Origin: Leptolyngbya sp. PCC 6406
GTDB lineage: Bacteria > Cyanobacteriota > Cyanobacteriia > Phormidesmidales > Phormidesmidaceae
NCBI RefSeq assembly: GCF_000332095.2
Contig: NZ_KI913949.1
Location: forward strand, 3,137,715-3,201,714
Reading direction: 5' to 3'
DNA length: 64,000 bases
This document shows positions 1 to 64,000 of this stretch, piece by piece. The notes beneath the pieces are model-generated. The model did no database searches. It worked only from the letters and a program-made list of their open reading frames with translations, and was not told the DNA's origin. Each line of letters opens with the position of its first letter. Positions within the stretch are counted from its first letter, which is position 1. Made by a program: the position numbers and the translations under genes.

Positions 1-186
1 CGGCCCGAATTAAGAATCAGTTCAGCAATAGAGGTGAGCCTGACGCCTACCGCAGTATGCCCATTGTTTCTTGGCTTTCTGCCTAGATTCCGGTTAGGTT
101 GGGCAAAATTACGGGGAATTACTTAGGCAATGCTGCTCTTATGACACTTCTGCCCCACACCTTCCGTCGGTCTTCCGTAGGATTTT
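1..186. other. window edge, no gene seen
   Basis: No reading frame here resembles a protein. It lies downstream of the minus-strand aldo/keto reductase. No terminator or repeat was recognised. Confidence 0.5.
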
Positions 187-1374
187 CTAGGCCCCAGAGA
201 GGCGCTGCACTGCTTTGCCCTGGAGACGCTCATGGGTTGCCGCCAAGAGGGCTGGAATGCGAGCAGCATGGGGACTACTGGCCAGAACTGCCGCTAGGTC
301 TTGGGTCAGTTGGGAAACGGCCTGGGCCTGCTGACCGGGGAACCAGTGGCCCCCGTTACCCAGTAGGTTGTAGCGGGCCTGGGCATAGTCCTCCATGTCA
401 AAGGCTGTCATTAGGTTGTGTAGCCAGAGGATGATGGGGATATTGATCTGACCGGGGGTTTCTTCTGGAGTGGGAAGGCCCTGTTTCCAGGTGCGGAGCC
501 AATCCTCGCCGAGGGCCGCGATCGCAGCTTGCTCCAACCGGGCCAGAATTGGCGGCAGGATCTCCTGGGCCTGGGCCAGTAGGGGCAGGGTCTTCAAATG
601 TTCCTCAAAGTCAGAGGGCCGCGCCGCACCGATACTGAGGGTGTGGACCTGGGGATGGCTGAGGCAAAACAGGTCGTTAAACACCATGGGACTGAGAGGA
701 GCACACAGGTCCACAAGCTTTTGGGGCGGGTTGTATAAATGGCCTCCCTTGTCCGATGGGCTGATGATGAAAACCCCCATGTCATGGCGAGTGGCATCTG
801 CGATCGCACTCCAGTTGTCCTGATTGATGTAGTACCAGTGCAGATTCACATAGTCGAACTGGTCCGATGCGATCGCTTGCCGAATGACTCCAATAGGGGC
901 ATGGGTAGAGAAGCCAATGAAGCGTACCCGGCCCTGGTGCTGAAAACGGTGCGCGACCTCCAAGCAGCCCCCCGGTCGCAGCGTGTAGTCCAGCAGTTCC
1001 GATGTATTTACCCCATGGATACCGAGGAGATCCACCGTCTCCAATCCCAAATTGTCCAAGGACTCCTGAAGATGCCGCTCAAACTCCCGAGGGTTAGCGG
1101 TGGGAGACACCTTGGTCTGCACAATCAGAGTCTCCCGAGGCAGTTGGGGCAAAATGCGTCCCAACTGCACCTCCGAGGTGCCATAGCCCCGCGCCGTTTC
1201 AATATGATTAATGCCCGCCTCTAGGGCACGGTGGATGGTGGCCTCTAGATTCTCCTGGTTCTTCTGGGGAATCTCCTGGGGCGGTACATCCTTCCAGGAA
1301 TGCTGATAGCGCATTCCCCCACAGGAAAAAACGGGCATCTGAAGCTCAGTGCGACCAAAGCGACGGTATTGCAT
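187..1374 (-). CDS. aldo/keto reductase, paralogue lacking Fe-S cysteines
   Basis: 395-residue NAD(P)-dependent aldo/keto reductase. It starts MQYRRFGRTELQMP and has the barrel motifs ETARGYGTSE (near 70), VQTKV and GIHGVN, and the segment MGVFIISPSDKGG. The reading frame is open 23 codons further upstream, but that part lies in a mobile repeat, so the ATG at 1374 is chosen. The paralogue at 62074-63207 shares the whole layout, including the late GHWFPG motif, but carries two four-cysteine ferredoxin-like clusters; in this copy every one of those cysteines is gone. It should therefore work without Fe-S centres. Substrate unknown. Confidence 0.85.
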   Translation of the reverse strand: MQYRRFGRTELQMPVFSCGGMRYQHSWKDVPPQEIPQKNQENLEATIHRALEAGINHIETARGYGTSEVQLGRILPQLPRETLIVQTKVSPTANPREFERHLQESLDNLGLETVDLLGIHGVNTSELLDYTLRPGGCLEVAHRFQHQGRVRFIGFSTHAPIGVIRQAIASDQFDYVNLHWYYINQDNWSAIADATRHDMGVFIISPSDKGGHLYNPPQKLVDLCAPLSPMVFNDLFCLSHPQVHTLSIGAARPSDFEEHLKTLPLLAQAQEILPPILARLEQAAIAALGEDWLRTWKQGLPTPEETPGQINIPIILWLHNLMTAFDMEDYAQARYNLLGNGGHWFPGQQAQAVSQLTQDLAAVLASSPHAARIPALLAATHERLQGKAVQRLSGA

Positions 1375-1376
1375 GA

Positions 1377-1452
1377 TGTAGCGGTTCTCACTCGGGTTAA
1401 GTATAGACAAGGGGCTGAAGCCCCTTGTTCGCCGAAGTGTCATTAAAACTCA
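1377..1452. repeat. truncated copy of the TATAGCGGTTC miniature element
   Basis: Matches the left three quarters of the full element at 10927-11032: TGTAGCGGTTCTCACTCGGG, then the GGGGCTGAAGCCCC core. The right terminal repeat is missing. It begins two bases upstream of the aldo/keto reductase start codon, so that gene's leader lies inside the repeat. Read on the minus strand, the copy contains TATACT, a possible -10 box, about 30 bp before the ATG. Confidence 0.7.
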
Positions 1453-1470
1453 AATTTCCCTGACTGAATC

Positions 1471-2475
1471 CTAGCTTCCTAGCCCACAAGCAATGGGATA
1501 GAGGAGGTATTCCAGAAAAAAGAGTTGCCAAATGAATTGGTAAAAGGCCGTGAAGGATAGGGGACATTTGAGGGTGTCCGAGCCTCCGCTCTGATCGGGC
1601 CAAGATACCCGACGACTGCGCCACCAAAACAGCGCCAATATCACGCCATGGGCCACGAGTAAAAATACCCCATTCAGCCCCGGAATCCAGGGAGCGGCTA
1701 GGGCCAGCCCCAGATAACAGGCCGTAAGAATCCAGCGAGCCAGGTTAAACACCCGCTGCTGACCCAGTCGCACTGTGAAGGTGGCAATGTTGTAGCGGAG
1801 GTCGCCCTCTAGGTCAGGAATGTCCTTGAAAATGGCAATCACGATGCTGAACACTAGCACAAAGGCCGTCAGTGCCCAGATTTTTGCCGGAACCACCAAG
1901 GGCAGTCCCAATTGTTCGCTGTAGTGGAGAAATAGCCCCAAATTCACCACCGCCCCCCGCACCGTCAAGATGCAAATAGAGGCCCAAAAGGGAAACCGTT
2001 TTAGTCGTATGGGGGGCAGAGAGTAGGCGGTGCCAATGGCAAGGCTGATCAGGATAGTCCCCAGCAGAAACCAGCCCCCTAGGGCCGCTAGAACTGTACT
2101 CAAAAATCCCGCAAACCCCACGATCCACCAGCCATCCTGCCGGGAAAATTCCCCCGAAGCGATGGGCAACTGGGGCTTGTTAATCCGGTCGATCTCCACA
2201 TCGTGGATCTGATTCAGACCCACGATATAGACATTGCCCGCCAGACAGGCGATCAGGGGCAAAATCAGCGAGAAGGGGTTGACTGCGGGGGGGGCGGTGA
2301 GAACGGTACTGTAGACCACCGTCCACGCGATCGCAAATACCCCAATCACGCTTAGGCTCGTGCCCACAATCGTATGGGGACGAGAAAACTTCCAAAAGGC
2401 CGTCAGCCAGGGTAACGGGGTGCTAAACAGGCTGAGTTGAGAGGGGGAAGGTTTAGGGGAAAGACTTTGGCCCAT
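1471..2475 (-). CDS. hpt: homogentisate phytyltransferase
   Basis: 334-residue UbiA-family membrane prenyltransferase, expected to join phytyl diphosphate to homogentisate, the committed step of tocopherol synthesis. The first aspartate-rich motif is NQIHDVEIDRINKP (about 107-120), the second is KDIPDLEGD (about 218-226), and eight or nine hydrophobic helices surround them. The N-terminal SRPHTIVGTS segment is characteristic of the phytyl/solanesyl homogentisate branch. It ends just beyond the truncated repeat and may share a transcript with the aldo/keto reductase. A related quinone prenyltransferase is the main alternative. Confidence 0.88.
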   Translation of the reverse strand: MGQSLSPKPSPSQLSLFSTPLPWLTAFWKFSRPHTIVGTSLSVIGVFAIAWTVVYSTVLTAPPAVNPFSLILPLIACLAGNVYIVGLNQIHDVEIDRINKPQLPIASGEFSRQDGWWIVGFAGFLSTVLAALGGWFLLGTILISLAIGTAYSLPPIRLKRFPFWASICILTVRGAVVNLGLFLHYSEQLGLPLVVPAKIWALTAFVLVFSIVIAIFKDIPDLEGDLRYNIATFTVRLGQQRVFNLARWILTACYLGLALAAPWIPGLNGVFLLVAHGVILALFWWRSRRVSWPDQSGGSDTLKCPLSFTAFYQFIWQLFFLEYLLYPIACGLGS

Positions 2476-2782
2476 AGAGCAGTCACAGATACCGTTATCA
2501 TGGCGTGCCTTTCAGCTTATCTGGCTGGCGTACAGTTGGGGGTAAATACAATCACGGTGTTACAGGGTTACCCGATTTTCGTAGCCCGGTCTTAAAAAGC
2601 CTGCTTCCATAGCAGGAGTCACTATCGTTAGGGACGTGCGTCTAAATAAAGTACCGGAACCGTTGAGCACTGTTAGGGTGCATAGCGCTAAGGCGCGGCT
2701 TCGCCCACGCGAAGCAATGCACCAATAGGCAAGGTGGCAATTGGTACCTTATTTTCTTGCGAGTCCCTTAGTACATTCAAAG
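2476..2782. other. intergenic region with small hairpins
   Basis: Upstream of the phytyltransferase. GC-rich hairpin-forming sequence around 2685-2715 (GGCGCGGCTTCGCCCACGCG) resembles common cyanobacterial interspersed repeats. No open frame is supported. Confidence 0.5.
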
Positions 2783-2824
2783 CCAGTTTAGAACAAGGGG
2801 CTTAAGCCCCTTGTTCTAAACTGG
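2783..2824. repeat. 42-bp perfect palindrome
   Basis: The sequence is its own reverse complement over 42 bases, centred on CTTAAG at 2803/2804. Its core GGGGCTTAAGCCCC is the core of the miniature elements at 1377, 10927 and 52534. It supplies the last two codons and the TAG stop of the DUF2288 gene. As RNA it would be a long hairpin and might end or stabilise that transcript, though no T-tract follows. Confidence 0.9.
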
Positions 2825-3133
2825 AGGGCCACTGCTACCAAGGGCCGGGTCTTGGATCAGTACATAGGGCTGCACGATTAGCGCCTGGAACTGGCGACTG
2901 CGATCTCGATCCCACTCCGTCAACTGCTCTGCCGTCGGCTTCGTCACTAGGGCTTCCCGAATCCAGCGGTTGACGGCAGTGACATTATCCCCTGCGATTG
3001 CCAGCCCCACATCTACCAGATCCAGCCCCGGATTCACAATCACCAAATTGTCCCGCGCCGCATGGGGTAGCAGATTGTGCCACTCTACCGGACCCACCAT
3101 ATTAGTTAATTCAGTTCGTAAGTCTTGGGTCAT
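2816..3133 (-). CDS. DUF2288 family protein
   Basis: 105-residue soluble protein starting MTQDLRTELTN. The segments VEWHNLLPHA, LVIVNPGLDLVDVGLAIA and LIVQPYVLIQ match my recollection of DUF2288, small proteins of unknown function common in cyanobacteria and proteobacteria. The longer frame begins in a CCTCCGTC-type simple repeat, so the ATG at 3133 is preferred. It follows plsC on the same strand by 59 bp and may be the last gene of a fabD-plsC-DUF2288 transcript. Its final codons lie in a palindrome. Confidence 0.75.
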   Translation of the reverse strand: MTQDLRTELTNMVGPVEWHNLLPHAARDNLVIVNPGLDLVDVGLAIAGDNVTAVNRWIREALVTKPTAEQLTEWDRDRSRQFQALIVQPYVLIQDPALGSSGPPV

Positions 3134-3143
3134 GGTCAAGTTT

Positions 3144-3192
3144 TCCGTTCTCCGTCCTCCGCCCTCCGTCATTCCCTTTCCGCCCTCCGTCC
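3144..3192. repeat. pyrimidine-rich simple repeat CCGCCCTCCGTC
   Basis: Imperfect iterations of TCCGTC/CCGCCCTCCGTC fill the gap between plsC and the DUF2288 gene. No gene was seen. Confidence 0.7.
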
Positions 3193-3834
3193 TTACCGTC
3201 CCAACCCATGCAAATCATGGATCGCTTCGGTACAACGTTGGGTGGTGGCCTCCAGAGCTGCGCGATCGCTAGAGGTGGGAGGCGGCAGGGGCTCACCGAT
3301 GCGCACAGTAACGGGCACTGGGCGGGGAAATTTACTACCCTTTGGCAAAATCCGGTGGGTGCCCCAGAGGCTCACGGGGAGCAACGGTACCTGGGCTTTG
3401 GCGGCGAGCAACGCTGCCCCCAGTTTCGGATCGGGGATGTGCCCGTCTCCCGTGCGGGTGCCCTGGAGAAATACCCCCACAGCCCAGCCCTGCTCTAGCT
3501 GGGTCAACGCGGCTCGGATGGCGCTCCGATCCGCCGTACCCCGCTTGACGGGATAGGCTCCATAGAGCTGAATGGCGGGACCGAGGAGGGGCACTCGGAA
3601 TAGCTCCTCCTTGGCCATGAAGGACACGGGCCGCCCCACACAGTTAGATAACATTGGCGGATCAAAGTCACTGGCATGATTGGCCACTACCAGTAATGGT
3701 CCCTGCCGAGGTACCCGTTCCACACCATAGATGCGCCCGCGAAAGTAGGCGTGGAGAACCGGACTGACCACCGACCACTTGAACAGGTGATACAGCATCA
3801 GACTGATGGGTGGTTCGCGATCGCGGCCCGCCAT
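3193..3834 (-). CDS. plsC: 1-acyl-sn-glycerol-3-phosphate acyltransferase
   Basis: 213-residue PlsC-family acyltransferase making phosphatidic acid from lysophosphatidate. Catalytic motif NHASDFD (NHx4D) is followed by the substrate motif FLQGTRTGDG, a variant of FPEGTRS with glutamine in place of glutamate. The ATG at 3834 lies one base past the fabD stop; the end of fabD (GGAGGC) serves as its Shine-Dalgarno, so the two are translationally coupled. Membrane-associated lipid synthesis fits the fabD neighbour. Confidence 0.88.
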   Translation of the reverse strand: MAGRDREPPISLMLYHLFKWSVVSPVLHAYFRGRIYGVERVPRQGPLLVVANHASDFDPPMLSNCVGRPVSFMAKEELFRVPLLGPAIQLYGAYPVKRGTADRSAIRAALTQLEQGWAVGVFLQGTRTGDGHIPDPKLGAALLAAKAQVPLLPVSLWGTHRILPKGSKFPRPVPVTVRIGEPLPPPTSSDRAALEATTQRCTEAIHDLHGLGR

Positions 3835-3835
3835 A

Positions 3836-4726
3836 TTAGCCTCCAAAGGCTTCAACCTGGGCCAGGGTTCCCACATTGGCTAGGGTCAGTCCCTTGCAGG
3901 TGCGTTTAATCAACCCCGTCAGCACCGCTCCCGGCCCCACTTCCACCACCTTGTCTATGGCCAGATCCGGCAGGGCCAGGGAAATCTCCCGCCAGCGCAC
4001 CGGCCCCGTCATTTGCGCCGCCAGCCGTTGCTTCAGCACTGCGCTATCCGTGGCCGGGGTAGGGTCCACGTTGGAAAGGAGGGGCACTTGGGCCGAGGCA
4101 AATTCCACCGCCTCCAACACGTCCTGAAATTCTCGGGCCGCCGGAGCAATCAGGGGCGAGTGAAAGGCTCCGCTGACATTCAGCTTCACCGCCCGCTTAC
4201 TCTTCACCGTCTCCATAATCTGCTCCACCGCCTCGATAGTGCCGGAGATCACGACCTGTCCCGGATTGTTGTCATTGGCCAGCACTACTCCCTCAGTGGC
4301 CGCGATCGCATCATCCAACGCCTCCCGATCAAAGCCCATCAGCGCCGCCATGATGCCCTGGGAAGACTGGGCCATCAATTCTGCCCGCCGCTGCACTAAC
4401 CGCAGCCCCACGGAAAAGTCAAACACCCCGGCAGCATAGAGGGCCACATATTCCCCCAAGCTATGCCCCGCTACCACCTCGGGGCTAAAGCCCCGCTCCC
4501 GCAGCAGATCCACCAGCAGACTCTCAATCACGTATAGACAAGGCTGGGTATACAGCGTATTCGAGACCTTATCATCTTCGCTCTGGCATATCTGTGGCAC
4601 CGACCAGCTCAGAATATCCGCCGCGATCGCAAACCGCGCCTCGGCTAGGGGCAAGGTCACTAAATCCGCCCCCATGCCCACCGACTGCGATCCCTGACCG
4701 GGGAATACCCACGCTGTTTTTGCCAT
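3836..4726 (-). CDS. fabD: malonyl-CoA:ACP transacylase
   Basis: 296-residue FabD, which loads malonyl groups onto acyl carrier protein for fatty acid elongation. The N-terminal FPGQGSQSVGMG oxyanion loop and the nucleophile elbow GHSLGEY are intact, and the late catalytic histidine is in GAFHSPL. The start is MAKTAWVFPGQG at 4726; the upstream 19 codons of open frame have no homology. It is followed with almost no gap by plsC. fabH and plsX, often beside it elsewhere, are absent here. Confidence 0.95.
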   Translation of the reverse strand: MAKTAWVFPGQGSQSVGMGADLVTLPLAEARFAIAADILSWSVPQICQSEDDKVSNTLYTQPCLYVIESLLVDLLRERGFSPEVVAGHSLGEYVALYAAGVFDFSVGLRLVQRRAELMAQSSQGIMAALMGFDREALDDAIAATEGVVLANDNNPGQVVISGTIEAVEQIMETVKSKRAVKLNVSGAFHSPLIAPAAREFQDVLEAVEFASAQVPLLSNVDPTPATDSAVLKQRLAAQMTGPVRWREISLALPDLAIDKVVEVGPGAVLTGLIKRTCKGLTLANVGTLAQVEAFGG

Positions 4727-4904
4727 GATTGATACTGAAATATTTGCTGACGGCCCGTCGATGCAACATACTGCAACGCCCATTCCTCACTTTCTCAGCA
4801 AATGGTCCTTTAGCAAAGAGCCGAACGGAGGCTTGGCAGGCCCCTCCACCCCCATGCCATGCTGTTAAACAGAAAGATTAAACCGAGGATCTTGATTCCC
4901 CACC

Positions 4905-5522
4905 ATGCTCAACCAAGGCATTGCCGCATTACTCGCCCTGCTCCTAGGGCTCCTAGGGGGGATTGCCCCCGCTCTAGCCGACCCAGACCTAGCCACCGCC
5001 ACCTTTGCCGGGGGCTGCTTTTGGTGCATGGAGCAGCCCTTTGATGCCATGGCAGGCGTTGTCGCGACCACCGCTGGCTATACCGGCGGTGAATTAGAGA
5101 ATCCCAGCTATGGCCAAGTTTCTGCCGGGGGCACAGGGCATCTAGAGGCGGTGCAGGTACAGTATGACCCAGCCCAAGTCAGCTATGAAGCACTATTGGC
5201 GGTGTTTTGGCACAATGTCGATCCCCTGGATAGTCGAGGCCAGTTTTGCGACCAGGGTAGCCAGTATCGCGCCGCCATCTTCTACCACGACGAGACTCAG
5301 CACCGTCTCGCTACCCAGTCCAAAGTGGAGCTAGAGCAATCCGGTCAATTTGATCAGCCCCTAGCCCCAGAGGTGCGCCCAGCCCAGCCCTTCTATGCCG
5401 CTGAGGACTACCACCAAAACTATTACCAGACCCATCCTGTGCGCTACAAGGTCTATCGGTTTGGCTGTGGCCGCGATCAGCGCCTCTCTCAGCTCTGGGG
5501 AGACAGGGGCAGCCACGAATAG
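4905..5522 (+). CDS. msrA: exported peptide-methionine (S)-sulfoxide reductase
   Basis: 205-residue MsrA repairing methionine-S-sulfoxide in proteins. Residues 1-25 form a signal peptide (hydrophobic core, then PALADPD), so the enzyme should act in the periplasm or thylakoid lumen. The catalytic cysteine is in GGCFWCME (about 36-43). The substrate-pocket segments GHLEAVQVQYDP, QFCDQGSQYRAAIF and AEDYHQNYY are all present. It is transcribed away from fabD across a 178-bp gap. Confidence 0.93.
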   Translation: MLNQGIAALLALLLGLLGGIAPALADPDLATATFAGGCFWCMEQPFDAMAGVVATTAGYTGGELENPSYGQVSAGGTGHLEAVQVQYDPAQVSYEALLAVFWHNVDPLDSRGQFCDQGSQYRAAIFYHDETQHRLATQSKVELEQSGQFDQPLAPEVRPAQPFYAAEDYHQNYYQTHPVRYKVYRFGCGRDQRLSQLWGDRGSHE

Positions 5523-5611
5523 CCCCAATTTTTCTCTGTTTGTCGTATATTAAGAACCATGAAGGCCATCGTTCTCCTGTCGCGGGAAAGCGGTGCTTCT
5601 TAGTGATGATT

Positions 5612-5657
5612 GCCAGGATTGCTGCCCTGATGGGTAGACCTTCCTGGCTTTTTCTTT
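5612..5657 (+). terminator. rho-independent terminator between msrA and small ORF
   Basis: GCCAGGA (5612) pairs with TCCTGGC (ending 5648). An inner CTGCCC/GGGTAG helix closes on TGAT, and TTTTTCTTT follows. It lies 90 bp beyond msrA and 26 bp before the 46-codon ORF, so it could end msrA transcripts or act as a conditional terminator. Confidence 0.7.
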
Positions 5658-5682
5658 ACGGGACTTATTTAGGAATAACCCC

Positions 5683-5823
5683 ATGGCCGATAAGCAAACA
5701 ATTCAAAAGCACCTAGCCCTGACCTCTACCATCAAGCTCAGCGCCAGCACTCCCCGCGCCCAAGGGGATGACGCCCGCAAAGGCAGAATCATGGATCACA
5801 TCAGAAAAAGCCGAGGTCAGTAG
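5683..5823 (+). CDS. 46-residue basic protein, unrecognised
   Basis: Reads MADKQTIQKHLALTSTIKLS, continues with SASTPRAQGDDARKGRIMDH, and ends with a double stop TAGTAAG. AGGA lies 10 bp upstream of the ATG. The product is rich in Lys, Arg and Ser, with no cysteine or membrane segment. I recognise no family. Composition and codon use look like real coding sequence rather than repeat, but size leaves doubt. It follows a terminator hairpin and precedes a dispersed repeat. Confidence 0.5.
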   Translation: MADKQTIQKHLALTSTIKLSASTPRAQGDDARKGRIMDHIRKSRGQ

Positions 5824-5966
5824 TAAGCCCCGGCCCCCCTGGGCTGGAGGGCCAAACCGTCATCGTTAATTGGCCAGCTCTCTACAACGGTCCTGTCACC
5901 CATCCCCTTCCTGTCACCCGCTGCCTTGGGCGCGGAAACCGCGCCCCTACCCTGTCTCCCCATTAC

Positions 5967-6220
5967 GGGTCACCCGGCGACAAGGGCAACCACCCTATGC
6001 CCTCTGGGCAAGCTCCGCCCTAGCGTTAGCCTTAGCGTAGCCATGCCGGAGGCTATTGCCCGAAGGGCTATACGACCCGCTCAGGACAGGCAAGGGATTG
6101 CCCCTACGGTATTAACCTCAATCCTGGATTTCCCGGCACTGGGTAGGGCGGGTTTTGAGCCTACCATTTGGGATTTCCCAGTAGACACGAGCTAAACACG
6201 CCCCTACGGGATTTACCCCA
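5967..6220 (+). repeat. 250-bp dispersed repeat, copy A
   Basis: Nearly the same sequence occurs inverted at 29761-30015: shared blocks include GGGCAACCACCCTATGCCCT, GACAGGCAAGGGATTGCCCC and CGGCACTGGGTAGGGCGGGT. Internal copies of AGCGTAGCC/GGAGGC are typical cyanobacterial interspersed repeats. No coding function is apparent. The rest of 5824-6301 is low-complexity sequence without a gene. Confidence 0.85.
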
Positions 6221-6257
6221 ATACCCCATCACCCCAATACCCCATCACCCCATCACT
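6216..6257. repeat. octamer tandem repeat ACCCCAAT/ACCCCATC
   Basis: Five 8-bp units follow repeat copy A. The same kind of tract, longer and inverted, flanks copy B at 29642-29766, so the array and the 250-bp repeat travel together. Confidence 0.85.
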
Positions 6258-6301
6258 CCCCTCCATCACCTGTTACCTAAAACCTGTCACCTATCCCCCC
6301 C

Positions 6302-7891
6302 TCAAACCGCAGTCGATTCCTCGGGATCGACCAGGACGGATTGAAGGATCAGCGATAAATCATCCTTGAGTTGTCCCGCCCGCATCAGTTCTGCATAGGT
6401 GTTGGCCTCGATGGCTAACAGTTCCGCTTTGAACTCTTGTAGGGCGAAGGATTGTAGGTCGGGATGTTGGCGCTGGAGAACGTTAATTTCCGCCTGGATC
6501 TGCTCAATTTTTTCCTTTACCAAGACAATTTGGGTCTGGCAAAAGTCTAGGTCAAGCTCCTGCGATCGCAACACCTGTTGCAGCCGCACCAATACCCGAT
6601 TGAGGGCAATGCGCCGCGCCACCTGCTGAGCATAGTGCTGACGTAGAGGCTGATCCCCCAAAAGGCCCAAGGCCGTCAGCAGGGGCTTGGTGGTTAACCC
6701 CTGCACCAACAGGGTGAACAGCATCACCCCAAATACGATGGCAATAATATCTTCCCGCTCTGGGATCGCAGCGGGCACACTCAGCGCTAGGGCCACCGCC
6801 ACCGATCCTCGCAGTCCCCCCCACCACAGCACGACCTGCCCCCGGCCACTGATGTCTGCCCCAAACCGATTACTGATCAAGCCCAGCCCAAAAATACTGA
6901 TGGCCCGAACCCCGATGATGACCGAGATCGCGATCAAAATTGTCGGCAAATTTTCCCCTAGACCCGCAAATACCACCTGATCGCCAATCAACAAAAAGAC
7001 AATTGAATTGACCAGAAACGCCACAAAATCCCAAAACTCCGACACCACCAGCCGCGTTCGGGGATTCATACCAATGCGGGAGCCAAAATTACCTAAAATC
7101 AGCCCCGTGGTCACCACCGCAATCACACCAGAGCCTTGAAGCTGCTCCGCGATCAAATAGGTGCCATAGGCCGCCACTAAAGTGAGGGATTGTTCCACCA
7201 AGGGCAGGTCAAAGCGCTGGGTCAGAAAGGAGAGACCAAAGCCAATCAGCCCCCCCACGCTGACCCCAATGGCCACAAACACTACAAACCGGATGACCGT
7301 CACCGAAATCTCAAATTGATCACTCCCCAAGGCCAACCCCAACAATAGGTTGAAGGCCACTACCGCCACACCATCGTTAAATAGGCTTTCCCCCTCCATC
7401 AGGGTGGTGAGCCGTCTATCCACCCCAAAATCTCGGAACAGGGCCACCACTGAAACTGGATCGGTAGCGGCAAGACTAGCCCCCACCAAGAGAGCCGTCG
7501 CCAAGGACACCCCAGCGAACTCCCGGAGCCCCCAGAACAGCCCGCCCACACAAATGACTACTCCCCCAACGGCATAGAGTCCAATGGGCAGGAGATCACG
7601 TCGCAGGTTTGCCCACTGAATATTCCAGGCAGCCTCAAACAGCAGCGGCGGCAAAAAAATAAACAGGATTAGCTCTGGGGAAAGGTTGATAAAGCGCACA
7701 TCCAGAACCGCCAGCCCTAACCCCACCAGCAACAGCAACAGGGTATAGGGGATACTGCGCAACCATGAGATTGCCCGTGACAGGGTGGCCACTCCCAAGG
7801 CAACAGACAGCACCAACAAAAACTGGCGTAATCCTGCTTCAATGGCTGGAGTATCCATCGTAGTTTCCATCAATACCAGGGAAAAACTCAC
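6302..7891 (-). CDS. CPA1-family Na+(K+)/H+ antiporter
   Basis: 529-residue membrane antiporter of the NhaP/NhaS type. Helix motifs ASLAATDPVSVVALFRDFG (about 139-157) and LMEGESLFNDGVAVVAF (about 163-179) carry the Asp pair used for ion exchange. About 12 transmembrane segments cover residues 20-405. A cytoplasmic tail of about 120 residues follows, predicted helical and probably coiled coil (LDFCQTQIVLVKEKIEQIQ). ATGs at residues 8 and 12 are alternative starts. It should act in pH and salt homeostasis; whether Na+ or K+ is moved cannot be read from sequence. Confidence 0.88.
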   Translation of the reverse strand: MSFSLVLMETTMDTPAIEAGLRQFLLVLSVALGVATLSRAISWLRSIPYTLLLLLVGLGLAVLDVRFINLSPELILFIFLPPLLFEAAWNIQWANLRRDLLPIGLYAVGGVVICVGGLFWGLREFAGVSLATALLVGASLAATDPVSVVALFRDFGVDRRLTTLMEGESLFNDGVAVVAFNLLLGLALGSDQFEISVTVIRFVVFVAIGVSVGGLIGFGLSFLTQRFDLPLVEQSLTLVAAYGTYLIAEQLQGSGVIAVVTTGLILGNFGSRIGMNPRTRLVVSEFWDFVAFLVNSIVFLLIGDQVVFAGLGENLPTILIAISVIIGVRAISIFGLGLISNRFGADISGRGQVVLWWGGLRGSVAVALALSVPAAIPEREDIIAIVFGVMLFTLLVQGLTTKPLLTALGLLGDQPLRQHYAQQVARRIALNRVLVRLQQVLRSQELDLDFCQTQIVLVKEKIEQIQAEINVLQRQHPDLQSFALQEFKAELLAIEANTYAELMRAGQLKDDLSLILQSVLVDPEESTAV

Positions 7892-7998
7892 GCAATCATC
7901 GGCTCCACACCACTGCCCCCATATATTAGACAGGATCAGGAGACTTCATCTTGGAGCCGGTCCAATGGTTGGGGGGAGCCCCTGCCGGGTTCTGAAGC

Positions 7999-8024
7999 AA
8001 AAAAAAGGCGGGCCTTAGCCCGCC
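7999..8024 (-). terminator. rbc operon terminator
   Basis: On the minus strand GGCGGGC-TAAG-GCCCGCC is followed by eight T (A-run 7999-8006). It lies 40 bp beyond the rbcS stop, the expected place for the end of the rbcLXS transcript. Confidence 0.85.
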
Positions 8025-8063
8025 TTAGCGTTTTTGTGAGGGATGACCTAGCGGTCAAGTTCC

Positions 8064-8411
8064 CTAGTAGCGATAGGATCCAGAGGTCGCACCGGGTTTG
8101 TGAACGATGAAGCTGAGAATTTGGCACTGCTTCACGTTGTCAAAGCCCACAACCCGAACGAAACAATTGGAGTATTCGGAGCGGCAAGCCTGAACTTCAC
8201 TCAGCACTTCCGAGGTGCTAGTGGCCTTGAACAGGGGCAACTTCCACATGGTCCAGTAGTAAATCTCGGGGTCGGAGGTTTCGTTGAATTCCACCGCAGG
8301 AATGTAGCCCATATTCAGGATATAGGCGATTTGGCGCTCAATTTGAGCATCCGTCAGGGGGGGAAGGTAGGAGAGAGTTTCGTAACGACGCTCTTTTGGC
8401 AGAGTCTTCAT
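8064..8411 (-). CDS. rbcS: RuBisCO small subunit
   Basis: 115-residue form IB small subunit. It starts [19 protein letters not shown] and contains [11 protein letters not shown] and the C-terminal [17 protein letters not shown]. Eight copies cap the L8 core of the CO2-fixing enzyme, which sits in carboxysomes. It is the last gene of rbcL-rbcX-rbcS, just before a strong terminator. Confidence 0.97.
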
Positions 8412-8431
8412 GGTGTCCTCGATAGTGATAC

Positions 8432-8860
8432 TTATCGGTGGTCAGGAGCGTTGGGGGAAGGTTCTCCCGGTGGCTCAGAATCTTGTGAAGCAGAATCGGC
8501 ATTGCCCATCGGGCCAGTAATCGGCATTTGGGTAATCCGTTCGAGATGGTGGCGGCGATGGTTCATATTTGCGGCCTGAATTCCCGTCACTACCATTTCC
8601 GGTAGAAACTCGGTGACCTCCTCAGCAAGCTGCTGGCGTAGGGTCATGACCCACATGGCCAGATCGGCTTGCTCTTGCAGCAGGGCTGTGAGAAAGGCTT
8701 CTCCATCCTGAAGACTTTCCCGCTTGGCAAAGGCATTGAACCAATAACTCCGAGGCGGATTGAGTTCCTGCAACTGAGTCATCACGATCCGCACAGCCTG
8801 ATAGGTCAAGTAACTCGTCAAGACCTGGGCTGTTTCCTTAGCGGTTTGTTTGAGATCCAT
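8432..8860 (-). CDS. rbcX: RuBisCO assembly chaperone RbcX
   Basis: 142 residues starting [20 protein letters not shown]; the open frame runs 11 codons further upstream from a TTG, but homology begins at this ATG. RbcX is a helical dimer that binds the RbcL C-terminal tail during L8 assembly. The conserved [19 protein letters not shown] and [11 protein letters not shown] segments form the binding groove. It lies between rbcL and rbcS, 20 bp before rbcS, the standard cyanobacterial arrangement. Confidence 0.95.
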
Positions 8861-8992
8861 TGACCAAAAGCCACTGCGGGTTGAAGTCCCCAAAACTCAC
8901 CAGGGGTTCGCTTCAGGTCCACCTATTGAACCTCAGGCTCCCAGGGGCATGGGTGCTCTAGATAGCAGTTTTCCCCTAGGATCGTCGCCGGT

Positions 8993-9035
8993 CGTAGGCG
9001 CGATCTCGGGATCAATAGCCGCGATCGCGCCTACG
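8993..9035 (-). promoter_or_regulatory. hairpin in rbcL-rbcX spacer
   Basis: CGTAGGCGCGATC (8993-9005) is the exact reverse complement of 9023-9035, a 13-bp stem with a 17-nt loop, placed 12 bp after the rbcL stop. No T-run follows on the minus strand, so it looks like a stability or attenuation element that could keep rbcL mRNA above rbcXS. The right arm overlaps a HIP1 octamer. Confidence 0.55.
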
Positions 9036-9046
9036 AAAGACAAACC

Positions 9047-10477
9047 CTAGAGCTTGTCCATGGTCTCAAACTCGAACTTGATTTCCTTCCATAGTTCGCA
9101 GGCTGCGGCCAATTCAGGAGACCACTTGCAGGCTTCCCGAATCACGTCGCCACCTTCACGGACCAAGTCACGACCTTCGTTACGGGCTTGGACACAGGCT
9201 TCCAGGGCAACGCGGTTAGCGGTTGCACCGGGCGCGTTCCCCCAGGGGTGACCCAGGGTACCGCCGCCGAACTGAAGCACAGAATCATCACCAAAGATTT
9301 CCACCAGAGCAGGCATGTGCCATACGTGGATACCACCAGAAGCCACAGCAAAGACGCCACCCATGGAAGCCCAGTCTTGGGTGAAGTAGATCCCGCGAGA
9401 CTTGTCCTGCTCAATGTAGTTTTCCCGCAGTAGGTCGATGAAGCCAAGGGTGCTTTCGCGATCGCCCTCTAGCTTGCCCACCACCGTACCGGTATGGATG
9501 TGGTCACCCCCGGACATCCGCAGACACTTAGCCAATACCCGGAAGTGCATCCCGTGGTTGCGCTGACGGTCAATCACAGCGTGCATAGCGCGGTGAATGT
9601 GCAGGAGCATGCCATTGTCCCGGCACCAATGGGAAAGGGTGGTGTTGGCAGTAAAACCAGCGGTGAGGAAGTCGTGCATGACGATGGGCATGTCGAGTTC
9701 CTTGGCATACTCGGCCCGCTTCAGCATCTCTTCGCAGGTCGCGGCGGTCACGTTCAGGTAGTGACCCTTGATTTCGCCAGTTTCTGCTTGGGCTTTGTGG
9801 ATTGCATCTGCTACAAACAGGAAGCGATCGCGCCAGCGCTGGAAGGGCTGGGAATTGATATTCTCGTCATCCTTGGTGAAGTCCAGACCGCCACGCAGGC
9901 ACTCATACACCGCACGACCGTAATTTTTCGCCGATAGACCTAGCTTGGGCTTAATGGTGCAACCCAGCAAAGGACGACCGTACTTGTTCAAGCGATCGCG
10001 CTCTACGGTAATCCCGTGGGGTGGTCCCTGAAAGGTCTTGAGGTAGGCCACGGGAATTCGCAGGTCTTCTAGACGTAGCGCCCGCAGGGCCTTAAAGCCA
10101 AACACGTTACCCACCAAGGAGGTAAGAAGGTTGGTCACCGAGCCCTCCTCGAACAGATCGAGGGGGTAGGCAACATAACAGATGTATTGGTTATCTTCGC
10201 CAGGGACAGGCTCGATATCGTAGCAACGGCCCTTATAGCGATCCAAATCCGTCAGCAGGTCGGTCCACACCGTAGTCCACGTTCCGGTGGAGGATTCCGC
10301 CGCTACTGCCGCCGCACATTCCTCGGGGGGAACTCCGGGCTGCGGTGTCATCCGGAAGGCCGCCAGGATGTCCGTATCCTTGGGGGTGTAATCCGGCGTG
10401 TAATAGGTCAGTTTGTAATCCTGAACCCCAGCTTTATAGCCCGATTTTGACTGAGTCGTTGTCTGAGAGTAAGACAT
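9047..10477 (-). CDS. rbcL: RuBisCO large subunit
   Basis: 476-residue form IB large subunit. The start [20 protein letters not shown] at 10477 has GGGAG nine bases upstream; 13 extra open codons before it are leader. The carbamylated lysine is in [17 protein letters not shown], the loop 6 lysine in [11 protein letters not shown]-type context is preceded by [12 protein letters not shown], and [12 protein letters not shown] and [15 protein letters not shown] are intact. It catalyses CO2 fixation on ribulose bisphosphate. First gene of rbcLXS. Confidence 0.98.
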
Positions 10478-10926
10478 ATCTCCCTTCCTGTCCTGTAAAT
10501 CCATAACGGCCACCACCCAGACCCGGTGCCAAAACCTGGCACTGGGTCTCTCCGAAGTTGCCTACAGCATGAAAATTCAGGAATCTCCTGAAAATCGTTC
10601 CGTAGACAGGTGATGTTTGACAAAATTCCAGTTTTGGGCCTAGCGCGGTGGCTGAAATCGGCTTTCTTCCTGGACTGTGGGCATCCTGCATTAACCCACG
10701 CCCTAAGAATACTATCAGCGATTAGATAAGTTTGGTTTCGGAAGTTCTGTATAGATTCATAACTTAAGTTTATCGCTGTCCATCACGGACCATTGAGCAG
10801 CGTCTCGTTATGTAACTCGGTATTCCGATAATGCTCCGGTACAGGATTTAGCCTGTTCTCGCTAAAGTTCCGTCCCAAATCCAAGCAGAGACAAGGCGTG
10901 AACCTGCCAGAGCAACGCTTGCCACC
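10478..10926. other. rbcL upstream region
   Basis: About 450 bp of leader and promoter DNA for the rbc operon with no supported gene. AT-rich stretches at 10705-10770 are the likely promoter area, but I cannot place -35/-10 boxes with confidence. Confidence 0.45.
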
Positions 10927-11032
10927 TATAGCGGTTCTCACTCGGGTTAATTCCAGGCAAGGGGCTTAAGCCCCTTGTTCCCCGAATTGCCATCAAGTTG
11001 AGCTGGACCTCATCCATTAGGGAACCGCTATA
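10927..11032. mobile_element. TATAGCGGTTC miniature element, full-length copy
   Basis: 106-bp element bounded by TATAGCGGTTC and GAACCGCTATA, with a central GGGGCTTAAGCCCC palindrome and no coding capacity. Terminal inverted repeats and small size fit a MITE. Partial copies are at 1377-1452 and 52534-52624, and the core recurs in the palindrome at 2783-2824. No matching transposase is present in the window. Confidence 0.8.
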
Positions 11033-11223
11033 AATCCAGGGGATGACTTCTTAGAGACAATAGGTTGACGGGAGATTATCCAGCGGGTTTTCCCTTTCTT
11101 GCCCGCAATAATGGCGGGTTAATAGCGATCGCGGAGCTTTCTACATAAACTTTAAGCAAAGCATCACACAGTTTGCATTACAACAGCGCAATGAACGTTA
11201 TGGCAGGCCAAGGGTAGAGGGTC

Positions 11224-12357
11224 ATGGGTAAAACAGCGTTACAGGTGAGATTGGTGGGGCTGCTTCTCGGCAGCGTGGGTAGCCTGGGGCAGGGGTGGGC
11301 CGCAGTAGCCCTAGCGGGCACCACAGGAGCCCTACCTCAGGAACCTCGTGCGACAGTCTTGGCCCAAACCCCCTCGGGAAATCCGGCCCCTGAACGGGTA
11401 TACACCCCGGAGCTACCCCCCAACAACGCGGATCCTCTCCCCTCCCAGCGACCTGGAGAGGAGCAACCCCAGGCAGACTATCGGATTCCCACCCTCCAGG
11501 AAGACTTCACGGGCAGCCTATGGGTGGGGACTTGGCAGGGACAGGTGGCCCGCATTAATCCAGAAACAGGCAATATTCTGGCCCGCGTGAATATTCCCAG
11601 CCGTGCCATTGAGGCCATGGCCCAGGATCGGGTGGGGCGTATTTGGGTGGGTAGCTACACGGGCCTAATCCGCATTGACCCCCGCAGTAATGCCGTCACG
11701 GCCCAAAACTTTTCCCTGCCTTCTAACCGGGTGCTGGATCTGCTAATCGATACCCGAGGGTTTCTTTGGGTGGGCACCGATCGCGGTTTGGCCATGATCA
11801 GCCCCGATCAGGGCCTGCTGATGACTACCTTAGAAAACTTGCCCGGTGTCAGCGCCAATGCCATGGCCTTGGATGACAATGGTCATCTTTGGGTCGGCAC
11901 TTTAGAGGGGCTGGTGCAGATTAATACCGCCAGTGCCTATCCCATGCGGCGGATCAGGGATTTGCCGGGGCAAGTGGTGCAGGATATGGTTCTTGGCCCC
12001 CATGGCGATCTCTGGGTGGCTACCCCAAATGCACTGCTGGTGGTGGATCCCAGTACGGGGAGTTTGACCCGATCTGTCGGTGTGATGCAGGGCAAAAATG
12101 TGCTATCCATCGGATTTGATAGCACCCGTGCCCTCTGGGTTGGCACCCAGGATGGGTTGTTCAAGCTCAACCCCTACAATGGGGCCATGCTGGGGCAGGT
12201 GCGGAATTTACCGGCTGCACGGGTGTTAGCCCTGGCACCGGGGGTTGGCAATAAGGTGTGGGTGGGCACCAGTGAAGGGCTGGCTTGGGTGAGTCTGAGC
12301 ACTGGGCAGGCATCGGTTCATGGGGCTTTTGTTAATCCTCAGTTTTTTCAGCGTTAG
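11224..12357 (+). CDS. exported beta-propeller protein (Reg_prop-like repeats)
   Basis: 377 residues. A signal peptide occupies about 1-35 (ending near ALA-GTT), a Pro-rich linker follows to about 95, and then at least seven 40-residue blades carry the signature LWVGT: SLWVGTWQG, RIWVGSYTG, FLWVGTDRG, HLWVGTLEG, DLWVATPNA, ALWVGTQDG, KVWVGTSEG. Such propellers form sensor domains of hybrid kinases, but here nothing follows the propeller. It is probably a periplasmic binding or scaffold protein. Ligand unknown. Confidence 0.8.
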   Translation: MGKTALQVRLVGLLLGSVGSLGQGWAAVALAGTTGALPQEPRATVLAQTPSGNPAPERVYTPELPPNNADPLPSQRPGEEQPQADYRIPTLQEDFTGSLWVGTWQGQVARINPETGNILARVNIPSRAIEAMAQDRVGRIWVGSYTGLIRIDPRSNAVTAQNFSLPSNRVLDLLIDTRGFLWVGTDRGLAMISPDQGLLMTTLENLPGVSANAMALDDNGHLWVGTLEGLVQINTASAYPMRRIRDLPGQVVQDMVLGPHGDLWVATPNALLVVDPSTGSLTRSVGVMQGKNVLSIGFDSTRALWVGTQDGLFKLNPYNGAMLGQVRNLPAARVLALAPGVGNKVWVGTSEGLAWVSLSTGQASVHGAFVNPQFFQR

Positions 12358-12431
12358 GCCAAGGCGTGAGTCATGGAGCAAGCCTAAGGTGAAACCCTCA
12401 CAGCGCAATGCTTCTGGCCCTCACCCTAAAT

Positions 12432-12517
12432 CCCTCTCCCTCCCTGGGAGAGGGACTTTGAATCCGGATCCCCTTCTCCCGTTGGCTGAGCGGAGTCGAA
12501 GCCAACGGGAGAAGGGG
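12432..12517. repeat. two hairpins between propeller gene and panB
   Basis: CCCTCTCCC/GGGAGAGGG (12432-12454) and an 18-bp perfect stem, 12470-12487 with 12500-12517. The sequence is of the interspersed 'ccctctcccNgggagaggg' type seen elsewhere in the window. No T-tract follows, so termination is uncertain. Confidence 0.7.
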
Positions 12518-12560
12518 CTGGGGAATATTGACGGACACCAAGTAGGTGGAGTGGGGTGGG

Positions 12561-13343
12561 ATGGCGGTAAAAATGCAGCAGGTTTTGCGCTGGAAGCAAG
12601 AGCAGCGGCCTATCGCTGTGCTGACGGCGTGGGATGTCATCTCTGGCAACTTGGCGGATCAGGCGGGGGCGGATTTGATTCTCGTGGGGGATTCCTTGGC
12701 AATGGTGGCGTTGGGCTATGACACCACGCTGCCCCTGACCCTAGAGGAAATGATTCACCATGGGCGGGCGGTGCGGCGGGGGGTCAGGAATGCCCTGTTG
12801 GTAATGGATTTGCCCTTTATGAGCTATCAGGCGTCTGTGGCAGATGCCCTGCGATCTGCGGGGCGGGCACTGAAGGAGGCGGAGGTGCAAGCGGTAAAGG
12901 TGGAGGGGGGCTATCCCGTTATGGCGGACACGATTCACGCTTTAGTGCAGGCGGGGATTCCGGTAATGGGCCATGTGGGGCTGACGCCGCAGTCGGTCAA
13001 TGTGGTGGGGGGGTTTCGCCGACAGGGGACTTCTCCCGAGTCGGCGGAGCGCATACTTCAGGAGGCGATCGCGATTGAGCGGGCGGGGGCCTTTGCCATT
13101 GTGCTGGAGCACATTCCCCCGACTCTGGCCCAAACCATCACGGCTAAGCTGACGATTCCCACCATTGGCATTGGTGCTGGCCCTGACTGTGATGGCCAGG
13201 TGTTGGTCACGGCTGACGTACTGGGGCTGTCGGACTGGCATCCCCCGTTTGCGAAGTCCTATGCTGACCTGCGCCAGGTGGGCATTGCGGCGGCGAAGCA
13301 GTTTTGTGAGGAGGTGCGATCGCGCCAGTTTCCGACCGCCTAG
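12561..13343 (+). CDS. panB: 3-methyl-2-oxobutanoate hydroxymethyltransferase
   Basis: 260-residue PanB, using methylene-tetrahydrofolate to make ketopantoate for pantothenate and CoA. Motifs: [25 protein letters not shown] (metal-binding Asp), [17 protein letters not shown] and the catalytic glutamate region IVLEHIPP, then IPTIGIGAG. The ATG at 12561 with GGAGTGGGG before it is preferred over the one five codons upstream. sahH follows in the same direction across a 153-bp leader, so coupling through methionine/folate one-carbon supply is possible. Confidence 0.95.
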
Positions 13344-14874
<1,531 letters not shown>

Positions 14875-15164
14875 TGCAGCGTCAAGACTAAAGATTAGGG
14901 TACTCGTAGGTTGGGTGCAGCACTTTGTAGAATTCTTGTGGGATAGCCATCTTGGCTGTCTGGTATTAGTGGGATAGCCATCTTGGCTGTCCTACTCAAG
15001 TTGGGCAGGCCGGAGGCCCACCCCACAAGAATTCCATACAAGGTTGGGTGAAACGAAGTGGAACCCAACAGTAGTAAGCCTTGTTGGGTTCTGCTGTCGC
15101 GCCACCAAACCTACAAATTTAGGATTGACAGACCACTAGGTTCTGTCAAGCTCAGGCAAATGCT
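14875..15164. repeat. repeat cluster upstream of CCB gene
   Basis: GAATTCTTGTGGG (14930-14942) is inverted at 15022-15034. Between them are two copies of GGGATAGCCATCTTGGCTGT (from 14940 and 14971). The same unit in the other orientation, as GACAGCCAGGACGGCTATCC, is at 54513-54621. No gene. Confidence 0.8.
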
Positions 15165-15839
15165 ATGGCTTCATCGGATCCCAATCGGGTTCTGCGGCGG
15201 TTGCCCCTCGTGGTGGGCATCTTGGGCAGTTCTCTCCTGGTGTTGAATCGGGTCTTGACTCCAGCGCTAACGGAGTCCCAGGCCCGATCCGATGTGATGG
15301 GAATTGTTCTGAGTGCCGTTTTGGTGCTGACGGGGTTGCTGTGGCAGCGGGTACAGCCCCGTTCGCCAGAAGCGGTAACCCTGGTGGGGGAAACGGGATT
15401 TGATCTGGTTCCAGATCTACCGGAGGAAGTGCAGACGGAACTGGCTTGGGTTTCCCATTTATTGTTGACGAATACGGTGACGCGATCGCTGTTGGTTTAC
15501 CACTGCGATCGCGTTTTGCTGCGGCGGGGAGTTCTGGGACCAACGGCGACGGTGACGCCAGGGACGATCCTAAAGCGGGTATTGGCAACAGGGAAAGCCG
15601 TTTACCTCGTAGATCTGCGGCTGTATCCGGGGCGGGTGGAGTTTACTTACCTGCCGGAAAACACCCAGGGAGTCATCTGTCAGCCCTTGGGCTCACAAGG
15701 GGTGCTGATTCTAGGGGCCAATGCCCCCCGCAGCTATACCCAGCAGGATGAAGCCTGGATTGAGGGCATTGCCGACAAGGTAGGGGAAACCCTGGATCGG
15801 ATGGTGGTGTCAGGGAACACAAAAAAGGGACTGCCGTAG
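15165..15839 (+). CDS. cofactor assembly of complex C subunit B (CCB2/CCB4)
   Basis: 224 residues. Two transmembrane helices at the N-terminus (about 13-30, 42-60) precede a soluble domain with HLLLTNTVTRSLLVYH, GTILKRVLATGKAVYLVDLRLYPGR and YLPENTQGVICQPLG, matching the CCB2/CCB4 (DUF2930) family. That family attaches heme c(i) to cytochrome b6 on the stromal side of the thylakoid. Its TAG stop lies in the loop of the terminator that follows. A stand-alone gene flanked by repeats. Confidence 0.82.
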   Translation: MASSDPNRVLRRLPLVVGILGSSLLVLNRVLTPALTESQARSDVMGIVLSAVLVLTGLLWQRVQPRSPEAVTLVGETGFDLVPDLPEEVQTELAWVSHLLLTNTVTRSLLVYHCDRVLLRRGVLGPTATVTPGTILKRVLATGKAVYLVDLRLYPGRVEFTYLPENTQGVICQPLGSQGVLILGANAPRSYTQQDEAWIEGIADKVGETLDRMVVSGNTKKGLP

Positions 15840-15846
15840 CAGTCCC
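15821..15846 (-). terminator. terminator for the convergent minus-strand gene
   Basis: On the minus strand GGGACTGC-TACG-GCAGTCCC is followed by six T (A-run 15821-15826). On the plus strand it is followed only by CTAATCGGTTTT, so it is stronger for the minus gene at 16016-16315. Confidence 0.75.
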
Positions 15847-16015
15847 CTAATCGGTTTTATCCAGAATCCGAATTCACCCCCGTTTTTCAACAGAAACCCT
15901 TAGGGGCTCATGGAGATGCACTTAACGAATCGGAGGTCTATAACCAAGATTTGGTATTGATGTAGGACAGAGTGGGGGTGACGAATGAGCATGAAAATTG
16001 TCGGGTTCGCCTGTC

Positions 16016-16315
16016 CTACTCGTAAAAGCGCTGATCAAGCCAGACCCGAACCTCATCTTCATGATCGAAGTAGTGAACGCGATCGCTGATGGGGTCATAG
16101 ACCTTCCACACTGCATGACCCTGTCGTACTGCTTGGCTAATCCGAGGGTGAGAACCAGTGGCAAAATAGTTGACTAGGGCATGGCCAATCTGGGCCACAA
16201 CCTCCCCTAAGCGAGAGGGCTGAAATGCGGTTTCATCGGGCCGAGACACGAGGGTATCTAGATGTTGCCGCTGTTGGTCCAGTAGGGTGGTGGTGTAGTG
16301 GGTGTAGCTGTTCAT
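16016..16315 (-). CDS. 99-residue hypothetical protein
   Basis: Soluble, with many His, Gln and Tyr residues: MNSYTHYTTTLLDQQRQHLD at the start, then YFATGSHPRISQAVRQG and a C-terminal WKVYDPISDRVHYFDHEDEV. No signal peptide or membrane segment. I do not recognise a named family. Balanced composition, a strong terminator downstream and an ATG preceded (minus strand) by GGAGGTTGTT support a real gene. Confidence 0.7.
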   Translation of the reverse strand: MNSYTHYTTTLLDQQRQHLDTLVSRPDETAFQPSRLGEVVAQIGHALVNYFATGSHPRISQAVRQGHAVWKVYDPISDRVHYFDHEDEVRVWLDQRFYE

Positions 16316-16418
16316 AACAACCTCCTATTGCAATGGGTGAGGCGGGTTCTGGCGGTGCGTACTGCGCCTATGTCCCTAATCTAACGGGGCGATCCCAAAG
16401 AACCTAAGCATCTCGTGA

Positions 16419-17444
16419 ATGGCTTGTATGCAGAAAATTGATAGTATGCGTCCCCTCTATTTTTTGTTGCCCGGTACCAGCGGTCGGTATCTCTGTGGGG
16501 GGTTGTTTGCGGAACTCAAGACCCTGGCCCTCGTGCAGCAGGTGACTGAAGCGGCGGTGGTGACCTACCGGCAGCGGGAGCCTGACACCCTGTTTTTATC
16601 TGATGTGCTGAAGCGTCAGGCTGCTCGGGACGCCATTTTTGTGGTCAGTTGGGGCTTTGATGTGCCCAAATTGGTGGCGCGGCTGCGGGGGCGATCCCTG
16701 CTGCACCATGCCCACAGTGCGGGCTATGGGTTTCGCCTTCCTGCCTCGGTGCCCATTCTTACCGTCAGCCGCAACACGATGGGCTACTGGGGGCAGCGTG
16801 CCCCCAATGCGCCGATTTACTATTTGCCGAACCATATTTCTGAAGCTTTTTGCGATCGCGGTTTACCCCGAGACATTGACGTGCTGGTGCAGGGACGAAA
16901 ATCATCCCAGTATTTGCTCAATCAATTGGTCCCCGCCCTGGAAAAGCGCTGCCGAGTGGTAGTCCTGGATAGTTTCGTCGAGGATTTAGGGGAACTGTTC
17001 AACCGGGCCAAGGTATACCTCTACGACTCGGCAGAACATTGGGCGATCGCAGGGGTATCTGAAGGATTTGGCCTGCCTCCGATGGAAGCCCTAGCCTGTG
17101 GGTGCCAGGTATTTTCCAGCGTCAACCATGCCCTAGCGGACTATCTAGATCCGGGATTTAACTGTGAAAAGATTGGCGTCTACTCCACCGCCTATGATGT
17201 GGAGCGCATCCTTGCAGCGGTGGCCAATCCCCAGCCCTTCTCCCTACCAGAAAGCTTCTTTACACCCTATCGGCAGGCTCAACTCCTCCCCCGCTGCCGT
17301 CACATTTTGAAGGAAATCAATCACTTCTTTGACCACGCCACCACCCACCCAGCAGATGTACCGGGACTCTCCCCCCTGCGACAATTGCGCCTCCAAGGCC
17401 AGCGCCTTTGGACCAAGGGCTGGCAAAAGCTGGTCCGAAGCTAG
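16419..17444 (+). CDS. GT-B fold glycosyltransferase, family 1/4-like
   Basis: 341 residues (starts at residues 4 or 10, MRPLYFLLPGTSGRY, are equally possible). A Rossmann-like N-half is followed by GVSEGFGLPPMEALACGCQVF (about 218-238), the nucleotide-sugar binding and EX7E-type motif of family 4 enzymes. No membrane helices. Donor and acceptor unknown; likely cell-envelope or exopolysaccharide sugar transfer. The gene stands alone, and its TAG stop lies exactly at the edge of a miniature element. Confidence 0.78.
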   Translation: MACMQKIDSMRPLYFLLPGTSGRYLCGGLFAELKTLALVQQVTEAAVVTYRQREPDTLFLSDVLKRQAARDAIFVVSWGFDVPKLVARLRGRSLLHHAHSAGYGFRLPASVPILTVSRNTMGYWGQRAPNAPIYYLPNHISEAFCDRGLPRDIDVLVQGRKSSQYLLNQLVPALEKRCRVVVLDSFVEDLGELFNRAKVYLYDSAEHWAIAGVSEGFGLPPMEALACGCQVFSSVNHALADYLDPGFNCEKIGVYSTAYDVERILAAVANPQPFSLPESFFTPYRQAQLLPRCRHILKEINHFFDHATTHPADVPGLSPLRQLRLQGQRLWTKGWQKLVRS

Positions 17445-17588
17445 TACCGCGAGGCAGAAATCGGCTTACGATTCTGCCGCACCAGCCCAATATTTTCTAG
17501 TCCCCTCTCCCCGTGGGAGAGGGTTAGGGTGAGGGGCCGAGATGTCCTACGATAGAACGGTTAGAGCATTGCCGCCATCATGTACTAG
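17441..17588. mobile_element. GTAC-ended miniature element at a glycosyltransferase stop codon
   Basis: 148-bp, apparently complete copy running C-TA-GTACCGCGAGG to CATGTAC-TA-G. It contains GATTCTGCCGCACCAGCCCA, the CCCTCTCCCCGTGGGAGAGGG hairpin, and no coding frame. The first TAG (17442-17444) is the stop of the upstream gene, as in the sahH copy. Confidence 0.78.
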
Positions 17589-17620
17589 TCCAACTTATAT
17601 CCTACCCGAGTTAGCCAATC

Positions 17621-18790
17621 ATGGCCCTTTTTAGTCAGCTCCTAAGACTTCATAAAGGCAACATTCCATTAGAGGATTTCTTCACTGAAGTTGTGGCCTA
17701 TTTTTTGAGTAAAAACAAAGAAATCTTATTTTCTTGGCTTAAGCACAATGACATTCTGAATTCAGAAGATTACTTAGCGGCTGACATCACCACACAGAAA
17801 ACCTACAAGCATCCTATCAACGGCGACAAGCGACCTGATATCGTAATAGAACTATCGAATGGAGAAAGCTGTGATCTTATTTTTATCGAAAGCAAAGTAG
17901 GATCATCTGAAGGATACAATCAACTATCTGACTACGCTGAAATCCTAAATCAGCTACCTGAATATCGACACAAGTTTTTAATATATGTAACCAGGGATTT
18001 TGATCCGAAAAAAGAATCGAAAATCTTTGAAAATATTCCTGATGTCATTAGGAATTTCAACGTTAAATTCAAACAGTTGCGCTGGCATCAGTTTTATCAG
18101 TTCCTAACTACTCAAGTTAATTCTGAAATTAGTCAAGAAATCACTATCTTCATGCAGGAGCACCGGATGGCCCAGAGTAATCAGTTTTCCCCTGTTGACA
18201 TATCAGCACTAGTAAACTTCCTTCCAGCACTAAAACTGATGGAAGCAGTAATGTGGGGCAAGGTTGTAGCACAATTTGAAAAAGTCCTGGGAAGGAATAA
18301 AAAGCGTGAAATCGCAAAGCGTCATGCACTCCAATGGATTCAGTGGCACGGACGCTACATATTAGTTTCTCAGATGCCTGACGGATGGTCATGCTTTATG
18401 GGCTTTTTCATGCAACCCGTTGAATCTGTTGACTCTTCTGGATATCCGAGTGTTCAGCTTGTACTACAAGTAGAACCAAAGTCGCCTAAGCGCCAAGAGA
18501 TTATTAACGGATTAAGGCAAATAGCTAATGATTCTAGCTGGCATTCATATAACCTAGATGCTTCTAGTACTTGGTCAGGAATTACTTTGCAAAGAAGTCT
18601 GCGAGAATTCTTGTCCATGGAAGATCATGTGTCTGCAATTGAGGATTTTTTTCTGGAGGCATTGAGCGAGCTAAAAAATATTAGACAGCAATATCCTCAA
18701 TTGCCATGGGGATCTGTCATAGATGAAGATGTCATAGATGAAGATAAAGACGAGGATGAGAATGTGTTGGGGGAAGAGTCTTCAGCCTAA
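17621..18790 (+). CDS. PD-(D/E)XK nuclease superfamily protein
   Basis: 389 residues. The catalytic core is visible: RPDIVIEL (Asp73), then DLIFIESKVGS (Glu90-x-Lys92), then the QLSDYAEIL helix (about 101-109). This spacing fits the PDDEXK_4-type restriction-like fold. The C-terminal half is unassigned and ends in a highly acidic tail (DEDVIDEDKDEDENVLGEE). The gene is plainly more AT-rich than its neighbours, carries few HIP1 sites, and lies alone between two same-orientation copies of a miniature element: signs of transfer. A role in DNA defence is a guess; no methylase or partner is adjacent. Confidence 0.72.
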   Translation: MALFSQLLRLHKGNIPLEDFFTEVVAYFLSKNKEILFSWLKHNDILNSEDYLAADITTQKTYKHPINGDKRPDIVIELSNGESCDLIFIESKVGSSEGYNQLSDYAEILNQLPEYRHKFLIYVTRDFDPKKESKIFENIPDVIRNFNVKFKQLRWHQFYQFLTTQVNSEISQEITIFMQEHRMAQSNQFSPVDISALVNFLPALKLMEAVMWGKVVAQFEKVLGRNKKREIAKRHALQWIQWHGRYILVSQMPDGWSCFMGFFMQPVESVDSSGYPSVQLVLQVEPKSPKRQEIINGLRQIANDSSWHSYNLDASSTWSGITLQRSLREFLSMEDHVSAIEDFFLEALSELKNIRQQYPQLPWGSVIDEDVIDEDKDEDENVLGEESSA

Positions 18791-18803
18791 ATTCATGCCA
18801 AAG

Positions 18804-19000
18804 CTAGTACCGATTTGCGAAAATAAGCTTGCGATTCTGCCGCACCAGCCCAACATTTTCTGGTCCCCTCTCCCCCTGGGCTACTGTGTATACATAAGTT
18901 GTCTATAGTGCCTTGTCAGCGATCTAGCCCCCTAGATCCCCTAATTCTGGGGGACTTTCAACTCCGGTCTCCCCCCAGAATTGGGGGGACTAAGGGGGGC
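18804..19000. mobile_element. broken GTAC-ended element with nested second repeat
   Basis: 18804-18891 matches the left half of the 17441 copy. At CCCTGGG it is interrupted by CTACTGTGTATACATAAGT, the same junction and sequence seen inverted at 28700-28720. Then follow CCCCCTAGATCCCC and CCCCCCAGAATTGGGGGG, an inverted-repeat tract common in cyanobacteria. The right end of the outer element is missing. Confidence 0.65.
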
Positions 19001-19041
19001 CGATGCCGCTCAGTTCAGCAACATCAGGAGGATACACAGGC

Positions 19042-19923
19042 ATGGCGGTACTCCCGAACCCAGACCTAGACGCCGTCCCCCTGACCGCCGCCATGATTCG
19101 TCAGGTGGAGGCGGGGATAGCCATTGCCCAGAAGCCCCAAGTGCAGCGCCATATTCAAGAGAGCTTGGCCCAACTGGGGGATGTGAACTCCAGCACCAAG
19201 GAGCGGCGGGTTAGTGGCACCTTGCGGCGCTGGGCCTTGAGAATGGCCATCGGACTCGCGTTTCGGGTGCGGGTAGAGCAGCCGGAATTTATCCCCACTC
19301 AGCGCGGTGTGCTGGTGGCCAATCACCTCAGCCACCTCGATCCCTTCCTTCTCCTGGCCACGGTGCCGCCCCATCCCTACTACTACAGTTTGGGAGATGC
19401 CCGTACCCTCTTTGGTCAGGGGTGGAAGCGTTGGCTATTTGGCAAGGCGGGCGGAGTGATTCCCCTAGAGCGGTGGTGGAAGGAGGAGATGGCGGTGATG
19501 GCTGTGGCCCAGGGTGATCGCCCCGATCTGAAACCCTTGGCGGAAGCGATCGAAAAACACGTCCCCAGCGGCAACTCCATTCAACAACTGCGCCAGATCG
19601 ATCAGGCGGTGCAGGGTATTTTGCGGCGGGGGGATAGCATCTTGCTCTTTCCCGAAGGTCGCCTCGGTAGTCAAGAGGGCAAACTCCATCTCCCCCTAAA
19701 GCGGGGTACGGTGATCTATGCCCTGCGATCAGGGGTGCCCATTACCCCGGTGGCGATCCGGGGCACCAGCCACCTGTCCTTTCGCAAAACCTTGACCCTA
19801 CGCTTTGGGCCACCTCTCCAGTTTCCCCAAGAAAAACGCCCCCGCCGGGACAAGATCGATAGTGCGATCGCGCAACTAGAACAGGCCCTCACTGCCCTGC
19901 TCACACCGCCTTTAGGGAAATAA
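19042..19923 (+). CDS. PlsC-like glycerolipid acyltransferase
   Basis: 293-residue acyltransferase. Motif I is NHLSHLDPF (NHx4D), motif III FPEGRLGSQEG, and motif IV VPITPVAIRGT. An insertion between motifs I and II (about 140-200) makes it longer than PlsC at 3193, the other paralogue. The ATG at 19042 follows AGGAGG (19026-19031) by ten bases. It probably acylates lysophosphatidate or another lyso-glycerolipid; specificity cannot be read. Confidence 0.82.
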   Translation: MAVLPNPDLDAVPLTAAMIRQVEAGIAIAQKPQVQRHIQESLAQLGDVNSSTKERRVSGTLRRWALRMAIGLAFRVRVEQPEFIPTQRGVLVANHLSHLDPFLLLATVPPHPYYYSLGDARTLFGQGWKRWLFGKAGGVIPLERWWKEEMAVMAVAQGDRPDLKPLAEAIEKHVPSGNSIQQLRQIDQAVQGILRRGDSILLFPEGRLGSQEGKLHLPLKRGTVIYALRSGVPITPVAIRGTSHLSFRKTLTLRFGPPLQFPQEKRPRRDKIDSAIAQLEQALTALLTPPLGK

Positions 19924-19949
19924 GCGACTTGCACTTCTAGAATGAAACC

Positions 19950-20726
19950 ATGACTAGCAAGCCTGCTTTCCCTGGGATGAATCCGTACCTGGAACGGCCA
20001 GACCTCTGGCCAGAAGTCCACTATGGATTGATTAGCGGGCTGATGAGAACCCTGAACCCGATACTGACCCCCAAATATCGAGCCGCAGTTGATAAACGGG
20101 TGTATCTAGATGCCCTTCTAGTCGGCATCCCCGATACAGCAGTTCTTCAGCAACGACTTGGCGGTAACAGCCCCCGCACTGCTACCACTATTTCCACCAC
20201 CGTTGTCAGGCAACCCGTTCTGAGCCAACCAGAGCGCGTAGGCGTGCCGATGCTAGAGGAAGTCACTGAGTATTTTCTGGAAATTCGCGCGATCGCGACC
20301 CGCAAGGTGATCACCGTCATTGAAATACTCTCCCCCAAAAATAAGCGTCTAGGGGAAGGGAGATCCCGGTATTTGAAAAAACGCCAAACCCTCCTCAATA
20401 GCCAGACCCATCTGGTGGAGATCGATCTCCTTAGAACGGGAGATTCCATGCCAGTGCAAGGAGGTCGCCAAGCCAGCTATCAAATCCTGGTCAGTCGAGC
20501 TGATGAACGGCCCGCTGCGGAACGGTATCCCTTTGACTTGCGGGAGCCGATCCCCATCTTTGCCCTGCCCCTGACCATCGCAGATCAGGAGCCCGCCATC
20601 GACTTAGCCGCTGTGCTAGAGCGGGCCTATGAGGAAGCTGCCCTGGATCTCGCGATTGATTATTCCCAGCCGCCAGAGCCCCCTGTCAGTGCCGTCGATG
20701 GGGCTTGGTTAGCGACCTTAGGCTAG
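19950..20726 (+). CDS. DUF4058 family protein
   Basis: 258 residues. FPGMNPYLERPDLWPEVHY at the N-terminus, then VITVIEILSPKNKR (about 120-133) and a basic GRSRYLKKRQTLLNSQTHLVEIDLLR stretch are the hallmarks of this cyanobacterial family. The IEILSPxNK...Y..KR..L pattern and HLVEIDLL resemble PD-(D/E)XK-like folds, but function is unknown. It starts 27 bp after the acyltransferase, possibly in the same transcript, and precedes glgA by 70 bp. Confidence 0.8.
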   Translation: MTSKPAFPGMNPYLERPDLWPEVHYGLISGLMRTLNPILTPKYRAAVDKRVYLDALLVGIPDTAVLQQRLGGNSPRTATTISTTVVRQPVLSQPERVGVPMLEEVTEYFLEIRAIATRKVITVIEILSPKNKRLGEGRSRYLKKRQTLLNSQTHLVEIDLLRTGDSMPVQGGRQASYQILVSRADERPAAERYPFDLREPIPIFALPLTIADQEPAIDLAAVLERAYEEAALDLAIDYSQPPEPPVSAVDGAWLATLG

Positions 20727-20795
20727 CCCCTATGCAGGGTAACCGTGCCCTCGTAGACTGATGGGGATATTGAAAAGATTTCTAAAGGCAGAACC

Positions 20796-22217
20796 ATGCG
20801 GATTTTGTTTGTGGCAGCAGAAGCAGCACCGCTCGCCAAGGTCGGGGGCATGGGGGATGTAGTCGGGGCATTGCCCAAAGTACTGCGAAAAATGGGCCAT
20901 GATGTCCGCATCTTCATGCCCTACTACGGTTTTTTGCCCGACAAAATTGATATCCCCAAAGAACCCGTCTGGTGGGGATACGCCATGTTCAACGATTTTG
21001 CCGTGTATGAGGCTACCTTACCGGGAACCGACATTCCCCTGTACCTCTTTGGTCACCCTGCCTTTGATGCCCGAACCGTCTACGGCAGCGATGACGAAGA
21101 CTGGCGGTTTACCTTCTTTGCCAACGGTGCGGCAGAGTTTGCCTGGAATTTTTGGAAGCCCCAAATCATGCACTGCCACGACTGGCACACCGGCATGATC
21201 CCCGTGTGGATGAACCAAACCTCCGATATCGGCACGGTTTTCACCATTCACAACCTGGCCTACCAAGGCCCCTGGCGCTGGAAACTGGAAAAGATAACCT
21301 GGTGCCCCTGGTATATGCAGGGCCACAACACCATGGCAGCGGCAGTCCAATTTGCCGACCGCGTCAACACCGTTTCCCCCACCTATGCCCAACAGATCCA
21401 AACCACCGACTACGGCGAAGAACTAGAGGGGTTGCTGTCCTTTATCAGTGGCAAGCTCAGCGGCATTCTCAACGGCATCGATATGGAGCTGTTTAACCCC
21501 GAAACCGATACCCAGTTAACCCAAACCTTCACCGCCGATACTCTAGAGCGGCGACGGGCCAACAAAGTTGCGCTCCAAGAGGAACTGGGCCTAGAGGTGA
21601 ACTCAGAAGCCTTCATGGTGGGCATGGTCGGGCGACTAGTGGAGCAAAAGGGGCTGGATCTGATCCTACAAACCCTTGATCGGTTCCTGGCCTATACCGA
21701 TGCCCAGTTTGTACTCCTGGGAACCGGCGATCGCTACTACGAAAACCAGCTCTGGGAGCTAGCCACCCGCTATCGGGGGCGAGTAGCAGTGTACCTGCTC
21801 TACAGTGACGGCATCGGTCGTCGCATCTACGGTGGCACCGACGCCTTCCTCATGCCCTCCCGCTTTGAGCCCTGCGGCATTAGTCAAATGATTGCCATGC
21901 GCTACGGCTGCATCCCCATTGTCCGCCGGACTGGCGGACTGGTAGATACCGTCACCCACCACGACCCCACTAATGGCTTAGGGACGGGCTATTGCTTTGA
22001 TCGCTATGAACCCCTAGATCTCTACACTTGTCTGGTGCGGGCTTGGGAAGGATATCGCTACAAGGATGCTTGGCAAGCGCTACAGCAGCGGGCGATGAAC
22101 CAGGACTTTAGCTGGGATAAGTCAGCGGTGGAGTATATCAAGCTCTACTCAGACATCCTGGGAATAGATTACAAGACCCAGTTGCAATTGGCCCCCACCG
22201 AACCCACCAACCGATAG
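20796..22217 (+). CDS. glgA: glycogen synthase
   Basis: 473-residue GT5 ADP-glucose:alpha-1,4-glucan glucosyltransferase. Starts [29 protein letters not shown] is the ADP-glucose/glucan loop (Lys15). [30 protein letters not shown] and [18 protein letters not shown] follow in the expected order. It elongates storage glycogen in the cytosol. A stand-alone gene; other glycogen genes are not in the window. Confidence 0.96.
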
Positions 22218-22802
22218 AGTTCTAAAGATCCGATGCGAGAAATCCCTGGGGAAGTCAAGGTGCAGTGGCCCCGTTTCCCAGGTCCACCCATCGGTATCCC
22301 GTAGCACCATTGAAACTCTTTGGGGAAAATATTATTCACAGTACCAAGTTATTTAACCCATCGTTAACTTGCGTGAATACAGTCCTGAATAGGGAAAGGC
22401 TGTGATAACTTAGGAAATAACAAAGGACAACTAAATATCCATACAAGCTCAATACAACTCTTTTAGAGATGAGCTGGTGAACGGCCCAAAAACCAAACTT
22501 TCATGGCTTTAAACGACATCTAAATCGGGGTAAACGACTTCGAGTCCACCCAATCTAAGCAGATGGCAAGCGTTGTAAAGTCAACCTGAAAACCCTTTGT
22601 AATGCGTTCTCTCATTGGTCAACTCAACATACTGACTGCATTCGATTGACGCTTTATTAGTTTTGAAATCACTACGTTAACGGGGTCTGACCATGGAATA
22701 GGTCAGACCCCGTTGGCCTTTGTAATGCCCACCCTACAAAGAGCTTGTCCAACAAGGGTTACTTTCGATTCTTTGGATGGCGGGTGCTCCCCTAGCGGAC
22801 GT
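22218..22802. other. long intergenic region
   Basis: 585 bp without a supported reading frame, more AT-rich than the flanks. The only clear structure is the hairpin at 22679-22714. Confidence 0.5.
22679..22714. terminator. 14-bp stem hairpin, possible terminator
   Basis: AACGGGGTCTGACC (22679-22692) pairs perfectly with 22701-22714 around an 8-nt loop. TTGGCCTTTG follows on the plus strand, a weak T-tract. It may separate glgA-side transcripts from the convergent PEP-CTERM-like gene. Confidence 0.45.
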
Positions 22803-23597
22803 TCACCCAACGAGTTCACGCCCATGCTGAACGTACACACGGCTCAACAGGGTTACCCCAACCAGACTCAGCCCCAAGATCATCTTCGCCTCTGGAACCG
22901 CTGTTGGAGCTGACTCAACAAACTCTGCTTTGGCTGTAGGGAGACAGGTCGCTGCCCCCAAGCCAGCTCCAGAGGAGGGGGAAAGTATTTCCCCCCCAGG
23001 CTGGGGCCTTTCCCTTGCATTACCGGAACCTATGACCAGTCCGAACCCACCTCGGCTGGGTTGATCTGCCCAAAAGTGGCGATTCTCCCCTGGAAAAAGG
23101 TTGGCATTCTGGTGCTGAAAAGGACCAGAAACCACTAGGGATAAACCAGGGTAATGGTTCTGGGGTTGCATCCATTGGTTTACCTCAATCGGAAACACCC
23201 AATCAAACTGGGGGCTGTTTTCGATAACGGGATTGGACTGGCTGCGGTTATCCACGTCATTGTCATTGTTTAGGGTGATGGCAGGGCCATCTCCTATCTC
23301 CACCTGCTGCCAAGCATTCAAAGCACCAGAATGCACCACAATGCTGGGGTTGACCTGGATGGAAATGTCGGGAGTCAACGGGTCTATGGCAGTCGAGTTA
23401 GTTTCACCACCAGAGGCATCGTGCTGCGGTGGGGGGTTAGTGGTGGAGTTGAAAGACCCATTGAACCAGTCCCAATCATTGAGCAGGTTGAACGTATTGC
23501 CTGAAAACAGAGTAGCCGCAAGGGAGAGGGCGACGGGAATGGAGAGTCCCTTGAGGAGTTGATCAAGTTTAGAGGATGGGGGCAAGGTAGATGGCAT
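22803..23597 (-). CDS. exported protein with PEP-CTERM-like tail
   Basis: 264 residues from MPSTLPPSSKLDQLLKGLSI, which forms a signal-like hydrophobic segment (VALSLAATLFSG). The middle is low complexity, Asn, Pro, Ser and Gln rich, with one Cys. The C-terminus reads AVPEAKMILGLSLVGVTLL then SRVYVQHGREL: a VPE-plus-helix-plus-basic layout like PEP-CTERM sorting signals, though VPEA replaces VPEP. An extracellular or surface role is inferred. The IS4 element inserted 76 bp upstream of its start may have altered its promoter. Confidence 0.55.
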   Translation of the reverse strand: MPSTLPPSSKLDQLLKGLSIPVALSLAATLFSGNTFNLLNDWDWFNGSFNSTTNPPPQHDASGGETNSTAIDPLTPDISIQVNPSIVVHSGALNAWQQVEIGDGPAITLNNDNDVDNRSQSNPVIENSPQFDWVFPIEVNQWMQPQNHYPGLSLVVSGPFQHQNANLFPGENRHFWADQPSRGGFGLVIGSGNARERPQPGGEILSPSSGAGLGAATCLPTAKAEFVESAPTAVPEAKMILGLSLVGVTLLSRVYVQHGRELVG

Positions 23598-23736
23598 GGC
23601 ACAAGTTTCTGGTGAGTGGTGCCGCGATGCTATGAAGGTCATCGCGGTGTAATTACCAGAGAATGTTTCTGACCTTAACGGGTGACAAGGGCACTCAACG
23701 TCATACGGTACAGGGTTTTGAGATAATGGAGGGGAC

Positions 23737-23765
23737 AAAAAAAAGGGAGCCTCAGTACAGCTCCC
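23737..23765 (-). terminator. hairpin inside IS left end
   Basis: On the minus strand GGGAGC...GCTCCC is followed by eight T (A-run 23737-23744). It would stop minus-strand transcription leaving the left side of the IS, such as antisense reads from the psbDC side. Confidence 0.6.
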
Positions 23766-23775
23766 CCAACCAAAT

Positions 23776-24975
23776 ATGTTCCCTACATTCTACCAAACTA
23801 CCCTTCTCACCCATCTCAATGAAAAACAGTACTTGACCTTCCAGTTACTGTTGTTATTGCTACAAGCGCATCGCCAAGTCAAACTCTCCGTCTTAGCCAG
23901 CGTCTTTCCTCAGCCCATTCAGTATCAAAGTCGCAAACGGAACTTACAACGCTTTTTAGCCTTACCCAAACTCACGCTCAAGGTGCTGTGGTTTCCACTG
24001 CTCAAATATTGGATCCGCCAAGTGGAAACGGGACGGGGCTTGAACCGTGACCAACGCCGTCGTCTGAGAACGCTCAAACACCATAAACACGGCTATTGGA
24101 TTCTGGCAATGGACCGCACGGAATGGAAAGGGCGAAATATATTCATGGTCAGCGTGGTGTGGGGGACTCATGCTTTACCCGTCTATTGGGAGCGTTTAGG
24201 GCGGGCGGGTACGAGTGACCTGAAAACGCAACGGCGACTGCTGAAAGCGGCCCTGTCCTTGTTTAAGTCCTACCCGGTTCTACTGCTGGGTGACCGGGAG
24301 TTCCATAGCCCTAAACTGGCGGAATGGTTGGATCAGCGCGGGGTGTCCTTTGCACTCCGACAGAAAAAGGACTTCCATTTCAAGACCGATACCGATACCG
24401 ACTATCAAGTCCTCAAAAACGTTGGCTTCAAACCGGGCCAGTCTCGATTTTATGAGGGAGTTTTGTGCAACAAGGGCGATGGTATGGGCCCGTTTAATTT
24501 AGCGGTGTATTGGAAGCGCTCCTATCGCCAGAAGGGGCCGAAGGAGCCGTGGTATATCCTGACTAATCTGCCCACCTTGAAGCAAGCGTTAGCGGTCTAT
24601 CGATGTCGCTGGGGCATTGAACAGCTCTTCAAAGACTTTAAGACTGGGGGCTATAACTTGGAGGATACCAAGGTCAATGACACCCGATTCTTAGCCTTAG
24701 TTTTACTGATCGCTCTGGCTTACAGTTTGGCGACTCTCCACGGCCAGTGGATGCAGGAGGCCAAGCTAGCTCAGTATGCCGGACGTCTCCAAGAGCACCA
24801 AGATAAGGCTCCACGGCACAGTGACTTTAGCTTCAGTCTCTATGGCCAACGATGGCTCTATGCCATGGACTTATGGGCCGATTGGGCGCTCAAGCTGGTG
24901 GCCCTTAAACCCCATAAACACCGCTATTTTCAGCGAGGTTTTCACGCTCTATCCCTTATCCAGCAAGCTCTCTAG
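23776..24975 (+). CDS. IS4-family transposase
   Basis: 399 residues, DDE type. The first Asp is in LAMDRTEWKG, the second in LLGDREFHSPKLAEWL, and the Glu in YRCRWGIEQLFKDFK, which fits the IS4 YREK signature Y-2-R-3-E-6-K exactly. The frame is intact from ATG to stop, and both ends of the element are present, so it may be active. Confidence 0.92.
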   Translation: MFPTFYQTTLLTHLNEKQYLTFQLLLLLLQAHRQVKLSVLASVFPQPIQYQSRKRNLQRFLALPKLTLKVLWFPLLKYWIRQVETGRGLNRDQRRRLRTLKHHKHGYWILAMDRTEWKGRNIFMVSVVWGTHALPVYWERLGRAGTSDLKTQRRLLKAALSLFKSYPVLLLGDREFHSPKLAEWLDQRGVSFALRQKKDFHFKTDTDTDYQVLKNVGFKPGQSRFYEGVLCNKGDGMGPFNLAVYWKRSYRQKGPKEPWYILTNLPTLKQALAVYRCRWGIEQLFKDFKTGGYNLEDTKVNDTRFLALVLLIALAYSLATLHGQWMQEAKLAQYAGRLQEHQDKAPRHSDFSFSLYGQRWLYAMDLWADWALKLVALKPHKHRYFQRGFHALSLIQQAL

Positions 24976-25055
24976 GGGGGTTGTCACCCTGTAAGGTTTC
25001 TGACTACCAGAGACTTATTCACCCTATGGAGCCTCCCTCAGTCTCGTCCCCAAAC

Positions 25056-25086
25056 AAAAACCCTGGTGCTGAGCACCAGGGTTTTT
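25056..25086 (-). terminator. psbDC operon terminator (bidirectional)
   Basis: ACCCTGGTGC-TGA-GCACCAGGGT (25060-25082) with five A before it and five T after it. It lies 44 bp beyond the psbC stop, and works as an intrinsic terminator in either direction. Confidence 0.88.
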
Positions 25087-25129
25087 GCGGGATTAATTAT
25101 CCTCTATCCTCAGACGTTAGACCAAAGCG

Positions 25130-26512
25130 TTAGTCTAGGTCGCCCATGGACAAGACGGGTTCAGAGGAACGATCGATCCCCTTCTCAAAACCAGCTTCAG
25201 CCGCCCGAGCACGACCTGCATGCCACAGGTGACCCACGAGGAAGAAGAAGCCCAGAACGAAGTGAGAGGTAGACAACCACTGACGGGGGTTGACAAAGTT
25301 CACGGAGTTAATTTCCGTGATGATGCCGCCCACGGAGTTGATGGAGGCATTAGGCGCATGAGTCATGTACTCAGCGGCCCGCCGCACCTGCCAGTCTTGA
25401 ATGTCGTTCTTTAGCTTATCCAAATCCAGGCCATTGGGACCCCGCAGGGGCTCCAGCCAGGGGCCTTGGAAGTCCCAGAAGCGCATAGTTTCACCCCCAA
25501 AGATGATTTCACCAGTGGGAGAGCGCATCAGGTACTTACCCAAACCCGTAGGGCCTTGGGCTGCACCAATGTTGGCCCCTAGGCGCAGGTCGCGCACCAG
25601 GAAGGTCATGGCTTGAGCTTGAGAGGCTTCTGCGTTGGTGGGACCGTAGAACTCACTGGGGTAAGCGGTGTTGTTGAACCACACAAAGCAAGAGGCAATG
25701 AAGCCCATCAGGGACAACGCGCCCAAGCTGTAGGACAGGTAGGCTTCACCAGACCACACCAGAGAACGGCGTGCCCAGGCAAAGGGCTTGGTCAGGATAT
25801 GCCAGATACCGCCACCGATGCAGATGAGGCCGATCCAGATATGACCACCGATGATGTCTTCCATGTTGTTGACGCCAACGATCCAGCCGTTGCCGCCAAA
25901 GGGAGAACCAACCAAGTAGCCAAAGATGATAGCGGGATTCAAGGTGGGGTTGGTAATTACCCGCACATCGCCTCCACCAGGAGCCCAGGTGTCATAGACA
26001 CCACCCAAGAAACAAGCCTTAATCACCAACAACAAAGCTCCACATCCCAACAGGATGAGGTGGATGCCGATGATGGTGGTCATCTTGTTCTTGTCTTTCC
26101 AGTCGTAGCCAAAGAACGCAGAGTATTCCTCTAGCGTTTCAGGGCCACGAACGGCATGGTAAATACCGCCTAGGCCCAAGACGGCGGATGAAACCAAGTG
26201 CAACACACCCACAACGAAGTAGGGGAAGGTGTCAATGACTTCACCACCAGGGCCAACGCCCCAGCCCAGGGTAGCCAAGTGAGGCAGAAGAATGAAGCCT
26301 TGCTCATACAAGGGCTTCTCAGGGACAAAGTGGGCGACCTCAAATAGGGTCATCGCACCGGTCCAGAACACAATCAGGCCAGCGTGGGCGACGTGGGCAC
26401 CCAGCAGTTTGCCAGACAGATTGATTAAGCGAGCGTTACCAGACCACCAGGCGAACCCGGTAGATTCTTGATCGCGCCCACCAAGGTAGGAATTACTAGA
26501 GAGCGTTACCAC
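25130..26512 (-). CDS. psbC: photosystem II CP43 antenna protein
   Basis: 460-residue inner antenna binding chlorophyll a and contributing to the Mn4CaO5 site. [13 protein letters not shown] begins the mature region; the large lumenal loop contains [28 protein letters not shown], including the conserved Arg-rich segment. I chose the GTG at 26512 (GTGGTAACGCTC), which overlaps the end of psbD by 17 bases and has GAAGAGG nine bases upstream, as documented for psbD-psbC in plastids and cyanobacteria. An upstream ATG-type start giving 472 residues is the common alternative annotation. Confidence 0.96.
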
Positions 26513-27554
26513 GGGGCAGTACCTCTTCGGGGAATACAAACTTCTCATGGGGCTGGTCGGTGGGAGCCATCCAAGCCCGGATGCCCTCGTTCAGCAGAAT
26601 GTTCTTGGTGTAGAACGTCTCGAACTCAGGGTCTTCAGCAGCGCGAATCTCTTGGGAGACAAAGTCATAGGCCCGCAGGTTCAACCCTAGACCCACAATC
26701 CCTACTGCACTCATCCACAACCCAGTGACGGGCACAAACAACATGAAGAAGTGCAGCCAACGCTTGTTGGAAAAGGCAATCCCAAAAATCTGGGACCAAA
26801 AGCGGTTGGCGGTCACCATGGAGTAGGTCTCTTCGGCCTGGGTGGGCTCGAAGGCGCGGAAGGTGTTGGCGTTCTCACCATCTTTGAACAGGGTGTTCTC
26901 AACGGTGGCACCATGGATGGCGCACAACAGGGCTCCCCCCAATACTCCGGCTACTCCCATCATGTGGAAGGGGTTCAGGGTCCAGTTATGGAAACCTTGC
27001 AGGAACAGAATGAAACGGAAGATGGCCGCTACCCCAAAGCTGGGGGCAAAGAACCAACTGGACTGGCCCAACGGGTACATCAGGAATACGCTGACGAACA
27101 CGGCAATCGGCGCGGAAAACGCGATCGCATTGTAGGGGCGTAGTCCCACCAGTCGGGCTACTTCAAACTGGCGCAGCATGAAGCCGATGAGGGCAAAGGC
27201 TCCGTGGAGGGCAGTGAAACTCCACAGACCACCAATCTGACACCAGCGCACAAAGTCGCCTTGGGCTTCGGGTCCCCACAGCAGCAGTAGGGAGTGACCC
27301 ATGCTGTCAGCGGGGGAAGAAACGGCAACGGTCAGAAAGTTGCAGCCCTCTAGGTAGCTAGAGGCAAGTCCGTGGGTGTACCAGGAGGTTACGAAGGTGG
27401 TGCCGGTGAGCCAGCCCCCCAAGGCCATGAAGGCGCAGGGGAATAGCAGGAGTCCGGACCACCCGATGAAGACGAATCGGTCGCGTTTTAGCCAGTCATC
27501 GAGGACGTCGAACCATCCTCTCTGAGCGGGTGCGCGTCCCATTGCTATGGTCAT
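26496..27554 (-). CDS. psbD: photosystem II D2 protein
   Basis: 352-residue reaction-centre protein. It begins [20 protein letters not shown], and carries five transmembrane helices and chlorophyll, pheophytin, QA and iron ligands, for example [20 protein letters not shown] and [24 protein letters not shown] lies six bases before the ATG. First gene of psbDC, overlapping psbC. Confidence 0.98.
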
Positions 27555-27821
27555 GTCAAATCCTCTTATCTATGGCAAGGAGTCCAGCATGTCCAAAAAC
27601 ATGCAAGCCTCGCCCATGCAGGTGACACATGAATGCGAAGCGGTCACCCCAGCGGATGAAGACCATCTATCAGCTTGGGCTGATCTAGGACTTAAGCGCT
27701 GGATCCTTGGGGTGGATCCTTGAGCCACATCTTAGAGATGTCAGGATCAAGGGGTACAGGTTTCTAATTATGATAGGGAGAGATCCCGATTTTTACAATC
27801 CGACATCTATATTCTCAGGTT

Positions 27822-28388
27822 ATGACGACATCAATACAACCATTGTCTACGAAGGTTTTGAAGCGCCCGGTTCTGGGGGCACGTCGTCTCAGCAACTATT
27901 GGTGGGCGGTGGTCGTGACCCTAGGGGGCACAGGATTTTTCTTGGCGGGCCTCTCCAGCTATCTTCACGTGAATCTGCTTCCCTTTTCTGATCCGACCCA
28001 GTTGATCTTTATTCCCCAGGGCATTGCCATGGGCTTTTACGGCGTTGCGGCACTCCTGCTGGCCAGTTACCTCTGGCTAATTATTCTGTGGGATGTGGGA
28101 GGTGGCTATAACGAGTTCAACCAAGATACAGGGCGACTCAAGATTTTTCGCTCCGGTTTTCCCGGAGAAAACCGACGGGTGGAAATCGACCATCCCCTTT
28201 CAGAAGTGCTGGCGGTGCGGGTAGATATCCGCGAAGGGTTGAATCCCAAGCGCGTAATCTATCTGCGGCTGAAGGGACGGCCTGACGTGCCTCTGACCCG
28301 AGTGGGGCAGCCCCTTGCTCTCTCGGAATTGGAAAACCAGGGGGCGGAACTGGCCCGCTTCCTACAGGTTCCCCTAGAGGGCCTATAG
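27822..28388 (+). CDS. ycf4: photosystem I assembly protein Ycf4
   Basis: 188 residues with two N-terminal transmembrane helices (about 25-45 and 65-90: NYWWAVVVTLGGTGFFLAGL and YGVAALLLASYLWLIILWDV), then GGGYNEFNQDTGRLKIFRSGFPGENR, which is diagnostic. Ycf4 is a thylakoid scaffold for photosystem I subunit assembly. It is divergent from psbDC with a 267-bp shared upstream region; TATGAT at 27768-27773 is a candidate -10 box. Confidence 0.95.
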   Translation: MTTSIQPLSTKVLKRPVLGARRLSNYWWAVVVTLGGTGFFLAGLSSYLHVNLLPFSDPTQLIFIPQGIAMGFYGVAALLLASYLWLIILWDVGGGYNEFNQDTGRLKIFRSGFPGENRRVEIDHPLSEVLAVRVDIREGLNPKRVIYLRLKGRPDVPLTRVGQPLALSELENQGAELARFLQVPLEGL

Positions 28389-28462
28389 CGACTCACCTCT
28401 TCTAGGGCTTGTTTGTGGCTACACTGGGAGCGCTTTAGGGATGAGCCGGATCCGGTTAATCT

Positions 28463-28802
28463 TTAGTACTGGGCGGCGGAAATACCCTGGCCGTTCCATC
28501 GTGGCACACTCGGCCCCTCACCCTAGCCCTCTCCCACGGGGCTACTGTGTACACACATCTCTCTGAGCAGTCACATTTTGGCGAATCCCCCGCGATCGCC
28601 GCCCCCTTTTCAAGGGGGCTACTCCAATTCTGGATAGGACTGCCCCCCTTAAAAAGGGGGGTTGGGGGGATCAAACCCTAAACAAGACTCAACCGAAGAC
28701 TTATGTATATACAGTAGCCCAGGGGGAGAGGGGACCGGAGAAGGTTGGGCGGGCGCGGCAATAGTGGGCTGATTTACGCCCTGCGGTACTAAGTGGTTCT
28801 CC
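28463..28802. mobile_element. GTAC-ended element interrupted by a nested element
   Basis: Outer ends are T-TA-GTAC (28463) and GTAC-TA-A (ending 28802), implying a TTAA target. Inside, CTACTGTGTACACA and TGTATATACAGTAG form inverted ends of a nested element of about 175 bp that splits the CCCACGGGG/GAGAGGGG core. The nested part carries GCGAATCCCCCGCGATCGCC and CCCCCTTAAAAAGGGGGG, also present at 55401-55530. No gene in 28389-28855. Confidence 0.7.
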
Positions 28803-28855
28803 CACCTGGGGGCAGCATCCGGGGCAAGGGCAAGAAGATACTACAAGGATAGGTA

Positions 28856-29629
28856 ATGACTTCTTACATACGACGCTGGGGATTGGCAATCTGCTTGGTG
28901 GCTTTATTGCTGGTAGGAGCTTGCACGGGTAACGAAACGACTGCCCCCGAGGCTGTGCAGCCCACTAACCCAGAAGAGGTTTTGCCGGAGCCGGAGGTGG
29001 TGACGGCTAACACTGGGTTAGATATTGCTGTGGGTTTGCCCCGACTAGAGGGAACCGCGACGGTGGTGCTGCAAGTGAATGGTAGTTCCATTGTTATTGA
29101 GGTGGATGGTGACCACGCCCCGGTCACAGCGGGCAATTTTGTGGACTTGGTGCAGCGGGGCGTCTATGACAATCTCGTCTTTCACCGGGTCGTGCGGGAG
29201 CCGGAACCCTTCGTGGTGCAAGGAGGAGATCCCCAGAGTGCCGACCCTTCTGTACCCCCCCAAATGCTGGGCACGGGTAGCTTTATCGACCCAGAGACCC
29301 AGGAATCTCGATTAATTCCCCTGGAAATTCAACCGGAGGGGGCCGATCAACCCCTCTATGGCCAGACCTTAGCCGAGGCGAGGGTGGCGGCGGCTCCGAT
29401 CCTGTCCCATCGGCGGGGGGCAGTGGCGATGGCGCGATCGCAGGCTCCCAATTCCGCCTCGTCCCAGTTCTACATCACCCTGGCGGAACTCCCCTTCCTG
29501 GACGGCAGCTATGCCGTATTCGGCTATGTGACTGAGGGCATGGAGGCGGTAGACCAGATTCAACAGGGGGATGTGATTGAATCGGCGGAGGTGACTGCTG
29601 GGGGTGAGAATTTGAAGGAGGCGGGGTAG
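28856..29629 (+). CDS. cyclophilin-type peptidyl-prolyl isomerase lipoprotein
   Basis: 257 residues. Lipobox LLVGACTG makes Cys23 the lipidated residue, so it is exported and membrane-anchored. After an acidic linker, the cyclophilin domain has GNFVDLVQRGVYDNLVFHRVV, FVVQGGDP, AVAMARSQAPNSASSQFYITL and LDGSYAVFGYV. The FHR, QGG and SSQFYI motifs indicate an intact active site. It should catalyse proline isomerisation in the periplasm or thylakoid lumen. Confidence 0.92.
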   Translation: MTSYIRRWGLAICLVALLLVGACTGNETTAPEAVQPTNPEEVLPEPEVVTANTGLDIAVGLPRLEGTATVVLQVNGSSIVIEVDGDHAPVTAGNFVDLVQRGVYDNLVFHRVVREPEPFVVQGGDPQSADPSVPPQMLGTGSFIDPETQESRLIPLEIQPEGADQPLYGQTLAEARVAAAPILSHRRGAVAMARSQAPNSASSQFYITLAELPFLDGSYAVFGYVTEGMEAVDQIQQGDVIESAEVTAGGENLKEAG

Positions 29630-29641
29630 GTAGGGAGTGTG

Positions 29642-29766
29642 GGGGTGATGGGGTATTGGGGTGATGGGGTGATGGGGTGATGGGGTGATGGGGTATTGGG
29701 GTATTGGGGTGATGGGGTATTGGGGTGATGGGGTGATGGGGTGATGGGGTGATGGGGTATTGGGGT
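29642..29766 (+). repeat. G-rich octamer tandem array (GGGGTGAT/GGGGTATT)
   Basis: Sixteen GGGG runs spaced exactly eight bases apart, separated by TGAT or TATT. The unit order is mostly TGAT in blocks of four between TATT units. Four GGGG runs with 4-nt loops satisfy the G-quadruplex pattern several times over on the plus strand. It abuts 250-bp repeat copy B. Confidence 0.92.
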
Positions 29767-30015
29767 AAATCCCGTAGGGGCGGGGTTAGCTCGTGTCTAC
29801 TGGGAAATCCCAAATGGGAGGCTCAAAACCCGCCCTACCCAGTGCCGGGTGACCGATATTGATCTGGATCCGTAGGGGCAATCCCTTGCCTGTCCTGTTC
29901 GCGTAGCGGCTCCGCAGGAGCAACGGAGTCGTATAGCCCTTCGGGCATGGCTAACGCTAGGGCGGAGCCTGCCCAGAGGGCATAGGGTGGTTGCCCTTGT
30001 TGGCGAGTGACCCAG
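29761..30015 (-). repeat. 250-bp dispersed repeat, copy B (inverted)
   Basis: Reverse complement of copy A at 5967-6220 with small differences, again next to an octamer tract. Copies A and B are 23.5 kb apart in opposite orientation, so recombination between them could invert the rbc/sahH/glgA/psb segment. Confidence 0.85.
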
Positions 30016-30156
30016 TGTTGGCGTTGGCGAAGCCACTCCCTGGGAGTTAGCCTGCCCGTTGGCGAGGAGCCTGCCTTTGGCATAGGGCATAGGGCTTAGG
30101 GCTAGGGGCGGGGGTGGGATGGGACTTTATTTTTGTGCAAATTCCTTAGAGTCCTG

Positions 30157-31278
30157 ATGACCGCAGTGGTGGTAACGGGCATGGGCTGGGTTTCTGCGCT
30201 GGGTAGCGGAGTAGAGGTCCAATGGCAGCGACTGCTGCGGGGGGAGACGGCGATCGCAGTCGGTCAGCCTTTTCCCGAGTTGCCCCCACGCCCCTTGGGG
30301 CTGGTGGCGGATCAGCCTCAAAAGCTTCAGGATCTCCTGGTACGGGCAACTCAGGCTGCGCTCCAGGACGCTAAGCTGGCGGCTCCCTTGCCGGAAACCG
30401 GGGTGGTGATCGGTAGCAGTCGTGGTCCCCAGGCCCAGTGGGAAGCCTTTGCCCGAGGGCAGCCCATCACCCACTGGCTAGAAACTTTGCCTGCGGCAGG
30501 TGCGATCGCAGTTGCCCGCCAAATCCACACCGAGGGGCCTGTGCTGGCTCCGATGGCGGCCTGTGCAACGGGGCTGTGGGCCATTGCCCAGGGAGCCGAG
30601 CTGATTCGTCGTGGTCAGTGCGATCGCGTTCTTGTCGGTGCGGGGGAAGCCGCCATCACTCCCCTGACCCTGGCGGGATTTGAACAAATGCGTGCCCTGG
30701 CCTCGACCGGCTGCTACCCCTTTGATCAACGACGAGAGGGCCTTGTTCTGGGGGAAGGGGCAGCCGTATTGATTTTGGAGCGAGACAGCGTTGCCCAGGC
30801 CCGGAATGCCCCTGCCTATGGCACAATCCTGGGGGCTGGACTCACTGCTGATGCCCGCCACATCAGCGCCCCTACCCTCACTACCGGGAGCGGTTTGCGG
30901 GCAATTCACACCAGCTTGCAGCGCAGTGGCTTGCCGCTGGAGGCAATCGGTCTGATCCATGCCCATGGCACGGGTACCCAGCTTAACGACGCCTACGAAA
31001 CTGCCCTGATTCAGAAAAGTTTCCCCCACCCTGTCCCCATCACAGCGACCAAAGGGGCTACGGGTCATACCCTAGGGGCTTCGGGAGCCATGGGGGCCGT
31101 GGTCTGTCTGCTGGCCCTACACCATCAACTTCTTCCCCCCTGCGCGGGCCTCGAAACCCCCGCCTTTGACCTGAATTTTCTCCGACAGCCCCAGGCTACT
31201 CCCCTTGCCGCTGCCCTCTGTTTCAGCTTTGGGTTCGGCGGACAGAATGCGGTGTTGGCTTTCGGCAAAGGGGCGTAG
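30157..31278 (+). CDS. beta-ketoacyl-ACP synthase paralogue
   Basis: 373 residues (ATG at 30157; MTAVVVTGMGWVSALGS matches the family start). The Cys-His-His triad is intact: AACATGLWAIAQGAELI, HAHGTGTQLND and ATKGATGHTLGASGAMG. It is about 40 residues shorter than usual FabF, the loss lying between the N-terminal strand and the nucleophile. Fatty acid elongation is the default role; a specialised acyl chain function is possible because no other fab gene is adjacent. Confidence 0.8.
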   Translation: MTAVVVTGMGWVSALGSGVEVQWQRLLRGETAIAVGQPFPELPPRPLGLVADQPQKLQDLLVRATQAALQDAKLAAPLPETGVVIGSSRGPQAQWEAFARGQPITHWLETLPAAGAIAVARQIHTEGPVLAPMAACATGLWAIAQGAELIRRGQCDRVLVGAGEAAITPLTLAGFEQMRALASTGCYPFDQRREGLVLGEGAAVLILERDSVAQARNAPAYGTILGAGLTADARHISAPTLTTGSGLRAIHTSLQRSGLPLEAIGLIHAHGTGTQLNDAYETALIQKSFPHPVPITATKGATGHTLGASGAMGAVVCLLALHHQLLPPCAGLETPAFDLNFLRQPQATPLAAALCFSFGFGGQNAVLAFGKGA

Positions 31279-31297
31279 GGTAATTTCTGGAGATTAC

Positions 31298-32065
31298 CTA
31301 AGCAATGCGATTTTTGCTGCGAAGGGTGACGTTAACCCCGTCATTAGACTGGGCCAAGATTAGCAACGGCGTGGGTTTTGCCTTTTGATCCCAGTGCATT
31401 TGAGCAATACGGCCCTGAATTGTGGGCTGCCATGCATTCTTTTCTGCATCGGGACTCAGGAAATTTTCAATACAGTCAATGACTTGGCTAACAGTGGTTG
31501 AGGTGGCCTGGGTGGGAATTTTCGAAAGCTGGATTTGAATCCGAAACAGCACCCGCTCTTTGGCATCAGGGCGATCTTGGGGCTTATACTGCACATCAAA
31601 AATTTGATTAATAGGCCGGGGCTTACTCGCAATCCCCACCATCCCCGACTCAGCTTGCCGAGGCCGCAGGGCAACGGTGAGTTCCTGATTCACCTTCACC
31701 TTGAGCTGGTTCACGATCGCAAAGTGAAAGAGTTCTTCGTCCATCCGGAGTCGGAGGTAGTCTAGGTTGAATTCGCGAGAATGGACCAGATCAGGGTTGC
31801 GCTCCATCTTTGTGATGGTGCCGAGGGCCATTTTGATCTTTTTCTGGAGTTCGCGATTCTTATAGGTTTCAAATTTGATCTGTTTATTGAGTTTCTTTTG
31901 CTGCATCTGGCTGTAGACGCCAAGGGCGATCAGCAGCACCAGTAATACCCCGGAGGACAGCATCCACAGATTGGGAAGGCTGAAGGACTCTTCTGGGGCA
32001 ACAGGCGGTGTTGGCTCTGTCTGGGCCAGGATTAGGGGATATGAAGAAGTAGGGGAAGGTGCCAT
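31298..32065 (-). CDS. single-pass membrane protein of unknown function
   Basis: 255 residues. One transmembrane helix (about 34-52, LWMLSSGVLLVLLIALGVY) is followed by a basic coiled-coil segment (QQKKLNKQIKFETYKNRELQ, about 54-80) and a soluble domain of about 170 residues. The N-terminal 30 residues contain Pro-Thr-rich sequence. I recognise no named family. It converges with the ketoacyl synthase gene with 19 bp between stops. Confidence 0.65.
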   Translation of the reverse strand: MAPSPTSSYPLILAQTEPTPPVAPEESFSLPNLWMLSSGVLLVLLIALGVYSQMQQKKLNKQIKFETYKNRELQKKIKMALGTITKMERNPDLVHSREFNLDYLRLRMDEELFHFAIVNQLKVKVNQELTVALRPRQAESGMVGIASKPRPINQIFDVQYKPQDRPDAKERVLFRIQIQLSKIPTQATSTTVSQVIDCIENFLSPDAEKNAWQPTIQGRIAQMHWDQKAKPTPLLILAQSNDGVNVTLRSKNRIA

Positions 32066-32191
32066 GGTCAGGTGAAAATGCTACCTGTAGGTTACCTATA
32101 CCTACAGACTACCCGGAATGATTTCAGATAAACCTATGTTTCCCATAGATGTGATGAAATCTATGGTGCGACAAAATTAGGTCCGACAAAG

Positions 32192-32510
32192 CTAGTACTG
32201 GGCGGCATAAATAAATATCCTTGTCGTTTTCTAACGACGAGGCAGAGCCTCGGTAAGGATTTCCAGGCAGAGCCTGGGAAACAGGAAAAAAGGCGTAAAT
32301 ACTCTGACCGTTTCATCGTGGCACACTTCGACCCCTCACCGTTCGGCTGAGCTCACGCCGAAGCCCTAGCCGTCTCCCAAGGGGCGAGGGGACCAGAAAT
32401 GTTGGGCTGGTGCGACCCCTCACCCTAGCCCTCTCCCAGGGGGCGAGGGGACCAGAAATGTTGGGCTGGTGCGACAGAATAGTAAGCCTATTTCAGCCTA
32501 GGTGTACTAG
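32192..32510. mobile_element. GTAC-ended element with internal duplication
   Basis: Ends C-TA-GTAC (32192) and GTAC-TA-G (32510). Internal hairpins GAGGCAGAGCCTC and CCAGGCAGAGCCTGG come first, then two direct copies of GGCGAGGGGACCAGAAATGT and beyond (32383-32416 and 32442-32475). No gene in 32066-32564. Confidence 0.7.
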
Positions 32511-32564
32511 ATCCAACAAAACCGCTGCGTCCCCAATTCAGGGACTTTTTTTCGGAAAACGGCC

Positions 32565-34226
32565 TTAATGGAGCCAGCGGGCGCGGTAGCCCCGAGCATC
32601 CAGGTGACACAGGTAGGGATATTGGCTATAGCGACCCAGTCCCCCCGGCCACCAAGGGTCTAGCGACCAGTAGAGTTGCTGTCCGGTGATGCCATTGCAG
32701 TAAAAGTCGATGGCATCTCCCACAATATGGCGGCTTTCCGATGCGCCTCCGACGCGGGCATTGACCGCTGGCGGGCGATACCAACTGGTGATCAAAAAGG
32801 GACGACCAATGCGATCGCGGGCTTCCTGACCCAGAGTGGCGATGCGAATGATGGCATCCACCGTTGCCTGGTCCTTGGGCATACGGGTACCCGCCCGCGT
32901 CGCCTCCGCCCAGGTGAAGTTGCCATTGGCCACAATTGACATTTCCAGCTTCAGGTTACTGGGGGTCCAGCGGGCCGGACGGGCCGGCTGAGGCGGGGGA
33001 ACAGGGGGGGGCATGGCCTCAATGGAGTCGCGATTGGCTCGCTCCATGCGGCGCAGATCGTCAAACAGGGACTGAATTGTGGGAATCCGGCCCTCCATCC
33101 GCCGCCAGATCTGGACCAGACGAATCAGGGCTTCCCGCTCCTGCTCCTTGCCCTGGTACTCCGTAGGAACCCGCCTCCAAAACGCCAACAGTGCCTGATC
33201 AATCTGGGTGGCAGCAGCAGCCAAGGCAGCGTTATTGCCACTGGCATTCAGCAGGGCATTGGGATCAAGGCCCAAGGCTTTGATGGCTGTCGTGCGAGAA
33301 TCCAAACCCTGCCAAGCGCGATAGGCTTCCGTTAAGGCAAAGCGCTGATCTCCCAGTCCCCGATAAAACTCCGGTACCCGTTGCACAAAGGCCATCAGGG
33401 CCGGATCCACAATTTCCAGATTGGTCTCATGGCTGTGGGGATTCTCCTGGGCAAGACCCTTGATGGCGGCCTCTCGGGAATCGGTCTGCCGCCAGATTTG
33501 TACCAAGCGCAGCAGGGCTTCCCGCTGGTGGGGATAGCCGGAAAAATAGCGTTCCGCCTGCTGAATAAAGGTGATCAAGGCCCGATCTAGGGCGGCTTCA
33601 TCCACGGTGCCATTGGCACTGGCGAGTTGGAATGCCTCAATCACAGCGGCATGGCTATCCAGTTTGCGCCAGAGGCGGGCAGACTCCAACAGGGCTTGGC
33701 GCTGAAAAGAGAGTCGATTGTAATTCGCAGCCACTCGACCGGCAAAGGTCAGAAGTGCCCGATCCAGGTAGACCAGATTTTGGGGCAGCTGATCCGCCCG
33801 GTAGTCGGTGCTGACATCGGCGAGATAGGCCGCAATAAGCTTGTCTGCACTGGTGGGTTCCAGGCGAGCCGCAGCGGTGGCGGTGACAGGGGGACTGAAG
33901 CCTTCGGCAATCCGGCGGAGAAAGCGATCGCTATAGCGTCCTGCTGTCCCGTCCCACAGATCCTGCCCTTGCCAACCACTGGCGGCTAGAGAATCCGTCA
34001 GGCTGCGCAGGGTGTTTGTGGCGTACTGCACCTGCTGGGGAAAGGTACTGACCTGGGAGGCGGGAATACGGTTGGCCGGGGCAATGCCAAGGCCCGTTTC
34101 TCCATCCTCTAGGGGGGGAGCCTGATGAGCCACGTAAAGCGCCGCTAGAATCGGCTTGTGGATGCCGCCACGGGCAGCTTCAATCAGGTAGTAGTAGTTG
34201 CGCTGATCCGGTGCCAGACCTACCAT
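32565..34226 (-). CDS. M15-type peptidase with four internal repeats
   Basis: 553 residues. The C-terminal domain (about 435-553) is Peptidase_M15_3-like: SRHIVGDAIDFY carries the first Zn ligands and CHLDARG the last, as in D-Ala-D-Ala carboxypeptidases acting on peptidoglycan stems. The middle has four 50-60 residue helical repeats with the pattern D-x-ALL-x-F ... QR-x-AL ... W ... DS-x-x-A-x-I (for example LDRALITFIQQAERYF and VDPALMAFVQRVPEFY). The N-terminus begins MVGLAPDQRNYYYLIEAARG without a clear signal peptide. The repeats may bind wall or partners. Confidence 0.72.
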   Translation of the reverse strand: MVGLAPDQRNYYYLIEAARGGIHKPILAALYVAHQAPPLEDGETGLGIAPANRIPASQVSTFPQQVQYATNTLRSLTDSLAASGWQGQDLWDGTAGRYSDRFLRRIAEGFSPPVTATAAARLEPTSADKLIAAYLADVSTDYRADQLPQNLVYLDRALLTFAGRVAANYNRLSFQRQALLESARLWRKLDSHAAVIEAFQLASANGTVDEAALDRALITFIQQAERYFSGYPHQREALLRLVQIWRQTDSREAAIKGLAQENPHSHETNLEIVDPALMAFVQRVPEFYRGLGDQRFALTEAYRAWQGLDSRTTAIKALGLDPNALLNASGNNAALAAAATQIDQALLAFWRRVPTEYQGKEQEREALIRLVQIWRRMEGRIPTIQSLFDDLRRMERANRDSIEAMPPPVPPPQPARPARWTPSNLKLEMSIVANGNFTWAEATRAGTRMPKDQATVDAIIRIATLGQEARDRIGRPFLITSWYRPPAVNARVGGASESRHIVGDAIDFYCNGITGQQLYWSLDPWWPGGLGRYSQYPYLCHLDARGYRARWLH

Positions 34227-34666
34227 AGGGCGAAATTATAGACAGTGCCTGCAATCTTTCCCAAAGTTTAGGACGTTTGCGGCAAAATCACACGGTTTTA
34301 TCCGGGAGGTGGGGGCCAGCCATCTGGAAATGGTCTATTCCCTCTCTAATTTGGGATATCTGGGGATCGCGCGGTGGGAGCCGTGGGTGCCGCTAGTCCG
34401 CTTAGGGACTTGCAGGAAAATAAACTACCCGCCGATCGGGCTTGCTCCCTCTGGGAGAAAACCTGGCCACTAGGTACACTATTAACCCGCAGATCCCTTA
34501 GGGGGAATTTCGCCCTGAAATTCGCGAATCACAATGGGACAAATCCCCGGCGGGCAAGAAAGTGCAGCAATAACTACAGTCAACCCACCCTAGGTCACAG
34601 GTATAATCTATGATCCTGGCATTTTGAAACAACGCCGTAACGGACTTTCTTCCCCGTTCCGTTTCA
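34227..34666. other. intergenic region upstream of 6S-like RNA
   Basis: 440 bp without a supported gene. TATAAT at 34603-34608 (plus strand) is the best promoter-like box and could serve the structured RNA downstream. The rest shows nothing clear. Confidence 0.4.
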
Positions 34667-34862
34667 ACTCCAATGGACAGGGCGGGTTCTGAGGAAAGTA
34701 AAAGCAGAGTGAGAATAGACCTTATACCCTCACTTGCTCTTGGAGGACCGTCCTCGGGAGTGGGAGACTTATTAGCGGTATTTAGGTCTTTTTCCCTGGC
34801 ATTTGGTCGAATGCTGACAATCGAAGCTCCGAATGTTCACGGTTGCCTGCCCTGATTGAGTC
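34667..34862 (+). ncRNA. ssrS: probable 6S RNA
   Basis: A region of about 190 nt folds as a rod. Closing stem CAGGGCGGG (34678-34686) pairs with CCTGCCCTG (34846-34854), extended outward by CAAT/ATTG. A large bubble follows, whose 3' side holds hairpin GCATT-TGGTCG-AATGC. Then stem AGACCT...AGGTCT with ATACC/GGTAT, and an apical CTCACT/AGTGGG arm. This size and bubble layout match 6S RNA, which sequesters housekeeping RNA polymerase. Strand is inferred from the 3'-side bubble hairpin; a minus-strand promoter (TATTAA near 34875) is also well placed, so orientation is uncertain. Confidence 0.55.
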
Positions 34863-34977
34863 TGCCCCGGTTTAATAACGAGTGCCACTCGGCGATCCGT
34901 TTTTTAACACAATCGTCATAAAGTTGTCGGGGGGTTGATCTGGGCAGACCGAGAAACGGCGTTTAACCTGCACTTGC

Positions 34978-35039
34978 AGCCACTGTCAAAAAAGCCACTA
35001 TCGAAGAAGTCACTGTTGAAAGAGTCACTGTACAAGGCC
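34978..35039 (+). repeat. 15-bp imperfect tandem repeat in glutamate synthase leader
   Basis: CCACTGTCAAAAAAG, CCACTATCGAAGAAG, TCACTGTTGAAAGAG and TCACTGTACAAGG follow each other directly before the start codon. In the gene's frame they read [20 protein letters not shown], but no start codon precedes them after an in-frame TAA. Confidence 0.65.
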
Positions 35040-35044
35040 ATCTC

Positions 35045-38000
35045 ATGGGAAATACACGTGTGAATTGGAATCAATCCGCCAACCATCAGGAATCTTCATC
35101 TACGTCATGGGGGCCTCGGTGGTTGGTGGAGGAGCGGGATGCCTGTGGGGTGGGCTTTGTGGCCGACCAGCGGGGGCGCGCTAGCCATACCCTGGTACAG
35201 CAGGCTCTAGGGGCGTTGACCTGTATGGAGCATCGGGGGGGCTGTTGCGCTGACAAGGATTCTGGGGATGGGGCGGGAATCATGACCGCCATGCCCTGGG
35301 GGTTGTTCCAAGACTGGGCAACGGCAGCGGGCTGGACCGCTGAGCTAACGCCGGAAAATACCGGGGTAGCGATGATCTTTTTACCCCGGCTGGAGGCCGC
35401 CGCCGCGATCGCCCGTCAGACCTTTGAGCAGGTCGCCAAGGAGGCAGGGTTGACGGTGCTGGGCTGGCGACCCGTACCCGTGCAGCCCCAGGTCTTGGGC
35501 CTCCAGGCCAAGCAGCATCAGCCCCACATTGAACAGTTCTTTGTCCAGTCTGACCATTTCAGCGGCGACGAGATGGAGCGGGAACTGTTTCGGGTGCGAC
35601 GGCTGGCCCACCGGGGGTTGATCGCCTGGGCTGGGGAGGCCGCCATTGCCGATCCTCTCAAAGAGACCTACATCTGTTCCTTCTCCTGCCGCACCATTGT
35701 TTACAAGGGCATGGTGCGCTCCGAGGTGCTGGGGCAGTTTTATCAGGATTTGCAAAATCCCGCCTACGTCAGCCCCTTCACGGTGTATCACCGCCGCTTC
35801 AGTACCAACACCATGCCCAAGTGGCCCCTGGCCCACCCCATGCGGTTGGTGGGGCACAACGGCGAGATCAATACCCTGGTGGGGAATATCAACTGGATGC
35901 GGGCACGGGAAGCGGATTTGGCCCATCCCGTCTGGGGCGACCTGATCGAAGAGTTGATGCCCATTGTCAATATGGACAACAGCGACTCCGCCAACCTGGA
36001 TGGGGTGATGGAACTGCTGGTGCGCTCTGGGCGGAGTCCTTTGGAAGCGCTGATGATCATGGTGCCAGAGGCATACCAGAATCAGCCGGAACTGGAGCAG
36101 CATCCCGAAATCACGGACTTTTACGAATACTACAGCGGCCTGCAAGAACCCTGGGATGGCCCCGCCCTGGTGGTGTTCAGCGATGGTAAGCAGGTGGGGG
36201 CGACGTTGGATCGCAATGGCCTGCGCCCCGCCCGCTACGCCGTCACGAAGGACGGTCTGATCATCGTCTCCTCGGAGGCGGGGGTGGTGGATGTGGCGGT
36301 GGCCGACATCGTTGAAAAGGGTCGCCTTGGCCCCGGCCAGATGATTGCCGTGGATTTTGAAACCCACGAGATTCTCAAGAACTGGGATATCAAGCAGCGG
36401 GTGGCCGCCCAGCAGCCCTATGGGAAGTGGCTGGGGCAATACCGACACACCCTGTCTCCCCAGATGTTCCAGGACGATCGGACCCTGGACAGCGCCACCC
36501 TCCTGCAACAGCAGACCGCCTTTGGCTACAGCGCTGAAGATTTGGAAATGATCATCCAGGACATGGCTTCCCTGGGCAAGGAGCCCACCTTCTGCATGGG
36601 GGATGATATTCCCCTGGCGGTGCTGTCCACTAAGGCTCACTTGCTCTACGACTATTTCAAGCAGCGCTTTGCCCAGGTGACTAACCCCGCCATTGATCCC
36701 CTACGGGAGCGGTTGGTGATGTCCCTGACCACTCAACTGGGGGCACGGGGCAACCTGCTGGAGGAGCATCCCGACTATGCCAAGCTGCTGAGGCTGGAAT
36801 CCCCGGTGTTGAACGAGTCGGAACTGGAACAGGTGCAGCAGTCGGGGTTCCCCACGGCGACCCTGTCTACCCTCTATGCCCTGGAGGGGGGGCCGGAGGG
36901 GCTGAAGCTAGCGGTCGAGGCTTTGTGCGATCGCGCGGTGGCAGCGGTGGAGGCGGGTAAAACCGTGCTCATCCTCAGCGATCGCGATGCGGGTCAGGGC
37001 ACAGCGGCCCTGACGACAGACACCACCTATATTCCCCCCCTGGTGGCGGTGGGGGCCGTCCACCATCACCTGATTCGGGCGGGGCTGCGGATGAAAGCCT
37101 CTCTGGTGGTGGATACGGCCCAGTGCTGGAGTACCCACCATTTCGCCTGTCTGGTGGGCTACGGGGCCAGCGCCATTTGCCCCTACTTGGCGTTGGAATC
37201 GGTGCGCCATTGGTGGCACGACAGCCGCACCCAAAAACTGATGGAAACGGGCAAACTCAGCCCCGTCACCCTCAACGGAGCCCAGGACAACTACCGCATG
37301 GCGGTGGAAAATGGCCTGCTGAAGATCCTTTCCAAAATGGGCATTTCCCTGATCACCAGCTACCAGGGGGCACAAATCTTTGAGGCGGTGGGCATCGGCG
37401 ATGACCTCTTGGATCTGGCTTTCCGGGGCACCACTTCCCGCTTGGGGGGGCTGACGATCCGCGACCTGGCCCAGGAGACCAATACCTTCCACCAGCGGGC
37501 CTTCCCCGAACTCAGCGGCAAGCGCTTGGAGAACATGGGCTTTGTCAAGGCCATGCCACGGGGGGAATACCACATGAACAACCCGGCCATGACCAAGGTG
37601 CTGCACAAGGCCCTAGCCTCGAACCAGTACGACCATTACCAGGTCTACAAGGCCCAACTGGCGGGGCGCACCCCCACGGCCCTGCGGGATCTGCTGGAAT
37701 TTGAGAGCGATCGCACCCCCATTCCCCTAGAGGAAGTGGAGTCGGTGGCCACGATTATGACCCGGTTCTGTACCGGGGGCATGTCCCTGGGAGCCCTGTC
37801 CCAGGAGGCCCATGAGGTGCTAGCCATCGCCATGAACCGCATTGGCGGCAAGTCCAATTCCGGGGAGGGGGGCGAGGATCCCCGTCGTTTCATCGCCCTG
37901 ACGGAGGTGGATGGAGAAGGGCGATCTTCCCTCTATCCCAACCTGAAGGGACTGCGCACCGGGGACAAGGCCAGTTCCGCCATTAAGCAGGTGGCTTCAG

Positions 38001-39721
38001 GGCGGTTTGGGGTCACCCCGGAATACCTGATGAATGCTAAGCAGATCGAGATCAAGGTGGCCCAGGGGGCCAAGCCGGGAGAGGGGGGCCAGTTGCCTGG
38101 GAAGAAGGTGAGCCCCTACATCGCCATGCTGCGGCGCTCGAAGCCGGGAGTGTCTTTGATTTCCCCCCCGCCCCACCACGACATCTACTCCATTGAGGAT
38201 CTGGCCCAGCTCATCTTTGACCTGCACCAGATCAATCCTGAGGCGGGGGTGTCGGTGAAGCTGGTGGCGGAAATTGGCATCGGCACCATCGCCGCTGGGG
38301 TGGCCAAGGCCAATGCGGATGTGATCCAAATCTCTGGCCACGATGGCGGCACTGGGGCTTCCCCCCTCAGTTCCATTAAGCACGCCGGATTGCCCTGGGA
38401 ATTGGGGCTGACGGAGGTGCATCGGGTGCTATTGCAAAATCAATTGCGCGATCGCGTTCTGCTGCGGGTAGATGGCGGCCTCAAGACGGGCTGGGATGTG
38501 GTCATGGGGGCGTTGATGGGGGCGGAGGAGTTTGGCTTTGGCTCCATCGCCATGATCGCCGAGGGCTGCATTATGGCGCGGGTCTGCCATACCAATACTT
38601 GTCCTGTGGGCGTAGCCACCCAGCGGGAGGATCTGCGGGCTCGGTTCATGGGTCTGCCGGAGCATGTGGTGAATTTCTTTGCCTTCATCGCTGAGGAGGT
38701 GCGCTCGATCCTGGCCCAGTTGGGCTACCGTTCCCTACCGGAATTGGTGGGTCGCACGGATCTGCTCCAGCCCCGTTCAGAGGTGACCCTGACCAAGACC
38801 GATGGCCTCAACCTGGCAACATTGCTGGATTTGCCGGATGTTTCTGGTGATCGCACTTGGCTCGACCATGGTGACATCCACAGCAACGGCCCGGTGCTGG
38901 ATGATCAGATCCTGGCGGATCCTGAGGTGAAAACTGCGATCGCAAACCAGGGCACAGTGCAGAAAACCTACAAGGTGGTGAATACAGACCGCACCCTCGG
39001 CGCACGGGTGGCGGGGGCGATCGCCCGCCAGTATGGCAACGGCGGTTTTGAAGGTCAGCTTGACTTCACCTTCGAGGGCAGTGCCGGTCAGAGCTTCGGA
39101 GCCTTTAACCTCCCCGGCATGACCCTGACCCTGATCGGGGAAGCCAATGACTATGTGGGCAAGGGCATCCATGGCGGTGAACTGATCGTCAAACCCGCCC
39201 CCGGCATTGCCTACAATCCCTCGGAGAATGTGATCATCGGCAACACCTGTCTCTATGGAGCCACTGGCGGCACCCTCTATGCCCTGGGCATCGCCGGGGA
39301 ACGGTTCGCGGTGCGCAATTCTAAGGGCCAAGCGGTGATCGAAGGGGCCGGGGACCACTGTTGCGAGTACATGACCGGGGGCACTGTGGTGGTGCTGGGT
39401 CGGGTGGGTCGCAATGTGGGGGCTGGGATGACGGGTGGGCTGGCCTACTTCCTGGATCAGGAGGGCACGTTCCCGACGCGGGTAAACCCGGAAATCGTCA
39501 AGGTGCAGCGGGTGATCACTCCGGCTGGGGAAGCTCAACTGAAGGGCATGATCGAGGCCCATGCTGCCCGCACGGGTAGCGCGAAGGCGGCTCACATCTT
39601 GGCCAACTGGGCCACGTACCTGCCCCAGTTCTGGCAGGTGGTGCCCCCGTCGGAGGCGGAGTCCCCGGAAGCCAGCCCCGATGCGATCGCTCAGGACAAG
39701 GTGCTGTCTCCGGTGCAGTAG
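35045..39721 (+). CDS. glsF: glutamate synthase (probably ferredoxin-dependent)
   Basis: 1558 residues. A 33-residue propeptide precedes the N-terminal nucleophile Cys34 in ERDACGVGF. Order: class II glutaminase domain (1-430), central domain, FMN-binding synthase domain with [16 protein letters not shown] and [14 protein letters not shown], 3Fe-4S site [12 protein letters not shown] (C-x5-C-x4-C), and a C-terminal beta-helix ([17 protein letters not shown]). It makes two glutamates from glutamine and 2-oxoglutarate. No small subunit gltD is nearby, which favours the ferredoxin enzyme over NADPH-type GltB, but the distinguishing loop was not verified. Confidence 0.9.
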
Positions 39722-40079
39722 AACAGGAAATGGCCGCGATCGTGCTGCTGGGGAGGGGTGGTGCGATGATCAGGGAACGGCCCGAAGGGGCGATCGCGGT
39801 TCTTTTCAGTCCTCAAACAGCCCCCTCCCCACCCTCACCCATCAAAATATGATGTACACCATCTAGGTAAGCCAATCTGCCTAACCTCATGGCGAGTAAA
39901 CACAACGGGTAAATGCTCAGCATCTCGGACTTATCTGTCAAAAGTGACGGATAACACCCTCGACACCGAACTTATTCGTCACTTTTGATACTTAATACAT
40001 AGTTGGCAAGACTTACTTAACTAGGGGTAAAAAAGTACAACTTCAACCCCCTGGGCTCAAAAGGCTTATCCTTAAAACT
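39722..40079. other. intergenic region with inverted repeat
   Basis: Contains TCAAAAGTGACGGATAA (39938-39954) and its inverse, TTATTCGTCACTTTTGA (39972-39988), 16 of 17 positions matching, separated by 17 bp. It could be an operator or a transposon relic. No gene seen. Confidence 0.6.
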
Positions 40080-40973
40080 TTAGCGTAGGGCCTGAGTGCG
40101 ATTGTAATAAGCGGTTGAATCCAACCCATCCCCATTCCGTTGGTTCGGATCAATGCTAGATTCCAGGGCTTCAACCCGATTCTCTGGGTCAGGGTGAGTA
40201 CTCAGAAACTCTGGTGGTGAGCCGCCTTGGTCTGCTAGCTTCTGCATGAAGTCTGGCATCGCCGATTGGGCATAGCCAGCATCCCCGATCATGTCTAGGC
40301 CCCGTTGGTCTGCATCATACTCAGCCTCACGACTATTGGGACGCTCTCGGAGCAGTTCGACACCAATCTGAGCGATCGTACTCTCATCGAGTCCCGTAGC
40401 CGTCATAAGTCCTCGACGAACTGCATCCGCACGAATTTGTTCTAACAGATGCTTGCCATCAATGTGGCCGATTTCATGACCTATAACACTGGCGAGTTGA
40501 GCTTCATTGCCTGCAAATGCCATGAGGCCCGTTGTGACATACACATATCCCCCCATGGTGGCGAAGGCATTTACCTGGTCATCTTCTATGACTTGAAAGG
40601 TATAGATTAGCTCGTCAGCCCGATCGCTGTAGGGTAATAAACGTTCACCAATCCCTACAACATAATTCTGAATGTCAGGATTTTGGTAGAGCGTGAACTC
40701 ACCACTCCTCAACAAATCCTGATCCATTTTTTGACCCACTCGCATCTCCTGCTCCGGAGACAGGCGGTTGGGCTGAACCGCTTCGGTGGTCTGAGTGCCG
40801 CCTCGAATCCGACCTCGCAAACTGAATGCCTGGGATACCTGAGCTTGACCAAGCCAAAGGCTCATTGCGGTAACAATTGCTAGAAGAAAGTATCCCAGCC
40901 GCTTTCGCAATCCTGGAGACTGTCCAAGTATTTGACAACCGAGACTGAGTTGAGATTTAAGAGTTGGAGGCAT
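40080..40973 (-). CDS. M48-family metalloprotease, exported
   Basis: 297 residues. A signal segment at about 25-50 (LGYFLLAIVTAMSLWLGQAQVSQAF) is followed by the zinc site VIGHEIGHIDGKH (HExxH) and downstream EAEYDADQRGLDMI, which supplies the third ligand. The length and lack of extra membrane helices fit BepA/LoiP-like periplasmic proteases rather than HtpX. It may perform quality control of envelope proteins. It is followed on the same strand by nothing; coq4-like lies 120 bp upstream in the same direction. Confidence 0.85.
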   Translation of the reverse strand: MPPTLKSQLSLGCQILGQSPGLRKRLGYFLLAIVTAMSLWLGQAQVSQAFSLRGRIRGGTQTTEAVQPNRLSPEQEMRVGQKMDQDLLRSGEFTLYQNPDIQNYVVGIGERLLPYSDRADELIYTFQVIEDDQVNAFATMGGYVYVTTGLMAFAGNEAQLASVIGHEIGHIDGKHLLEQIRADAVRRGLMTATGLDESTIAQIGVELLRERPNSREAEYDADQRGLDMIGDAGYAQSAMPDFMQKLADQGGSPPEFLSTHPDPENRVEALESSIDPNQRNGDGLDSTAYYNRTQALR

Positions 40974-41094
40974 AATGATTGAGATGAGTTGGAGACATGA
41001 TGATTGAGATGATCTAGAAAAAAGGGGGAACTAGGCCAAAAATTAGGTTGGAAGTCTGCCCCTTTGAAGAGGGTTGGAAGAGGGTTGCTAGTTT

Positions 41095-41805
41095 TTACCA
41101 ATCCAGATTCAGATCTGGTAGACGATTTTTGAGGCTGTAGGGTTCATCAATGACTGGATCAGTAATGTTCAAGTCCTCGCGCCATTGACGAATTGTTTTG
41201 TCCCAACCATCTTCCCATCGCTGAGCAATGAGCGGCTTCATTTGGATTGCCATCCCCATGCCCCTCGCCACTTGCTGCGTTATATTTGGAAGTTTTTCCG
41301 GTTGTTGCTTCAGCGCCATACCGATGCTGGCAACCTGAAGCACTACAGCACTCGGATAACCAATTTGCACTGCTTGAATAGAGAGCACACCCAACTCTCC
41401 ACCTGTAGGCCCAAATCCCGTCAGTAGGTGGACGAGATCGTGGGTTTTGCGAAGGCGCATGGTCAACCAGTCTTCATCCCTTTCGATCTCGCGCTGGCGG
41501 AAGAAATTCGGGTCAAAGCCCAGTGCCTTCATCACCGTGGCATAAGTATGGCCGAGGGTGCCGCGAGACAATTGAGATAGGGCTTCAAGATCGATCGCTG
41601 GACCAAGATAACGACTTTCCATCAGCGCGCGGGCTTCAGGAATCGCCTTGACACGATCGACACAGACGTTCATCTGTTTGCTGCCTCGAAAGTTATCTTC
41701 AATGTCAAATACGCTGTCGGTATTCTCCCCCATTGATTTGAGCAAATCTGTAACAGAGTGTAGATTACGAATGGTACGGCTCAGCTCTTCAAATCGTTTC
41801 AGCAT
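41095..41805 (-). CDS. Coq4 family protein
   Basis: 236 residues. The Coq4 metal motif is present as KTHDLVHLLTGFGPTGGELG (about 120-139: HDxxHx10-11E). Coq4 in eukaryotes supports coenzyme Q ring modification; cyanobacteria make plastoquinone instead, so the substrate here is unknown. An amphipathic C-terminal helix region could associate with membranes. It lies 154 bp downstream of the BASS-type transporter and shares its direction, suggesting one unit with tetR. Confidence 0.8.
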   Translation of the reverse strand: MLKRFEELSRTIRNLHSVTDLLKSMGENTDSVFDIEDNFRGSKQMNVCVDRVKAIPEARALMESRYLGPAIDLEALSQLSRGTLGHTYATVMKALGFDPNFFRQREIERDEDWLTMRLRKTHDLVHLLTGFGPTGGELGVLSIQAVQIGYPSAVVLQVASIGMALKQQPEKLPNITQQVARGMGMAIQMKPLIAQRWEDGWDKTIRQWREDLNITDPVIDEPYSLKNRLPDLNLDW

Positions 41806-41959
41806 TGGTTTCTCCTAGATTGTAGATTTTGTAGTTGGTCAGAATGTTGAGGAAATATTGATTTGGTGTTAGCAATATGGACAAGTCGGGGGATCCCGGC
41901 ATTGCGGCAGCAGTAACCCTAGAAGAGAACTAATCAGCATCTGCTTGGTTTACCTCCTT

Positions 41960-42811
41960 TTAAGACTTTGGCTTGATGCGATTCATGGCGATCGCAAAGA
42001 CTAGGTTCATCGGAGTCAGCAACGCACTAAACGCAAGCATCGTCAACTCAGTATTTTGATTGACCACATTGTTCGTAGCAATTAACAAGCAAATTGCTAC
42101 ATTTCTCATGCTGGTACTGATTGCCAACACTTTACGATTTGCAAGTTCCGGCCCGCCCAGTTGCCAACCGACGAACCAAGCCATGCCAATAAACACCACG
42201 ATCGCAGCCACCCCATTCCATGCCAGTGCTTGAGTATCCAGAACTTTGAGACTAGATGTGAGAATCGTCAGTGTAATGAAGAGAACAATCGATAAAAAGG
42301 AAGATAGCTTTTGCAATTTCGTGACGATCGGCGCTAGCCAATGTTGAATGATCTGTCCTGCCAGAAACGGGGGAATAATCAAGAACAACAGACGACCGAT
42401 GAGTGAAACAATAAATCCATCTGTTGCGGCAATGTCAGGAAAAATCAGATAAATTAGCGTCGGTGTAATAACGATGGATAGTAGCGACAACAGAACAATC
42501 AACCCCACTGCGTAGGCGAGGTTGCCTTTGGCAATACGAGCAAAATGCAGGCCCAGCAGTCCTCCAGGGGCAAGTGCAACCATCAGAAAGCCCACAGAAA
42601 TTTCGGGCGGCAGCCTGAATAACCAAACTAAAATCAGGCTCAATATCGGCAGCAGAATGAAATTTGCGAACAGCGATCGCCCCATCAAGCTTGATTTCAT
42701 GATCGTCAGAATTTCCTGCTTCGGTTTCTCTAGTGCTACGGACAAGAGAAATGCAAAAAGAAACAAGAAAGTAACTATTTGGATGGAACTAGGCAATGGA
42801 TTCTCAATCAT
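41960..42811 (-). CDS. bile acid:sodium symporter (BASS/SBF) family transporter
   Basis: 283 residues, about nine to ten transmembrane helices. VALAPGGLLGLHFARIAKGN and STSMRNVAICLLIATN (unwound-helix crossover motifs) match the family. Members carry organic anions with Na+, including 2-keto acids, glycolate and pantoate. Its ATG overlaps the tetR stop by eight bases, with GGAGGAAGCG as Shine-Dalgarno, so it is translationally coupled to the regulator. Codon use is AT-richer than core genes here. Confidence 0.83.
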   Translation of the reverse strand: MIENPLPSSIQIVTFLFLFAFLLSVALEKPKQEILTIMKSSLMGRSLFANFILLPILSLILVWLFRLPPEISVGFLMVALAPGGLLGLHFARIAKGNLAYAVGLIVLLSLLSIVITPTLIYLIFPDIAATDGFIVSLIGRLLFLIIPPFLAGQIIQHWLAPIVTKLQKLSSFLSIVLFITLTILTSSLKVLDTQALAWNGVAAIVVFIGMAWFVGWQLGGPELANRKVLAISTSMRNVAICLLIATNNVVNQNTELTMLAFSALLTPMNLVFAIAMNRIKPKS

Positions 42812-43463
42812 CGCTTCCTCCGATACCGCGCTCTAAGATACGAACGAAGTCGTCTATGATTTTGCTAATAGCGTCCCTGTCTACATTAGGGCTATCCTTG
42901 ATCAATTGATTTGTGTCTATTCCGAGAACAATCGGAATAAAGCGTCTTATTTCAGTGCCCAAGGTGACAATCATGATTGCCGCAATATCAGGATTGATCT
43001 GATCTGAAAGTTGCCCTTGGTTAATGCCCTCTTGCACGCACCGTCGCATAAATTCGATTAAGCCAGCCTTTGTTCGCCTAAAGACTTCCTCCCGAAACGG
43101 CACGTCGCCAAAATGAGGTCCCCGAAACAGAATCTGAGTAAAAGCTGGATTCGCCAATTGGAACTCTAAATTTGCTTGAAATAAGGCTCGCAAATACACG
43201 AAAAACCCAGCTTGAATACTCGGAAGATTGGACGTGGCAATGAAGGCGCGCCTTACCTCCAGCGCCAAATCAACCAGGTAGAGATACAGGTCTTGTTTAT
43301 CTTCAAAGTATTGGTAAAAACTACCTTTGGCGATTTTTGCTTGGCTAACAATACTTGAAATCGACGCCGCTTCATAGCTATGGCTAGCGAACTCTGCGAT
43401 CGCTGCATCAATAATGATCTGCCGCCTCACATCAGACAGATTAAAAAAGGTTTGGGATGGCAT
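42804..43463 (-). CDS. TetR/AcrR family transcriptional regulator
   Basis: 219 residues from MPSQTFFNLSDVRRQIIIDA. The DNA-binding helix-turn-helix is AISSIVSQAKIAKGSFYQYFEDKQDLYLYLVD (written here in family form; sequence begins ASISSIVSQAKIAKG), about 30-60. The C-terminal ligand pocket is divergent, as usual. It heads tetR-BASS-coq4. Two dyads of the right size lie 20-50 bp upstream of its start, so autoregulation and control of the transporter by a small hydrophobic ligand is likely. Confidence 0.87.
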   Translation of the reverse strand: MPSQTFFNLSDVRRQIIIDAAIAEFASHSYEAASISSIVSQAKIAKGSFYQYFEDKQDLYLYLVDLALEVRRAFIATSNLPSIQAGFFVYLRALFQANLEFQLANPAFTQILFRGPHFGDVPFREEVFRRTKAGLIEFMRRCVQEGINQGQLSDQINPDIAAIMIVTLGTEIRRFIPIVLGIDTNQLIKDSPNVDRDAISKIIDDFVRILERGIGGSDD

Positions 43464-43482
43464 AATTTCCACCACAAGAATA

Positions 43483-43512
43483 TGACCGACCGGTCACATG
43501 ACTATCCAGTCA
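43483..43512. promoter_or_regulatory. paired operator-like dyads upstream of tetR
   Basis: TGACCG-AC-CGGTCA (43483-43496) is a perfect 6-bp inverted repeat with a 2-bp centre. TGACT-ATCC-AGTCA (43499-43512) is a second dyad 16 bp on. The direct repetition TGAC...GTCACA at 16-bp spacing suggests cooperative binding by the TetR-family product, 20 bp upstream of its start. Confidence 0.7.
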
Positions 43513-43702
43513 CATCCTATGGCAAGCACTTGAATTTGTCAAACTCTCGCGTAAAAACCTCAGCCGGTCATGGGTGAAAGGGCGATCGCACCATACTCGG
43601 CATAACCAATCGGTGCAGCGTACGGACGGGCAATCGGTGATTGCGAAAACACTCAGGAGACGATCGGTGAGGGGGTATTGGGGGGCGATCGGTGTAGGGG
43701 CA

Positions 43703-43788
43703 AGCTAACACGTCATGGCAGCGGACAGACGAAAGCCGCTTGTGCTGAGTTCGGGGTTATCTGCTGCCGCTGCATTGTGCCGTTAGCT
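43703..43788. other. attC-like recombination site
   Basis: 86-bp imperfect palindrome. Ends are AGCTAAC and GTTAGCT; inner arms CATGGCAGCGGAC and GCCGCTGCATTG pair with offsets, as the L boxes of integron attC sites do. It lies 53 bp beyond the stop of a decayed gene, the position of attC in a cassette. The end cores deviate at one position from GTTRRRY. No integron integrase was seen. Confidence 0.45.
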
Positions 43789-43840
43789 GAATCTATCCTA
43801 TCTGTGAGGCATTCTAAAAGCTCACCTGTTAGCCCTAAGG

Positions 43841-44255
43841 TCAACGTGCATCAACTTCGTTAACAAGCTGTAAAACCCTACTGCGTAGAGATTCTGCCAC
43901 CCAAAATCCAGCCTCATTAATCAACGCATTCAGTAAAGGCTTTACTTCAGCAATCAAGCCTTGGCTTCTCGCTTCGACCAGGACTCCTAAAGTTCCTGTG
44001 TATCGGAGATTCAGACTGTTTGCTATTAGCCGACCTCAGCACTCCTCAATCAGCACTTGATCGGCTTGGCTCTCAACTGCTAGTGCGAGCGATCGCTTCT
44101 GCTGCTCCGATATCAAGTTCACTGCTCAGGGCTTCGATTAGGGTGCGATTGTCAACAACACGAGTTTGAATCCACTCAAAGGTTTGTACTTCGGTCGCAC
44201 CTGCAACAGCAAATAATGATTTTCGCTCTCTGCGTTTGATTTCGGTGTTAACCAA
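43841..44255 (-). pseudogene. decayed DUF3368 (PIN-like) toxin gene
   Basis: Minus-strand reading gives VDNRTLIEALSSELDIGAAE, then a one-base shift near AIA, then VESQADQVLIEEC, an in-frame TGA where the sister copy has CGA (Arg), then GRLIANSLNLRYTGTLGVLV, EARSQGLIAEVKPLL and a TGA stop at 43841. The N-terminal third of the family is missing. DUF3368 proteins are PIN-domain toxins; this copy cannot be functional. Confidence 0.75.
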
Positions 44256-44392
44256 GATCCAAATATTCAGACGTGCTCCCCTGAACCAATGTATGCTCCA
44301 TTAAACCTGATTGCTCTGGGTAGAGAAACTAGCTGGATAAGATGGCTTGACTTTGATAAGGTATACTGATACGACGCATGGAGCCTGATTGT

Positions 44393-44605
44393 ATGGAAGA
44401 TACCATCACAATTACCCTGACCCCAGAACTCAAGGCAACTCTTGATACTCTCACCCATGCTGAAGGCATTTCCCCGGAGAACCTGGTTCAAGCTGCTATT
44501 CAAGACTATTTGTTCATCCGTCAATTTCGAGTATTACGCGCTCAACTGATACAGAAAGCGCAGACTCCCTACACAGATGACGATATTTTTGAAATGGTGT
44601 CATGA
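44393..44605 (+). CDS. antitoxin, ribbon-helix-helix type
   Basis: 70 residues from MEDTITITLTPELKATLDTL. The short beta strand ITITLTPELK followed by two helices (ATLDTLTHAEG, PENLVQAAIQDYLFIR) is the RHH DNA-binding fold; the C-terminal tail would wrap the toxin. The ATG two lines of codons upstream (44378) is less likely. Its TGA stop overlaps the toxin ATG in ATGA. It should neutralise the PIN toxin and repress the operon. Confidence 0.8.
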   Translation: MEDTITITLTPELKATLDTLTHAEGISPENLVQAAIQDYLFIRQFRVLRAQLIQKAQTPYTDDDIFEMVS

Positions 44606-45012
44606 ATTTAGTGCTAGACACCAACGTTCTGATTGCTGCCTTTATTGCCAAAGGATTTTGTCATACCCTTGTCGAACAATGCTTACGGGTGCATTCTGTC
44701 ATAGTTTCGGAATTTATTCTTAATGAACTGAGAGAAAAGTTAACAGGAAAATTCAAATACTCTGATGAAAATGCGATCGCAGTTGAAGTGCTGTTGCGCT
44801 CTAGGATGAGGGTAGTTGACCCAACACCCCTGGAAAGCAATGTGTGTCGCGATCCTGACGATGACACTGTTCTGGCGACAGCGCTTACGGGCAAAGCAGT
44901 TTGCATCGTTACTGGTGATAAAGATCTGCTGACCCTGAAAAAGTTTGGTGATATTGATATTCTCGCTCCTTCGGAGTTTGAGGCTTATGAAGAGCAGTTT
45001 GGCACTGACTAG
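44602..45012 (+). CDS. PIN-domain toxin (COG1569-like)
   Basis: 136 residues, a putative endoribonuclease. Acidic residues of the PIN site: LVLDTNVLIAAF (Asp6), ELREKL (Glu near 46), CRDPDDDTVLATAL (Asp near 93-96) and VTGDKDLLTLKKF (Asp near 111-113). The ending DILAPSEFEAYE is typical of this PIN subgroup. Translation is coupled to the antitoxin by a 4-bp ATGA overlap. The pair sits between two DUF3368 remnants. Confidence 0.85.
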   Translation: MNLVLDTNVLIAAFIAKGFCHTLVEQCLRVHSVIVSEFILNELREKLTGKFKYSDENAIAVEVLLRSRMRVVDPTPLESNVCRDPDDDTVLATALTGKAVCIVTGDKDLLTLKKFGDIDILAPSEFEAYEEQFGTD

Positions 45013-45118
45013 GAGTAAAACTGATTCTGGCTAGGCATGGAGATAGTCGGCAAAGATCGCACCGGGCTAACATAGTCCCTGAGGCCGACGGGGTCAATAG
45101 GTAAGATTAAAAGCCTTG

Positions 45119-45365
45119 CTATGATGAATTACAGCTATATAAAGATTCTGTCACCCAAAATCCAGCCTCATTAATCAACGCATCTCAGTAAAGACTTCAC
45201 TTCAGCAATCAAGCCTTGGCTTTTCGCTTCGACCAAGACTTCTAAAGTTCCTGTGTGTCGTAGATTCAGACTGTTTGCCATTAGCCGACCTCGGCACTCA
45301 TCAATCAGCACTTGATCGGATTGGACCTCGACTGCTAGTGGGTCATTCGGAATGAATATAGCCAT
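45119..45365 (-). pseudogene. second DUF3368 (PIN-like) remnant
   Basis: Reads VQSDQVLIDECRGRLMANSL, NLRHTGTLEVLVEAKSQGLI, AEVKSLL, then a one-base insertion; the restored frame continues EAGFWVTESLYS to TAG at 45119. About 200 bp is highly similar to 43860-44075 in direct orientation. The N-terminal part is lost after MAIFIPNDP, where unrelated sequence begins. Confidence 0.72.
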
Positions 45366-45714
45366 TCCTGAACGCTCCTGAAGCTTGTGGTAGCAGGGGC
45401 TTGAGTCAGCAAGTTAATGGCCACATTCAAAGCAAACGATCTACTAGTAGTCGTAGGGCGGGCATTGCCCACCGCTCAAACTCGCTCCCCCACCTCCAAC
45501 CACCTCCCCGAACACTCAACATTCTCACATCCCCAAAAGGCATATTGGCTTTGATGGTAGCCCTGGCATAGCGTATGATAGGCCCTTGGTAGAGCCCTCA
45601 TAGTGGCAAGGCAGGGCTCTGGACTAGGGGGCTGGGACGGATAGGGCGTAGGCATCGACAATCGACGAATCGTTTTGAATAGTGGCCGATTGCAGGGTGA
45701 CCGACGGTTGGAGA
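45366..45714. other. intergenic, short repeats
   Basis: Contains GTAGGGCGGGCATTGCCCACC (split hairpin GGGCGGGC/GCCCACC), a common cyanobacterial interspersed motif. No gene is supported. Confidence 0.45.
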
Positions 45715-45963
45715 TTATTCTTCCTCACAGGATTGGGAAGAGGCTGGGGAGACAGCCTCTAGATATTGAGCCTCTACCAGGAAGGCTCCTCGGTCAAATT
45801 TGATGCTCCAATAGCCGCTGGGGCGCTGGTCTAGGACAATACCTACTGCTCCGACTTGGATGAGATCGGGGGGGCGTAGCATGGGCATGGGTTCGGCGGT
45901 TTTGAAGTAGGGGGGAGATGCCTTCAACCGCACGCGATCGCCCATGGCAAAAGAAGTCGTCAT
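45715..45963 (-). CDS. sipA: SipA-type regulator (DUF3148)
   Basis: 82 residues, starting MTTSFAMGDRVRLKASPPYF. KTAEPMPMLRPPDLIQVGAVGIVLDQRPSGYWSIKFDRGAFLVE is the family signature (an SH3-like barrel). SipA binds the histidine kinase NblS (Hik33), which controls high-light and nutrient-stress genes. The preceding TTG/CTG codons are ignored in favour of this ATG. No NblS gene nearby. Confidence 0.85.
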   Translation of the reverse strand: MTTSFAMGDRVRLKASPPYFKTAEPMPMLRPPDLIQVGAVGIVLDQRPSGYWSIKFDRGAFLVEAQYLEAVSPASSQSCEEE

Positions 45964-46048
45964 CAGCAATACTCTATCTACAACCTAATCTACACAATAT
46001 GTTCTGTTGGTTCTGTTCCCCATATCCTAACCGGGGGGATTTTTCCCG

Positions 46049-46924
46049 TTAGCCAAAGACCACGGTACGGTTACCGTAGACTAGGACGCGGTTTTGGAGG
46101 TGGAGGCGCACTGCTCGGGCCAGCACCATGCGCTCCAGATCCTTGCCTTTGCGAATCAGGTCTGGAACGCCGTCTCGGTGGCTGATGCGGACCACATCCT
46201 GCTCGATAATTGGCCCTGCGTCCAGGTTTTCGGTGACGTAATGGGCCGTGGCTCCGATGATTTTCACCCCCCGTTCGTGGGCGCGGTGGTAGGGCTGGGC
46301 TCCGACAAAGGCGGGTAGAAAGGAATGGTGAATGTTGATGATTTGGGGAAACTGGCGCACAAAATCGAGGCTGAGAATTTGCATGTACTTGGCTAGAACG
46401 ACCAGATCAATGCGGTACTGCCGTAGCAGATCTAATTGCTGAACCTCTTGCGCTGCCTTGGTTTCAGGGGTGATGGGTAGGTGGTGATAGTCAATGGAGA
46501 ATTGATCTGCGATGGCCCCTTTGGGCCGGTCTCTGACCACCCTACTTAAATCCCCATGGTTGCTGATGATCAGGGGAATCTCGGCGGTGAACTCCCGTGC
46601 CCGGTGTCGCCAGAGTAGGTCTAACAGGCAGTGGTCCTGACGGCTGACCCAAATGGCAATGCGGGGCACCGTATCGGAAAAGTGGAGTTGCCAGGTGGCT
46701 CCCAGGGATTGCGCGATCGCGCCCAAAGCGGGACCAATCCGATCCCGAGGTAAATTAAACCCCGCCAGTTCCCATTCCAGCCGCGAGAGAAAGAGCCCCG
46801 ATTCCCCATCCCGATGCTGGTCTGCATGGACAATATTGCCGCCATTGGCGTAGACGAAATTAGCCAGCTTGGCGACAAGTCCCTTTTGGTCAGGGCAGGA
46901 GATTAGGAGGGTGGCGGTGGGCAT
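46049..46924 (-). CDS. purU: formyltetrahydrofolate deformylase
   Basis: 291 residues. An N-terminal ACT domain (MPTATLLISCPDQKGLVAKL) precedes a formyltransferase-fold hydrolase domain with INIHHSFLPAF (catalytic Asn-His), GATAHYVTENLDAGPIIEQD and VLARAVRLHL. It releases formate from 10-formyl-THF, balancing one-carbon pools. An ATG at 46945 overlapping the upstream stop is an alternative start. It is the second gene after the MuiA-like gene on the minus strand. Confidence 0.93.
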   Translation of the reverse strand: MPTATLLISCPDQKGLVAKLANFVYANGGNIVHADQHRDGESGLFLSRLEWELAGFNLPRDRIGPALGAIAQSLGATWQLHFSDTVPRIAIWVSRQDHCLLDLLWRHRAREFTAEIPLIISNHGDLSRVVRDRPKGAIADQFSIDYHHLPITPETKAAQEVQQLDLLRQYRIDLVVLAKYMQILSLDFVRQFPQIINIHHSFLPAFVGAQPYHRAHERGVKIIGATAHYVTENLDAGPIIEQDVVRISHRDGVPDLIRKGKDLERMVLARAVRLHLQNRVLVYGNRTVVFG

Positions 46925-46937
46925 GGGGGTGTGTCGT

Positions 46938-48560
46938 CTAAACATCTAGACCCAGAACGGTCACCTCGCAGGGATACTCGACGGTGTATTGATATTGCAC
47001 CTGCTGGACTGTTTCTGCTGGGAGGTCTAGGATCCATTGGCAGATTCCGTCCTCCTTCAAGGTGGCAGTGGGCTGGGCTTGGACCAGTCGGACCTGAACT
47101 TGGTCGCTACGACTGACAGGGATGCGCTCTAGCACGGTGAGCTTGACCGGATGGGGGAGGGGATTATGGAAACTGAGGCGATAGGACAGGATGATGGCAC
47201 AGGGTTCAACAGCATCAGTCTGGCGCTGAACCAGTTCTCGCTGGACTTGAATGCGCTCATCTAGCCCCAGACTGAGCTGAAAGGATTGTCCCGGTGCAAC
47301 GTAATCGAACCGCTCCTGACCCAGGTAGCCTCCATCTAGAAAGAGGTGGGCAACACCGGGGAGTAGGGGCACGCCTTCTGGGGGATTAGTCAGGTGGGCT
47401 TGAAGATAGGGGGCATCACAGCGATAGGGCAGGGAGACGTAGGTAAACTTGCCAGAAAAATTTCCTTGGCCGATAGGAATCCGATGGGGATGGTCATCTC
47501 CAGGGATTGTGACCGGCTGGGGAGCCTGAATGCTCACCACTGCGATCGCAGTGGGAATTCCCTGACCATTGGGCTCGGCGTAGTACTCTGGGGGCGGCAC
47601 CTCACTGCCGGGGAGCGCCCCTAACATACGGTAGGTGTCTTGCAGAATGGGACTGCGGTTGCGCCCCCCCCGCCCCTGTTCATTGGGCGCAGTGCCATTG
47701 ATGTACCACACCTGGGTTTGGGGCAGGGTAGGGCTCTTATCGGGCGCAGCGGTGGAAAGAGTCAGGCTGACTTGGGTCCAGTCTTCTCCGGTGTGCTGCT
47801 GCACTAGGGCCATGTGGTCGAGCTGAAGCCCATCGGGTTCAGATCCAAACCGGACATCATAGGCAGGATCCCAGGTAGCCCCATCAACGCCATAAATAAT
47901 CTCCAGCTCTAGAGTGCCTGGGGTCACTGTCCGCAGAGGAATCTGGACTTGGTAGTCCGAGGCTGGAGATTGGGATTGGGCCGCCTGGACTTGCTGACGC
48001 ATCTCCTTTAGCTGGTGGTCAAGATTTTGCTTGTGGCGTTCTTTTTGGGCGATTTCTTCCCCCAAATTGGTGTGCTGTTGACCCAGATAGGCTAACAGTT
48101 CCGTTACGGTAGTCAGATCTGCCTGTCCCTGGGCCAGTCCCTGGGCAAAGGTGCGGGCGGCACGCTCGGCTAGGGTGGTGAGAAAGTCCCGCTGGAGGGT
48201 GAGGGCAGCAATATGATCCTTGGTTTGCCGAAAGCTATCTTCCAGTTTGTGCAGGCGATCAATGAGGGTCAGGCTCGCCGCTGACCCGGCTAAGGGCAAG
48301 GGGCGGGGACTGATCTGGAGCCCTTGCAGCAATATCTGGGCGGTGCCTCCACTACGGGCTTGGACGCTATCGGCGTGAAGGGTGGCGGGTAATTCGTCAA
48401 TAATCAGGATAGTATCTCCGGTTTCCAGATCCACTCGACCCCGGCGGGTGACCCGCGCCTGCTGAGGGTACACCGTGACAGCAACCAAACGGGTTTCTAG
48501 AATCGTTGTTGCAACCTGAGGGGATTGACCAGTCGTACACACAGGGAATATCTCCGGCAT
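46938..48560 (-). CDS. mucoidy inhibitor MuiA family protein (DUF4140/DUF4139)
   Basis: About 540 residues from MPEIFPVCTTGQ; the start is uncertain (in-frame ATGs at 48602 and 48722). The N-terminal DUF4140 part has VTVYPQQARVTRRG. A coiled coil (about 105-200, KQNLDHQLKEMRQQVQAA) links to the C-terminal DUF4139 part with YGVDGATWDPAYDVR, HTGEDWTQVSLTLSTAAP and SYRLSFHNPLPHPVKL. Function unknown; named from an effect on mucoidy in proteobacteria. Likely cotranscribed with purU (stop overlaps or lies 13 bp from its start). Confidence 0.82.
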   Translation of the reverse strand: MPEIFPVCTTGQSPQVATTILETRLVAVTVYPQQARVTRRGRVDLETGDTILIIDELPATLHADSVQARSGGTAQILLQGLQISPRPLPLAGSAASLTLIDRLHKLEDSFRQTKDHIAALTLQRDFLTTLAERAARTFAQGLAQGQADLTTVTELLAYLGQQHTNLGEEIAQKERHKQNLDHQLKEMRQQVQAAQSQSPASDYQVQIPLRTVTPGTLELEIIYGVDGATWDPAYDVRFGSEPDGLQLDHMALVQQHTGEDWTQVSLTLSTAAPDKSPTLPQTQVWYINGTAPNEQGRGGRNRSPILQDTYRMLGALPGSEVPPPEYYAEPNGQGIPTAIAVVSIQAPQPVTIPGDDHPHRIPIGQGNFSGKFTYVSLPYRCDAPYLQAHLTNPPEGVPLLPGVAHLFLDGGYLGQERFDYVAPGQSFQLSLGLDERIQVQRELVQRQTDAVEPCAIILSYRLSFHNPLPHPVKLTVLERIPVSRSDQVQVRLVQAQPTATLKEDGICQWILDLPAETVQQVQYQYTVEYPCEVTVLGLDV

Positions 48561-48879
48561 TGGGGGAAGGCAAAGCCCTTCCCAAAATCGACCTAGTACC
48601 ATGGGCCAAACCAAGGCAAAGGATGGGGGACTATGAGGGGAATTTCCGGAAGTCTTGGGGAAACCAGAGGGGGATGATCGTCGTCTTGCCTCATCATGCC
48701 CCAAGGCTGTCGGTGAATCCATCCCTTTCTACGGCGATCTCAAGCGTTTACCCGCATGGTTCCCCATCAATTTCCGTAAAGTTCTAAGCTGCTGGGGGTG
48801 GGGCCATTGCTTTTTGCTCCTGCATTTCCCCTATACTTCTTTTCTCCCATCTATTAAGCCCTTAAAGAGCCCTGAAAGC

Positions 48880-50580
48880 ATGGTGCGATCGCGCAAGACT
48901 AGACAACGGGCAACCCCCTGGAATGCCCCCCTTATGGGCCTTGGGATAGCCCTGGGCCTATGGATAGGAGCCCCCGCCACCCTGGCCCAGACCCCCCAAA
49001 ATCCAATCTTACAGATTGGCGTGGTGCAGCGGTTTGGTGCGGAGCCCCGCGAGACCCTGGTACTAGAGCCCCTGAGTGGCGATCGCCTAACGGTGCAGTT
49101 TATCACTGGGGGACAGGTCGAAACCCTGACCACTGGGCGCATGGTATTTGAGACAGCCCCCCACCCTTTGGCGGAACCGGAACTGCGGGAATGGGTCGTG
49201 CTGAGCACCCACCGCAGTTTTGAGTCGGCGGAGGATAGTGCTCAACAGTGGCAGCAGTTGGGAATTTCCACAGAAATTGCCCAACCCGGCAACTGGCAGG
49301 TCTGGGCCAAACGGGAGGTGTACAGTACGCCTCTGATACGGCGGCTGTTACTCAACAGTCTGCAATCCACCGGGTATAGAGAGGTGTTTCTCGACAGTCG
49401 GCCTACGGCGACGGTACCCCAAGCGGCCTTTATTGCCAATGGCTTTCGCTACAACCGGGACCACGTCACCATCACCACTGCCAATCAGCGAGTGCGGGTG
49501 ACTCGACAGGTGGGGGATCGGCAGGAATCCAACCGTCTCTATGGGGGTAGACTGCGACTCCAACCCAATGCCTACGGCACCTATACCCTGGTGAACTTTG
49601 TCCCCACAGAAACCTACCTGCGGGGGGTGGTGCCCCACGAGATTGGGCTAGGGGCTCCCCCAACTACGATTGAGGCCCAAGCCATTTTGGCCCGCACCTA
49701 TGTACTGCGGAATCTACGGCGCTTTGCCATTGATGATTACCAGCTCTGTGCCGATACCCAATGCCAGGTGTATTGGGGCGTAGGCGGAGCAGCACCCGCC
49801 AGCGATCGCGCCATCACCGCCACCCAGGGTCAGGTGCTGACCTACGAGGACGAGCTAGTAGATGCCCTTTACTCCTCCAATGCTGGGGGCATTACCGCTG
49901 CCTTTAGCGATGTCTGGCATGGCCCGGATCGCCCCTACCTGCGTCCAGTGGTGGATTCAGTCCAAAATGCTTGGGATCTAGCCCTGCGCCCCCTGAATAC
50001 CGAGGCCAATATCCGCGCCTTCTTGGCCCTCGATCGAGGCTTCAATTCTGAAACCTGGAACCATTTTCGTTGGCAACAGGATGCCTCTCTGACAAAAATC
50101 AGCCAGGATCTTCGTAGTTATCTCCAGGGTCGCCAGCACCCCCTGGCTAATTTTTCCACAGTAGAGCGGCTGGTGGTGATGGAACGATCCGCCTCGGGGC
50201 GGGTGCAAAAGCTGGCCATTGCCACCAATCTGGGTACCGTCACCCTAGAAAAAGATGAGGTCTTGCGGGGAATTGCTGCTCCCTTGGGGCTTTTATTTTA
50301 CCTCGAAGGACTCTATGAACGACCCAGTGGCGGCGGAGAGCCGGTGTTGCAGGGGTATCGCTTTGTTGGCGGGGGCTGGGGTCATGGGGTGGGGATGAGC
50401 CAAACCGGAGCCTATCACCTGGGGGATTTGGGCTGGTCTAGTCCCCGGATTTTGCAGTTCTATTATCCCGGCACCGAGCTACAGCCCATCAGTGATCGCT
50501 TGGTGCTCTGGCGCAGTCCCTATCTGGAGACGCCTGCGGCTGTGGAGTCCCGTACTCAACCCAATGGGGATCCCAACTGA
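48880..50580 (+). CDS. SpoIID/LytB domain protein, exported
   Basis: 566 residues starting MVRSRKTRQRATPWNA, with a signal peptide to about residue 37 (PATLAQ). SpoIID-domain motifs: TYLRGVVPHEIG (catalytic Glu), EAQAILARTYVLRN, ALYSSNAGGITAAFSDVW and GWGHGVGMSQTGAYHLG. SpoIID enzymes cleave denuded glycan strands of peptidoglycan. Two Cys (CADTQC) may form a disulfide in the inserted loop. Divergent from the MuiA-like gene. Confidence 0.85.
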   Translation: MVRSRKTRQRATPWNAPLMGLGIALGLWIGAPATLAQTPQNPILQIGVVQRFGAEPRETLVLEPLSGDRLTVQFITGGQVETLTTGRMVFETAPHPLAEPELREWVVLSTHRSFESAEDSAQQWQQLGISTEIAQPGNWQVWAKREVYSTPLIRRLLLNSLQSTGYREVFLDSRPTATVPQAAFIANGFRYNRDHVTITTANQRVRVTRQVGDRQESNRLYGGRLRLQPNAYGTYTLVNFVPTETYLRGVVPHEIGLGAPPTTIEAQAILARTYVLRNLRRFAIDDYQLCADTQCQVYWGVGGAAPASDRAITATQGQVLTYEDELVDALYSSNAGGITAAFSDVWHGPDRPYLRPVVDSVQNAWDLALRPLNTEANIRAFLALDRGFNSETWNHFRWQQDASLTKISQDLRSYLQGRQHPLANFSTVERLVVMERSASGRVQKLAIATNLGTVTLEKDEVLRGIAAPLGLLFYLEGLYERPSGGGEPVLQGYRFVGGGWGHGVGMSQTGAYHLGDLGWSSPRILQFYYPGTELQPISDRLVLWRSPYLETPAAVESRTQPNGDPN

Positions 50581-50604
50581 TGCCGAATTGACGTAGATTC
50601 AAAG

Positions 50605-50640
50605 TAAAAGAGCCGGGAAGTAACCTTCCCGGCTCTTTTA
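50605..50640. terminator. bidirectional terminator between SpoIID-like gene and petF
   Basis: 16-bp perfect stem, 50605-50620 with 50625-50640, closing on a TAAC loop; GC-rich core GAGCCGGGAAG with A-run before and T-run after. It serves both converging genes. Confidence 0.9.
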
Positions 50641-50728
50641 GTTGATTATCCTGCTGCTTAGCCGTTACCGATAGGCATCGGTCGATGGCTTCAGCGCCTT
50701 GGGCGTCTACAGCGGAAGCGGGCTAGAC

Positions 50729-51040
<312 letters not shown>

Positions 51041-51226
51041 TCAGCAAATGAAAACAATGGTCTTCAAAATCCACAAACACCCTATCACGCTATTCGCTGA
51101 AGGATCGGGGCTGTGGGTTAACTCCTTCCTGATACTACGGGAAAACCTAATCTAGCAGGGGGGGAGATCCCTACTTGGGGCAAAGGGATTCATAATCGAA
51201 TTCTCAATTTACCCACTTCTAGCCTT

Positions 51227-51412
51227 ATGGATAGGAGGGGATGGAGAAAGCTTTTTCTTGAAAATCAAGGGGTTCACAACTCGTATCTACGGCTAGGGCC
51301 GGACCTAAGGCGATTTATTTGGCGAATATTGTTATCAATAATTATTCCTTTGATAATTTTGACTTATACCCCTATTTCGAGCAATGTTTTTCATGGTCAG
51401 CCACCGGGTTAA
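51227..51412 (+). CDS. possible 61-residue membrane peptide
   Basis: A basic N-terminus (MDRRGWRKLFLENQG) is followed by one strongly hydrophobic stretch (FIWRILLSIIIPLIILTY). The ATG has no good ribosome binding site, and no family is recognised. The region 51029-51527 holds no other candidate gene. It may be chance. Confidence 0.22.
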   Translation: MDRRGWRKLFLENQGVHNSYLRLGPDLRRFIWRILLSIIIPLIILTYTPISSNVFHGQPPG

Positions 51413-51527
51413 TGCGGTTTCAGGGCTGCGGCTGGGGAAGCCGGAAAGACAGGATCAGGTATGAAAAACAGATGTTTAATTGATCACAGATTTTCAGATC
51501 ATAGATTTTCACTAGGGAGGGCTTGCT

Positions 51528-52526
51528 TTGGTTCAGTTACCTATTCGCACCGCCATTGTGGGCACAGGCTATGCCGCTCGCCTACGGGCAGAGGCGCTCC
51601 AGGCGGAGGCGCGATCGCAGTTGGTTGCGATCGCGGGTCACCGCCCCGAGTCTACCGCCACCTTTGCCCAGACCTATGGTGCAACGCCCTGGAGCGACTG
51701 GCGCGAAATGGTCGCCGCCCCCGACATTGACTTGATTGTGGTGTGCCATGTTAATCGTGACCATGCCGCCGTGGTGCGAGCTGCGCTCCAAGCCCAAAAG
51801 GCGGTGGTGGTGGAATATCCCCTGGCCCTGTCGGTGACCGAGGCGGCAGAGCTGATTGCCCTAGCCCAGACCTCCGGCCAGTTTCTCCATGTGGAGCATA
51901 TCGAACTGCTGGGGGGCCTCCACCAGGCCATGCAGACCCATTTATCTGCCATTGGCACCCCCCTCTATGGGCGCTACAGCACCGTCATGCCCCAGACCCC
52001 CGCGCCTCAAAAATGGACCTACGCCCCGGCCCTGTTTGGCTTTCCCTTGATGGGGGCAGTATCGCGGGTGCATCGGTTTACAAACCTCTTTGGCCCCGTG
52101 GAGACGGTCTTCTGCCGCCTGCAATACGATTATGGTCGCTCGGGACCACCGGCAAACTATTTCACCACCTGCCGCTGCGTTGCCCAACTCCAGTTTCAGC
52201 AGGGCATGGTGGCGGAGTTGCTCTATGCCAAGGGGGAGCAAACCTGGGTTGCATCCCGAGATATGGTGATCGAGGGCAGTCAGGGCGCGATGGTGTTTAC
52301 AGGTGATCGCGGTGAACTGCTTTTGGAGGGAGAGTCTCGTCCGATCGAGGTGGCGGGACGGCGCGGTTTGTTTGCCAAGGATACGGCGGCGGTGCTGGAT
52401 GCCCTAGTAGAGGGTAAGCCCCTCTACGTCTCCCCAGAGGATAGTCTCTATGCCCTGCGGGTGGCGGCGGCGGCCCAGGAATCAGTGCGGACTGGGGAAC
52501 CCGTCGGCGTTAATGTCCTTACATAA
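51528..52526 (+). CDS. Gfo/Idh/MocA family oxidoreductase
   Basis: 332 residues starting at TTG, with AGGGAGGG eight bases upstream. Rossmann motif IRTAIVGTGYAA, then VCHVNRDHAAVVRAALQ and KAVVVEYPLALSVTEA, where the EKP of most members is EYP (Lys replaced by Tyr). In that respect it resembles the biliverdin reductase (BvdR) branch. Bilin reduction is therefore a reasonable but unproven alternative to sugar dehydrogenase activity. Confidence 0.78.
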   Translation: MVQLPIRTAIVGTGYAARLRAEALQAEARSQLVAIAGHRPESTATFAQTYGATPWSDWREMVAAPDIDLIVVCHVNRDHAAVVRAALQAQKAVVVEYPLALSVTEAAELIALAQTSGQFLHVEHIELLGGLHQAMQTHLSAIGTPLYGRYSTVMPQTPAPQKWTYAPALFGFPLMGAVSRVHRFTNLFGPVETVFCRLQYDYGRSGPPANYFTTCRCVAQLQFQQGMVAELLYAKGEQTWVASRDMVIEGSQGAMVFTGDRGELLLEGESRPIEVAGRRGLFAKDTAAVLDALVEGKPLYVSPEDSLYALRVAAAAQESVRTGEPVGVNVLT

Positions 52527-52533
52527 GAGATTT

Positions 52534-52624
52534 GCGGGTTAAGTCCAGGCAAGGGGCTGAAGCCCCTTGTTCACCGAAGTGTCCTTAAGTTGAGGTACGC
52601 CTCATACATTCGGGAACCGCTATA
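52534..52624. repeat. TATAGCGGTTC miniature element, left-truncated copy
   Basis: Matches 10927-11032 from GCGGGTTAAGTCCAGGCAAG through the GGGGCTGAAGCCCC core to the intact right end GGGAACCGCTATA. The left terminal repeat is lost. It fills the gap before the convergent Nudix gene. Confidence 0.8.
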
Positions 52625-52655
52625 GATTTCGCCAACGGTATCAGCTTTGGGGGGA

Positions 52656-53084
52656 TTACAAGTAGTCCCAGAGTCCGGGGGGAACGAGGTGGAGATCACC
52701 CCGGCGCAGGTCGTCCAGAGATCGCCATCGGGCTTCAAATGTCAGGTTTCCCTCCACAACCGCCAGGGTCTCTTGGTCATAGAGAGACCCATCCACAAAG
52801 CGACCGTTGTAGGCAAACACAATCTCGTGTCGTTGCTCTCCTTGGTACATAAAGATGGATTCCACAATCCCCAGAGGCTCTAGATCCGTCACCGTTGCTC
52901 CCAGTTCCTCCTGGATCTCCCGCGCCACTGCTTCCCGGCTGTGTTCCCCTAGTTCAATGCCGCCCCCCAAGGGCCGACAAAACCGCATCCCCGTCGTTGG
53001 GTCACATCCCTCGTACACCAGAATGCGATCGCGGTGGCGAAACACACAAATCGCGATGGGTCGAATCCGTCGCTTCTTGCCCAT
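52656..53084 (-). CDS. Nudix hydrolase
   Basis: 142 residues. The Nudix box is GGGIELGEHSREAVAREIQEELGA (consensus Gx5Ex7REUxEExGU, all residues kept), split here as GGGIELGEHSREAV and AREIQEELGA. The N-terminal IRPIAICVFRHRDRILVYEG strand and a C-terminal RWRSLDDLRRGDLHLVPPGL complete the fold. The substrate, some nucleoside diphosphate derivative, cannot be told. Confidence 0.88.
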   Translation of the reverse strand: MGKKRRIRPIAICVFRHRDRILVYEGCDPTTGMRFCRPLGGGIELGEHSREAVAREIQEELGATVTDLEPLGIVESIFMYQGEQRHEIVFAYNGRFVDGSLYDQETLAVVEGNLTFEARWRSLDDLRRGDLHLVPPGLWDYL

Positions 53085-53155
53085 AGATCCTCAGTGGAAC
53101 GTTCTAACGTAGACGGCTCTGACAATATCAGACGATAATCAGCACTACCAAGCCG

Positions 53156-54382
53156 TTATTTCGGGGGCTGGGTGACCCGCCAGCTCAACTTGAGATTAAT
53201 CCAAAAGTTCCAAAAGGTAACGATAACGATCGCCAAGAACTTGGCCAGATAGGCGTTGATCCCAAAAACATTGAAAAATAGGTTCACCAAGAGGGTATTC
53301 AGGACCAACCCCGCCAAGCACACTAGGTTGAACTTGAGAAAGCGCTTGAAGCGAGCAGCCCAGCCCAACTGCTGCTGGGCAAAGTCAGCAAAGGTCCAGG
53401 CGTCATTCCAGATGAAGTTATTGATAATGGCGGTTTCCGCCGACAGGATGTTGCTGGTAGTCAGCCCCAAACCCGCTTGACCGAACAACAAAAAGAAGAC
53501 CGTATAGTCCACAAACAGACCGCTGAACCCCACCACGCCAAAGCGCAGAAAGCGATCCACCGGGAATTTAGCCCGAAACTGGGCGATGCGTCCCCGCGAT
53601 CGCAGTCGCAACAGATGGTGCAGATAGTCCACATACTGCCGCCAAGTGACCTTGCTTTCCCCCGCCACCCGCTCTTGGAAGACATAGCCCACCTCGGCAA
53701 TCTCCCCCACTTGGCCCCGGCCAATCACCTCCAGCAGGATCTTGTAGCCCTTGGGGTATAGGGTGACATCTGCGATCGCACTTCGCCGCACCAAAAAATA
53801 TCCACTCATCGGATCCGACACTCGCCCCACCACACGGGGCAAAATCGCCAACCCTAAGGTCTGGGCTCCCCGAGACAGAAATCGCCGGGTAAAGCTCCAT
53901 TCACTGACGCCGCCCCCAGCCACATGGCGACTAGCCACCGCCAAATCAGCCCCCGTCTCCACGGCGTGCAATAGCTTCAGCACCATCTCTGGGGGATGCT
54001 GCAAATCCGCATCAATCACCCCCAAAATTTCTCCCCGCGCCGCCTGCCACCCCCGCACCACCGCCGAAGACAGACCCCGCTCGTCTACGCGACGGATCAC
54101 CCGCAGGGCCGGATAGGCCGCGGACAACTCCAGCGCCACTTTCCAGGTGTAATCCGGGCTGTCATCATCCACCAGCAGCAGCTCGTACTGGTCCGGAATT
54201 TGCTGGTCCAGAAGTTGGCTAATCTGGGCCACGATCGCCGCCACATTCCGAGACTCGTTGTAGGTCGGAAGTACCAAGGAAAACAGGACCGACGCTGGAG
54301 CTAAGGCCGACGGCGGAGGGATCCGCAGAGAACCAGTGGGAGATTCAATCAGCACGCTAGAAAATTGTAATAGACCACACAA
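53156..54382 (-). CDS. polyprenol-phosphate glycosyltransferase fused to GtrA domain
   Basis: 408 residues. The GT2 domain (about 35-270) has LVLPTYNESRN, LLVDDDSPD and VIDADLQHPPEM, as in dolichol-phosphate mannose synthase. Four transmembrane helices of a GtrA domain (about 280-400: RFGVVGFSGLFVDYTVFFLL and later) follow. Such fusions make and flip lipid-linked sugars for envelope glycans. The start may be later than the first ATG, as homology begins near residue 33. Confidence 0.88.
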   Translation of the reverse strand: MCGLLQFSSVLIESPTGSLRIPPPSALAPASVLFSLVLPTYNESRNVAAIVAQISQLLDQQIPDQYELLLVDDDSPDYTWKVALELSAAYPALRVIRRVDERGLSSAVVRGWQAARGEILGVIDADLQHPPEMVLKLLHAVETGADLAVASRHVAGGGVSEWSFTRRFLSRGAQTLGLAILPRVVGRVSDPMSGYFLVRRSAIADVTLYPKGYKILLEVIGRGQVGEIAEVGYVFQERVAGESKVTWRQYVDYLHHLLRLRSRGRIAQFRAKFPVDRFLRFGVVGFSGLFVDYTVFFLLFGQAGLGLTTSNILSAETAIINNFIWNDAWTFADFAQQQLGWAARFKRFLKFNLVCLAGLVLNTLLVNLFFNVFGINAYLAKFLAIVIVTFWNFWINLKLSWRVTQPPK

Positions 54383-54512
54383 AGGAGTATGGACATCCTA
54401 CCTGTAAATACAGGTCAAGCTGGATCAGGGCTCTCCGGGTTTAGCTGGAACGCTCTAAGGGATCCGGATCCTTTAATGTGAAACTCTTGTGGGTCAGGCA
54501 TCTTGCCTGACC

Positions 54513-54621
54513 GTAGACAGCCGGAACGGCTATCCCACGTTATTGGCTCGCGACTGTTTGGTGAGCATAACGGTAAATTTTTGGGTAGACAGCCAGGACG
54601 GCTATCCCACGTTATTGGCTC
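54513..54621. repeat. duplicated 37-bp repeat
   Basis: GTAGACAGCCGGAACGGCTA and following bases (54513-54549) recur at 54585-54621 with two differences. Same family, opposite orientation, as the units at 14938-14991. The remainder of 54383-54707 shows no gene. Confidence 0.85.
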
Positions 54622-54707
54622 TCTACTCCTAAGCGGGTTCCGCTTTTTCGCTAAACTCGAACTGAGTTCGGATTTGCAGTTAAGATTTGCAGGCATAGGA
54701 AGGCAGT

Positions 54708-54974
54708 ATGGTCAGTTCAGAGCAGGTTGTTAGCATGATCCAAAACGGCTTGTCGGAGGCCCAGGTTCACGTGAATGACCTCACCGGCGGCGGCGATCAC
54801 TTTGAGGTCACGGTAATCTCAGCGGATTTTGAAGGGCGCAGCCTAGTGCAGCAACATCAAATGGTGTACCGGGCCGTCCAAGAGGCCATGTCTTCTGAGG
54901 CCATCCATGCCCTTGCCCTCAAGACCTACACCCCCCAAACCTGGGCGGCGACGGGAGCAACGGCAAATGCCTAA
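54708..54974 (+). CDS. BolA family protein
   Basis: 88 residues. GGGDHFEVTVISADFEGRSLVQQHQMVYRAV includes the conserved His and the FxGxxxVxxHqxvy pattern. BolA proteins pair with CGFS monothiol glutaredoxins to bridge a 2Fe-2S cluster and sense iron or redox state. The glutaredoxin gene follows 106 bp downstream, supporting this pairing. Confidence 0.9.
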   Translation: MVSSEQVVSMIQNGLSEAQVHVNDLTGGGDHFEVTVISADFEGRSLVQQHQMVYRAVQEAMSSEAIHALALKTYTPQTWAATGATANA

Positions 54975-55080
54975 TCCTTAGCTACCCAGTTCATCCTCGA
55001 TCGAGGAAAATCCTGAGGCGGCGGCGATTAGCCACGTTTTTAGGACCCAATTCTAACCACCCCTACCCAGTGTTAAAGCC

Positions 55081-55404
55081 ATGACTCCAGAGGTCAAAGA
55101 CCGGATCGAAACCCTGATTAATGCCCACAAGATTGTGGTGTTTATGAAGGGCAACAAGCTTATGCCCCAGTGCGGCTTTTCCAATAATGTGGTGCAAATC
55201 CTCAATGTACTGGGGGTTCCCTTTGAAACCTTTGATGTGCTGAGCGATCCTGAGATCCGCCAAGGCATCAAGGAATATTCCAACTGGCCCACGATTCCCC
55301 AGGTCTACGTGAGTGGCGAGTTTCTGGGGGGCTCTGACATTCTGATCGAGCTGTACCAGAAGGGCGAACTTCAGGAGAAGGTCGAGGTCGCCCTCGCTTC
55401 CTAG
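55081..55404 (+). CDS. grxD: monothiol glutaredoxin Grx4 type
   Basis: 107 residues. The CGFS active site is in MPQCGFSNNVVQ (Cys near 31), preceded by VVFMKGNKL; glutathione-binding WPTIPQVYVSGEFLGGSDIL follows. It binds a glutathione-ligated 2Fe-2S cluster, alone or with BolA, for Fe-S delivery. Same direction as bolA. Confidence 0.93.
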   Translation: MTPEVKDRIETLINAHKIVVFMKGNKLMPQCGFSNNVVQILNVLGVPFETFDVLSDPEIRQGIKEYSNWPTIPQVYVSGEFLGGSDILIELYQKGELQEKVEVALAS

Positions 55405-55530
55405 TGGCGAATCCCCCGCTATCGCCGCCCCCTTTTCAAGGGGGCTACCCCAGTTCTGGATGGGGCTGCCCCCCTATGCGCCTTCGGCGTAGAAAAAGGG
55501 GGGTTGGGGGAATGAAACCTCGGAGCAGCA
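55401..55530. repeat. dispersed repeat shared with the 28.6 kb element
   Basis: GGCGAATCCCCCGCTATCGC, CCCCCTTTTCAAGGGGGCTA and AAAAAGGGGGGTTGGGGG match 28575-28677 closely, with an extra 16-bp hairpin insert here (GCGCCTTCGGCGT). It begins right at the glutaredoxin stop codon. Confidence 0.8.
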
Positions 55531-55582
55531 GGGTCAAGCAACCGTCCTTGACCCCTCAAAGACGTCTCTGCTCCTACCCGAA

Positions 55583-56611
55583 TCATGCCGAACCATCGCC
55601 CTCGGACTCTAGACTAGGGGGAAATAGCGATCGCCAACGGCGCTTGAGGAAATCAACTAGCGCTGCCCGTTGGTTGATCAGGTAAATGCTCACCAGGGTA
55701 AGGCTGACCCCCAACCATTGCAGGGGGCTCAGGCTTTCCGACAAAAACAAACTGCCAAACAGCAGGGCAAATACTGGGGTCAAAAAGGTGAGGGCACTGA
55801 GGCTGGTGAGATTGCCCTGGGCCGCTAGGTAGAAAAACACGCCATAGGCCACGGCGCTACCTAGGATTGTGGAATATGCGATCGCACCCCATCCCGATAG
55901 GTGAATGCCTGCCCAAGGCGTGGTTTCATAGCAAGCCGAGAGGACAAACAGGGGTACCCCGCCCAAGATCATGTGCCATCCCGTCGCCACCACCGGGTCC
56001 ACATGGCGGGCCACATAGGGAATGAGGACCGTCCCCACCGCCATTGACAGGGCCGCCAACAGCATTAACCATTCCCCCTGGTTAAAGAGTAGGCGCACCA
56101 GAGACAGGGCATCGGCAGGCAGATCCTGCCACACCAACTGCCCCTGAAAAAGGCCCAAAATCCAGGCATCGGGGAGCCCCAACAGACTAATGCCCGCTAG
56201 GCCAAAGGCGAGTCCCAGCCAGCCCACTGGCCCCACCTGCTCCGCAAAGAGCCAACGGGCCATCAGAGCCACCGCCAGGGGTTGGGAATCGATCATCACG
56301 GACCCCAAGCCCGCCCCAGTACGCACAAGTCCCTGGGCGAGAAACCCTTGAAATAAGGCCCCATCCACCAGGGCAAACAGGCTAATCCAGGCCCAGCCTT
56401 GCCAGGTTTTGGGCTGCGATCGCCCCATCACCCGCGCTGCCAGCAGCACCAGCACACCGGCAGGCAACAAACGCATCCCCGCCAAAAAAAATGGTTCCGT
56501 ATCGGGAATCACTCCCTTCATAGCCACCATCGCTGTCCCCCAGAGAAAGAAGGGGGAAATTAACAGCAGGGCCGATGGGAGCGGTCGGAATTGGGGCAAC
56601 GAAACGGCCAT
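55583..56611 (-). CDS. EamA/DMT-family transporter
   Basis: 342 residues, ten transmembrane helices in two EamA repeats (about 15-150 and 185-320). FFLWGTAMVAMKG at the start of repeat 1 and GAVAYGVFFYLAAQGNLTSLSALTFLTPVFALLFG in repeat 2 (given by its parts) are typical. It exports or imports small metabolites; substrate unknown. Convergent with the glutaredoxin gene. Confidence 0.87.
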   Translation of the reverse strand: MAVSLPQFRPLPSALLLISPFFLWGTAMVAMKGVIPDTEPFFLAGMRLLPAGVLVLLAARVMGRSQPKTWQGWAWISLFALVDGALFQGFLAQGLVRTGAGLGSVMIDSQPLAVALMARWLFAEQVGPVGWLGLAFGLAGISLLGLPDAWILGLFQGQLVWQDLPADALSLVRLLFNQGEWLMLLAALSMAVGTVLIPYVARHVDPVVATGWHMILGGVPLFVLSACYETTPWAGIHLSGWGAIAYSTILGSAVAYGVFFYLAAQGNLTSLSALTFLTPVFALLFGSLFLSESLSPLQWLGVSLTLVSIYLINQRAALVDFLKRRWRSLFPPSLESEGDGSA

Positions 56612-56697
56612 GGAAAACCTGAGGACAATGTTCCTTATCTTAAGGAATGTTAACCTCCCTGGCCAAGTTGGGTAGGCCGCCCTTCGGGGGCCATTGT

Positions 56698-56760
56698 TCG
56701 AGGGCTCAGGTCGAGGGCTCAGGTCGAGGGCTCAGGTCGAGGGCTCAGGTCGGGGGCTGG
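56698..56760. repeat. 13-bp tandem repeat TCGAGGGCTCAGG
   Basis: Four perfect 13-bp units (56698-56749) and a decayed fifth. They lie upstream of sppA and outside any gene; copy number is likely variable between strains. Confidence 0.92.
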
Positions 56761-56869
56761 AAGAAGGAGACTACAATGGGCTTTACGCCCGTGGTAGAGG
56801 GGAAAATCGTTCCTATCCCTGCCTGCCGCTGGACCCAAACCCGTCATTATTGTGATTGTGCCGTCCCCT

Positions 56870-57721
56870 ATGATTTGGCCGTTTAAATCCCGCTTTCGCA
56901 AGTCTATTGCCCGCATTGAAGTTGTAGGGGCAATTGCTGCCTCCATGCGCAAGCAAGTCCTAGAGGCGCTCAAGGAGGTCGAGGAGAAAAAATTCCCCGC
57001 CCTACTCCTACGTATCGATAGCCCTGGGGGCACCGTGGGGGACTCCCAGGAAATCTACGCCGCCCTCCAGCGCGTGCGGGAAAAGATTCCTGTGGTGGCT
57101 AGCTTTGGCAATATTTCCGCTTCGGGGGGGGTCTACATCGGGGTGGGGGCGCAGCATATTGTGGCCAATCCCGGCACTATCACCGGCAGCATCGGGGTAA
57201 TTCTGCGGGGGAACAATCTGGAGCGCCTCTTAGAAAAAGTCGGTGTCTCCTTCAAGGTGATCAAATCTGGCCCCTACAAAGATATTTTGGCCTTTGACCG
57301 GGAGTTGACGGATCCAGAAAAGGACATTCTGCAACAGTTGATTGATGTCAGCTATGGCCAGTTTGTGAAAACCGTGGCCCAGGGGCGCAACTTGCCGGAA
57401 GAAACCGTGCGGAGTTTTGCCGATGGGCGCATTTTCACCGGAGAGCAGGCTCTAGAACTGGGGATGGTGGATCGGCTGGGTACGGAGGAAGATGCCCGTC
57501 GCTGGGCGGCAGAACTGGCAGACCTAGACCCCGATAAGACGGAATGCCATACCCTCAAGGCCCGTAAACCCTCTTGGCAACGCTTCTTGCCGGGGCGCAG
57601 TGGCAGCAGTTTGGCCCTTGCGATCGCGCCCCACACCGGGGCTAAACTCCTGGCGGCTGCGGACTGGATCGACTTTGAACTCAGTACCAGTGGTCTGCCT
57701 CTGTGGCTCTACCGCCCCTAG
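56870..57721 (+). CDS. sppA: signal peptide peptidase SppA, short form
   Basis: 283 residues starting MIWPFKSRFRKSIARIEV. The Ser-Lys dyad is visible: nucleophile Ser in FGNISASGGVYIG and Lys in KSGPYKDILAF. RIDSPGGTVGDSQEI and GTITGSIGVI line the oligomer pore. The C-terminus (about 220-283) is extra. It degrades cleaved signal peptides at the membrane. No N-terminal anchor is evident, so association may be peripheral. Confidence 0.9.
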   Translation: MIWPFKSRFRKSIARIEVVGAIAASMRKQVLEALKEVEEKKFPALLLRIDSPGGTVGDSQEIYAALQRVREKIPVVASFGNISASGGVYIGVGAQHIVANPGTITGSIGVILRGNNLERLLEKVGVSFKVIKSGPYKDILAFDRELTDPEKDILQQLIDVSYGQFVKTVAQGRNLPEETVRSFADGRIFTGEQALELGMVDRLGTEEDARRWAAELADLDPDKTECHTLKARKPSWQRFLPGRSGSSLALAIAPHTGAKLLAAADWIDFELSTSGLPLWLYRP

Positions 57722-57804
57722 AGACTGCTGGATCAACCAGGGGTGAGGTCTATTTGGGCAGCCTGCTACGATTGAGGGAATATTTTGGACAGGAGGATGG
57801 CAGT

Positions 57805-58206
57805 GTGGAGTGGCGCATTCAGGCAATTCGCGGGGCAATTACTGTTCCAGACAACACCGCAGACGCCATTTCGGAAGCCGTTCATGAACTCCTAGACGTG
57901 GTTGAACACCAAAACCGCCTCAGCCCTGAATATTTAATTAGCGTCACCTTTTCCGTCACCCGCGACCTCGATGCCCTGTTTCCTGCCGCCGCCGCCCGCC
58001 ACCGCCTAGGATGGGATGCAGTCCCCCTGCTGGATGTTCAGCAAATGTATGTGCCCGGTAGCCTAAGCCGCTGTGTACGCCTTCTGATCCACGCTCAGTT
58101 GCCGATCCTGCACGGGGACGTATGCCATGTGTATCTGCGAGAAGCGCGATCGCTGCGGCCTGACCTAGCGGGTGCCCCCATTACCCTAGTGGACTGCCAG
58201 CCTTAG
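57805..58206 (+). CDS. aroH: chorismate mutase, AroH class
   Basis: 133 residues. A GTG start at 57805 is chosen because AGGAGG (57791-57796) sits eight bases before it and homology starts there (VEWRIQAIRGAITVPDNT). RGAITV, ISVTFSVTRDLDALFPA, GWDAVPLLDVQQM and CVRLLIH are the trimeric AroH active-site segments. It converts chorismate to prephenate for Phe/Tyr synthesis. It follows sppA by 83 bp. Confidence 0.93.
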   Translation: MEWRIQAIRGAITVPDNTADAISEAVHELLDVVEHQNRLSPEYLISVTFSVTRDLDALFPAAAARHRLGWDAVPLLDVQQMYVPGSLSRCVRLLIHAQLPILHGDVCHVYLREARSLRPDLAGAPITLVDCQP

Positions 58207-58355
58207 TAGACTGCGGCGTAAATTTGGGGGTTCTGCCTCTTTGCTGGTGGGGATCAGGGGACGGGTTCCTGAGCAAGATCTTTCTACTCTTCCCAAGCTG
58301 GTGACTAGGAACCCGTCCCCTTAGCAGCACTTCACCCTTCACCCTTCACCCTTCA

Positions 58356-58919
58356 TCACCTAGGCGGCAAGGTAGAGAGGGCATAAAGCAACCGGGTGGG
58401 GTTAGCATTGGGCACCCAGAAGGAAAAATGGTGCCAAAAGCGGATTCGTCCGTAGCGGTCTAGGACAAACTGGGCTGGTAGAGGAGCCCCTAGAGCCTGC
58501 CCCGTTCCATACTGATGAAAGACCTGGCACTGGGCATCGCTGAGTACTGGCATCGTCAGCCCCAGATCTTTGACAACATCCTGACTTTGGGCCAAGTCGG
58601 TGCTGGTAATCAGGAGCAGCTCCGCCCCTGCCTGCTGAATCAGGCTATAGGCATCCCGTAGGGCCAACAGGTGGGGAAAGCAAATGGGGCAATAATGACG
58701 CTCGGTAAAGATGCGGGTAAAGGCCAGTACGACGGGCCGATCGCCCCAGTAATGGGACAACCGCAGGGGGGTCTGCTTGACGACCTCCGTGAGACAAAAA
58801 TCAGGGGCGCGATCGCCGAGGGCTAACCGTGATGTCGCTGGCAGAGGCCAAAAATTCTGCCAAAACCGGGGACTCAGCAGGAGGGAAGGCAAGGGTAAGC
58901 GCAATAACAAATGCTCCAT
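58356..58919 (-). CDS. AhpC/TSA-type redoxin
   Basis: 187 residues. After a hydrophobic, Pro-Leu rich start, the domain runs LALGDRAPDFCLTEV, VVLAFTRIFTERHYCPICFPHL and ELLLITSTDLAQSQDVVKDL. A CxxC (Cys-Pro-Ile-Cys) replaces the usual single peroxidatic Cys context PxxxTxxC, so thiol-disulfide chemistry is likely, but peroxidase activity is uncertain. It lies 74 bp downstream of miaA on the same strand. Confidence 0.75.
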   Translation of the reverse strand: MEHLLLRLPLPSLLLSPRFWQNFWPLPATSRLALGDRAPDFCLTEVVKQTPLRLSHYWGDRPVVLAFTRIFTERHYCPICFPHLLALRDAYSLIQQAGAELLLITSTDLAQSQDVVKDLGLTMPVLSDAQCQVFHQYGTGQALGAPLPAQFVLDRYGRIRFWHHFSFWVPNANPTRLLYALSTLPPR

Positions 58920-58993
58920 GACATGCTAGGGAAAAAAGAATATTGCACTCGCCGCTGCAATGGTCAGGGACCGGCCTAAAGGGGCCATCGCGC

Positions 58994-59980
58994 TCAAGAT
59001 GTACCCAGTATAGGGGGCAGTATCGGGTTAGTTCGATCTGCGATCGCATTCCACACCTGATCTACGAGATCCGGGGCCTCCGCATCGAACCAGTGAATGG
59101 GTCGCTTGCGGAACCAGGTGCGTTGGCGCTTAGCAAACTGGCGCGTGTGGAGCACCACCTGTTCCCGCGCTGCCGCCAGAGAATAGTCTCCCGCCAAATA
59201 ACCCAGTACCTCGCCATAGCCTAGGGTTTGCAGCAGCGGTAGGTCGGGGCCATAGCGCTGAGCCAGGGTTTCCACCTCCGCCACTAGCCCCTGGTCAAAT
59301 AGGGTGGCAGTACGGGCCTCAATTCGCCGCTCTAGGGCCATGCCATCACAATCCAACCCGAAATAGAAGATGGGGTAGGGCGGGGGCTGCTGGCCCTGCT
59401 GGACCGAGAGGGGCTTGCCCGTTACATAGGCCACCTCTAGGGCGCGGATGGTGCGGATGGAATCATTGGGGTGAATGCGCTGGGTCGCGATCGCATCCAC
59501 CCGTGCCAGCAACTCATAGCAGTGGGCCTGACCCAAGGATTGGAGTTGCGATCGCAGTTGCGGCTGGGGAGCCACCGGGGGAATTTTCAATCCCTGCACC
59601 ACCGCATCGATATAGAGCCCTGTCCCCCCCACCAACCAGGGCACCCAGGAATTTTCAGGATCTCCACCATGGGCCTGGGCGATCAGCCCCTGGGCGAGGG
59701 CCTGATACTCCGCCAGCGTCAGCGTCACCGTAGGCGGGCAAATATCTATTAAATAGTGGGGAACCTGTGCCCGTTCCGCTGGGGTAGGTTTAGCGGTGCC
59801 AATATCCATCTCCCGGTACACCAGCCGCGAATCAGCACTGAGGATGCGGGCAGATAGGCGCGGGGCAATCGCCAGAGAGAGGCCCGTCTTACCCGTAGCG
59901 GTGGCTCCCCCACAGACCAGTAGAATAGGTACATTAGAACTCGCATTAGAACTCGATTCGCGATCGCATGCCGCCACCAT
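58994..59980 (-). CDS. miaA: tRNA dimethylallyltransferase
   Basis: 328 residues. P-loop GGATATGKTGLSLAIA, then ILSADSRLVYREMDIGTAKP, VPHYLIDICPP, VGGTGLYIDAVVQGL and RQFAKRQRTWFRKRP. It adds dimethylallyl to A37 of tRNAs reading UNN codons. An N-terminal extension of about 20 residues (CDRESSSNASSN) precedes the P-loop; a later start is possible. Divergent from gyrB. Confidence 0.95.
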   Translation of the reverse strand: MVAACDRESSSNASSNVPILLVCGGATATGKTGLSLAIAPRLSARILSADSRLVYREMDIGTAKPTPAERAQVPHYLIDICPPTVTLTLAEYQALAQGLIAQAHGGDPENSWVPWLVGGTGLYIDAVVQGLKIPPVAPQPQLRSQLQSLGQAHCYELLARVDAIATQRIHPNDSIRTIRALEVAYVTGKPLSVQQGQQPPPYPIFYFGLDCDGMALERRIEARTATLFDQGLVAEVETLAQRYGPDLPLLQTLGYGEVLGYLAGDYSLAAAREQVVLHTRQFAKRQRTWFRKRPIHWFDAEAPDLVDQVWNAIADRTNPILPPILGTS

Positions 59981-60136
59981 AGCTTCCCGTGAATATCATG
60001 CAGGCTGTACCCCCATCCCAGATCTCTTCAGATTCAGCCCCATAATCCCCTCTGGAGGGTTTGTGTTAGAATTTTAGGGCGTTTTTCTGGAAAAACGCTA
60101 CATTGGCGTCTAAGCCGCCTCAGGAGTAAAGACTTT

Positions 60137-62077
60137 ATGGCAACCAATTACGGTGCTGATCAAATCCAGGTTCTTGAAGGGCTGGAACCCGTTCGTAAAA
60201 GACCAGGGATGTACATCGGCAGCACCGGACCTCGGGGTCTACACCACTTGGTGTACGAGGTCGTGGATAACGCCGTTGACGAAGCCCTCGCAGGCTATTG
60301 TAGCCACATTGAGGTCACCCTCAACGCCAACGGCTCCGTTAGCGTATCCGACGACGGACGCGGCATTCCCACCGATATTCACCCCCGAACCGGCAAGTCT
60401 GCCCTAGAAACGGTCCTGACGGTGCTCCACGCTGGGGGCAAGTTTGGCGGTGGCGGTTACAAGGTTTCCGGGGGGCTCCATGGCGTCGGCATTTCCGTAG
60501 TTAATGCCCTGTCGGAATGGGTTGAGGTCACCGTTTGGCGGGAGCAGAGAAAACATACCCAGCGCTTCGAGCGGGGGGTGTCCATGGGCGACCTCCAGTC
60601 CGTTCCCGACAACAGCGGTCGCCGGGGCACCCTGGTCTCCTTCAGCCCCGACGCCACTATCTTCACCACCGGCACGGAATTTGAGTACGGCACCATTTCC
60701 AATCGCCTGCGGGAACTGGCCTACCTGAATGCCGGGGTGGATGTCACCTTTACTGATCTCCGCCTGGATGTCCTGAAAAGCGACCAACCCCTGGTCTCTC
60801 GCTTCTACTACGAAGGGGGCATCCGGGAATATGTGGCCTATATCAACAACGACAAGCAGCCCCTCCACGAAGACATCATCCATGTCCAAAGTGAGAAGGA
60901 TGGCGTCCAAGTAGAAGCCGCCCTGCAATGGTGTGTAGACGCCTACTCCGACAACCTACTGGGCTTTGCCAACAACATTCGCACCATCGACGGTGGCACC
61001 CACTTAGAGGGCCTGAAGGCGGTCCTGACCCGCACCCTCAACACCCTGGCCCGCAAGCGCAGCAAGCGCAAGGATGGGGAGTCTAACCTGAGTGGAGAAA
61101 ACATCCGCGAAGGGCTAACCGGGGTAATTTCCGTCAAGGTGCCGGATCCCGAGTTTGAGGGCCAGACCAAGACCAAGCTGGGAAATACCGAAGTTCGGGG
61201 CATTGTGGAATCCGTGATTGGGGAAACCCTGACGGAGTATCTGGATTTCCATCCCAATATTGGGGATGCCATCCTGGACAAGGCTATCCAAGCCTTTAAC
61301 GCGGCGGAAGCTGCACGGCGGGCACGGGAACTGGTGCGCCGCAAGTCGGTGCTAGAGTCCTCGACTCTGCCCGGAAAGCTGGCGGACTGTAGCAGCCGCG
61401 ATCCCAGCGAGTCGGAAATCTTCATCGTAGAGGGGGACTCCGCTGGCGGCAGTGCCAAACAGGGGCGCGATCGCAAATTCCAAGCCATCCTGCCGCTGCG
61501 GGGCAAGATCCTGAACATCGAGAAAACCGATGACGCCAAGATCTACAAAAACACTGAGGTCCAGGCTCTAATCACCGCCCTAGGGCTGGGGATCAAGGGA
61601 GAAGAGTTTGATGTGTCCCAACTCCGGTACCACCGCATCTGTCTCATGACCGATGCCGACGTGGATGGAGCCCACATTCGCACCCTGCTCCTAACGTTTT
61701 TCTACCGCTACCAGCGGGCACTGATCGACCAGGGCTATGTCTACATCGCCTGCCCCCCCCTCTACAAAATTGAGCGGGGACGCAACCATTGGTACTGCTA
61801 CAGTGATCGCGAACGGGACCAACTGATCCAAAACGAGTTCCCCGCCAACGCCAACTACACCACCCAGCGGTTCAAAGGTCTGGGGGAAATGATGCCGACC
61901 CAGCTCTGGGAAACCACCATGAACCCAGAAAGCCGCACCCTGAAAAAGGTGGAAATTGAGGACGCCGCCGAAGCCGACCGCATCTTTACGGTACTCATGG
62001 GCGATCGGGTGGCCCCCCGCCGGGAGTTCATCGAGAAATACGGCCCCCGCCTCAATTTAGAGGATCTGGATATTTAA
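60137..62077 (+). CDS. gyrB: DNA gyrase subunit B
   Basis: 646 residues. GHKL ATPase: [49 protein letters not shown] (loops). [22 protein letters not shown] and [16 protein letters not shown], then QRFKGLGEM. Full length and intact. With GyrA it introduces negative supercoils. Its TAA overlaps, tail to tail, with the stop of the convergent aldo/keto reductase (shared bases 62074-62077). Confidence 0.98.
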
Positions 62078-63207
62078 TCTTCCCAAAGGCGGCGGCGGCG
62101 GGGGCCTTGCAGGCGATTATGGGCCTCCCGCAATAGGTCGGGAATAGGGAGATCCATGGGGCAGCGGGGCAGGCAGTCGCCGCAGTCGGTGCAGCGATCT
62201 CCCCGGCGTCCAGGAAACCAGTGGCCTGCATTTTCCAACATACGGTAGCGGTACTGGCCAAAGGGGGTCATGTCATAGGCCACCGCTAGGTTTCGCAGTC
62301 GCAATATTTCGGGAATGGCGATGCCTTCAGGGCAGGGCAGGCAGGCGTAGCACTGGTGGCAGTGGTCTGTCCCTAGGGTTTGCTGCGCGTGCTCAGTGAG
62401 GCGGGTAAACGCCGATTGTTCCTGCTCCGTCAGGGGATCGGTGCGATCGCAAATGCTCAGGGGCCACTGCAACTCCTCGGGGCAGGCAGGACCGACGCTG
62501 AGGGTGGTGACACGGGGATCACTGAGGAGCCAGCGGTAGGTCAAGATCAGGGGATCGTAGGGCTGACACAGGTGCCGCAGGGTCTCGGGGGGGGTGTAGA
62601 GCTGACCCCCCTTGTCTCCTGGGGAGATGATAAACACCCCCATATCTCGCTCCTGGGCCAGGGTCACCACCGGGTCGTGGCGCTGGAAGAAGTAGTAGTA
62701 GTGGAGATTGACAAAGGCAAACTGTCCCGTGGCGATGGTCGCTGCAATCAGCTCCCGAGAACCATGGGTCGAGAAGCCCAGATGGCCGATCTGTCCTGCG
62801 TCCTGGGCTGCCCGTAGCACCGCCATACAGCCCTGGGGATCCTGCACCCAGGCTAGATGTTCTGGGGTATTGATGCCATGGAGGGCTAGACAGTCGATGC
62901 GCTCCACCTGAAGTCGGGCTAGGGACTCCCCGAGGTGGTGGGCCATGGTGGCGGCGTCCGGCGTGGGGGGAATCTTGGTGGTGATGACGAGGCGCGATCG
63001 CGCCTCTGGCTCCAAGCTTGTTAATAGTCGCCCTAGGAGTACTTCACTCTGGCCATAGCCCCGCGCCGTTTCTAAATGGTTGATGCCCTGGTGAATCGCG
63101 GCCTGGACCGTGGCGCGAAAACTATCCTCTGCGGCCAGCGATCGCATTGTCCCCAGGGAAAAGACCGACAGGCGGAGCCCAGTTTTGCCAAAACGGCGGT
63201 ACTGCAT
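62074..63207 (-). CDS. aldo/keto reductase with two ferredoxin-like clusters
   Basis: 377 residues. MQYRRFGKTGLRLSVFSLGT, ETARGYGQSEVLLGR, ITTKI and MGVFIISPGDKGG mark the reductase barrel. The C-terminal 100 residues add HCHQCYACLPCPEG (CxxCxxCxxCP) and CTDCGDCLPRCPMD (CxxCxxCxxxCP), sized for 4Fe-4S clusters. Probably electrons pass from the clusters to or from NAD(P)H chemistry. Paralogue of 187-1374. It follows the DUF151 gene by 10 bp. Confidence 0.9.
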   Translation of the reverse strand: MQYRRFGKTGLRLSVFSLGTMRSLAAEDSFRATVQAAIHQGINHLETARGYGQSEVLLGRLLTSLEPEARSRLVITTKIPPTPDAATMAHHLGESLARLQVERIDCLALHGINTPEHLAWVQDPQGCMAVLRAAQDAGQIGHLGFSTHGSRELIAATIATGQFAFVNLHYYYFFQRHDPVVTLAQERDMGVFIISPGDKGGQLYTPPETLRHLCQPYDPLILTYRWLLSDPRVTTLSVGPACPEELQWPLSICDRTDPLTEQEQSAFTRLTEHAQQTLGTDHCHQCYACLPCPEGIAIPEILRLRNLAVAYDMTPFGQYRYRMLENAGHWFPGRRGDRCTDCGDCLPRCPMDLPIPDLLREAHNRLQGPRRRRLWED

Positions 63208-63217
63208 TCTTGCGGCA

Positions 63218-63730
63218 CTAGGACTCGTAGGGATCGTTGCTGATGGGGCCGCGTCGCTGGGTAAAGTCCCCTGGGCTCAGATTGGAGAGAAACTCGCGAA
63301 AGGCTTTAGTCTCCGCCTCATCGGCGTCGCGGTCCACGGGAATCGAGGCATCGGCAATCACCTCTTCCATCACCCAGATCGGCGCGTCGGTGCGGAGGGC
63401 AATTGCGATCGCATCACTGGGGCGGGCATCCAGTTCCTTGCGAACCTCTCCCTTAGCCAAGGTTAGGAGCGCAAAAAAGGTATTGTCTCGCAGGGCATAG
63501 ATCACCACCCGCTCTAGGGACATGTCCCAATCATCAATCAGATTGATAAACAGATCGTGGGTCAGGGGCCGGGGAGCCTGCTGATTTTCCAGGGCGTTGA
63601 TGATGGACTTAGCTTGCTCTTGGCCGATATAAATAGGCAACGCTCGTCGATCGGTTGTATCTCGTAGAAGCACAACCGGATTGCGTGATATCGCATCCAA
63701 AGCAATTCCGGCGACCTTCATCTCAATCAT
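63218..63730 (-). CDS. bifunctional nuclease family protein (DUF151)
   Basis: 170 residues starting MIEMKVAGIALDAISRNPVV. VVLLRDTTDRRALPIYIGQEQAKSI, LTHDLFINLIDDWDMSLERVVI and ELDARPSDAIAIALRTDAPIWV are the BFN/DUF151 core; the C-terminal 30 residues resemble a UVR-like helix. Nuclease activity was reported for plant and mycobacterial relatives. First gene of a likely two-gene unit with the Fe-S aldo/keto reductase. Confidence 0.88.
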   Translation of the reverse strand: MIEMKVAGIALDAISRNPVVLLRDTTDRRALPIYIGQEQAKSIINALENQQAPRPLTHDLFINLIDDWDMSLERVVIYALRDNTFFALLTLAKGEVRKELDARPSDAIAIALRTDAPIWVMEEVIADASIPVDRDADEAETKAFREFLSNLSPGDFTQRRGPISNDPYES

Positions 63731-64000
63731 GAGCTTAGCCTCTAGACTCTGCTGAACCAAGTCGGTACTTTAGATTCCCCAGAATGTACGGGAGATTTTT
63801 ACAGAGGAGTACAGATCTAAATAATAATTTTGATATGTAGCAGTACTTTGAGTCGCAAAATCCAGGGTTAGGGTAGCCAGATGCCAGAGCAGCCCTGGGC
63901 AACCTGTACCATGAATTCATGAGGAACTTTCCATGGGTAAGCCCTAGGAACCAGAGTATCTCAGGGAAAAGGTCACTACTCTCAAGTATGACCTGATCCT
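63731..64000. other. upstream region of DUF151 gene
   Basis: 270 bp to the window edge. It presumably holds the promoter of the DUF151 unit. No supported gene or repeat. Confidence 0.45.

Follow-up and report, generated by a model that had tools for sequence, protein, structure and literature searches.

The window, by which we mean the whole 64,000-nt stretch of DNA analysed here, carries an intact open reading frame (ORF list with translation) whose product matched the PDDEXK_4 family (PF14281) in the Pfam scan with 29.5 bits (E 8.9e-7), which exceeds the curated cut-off of 22.3 and makes the gene a member of that family; the alignment joins residues 50-168 of the protein to profile positions 60-166 of 183. 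The gene lies between a glycosyltransferase gene, matched in 61 of the 63 genomes of the host's own family (f1), and an acyltransferase gene, and two copies of a repeat, R, enclose it at a distance of 32 nt before and 13 nt after the coding sequence (Table 1). The upstream gene overlaps the left R copy, the first bases of which supply its TAG stop codon. In relatives the two flanking genes were never observed to adjoin, most of these loci extending about 1.5 kb past the glycosyltransferase gene and a few 2-6 kb. Five of the seven neighbouring ORFs scanned belong to a Pfam family (glycosyltransferase, acyltransferase, DUF4058, transposase and CCB2/CCB4) and two to none, and no methylase, helicase, antitoxin or other defence gene was found among the seven. 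The first-pass annotation had described the gene as an orphan in just this respect, and for these neighbours the description holds: the methylase of a type II restriction-modification system is absent from them, and the short gaps on either side leave no space for the antitoxin gene of a toxin-antitoxin pair, the flanks being occupied by the glycosyltransferase and the acyltransferase. The repeats at the locus contain no ORF of 80 or more codons' product length (≥80 aa), the promoter scan returned one promoter-like site, on the opposite strand, against 3.0 in shuffled sequence, the terminator scan returned two terminator-like sites against 1.6 in shuffles, and the RNA family search yielded a single hit, to a microRNA model, with a score well under the cut-off.

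Table 1. Features of the nuclease locus (positions in the window; aa, amino acids)
Feature	Position	Strand	Basis
Glycosyltransferase group 1, upstream neighbour	16419..17444	+	Pfam scan
Left copy of repeat R (CTAGTAC...GTACTAG)	17441..17588	+	sequence comparison
PDDEXK_4-type nuclease gene	17621..18790	+	389-aa ORF, ATG start, PF14281 match
N-terminal PD-(D/E)XK domain	17621..18175	+	PF14281 at residues 50-168, invariant core, weak fold matches
Core residues	D73 17837-17839, E90 17888-17890, K92 17894-17896	+	alignment A1
C-terminal alpha/beta domain, residues 186-363	18176..18709	+	predicted; low-confidence models
Acidic tail, residues 364-389	18710..18787	+	partly from 15-nt tandem duplication
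Right copy of repeat R, truncated	18804..18880	+	sequence comparison
Left end of nested MITE-like element (CTACTGTGTATACATAAGT)	18881..18899	+	in hairpin of R
PlsC-type acyltransferase, downstream neighbour	19003..19923	+	PF01553, E 6.2e-18

The triad D...(D/E)xK of the PD-(D/E)XK superfamily is present in the protein, and the complete Asp-x16-Glu-x-Lys core read from the sequence at the outset stands as D73-x16-E90-x-K92, unchanged in 17 of 17 homologues (alignment A1), in which Y105 is likewise invariant. The three core residues are also unchanged in all 29 readable loci of family f7, a set assembled with no motif selection from 30 loci, one of which was left out as its match begins behind the core. 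A general Q-x3-Y motif behind the core was considered and dropped, as 17 of the 24 sequences in a set chosen by motif have alanine in place of Q101. Comparison of the window gene with its homologue at locus L005 gave a dN/dS of about 0.10, with dS near saturation, and indicates purifying selection; one close pair, L138/L140, gave 0.60.

The C-terminal part of the protein is less readily placed, as residues 186-363 had no Pfam match over cut-off, although G261 is invariant in alignment A1. Structure prediction, which had been proposed for this part, yielded two models of low confidence (mean pLDDT over one whole model 53.6), in which C-terminal pLDDT values of 70-83 are limited to parts of about residues 280-360, and the matches of the two disagree: the first resembled a type III secretion chaperone and YbjN-like proteins (Z up to 7.0), the second red chlorophyll catabolite reductase (Z 6.9) and the MotA C-terminal domain (Z 6.4). 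Because all Z scores fall below 8 and the models are of low confidence, no fold is claimed for this domain. The model with the mean pLDDT of 53.6 had no Foldseek match at E 0.001, and its weak fold matches included several restriction-type enzymes (Z 4.6-5.8) among unrelated folds; a structure match to a Pithovirus protein (E 4.6e-5) was dismissed owing to its TM score of 0.21 and rmsd of 23.5, and no relatives were found by sequence among solved structures. The acidic tail noted in the first-pass annotation is confirmed; its coding region holds an exact 15-nt tandem repeat at 18715-18744, and among the homologues of alignment A1 the tail varies in length and is missing in several.

A base composition unlike that of the neighbours was likewise correctly recognised, the GC content of the gene being 0.396 as compared to 0.557 for the window (z = -3.8 against 1170-nt windows at 50-nt steps), and every 1170-nt window with a GC content below 0.43 overlaps the nuclease gene. 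In 15 of the 17 loci compared, the homologue has the lowest GC content of all ORFs, and its GC content follows that of the host (r = 0.91); for these two reasons the low GC does not show the gene to be foreign; it is a standing trait of the family and no proof of recent import, and the argument for recent import, the offset being family-wide, was dropped. A warning follows for such nuclease genes in general, in that low GC may be a lasting trait and not a clock of recent transfer.

The presence of a GTAC-ended element on both sides in the same orientation was borne out. The whole R element is about 148 bp long, and 17435-17517 and 18798-18880 are 84% identical, so that the two copies are not recent twins. 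Similarity in the right copy stops at about 18880, and at 18881 begins the left end of another element, nested in R, whose right end was not recognised; copies that have both of their ends, nested at an identical position within R, were found at L090, L091, L092 and window positions 28481-28797. R is dispersed over at least 46 places of the genome, a lower bound obtained from 40 scored candidates out of 215, and it was therefore no longer regarded as a boundary peculiar to the gene. Six same-strand pairs less than 200 bp apart from start to start occur among these 46 places, two of them including one partial copy, and since R occurs as such head-to-tail pairs the gene looks as though it sits at the junction between the two members of one. 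Under uniform placement, an assumption that a preference of R for intergenic gaps would violate, six R copies in 64 kb would by chance include two on one strand at 0.3-1.6 kb from each other in 25% of random trials, while the probability that a given gene has R at 60 bp or less on both flanks is ~1.6e-5. The close bracket and the head-to-tail pairs would suit a non-autonomous mobile element, two copies of which jointly move the intervening gene as a composite. We regard such repeat-borne cargo as distinctly unlikely, as the two copies have diverged and the right one is truncated, and no R copy adjoins a homologue in the other cyanobacterial genomes scanned, where only two partial matches, 7-8 kb off, were found.

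The nuclease family is patchy in its distribution and changes locus. The gene was detected in 9 of the 63 genomes of f1, including its own genome and three broken copies, with no match in the other 54 (some of which are incomplete), in 13 of the 386 genomes of a phylum sample, and, with an f7 query, in 47 of the 217 genomes of f7; it was not found in the three other genomes of the same genus (completeness 61-87%). Broken copies occur in f1 (G030, G025 and G015, plus the remnant of a second copy in the window's own genome, where an N6-methylase gene lies two ORFs away), in the phylum sample (G436, G388 and G445) and in f7. The copy of G414 (family f11) is placed near those of f1, and G007 and G043 of f1 are placed elsewhere, with weak support. 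No homologue was found among 50,697 phage records, none was confirmed in a pattern-seeded search of viral contigs, and PHROGs gave no match; a phage origin was dropped on the strength of the phage records and viral contigs.

Homologues occupy different loci between genera, whereas within f7 one upstream context is common to 24 of 30 loci, these being the best matches among the 47 genomes and no random draw. Vertical, syntenic homologues with host-like composition had been named as the finding that would speak against an acquired gene; the f7 loci supply the shared context, but not the composition. A housekeeping nuclease with a part in repair, recombination or the turnover of nucleic acids, passed on vertically in certain lineages and lost from others, would agree with that context and with the proximity of replication genes elsewhere (dnaE-n, and a DnaG-type gene upstream of the nuclease gene in L138). 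The lack of a match in 54 family genomes, some of them incomplete, the difference in locus between genera and the lasting AT-richness make this explanation improbable. The f7 copies lie mostly in one position, an arrangement also compatible with a house role, and f7 loci are found near nif, dnaG or rpe-type genes, L136 being an example of the nif type.

Five copies in genus g8 sit behind the split-intein gene dnaE-n, and some of these loci are mixed cassettes at the dnaE-n 3' end that also hold ParE-Phd (the Phd partner being a weak Phd/YefM match), UPF0175-PIN or XisH-XisI. As to a possible relation to homing endonucleases, the window gene is intergenic, and the dnaE-n position in g8 may be mere use of a hot spot; nothing on a dnaE-n hot spot for such genes was evident among the open-licence papers listed for it. 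Of three plasmid homologues, one precedes type I restriction genes and another has an SduA-domain gene at a distance of two genes. The mixed cassettes, together with the broken copies and the repeat bracket in the window, could point to a selfish or addictive cassette, in which a nuclease of toxin-like character persists through its mobility or through toxin-antitoxin genes linked to it, with no defence benefit to the host. This is unlikely in our estimation, as the window copy and that of L045, neither with an antitoxin gene beside it, are both intact and the window gene is under purifying selection when compared with L005.

The neighbourhoods of homologues were examined for defence genes, as had been proposed. 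Uma2 (PF05685) accounted for 14 of 120 neighbouring ORFs as compared to 2 of 116 in controls (p = 0.003), a count from which the three loci on plasmids, the ORFs flanking the window gene and any ORF of at least 1500 aa were omitted, with control stretches chosen by hand in 20 of 21 genomes (G027 having no control) and with shared loci, so that the neighbours are not independent. A tally by locus (10 of 21 as compared to 2 of 20) was set aside, as it included an Uma2 gene lying beyond the three-gene range. PADLOC scans of the neighbours matched 45 families (25 of them listed) as compared to 16 in the control, figures that differ from counts of distinct ORFs, as several profiles match the same kind of ORF and some look house-type (DnaG-like). 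Outside Uma2, the PADLOC scans thus give no countable defence enrichment; the toxin-antitoxin, Xis and restriction-type genes in several relatives stand beside this result.

The Uma2 association is most regular in f7, where a Uma2 gene lies directly downstream on the same strand in 23 of the 30 best-matching loci, which represent no fewer than four upstream contexts. When the G130 Uma2 served as query, the best match (76-79%) in G187, G578, G400 and G311 was the nuclease-adjacent gene, while Uma2 paralogues elsewhere in these genomes and in G130 reached at most 64%; in L140 (G260) a same-strand Uma2-like ORF lies one ORF further on. These observations raise the tentative possibility, which we hold to be more doubtful than probable, of an ancestral module of a nuclease and a dedicated Uma2, one controlling or completing the other, from which the window copy and most f1 relatives would be solo derivatives, possibly with another partner or only partly functional. 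Against it, Uma2 is missing in 7 of the 30 f7 loci, five of which have the upstream flank shared by most f7 loci; adjoining Uma2-like ORFs in f1 occur only at the broken G015 copy, and that of G007 is four ORFs off on the opposite strand; and the best Uma2 away from the nuclease reached 41% in the window's own genome, 43% in G027, 38% in G024 and 61% in G414. Uma2 genes are numerous, with 3-12 matches in each of nine genomes searched. An extension of this idea, which we think unlikely, is that the family supplies one of the two nucleases of an undescribed conflict module (PDDEXK_4 and its own Uma2 subfamily), and that this module broke apart in the lineage of the window into solo cassettes, which would reinsert at special joints (R; the dnaE-n split-intein tail in g8) by direct-repeat recombination. 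PMC2701414 describes Uma2 as a predicted PD-(D/E)XK nuclease, abundant in cyanobacteria, and proposes it as a likely solo toxin; a Uma2 subfamily tied to a PDDEXK_4 nuclease would be a concrete, testable pair where Uma2 is otherwise called a likely solo toxin. The conserved nuclease-Uma2 pair is the most novel lead to emerge here.

The best reading of the window gene itself, to which we give even chances, is a putative solo, defence-type PD-(D/E)XK nuclease, a stand-alone two-domain protein moving as a cassette. The original proposal of a solitary defence gene brought in or kept between repeats thereby survives in part: patchiness, changes of locus, toxin-antitoxin, Xis and restriction-type neighbours in several relatives and the repeat bracket agree with it, while the low-GC argument falls away, R is dispersed and no R adjoins other homologues. 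In such a solo nuclease the N-terminal domain, through D73, E90 and K92, would catalyse divalent-metal-dependent DNA cleavage, and the C-terminal domain might set when or where cutting occurs by binding either a phage protein or some mark of foreign DNA; the protein would then act as a single-gene effector against phage or plasmid, of a restriction-like or abortive kind. Its gene may spread as a small cassette into intergenic gaps, here between two R copies, presumably by recombination at the repeat, behind dnaE-n in g8 and near nif, dnaG or rpe-type genes in f7. The family, with paired, solo, cassette and decayed copies, offers a natural series for the settling and decay of single-gene nucleases.

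Among known systems, XisH has a nuclease-like fold, and the low-confidence model gave a weak fold match to 2okf (Z 4.8, 19% identity); in L046 XisH (138 aa), followed by XisI, lies near the nuclease gene, and neither is present at the window locus. Shedu (SduA) is a single-gene PD-(D/E)XK defence nuclease, the nuclease domain of which has no Pfam match in the window protein and only a weak fold match to residues 1-170 of the low-confidence model (Z 5.5, rmsd 4.9, 140 residues aligned), the unrelated RFC clamp loader and an RNA polymerase subunit reaching Z 5.2 with the same model. Uma2 is a different family, a neighbour in relatives and not the window gene itself. No paper on PDDEXK_4/PF14281 or PDC-S26 was found among the open-licence papers searched. 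The PADLOC profile PDC-S26, of a putative class termed 'phage defence candidate' in PMC11514479, matched the core with E 2.9e-7 over residues 71-131 only (61 residues), and with 400 positions it is similar in length to the window protein. PDDEXK_4 is alike in its N-terminal core, two of six scanned homologues falling slightly under its cut-off (21.3 vs 22.3), while the C-terminal domain of about 180 residues and the acidic tail extend beyond its model.

The window (C1:3137715-3201714), part of a genome of 5.78 Mb and cyanobacterial in gene content, with Rubisco, psbC and psbD among the genes read in it, carries a predicted nuclease whose sequence matches Pfam PDDEXK_4 (PF14281) at 29.5 bits against a cut-off of 22.3 and, in part, the PADLOC candidate PDC-S26; searches with this protein of PHROGs and, by sequence, of solved structures returned no match. 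The core D73-x16-E90-x-K92, as stated in the first-pass annotation, is correct and is invariant across 17 aligned homologues together with L102, Y105, T124 and G261, an invariance that still holds at 22-24% identity, in homologues carried by one Fusobacteria and one Flammeovirga plasmid and by a distant member of the phylum. The acidic tail differs in length between aligned homologues, several of which lack it altogether, so it is probably not essential. With the nearest named relative, from Nodosilinea sp. P-1105 (locus L005; 66% identity, 66-68% across searches), dN/dS was about 0.10 at a dS of 2.2, near saturation, while other computable pairs gave 0.07-0.29 and one close pair (L138/L140) 0.60; judged from its sequence, the window gene is intact and maintained.

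The same-orientation repeats earlier reported on either side of the gene were confirmed as two head-to-tail copies of a dispersed element, R, lying 32 nt before the gene start and 13 nt after its end. The genome holds R at 46 or more sites, with six copies in the window, and the bracket is real; for one given gene a bracket this tight has a chance of 1.6e-5 under uniform placement, and about 0.09 are expected genome-wide if some 5,500 genes are assumed, a value that a preference for intergenic gaps would raise. As R also forms head-to-tail pairs (six on the same strand less than 200 bp start to start, two of them with a partial copy), the window gene looks to have been inserted into the joint of such a pair, and we infer that the bracket may have a part in mobility. 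No R copy adjoins a homologue in the other cyanobacterial genomes scanned, where two partial matches lie 7-8 kb from a homologue (L143 and L046). Several R copies, including that in the right flank of the window gene, harbour a second element in their hairpin, with ends CTACTGTGTATACA; in the right flank its left end alone was recognised. This element is MITE-like and occupies the same point of the hairpin elsewhere in the window and in loci L090, L091 and L092, with a 9-bp target duplication seen by eye in L090 and L091. Further along the window, an Rfam match to IsrR, the antisense RNA of isiA, lies within an apparent psbC gene of the opposite strand; psbC and isiA are homologous, and the match is probably a cross-hit through this homology.

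Coordinates of the features discussed (window numbering unless a contig or locus is named)
Feature	Position	Remark
Nuclease ORF	17621-18790	389 aa; ORF reading
Repeat R, left copy	17441-17588	CTAGTAC...GTACTAG, 148 bp when whole
Repeat R, right copy	18804-18880	head-to-tail with left copy
DDE transposase (PF01609)	23776-24975	between genes reading as glgA and psbC
IsrR match	25915-26101	+ strand; 162.7 bits
MITE-like element in R hairpin	28481-28797	
C-terminal nuclease remnant, own genome	C1:51582-51734	two ORFs from N6-methylase gene
Cassettes at dnaE-n 3' end, example	L005 3595-5409	
Cassettes at dnaE-n 3' end, example	L153	
Relatives of 226-aa L005 protein	L166 1115-1798; L168 1133-1810; L169 1136-1801	orientation of dnaE-n comparison

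The gene does differ in composition from its surroundings, as had been noted (GC 0.396 vs 0.557 for the window), but the difference does not mark it as foreign, low GC being family-wide. In 15 of 17 loci the homologue has the lowest GC of all ORFs of 150 aa or more, the mean offset over the loci is -0.12, and its GC tracks that of the host (r = 0.91, slope 0.52), which argues that low GC is a lasting trait of this nuclease family. Moreover, its identity to the Nodosilinea homologue resembles that of the neighbouring glycosyltransferase to its matches in the same genus, g8 (61-68%, with a single partial match at 51%), so that a recent arrival from a distant source is not indicated.

Homologues are sparsely distributed: they occur in 9 of the 63 genomes of the window's own family, f1 (own genome included; copies in G030, G025 and G015 broken), the order comprising these same 63 genomes, and in 13 of 386 in the phylum sample (own included; further broken copies in G436, G388 and G445). 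In family f7, 47 of 217 genomes have one, about seven of them in broken form, judging by stops, splits or fragments. Three of 72,556 plasmid records held a homologue, phage records held none and viral contigs none that was confirmed; the own genome retains a C-terminal remnant of the nuclease gene. The tree leaves 8 of its 14 inner branches open; in it the window gene groups with that of G027, the Nodosilinea genome (support 93/91), a copy from another family (G414) stands at the same unresolved fork as the f1 copies, and own-family G007 and G043 are placed elsewhere.

Five g8 genomes (G024, G025, G027, G030 and G035) carry the gene or a remnant behind dnaE-n, a DNA polymerase gene half ending in an intein half, and between the two lie UPF0175-PIN, ParE-Phd or XisH-XisI in varying combinations, or nothing. 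At least one of these cassettes (in one locus with XisI only as a fragment) or the nuclease was present at 11 of 24 split-dnaE loci examined, some of them on contigs that end early. A second, partial copy of the intein-half end stands farther along in G027 and G029 (92-97% identical), which would fit a cassette that came in by recombining with the dnaE-n 3' end, a route that these repeats suggest. G039 has a weaker second partial copy of this end. In some f1 genomes dnaE is split (open frame of about 870-900 aa) and in others whole (about 1180-1200 aa), g8 being mixed. A 226-aa L005 protein without a Pfam match contains a nuclease-like VVVEAKRG stretch and has relatives of 65-74% identity behind dnaE-n in G005, G048 and G061.

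In f7, 24 of the 30 best-matching loci have the same upstream context, 20 of them from genus g34 and 4 from other genera; in L136 this context comprises homocitrate-synthase-type, NifZ and 2Fe-2S thioredoxin-like genes. A Uma2 gene lies directly downstream of the nuclease in 23 of these 30 (overlapping it in one, otherwise no more than 212 nt away) and is absent within about 1.5 kb in the other 7, of which L207, L210, L215, L217 and L219 have the common upstream flank. When the G130 Uma2 was used to search, the top match in G187, G578, G400 and G311 (76-79%) was the gene that adjoins the nuclease, and no paralogue exceeded 64%; the top matches in the own genome, G027, G024 and G414 (38-61%) are located elsewhere. 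Uma2 was enriched near the nuclease (14 of 120 ORFs vs 2 of 116 in 20 hand-picked control stretches from the same genomes, p = 0.003, the loci being partly related by descent), as was PDC-S03, the one PADLOC family for which enrichment was countable (9 vs 1, probably the same ORFs as Uma2, in partly kin loci).

Overall, the first-pass observation is confirmed and its interpretation supported in part; the reading we consider most likely, at about even confidence, is a stand-alone nuclease of defence type that is mobile as a cassette. The pairing of nuclease and Uma2 and the dnaE-n hot spot deserve follow-up. Structure models, built from the window and L005 sequences only, were poor (pLDDT 53.6 and 55.0). 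Structure matches to the C-terminal domain conflict, and the sensing role proposed for it is a guess. Residues 1-170 of this poor model align weakly in fold (Z 4.6-5.8, where unrelated proteins, a clamp loader and an RNA polymerase subunit among them, reach 5.2) with PD-(D/E)XK-type enzymes that include the Shedu nuclease domain, R.BspD6I, Kpn2I, Cap4, Avs4, LmuA and XisH.
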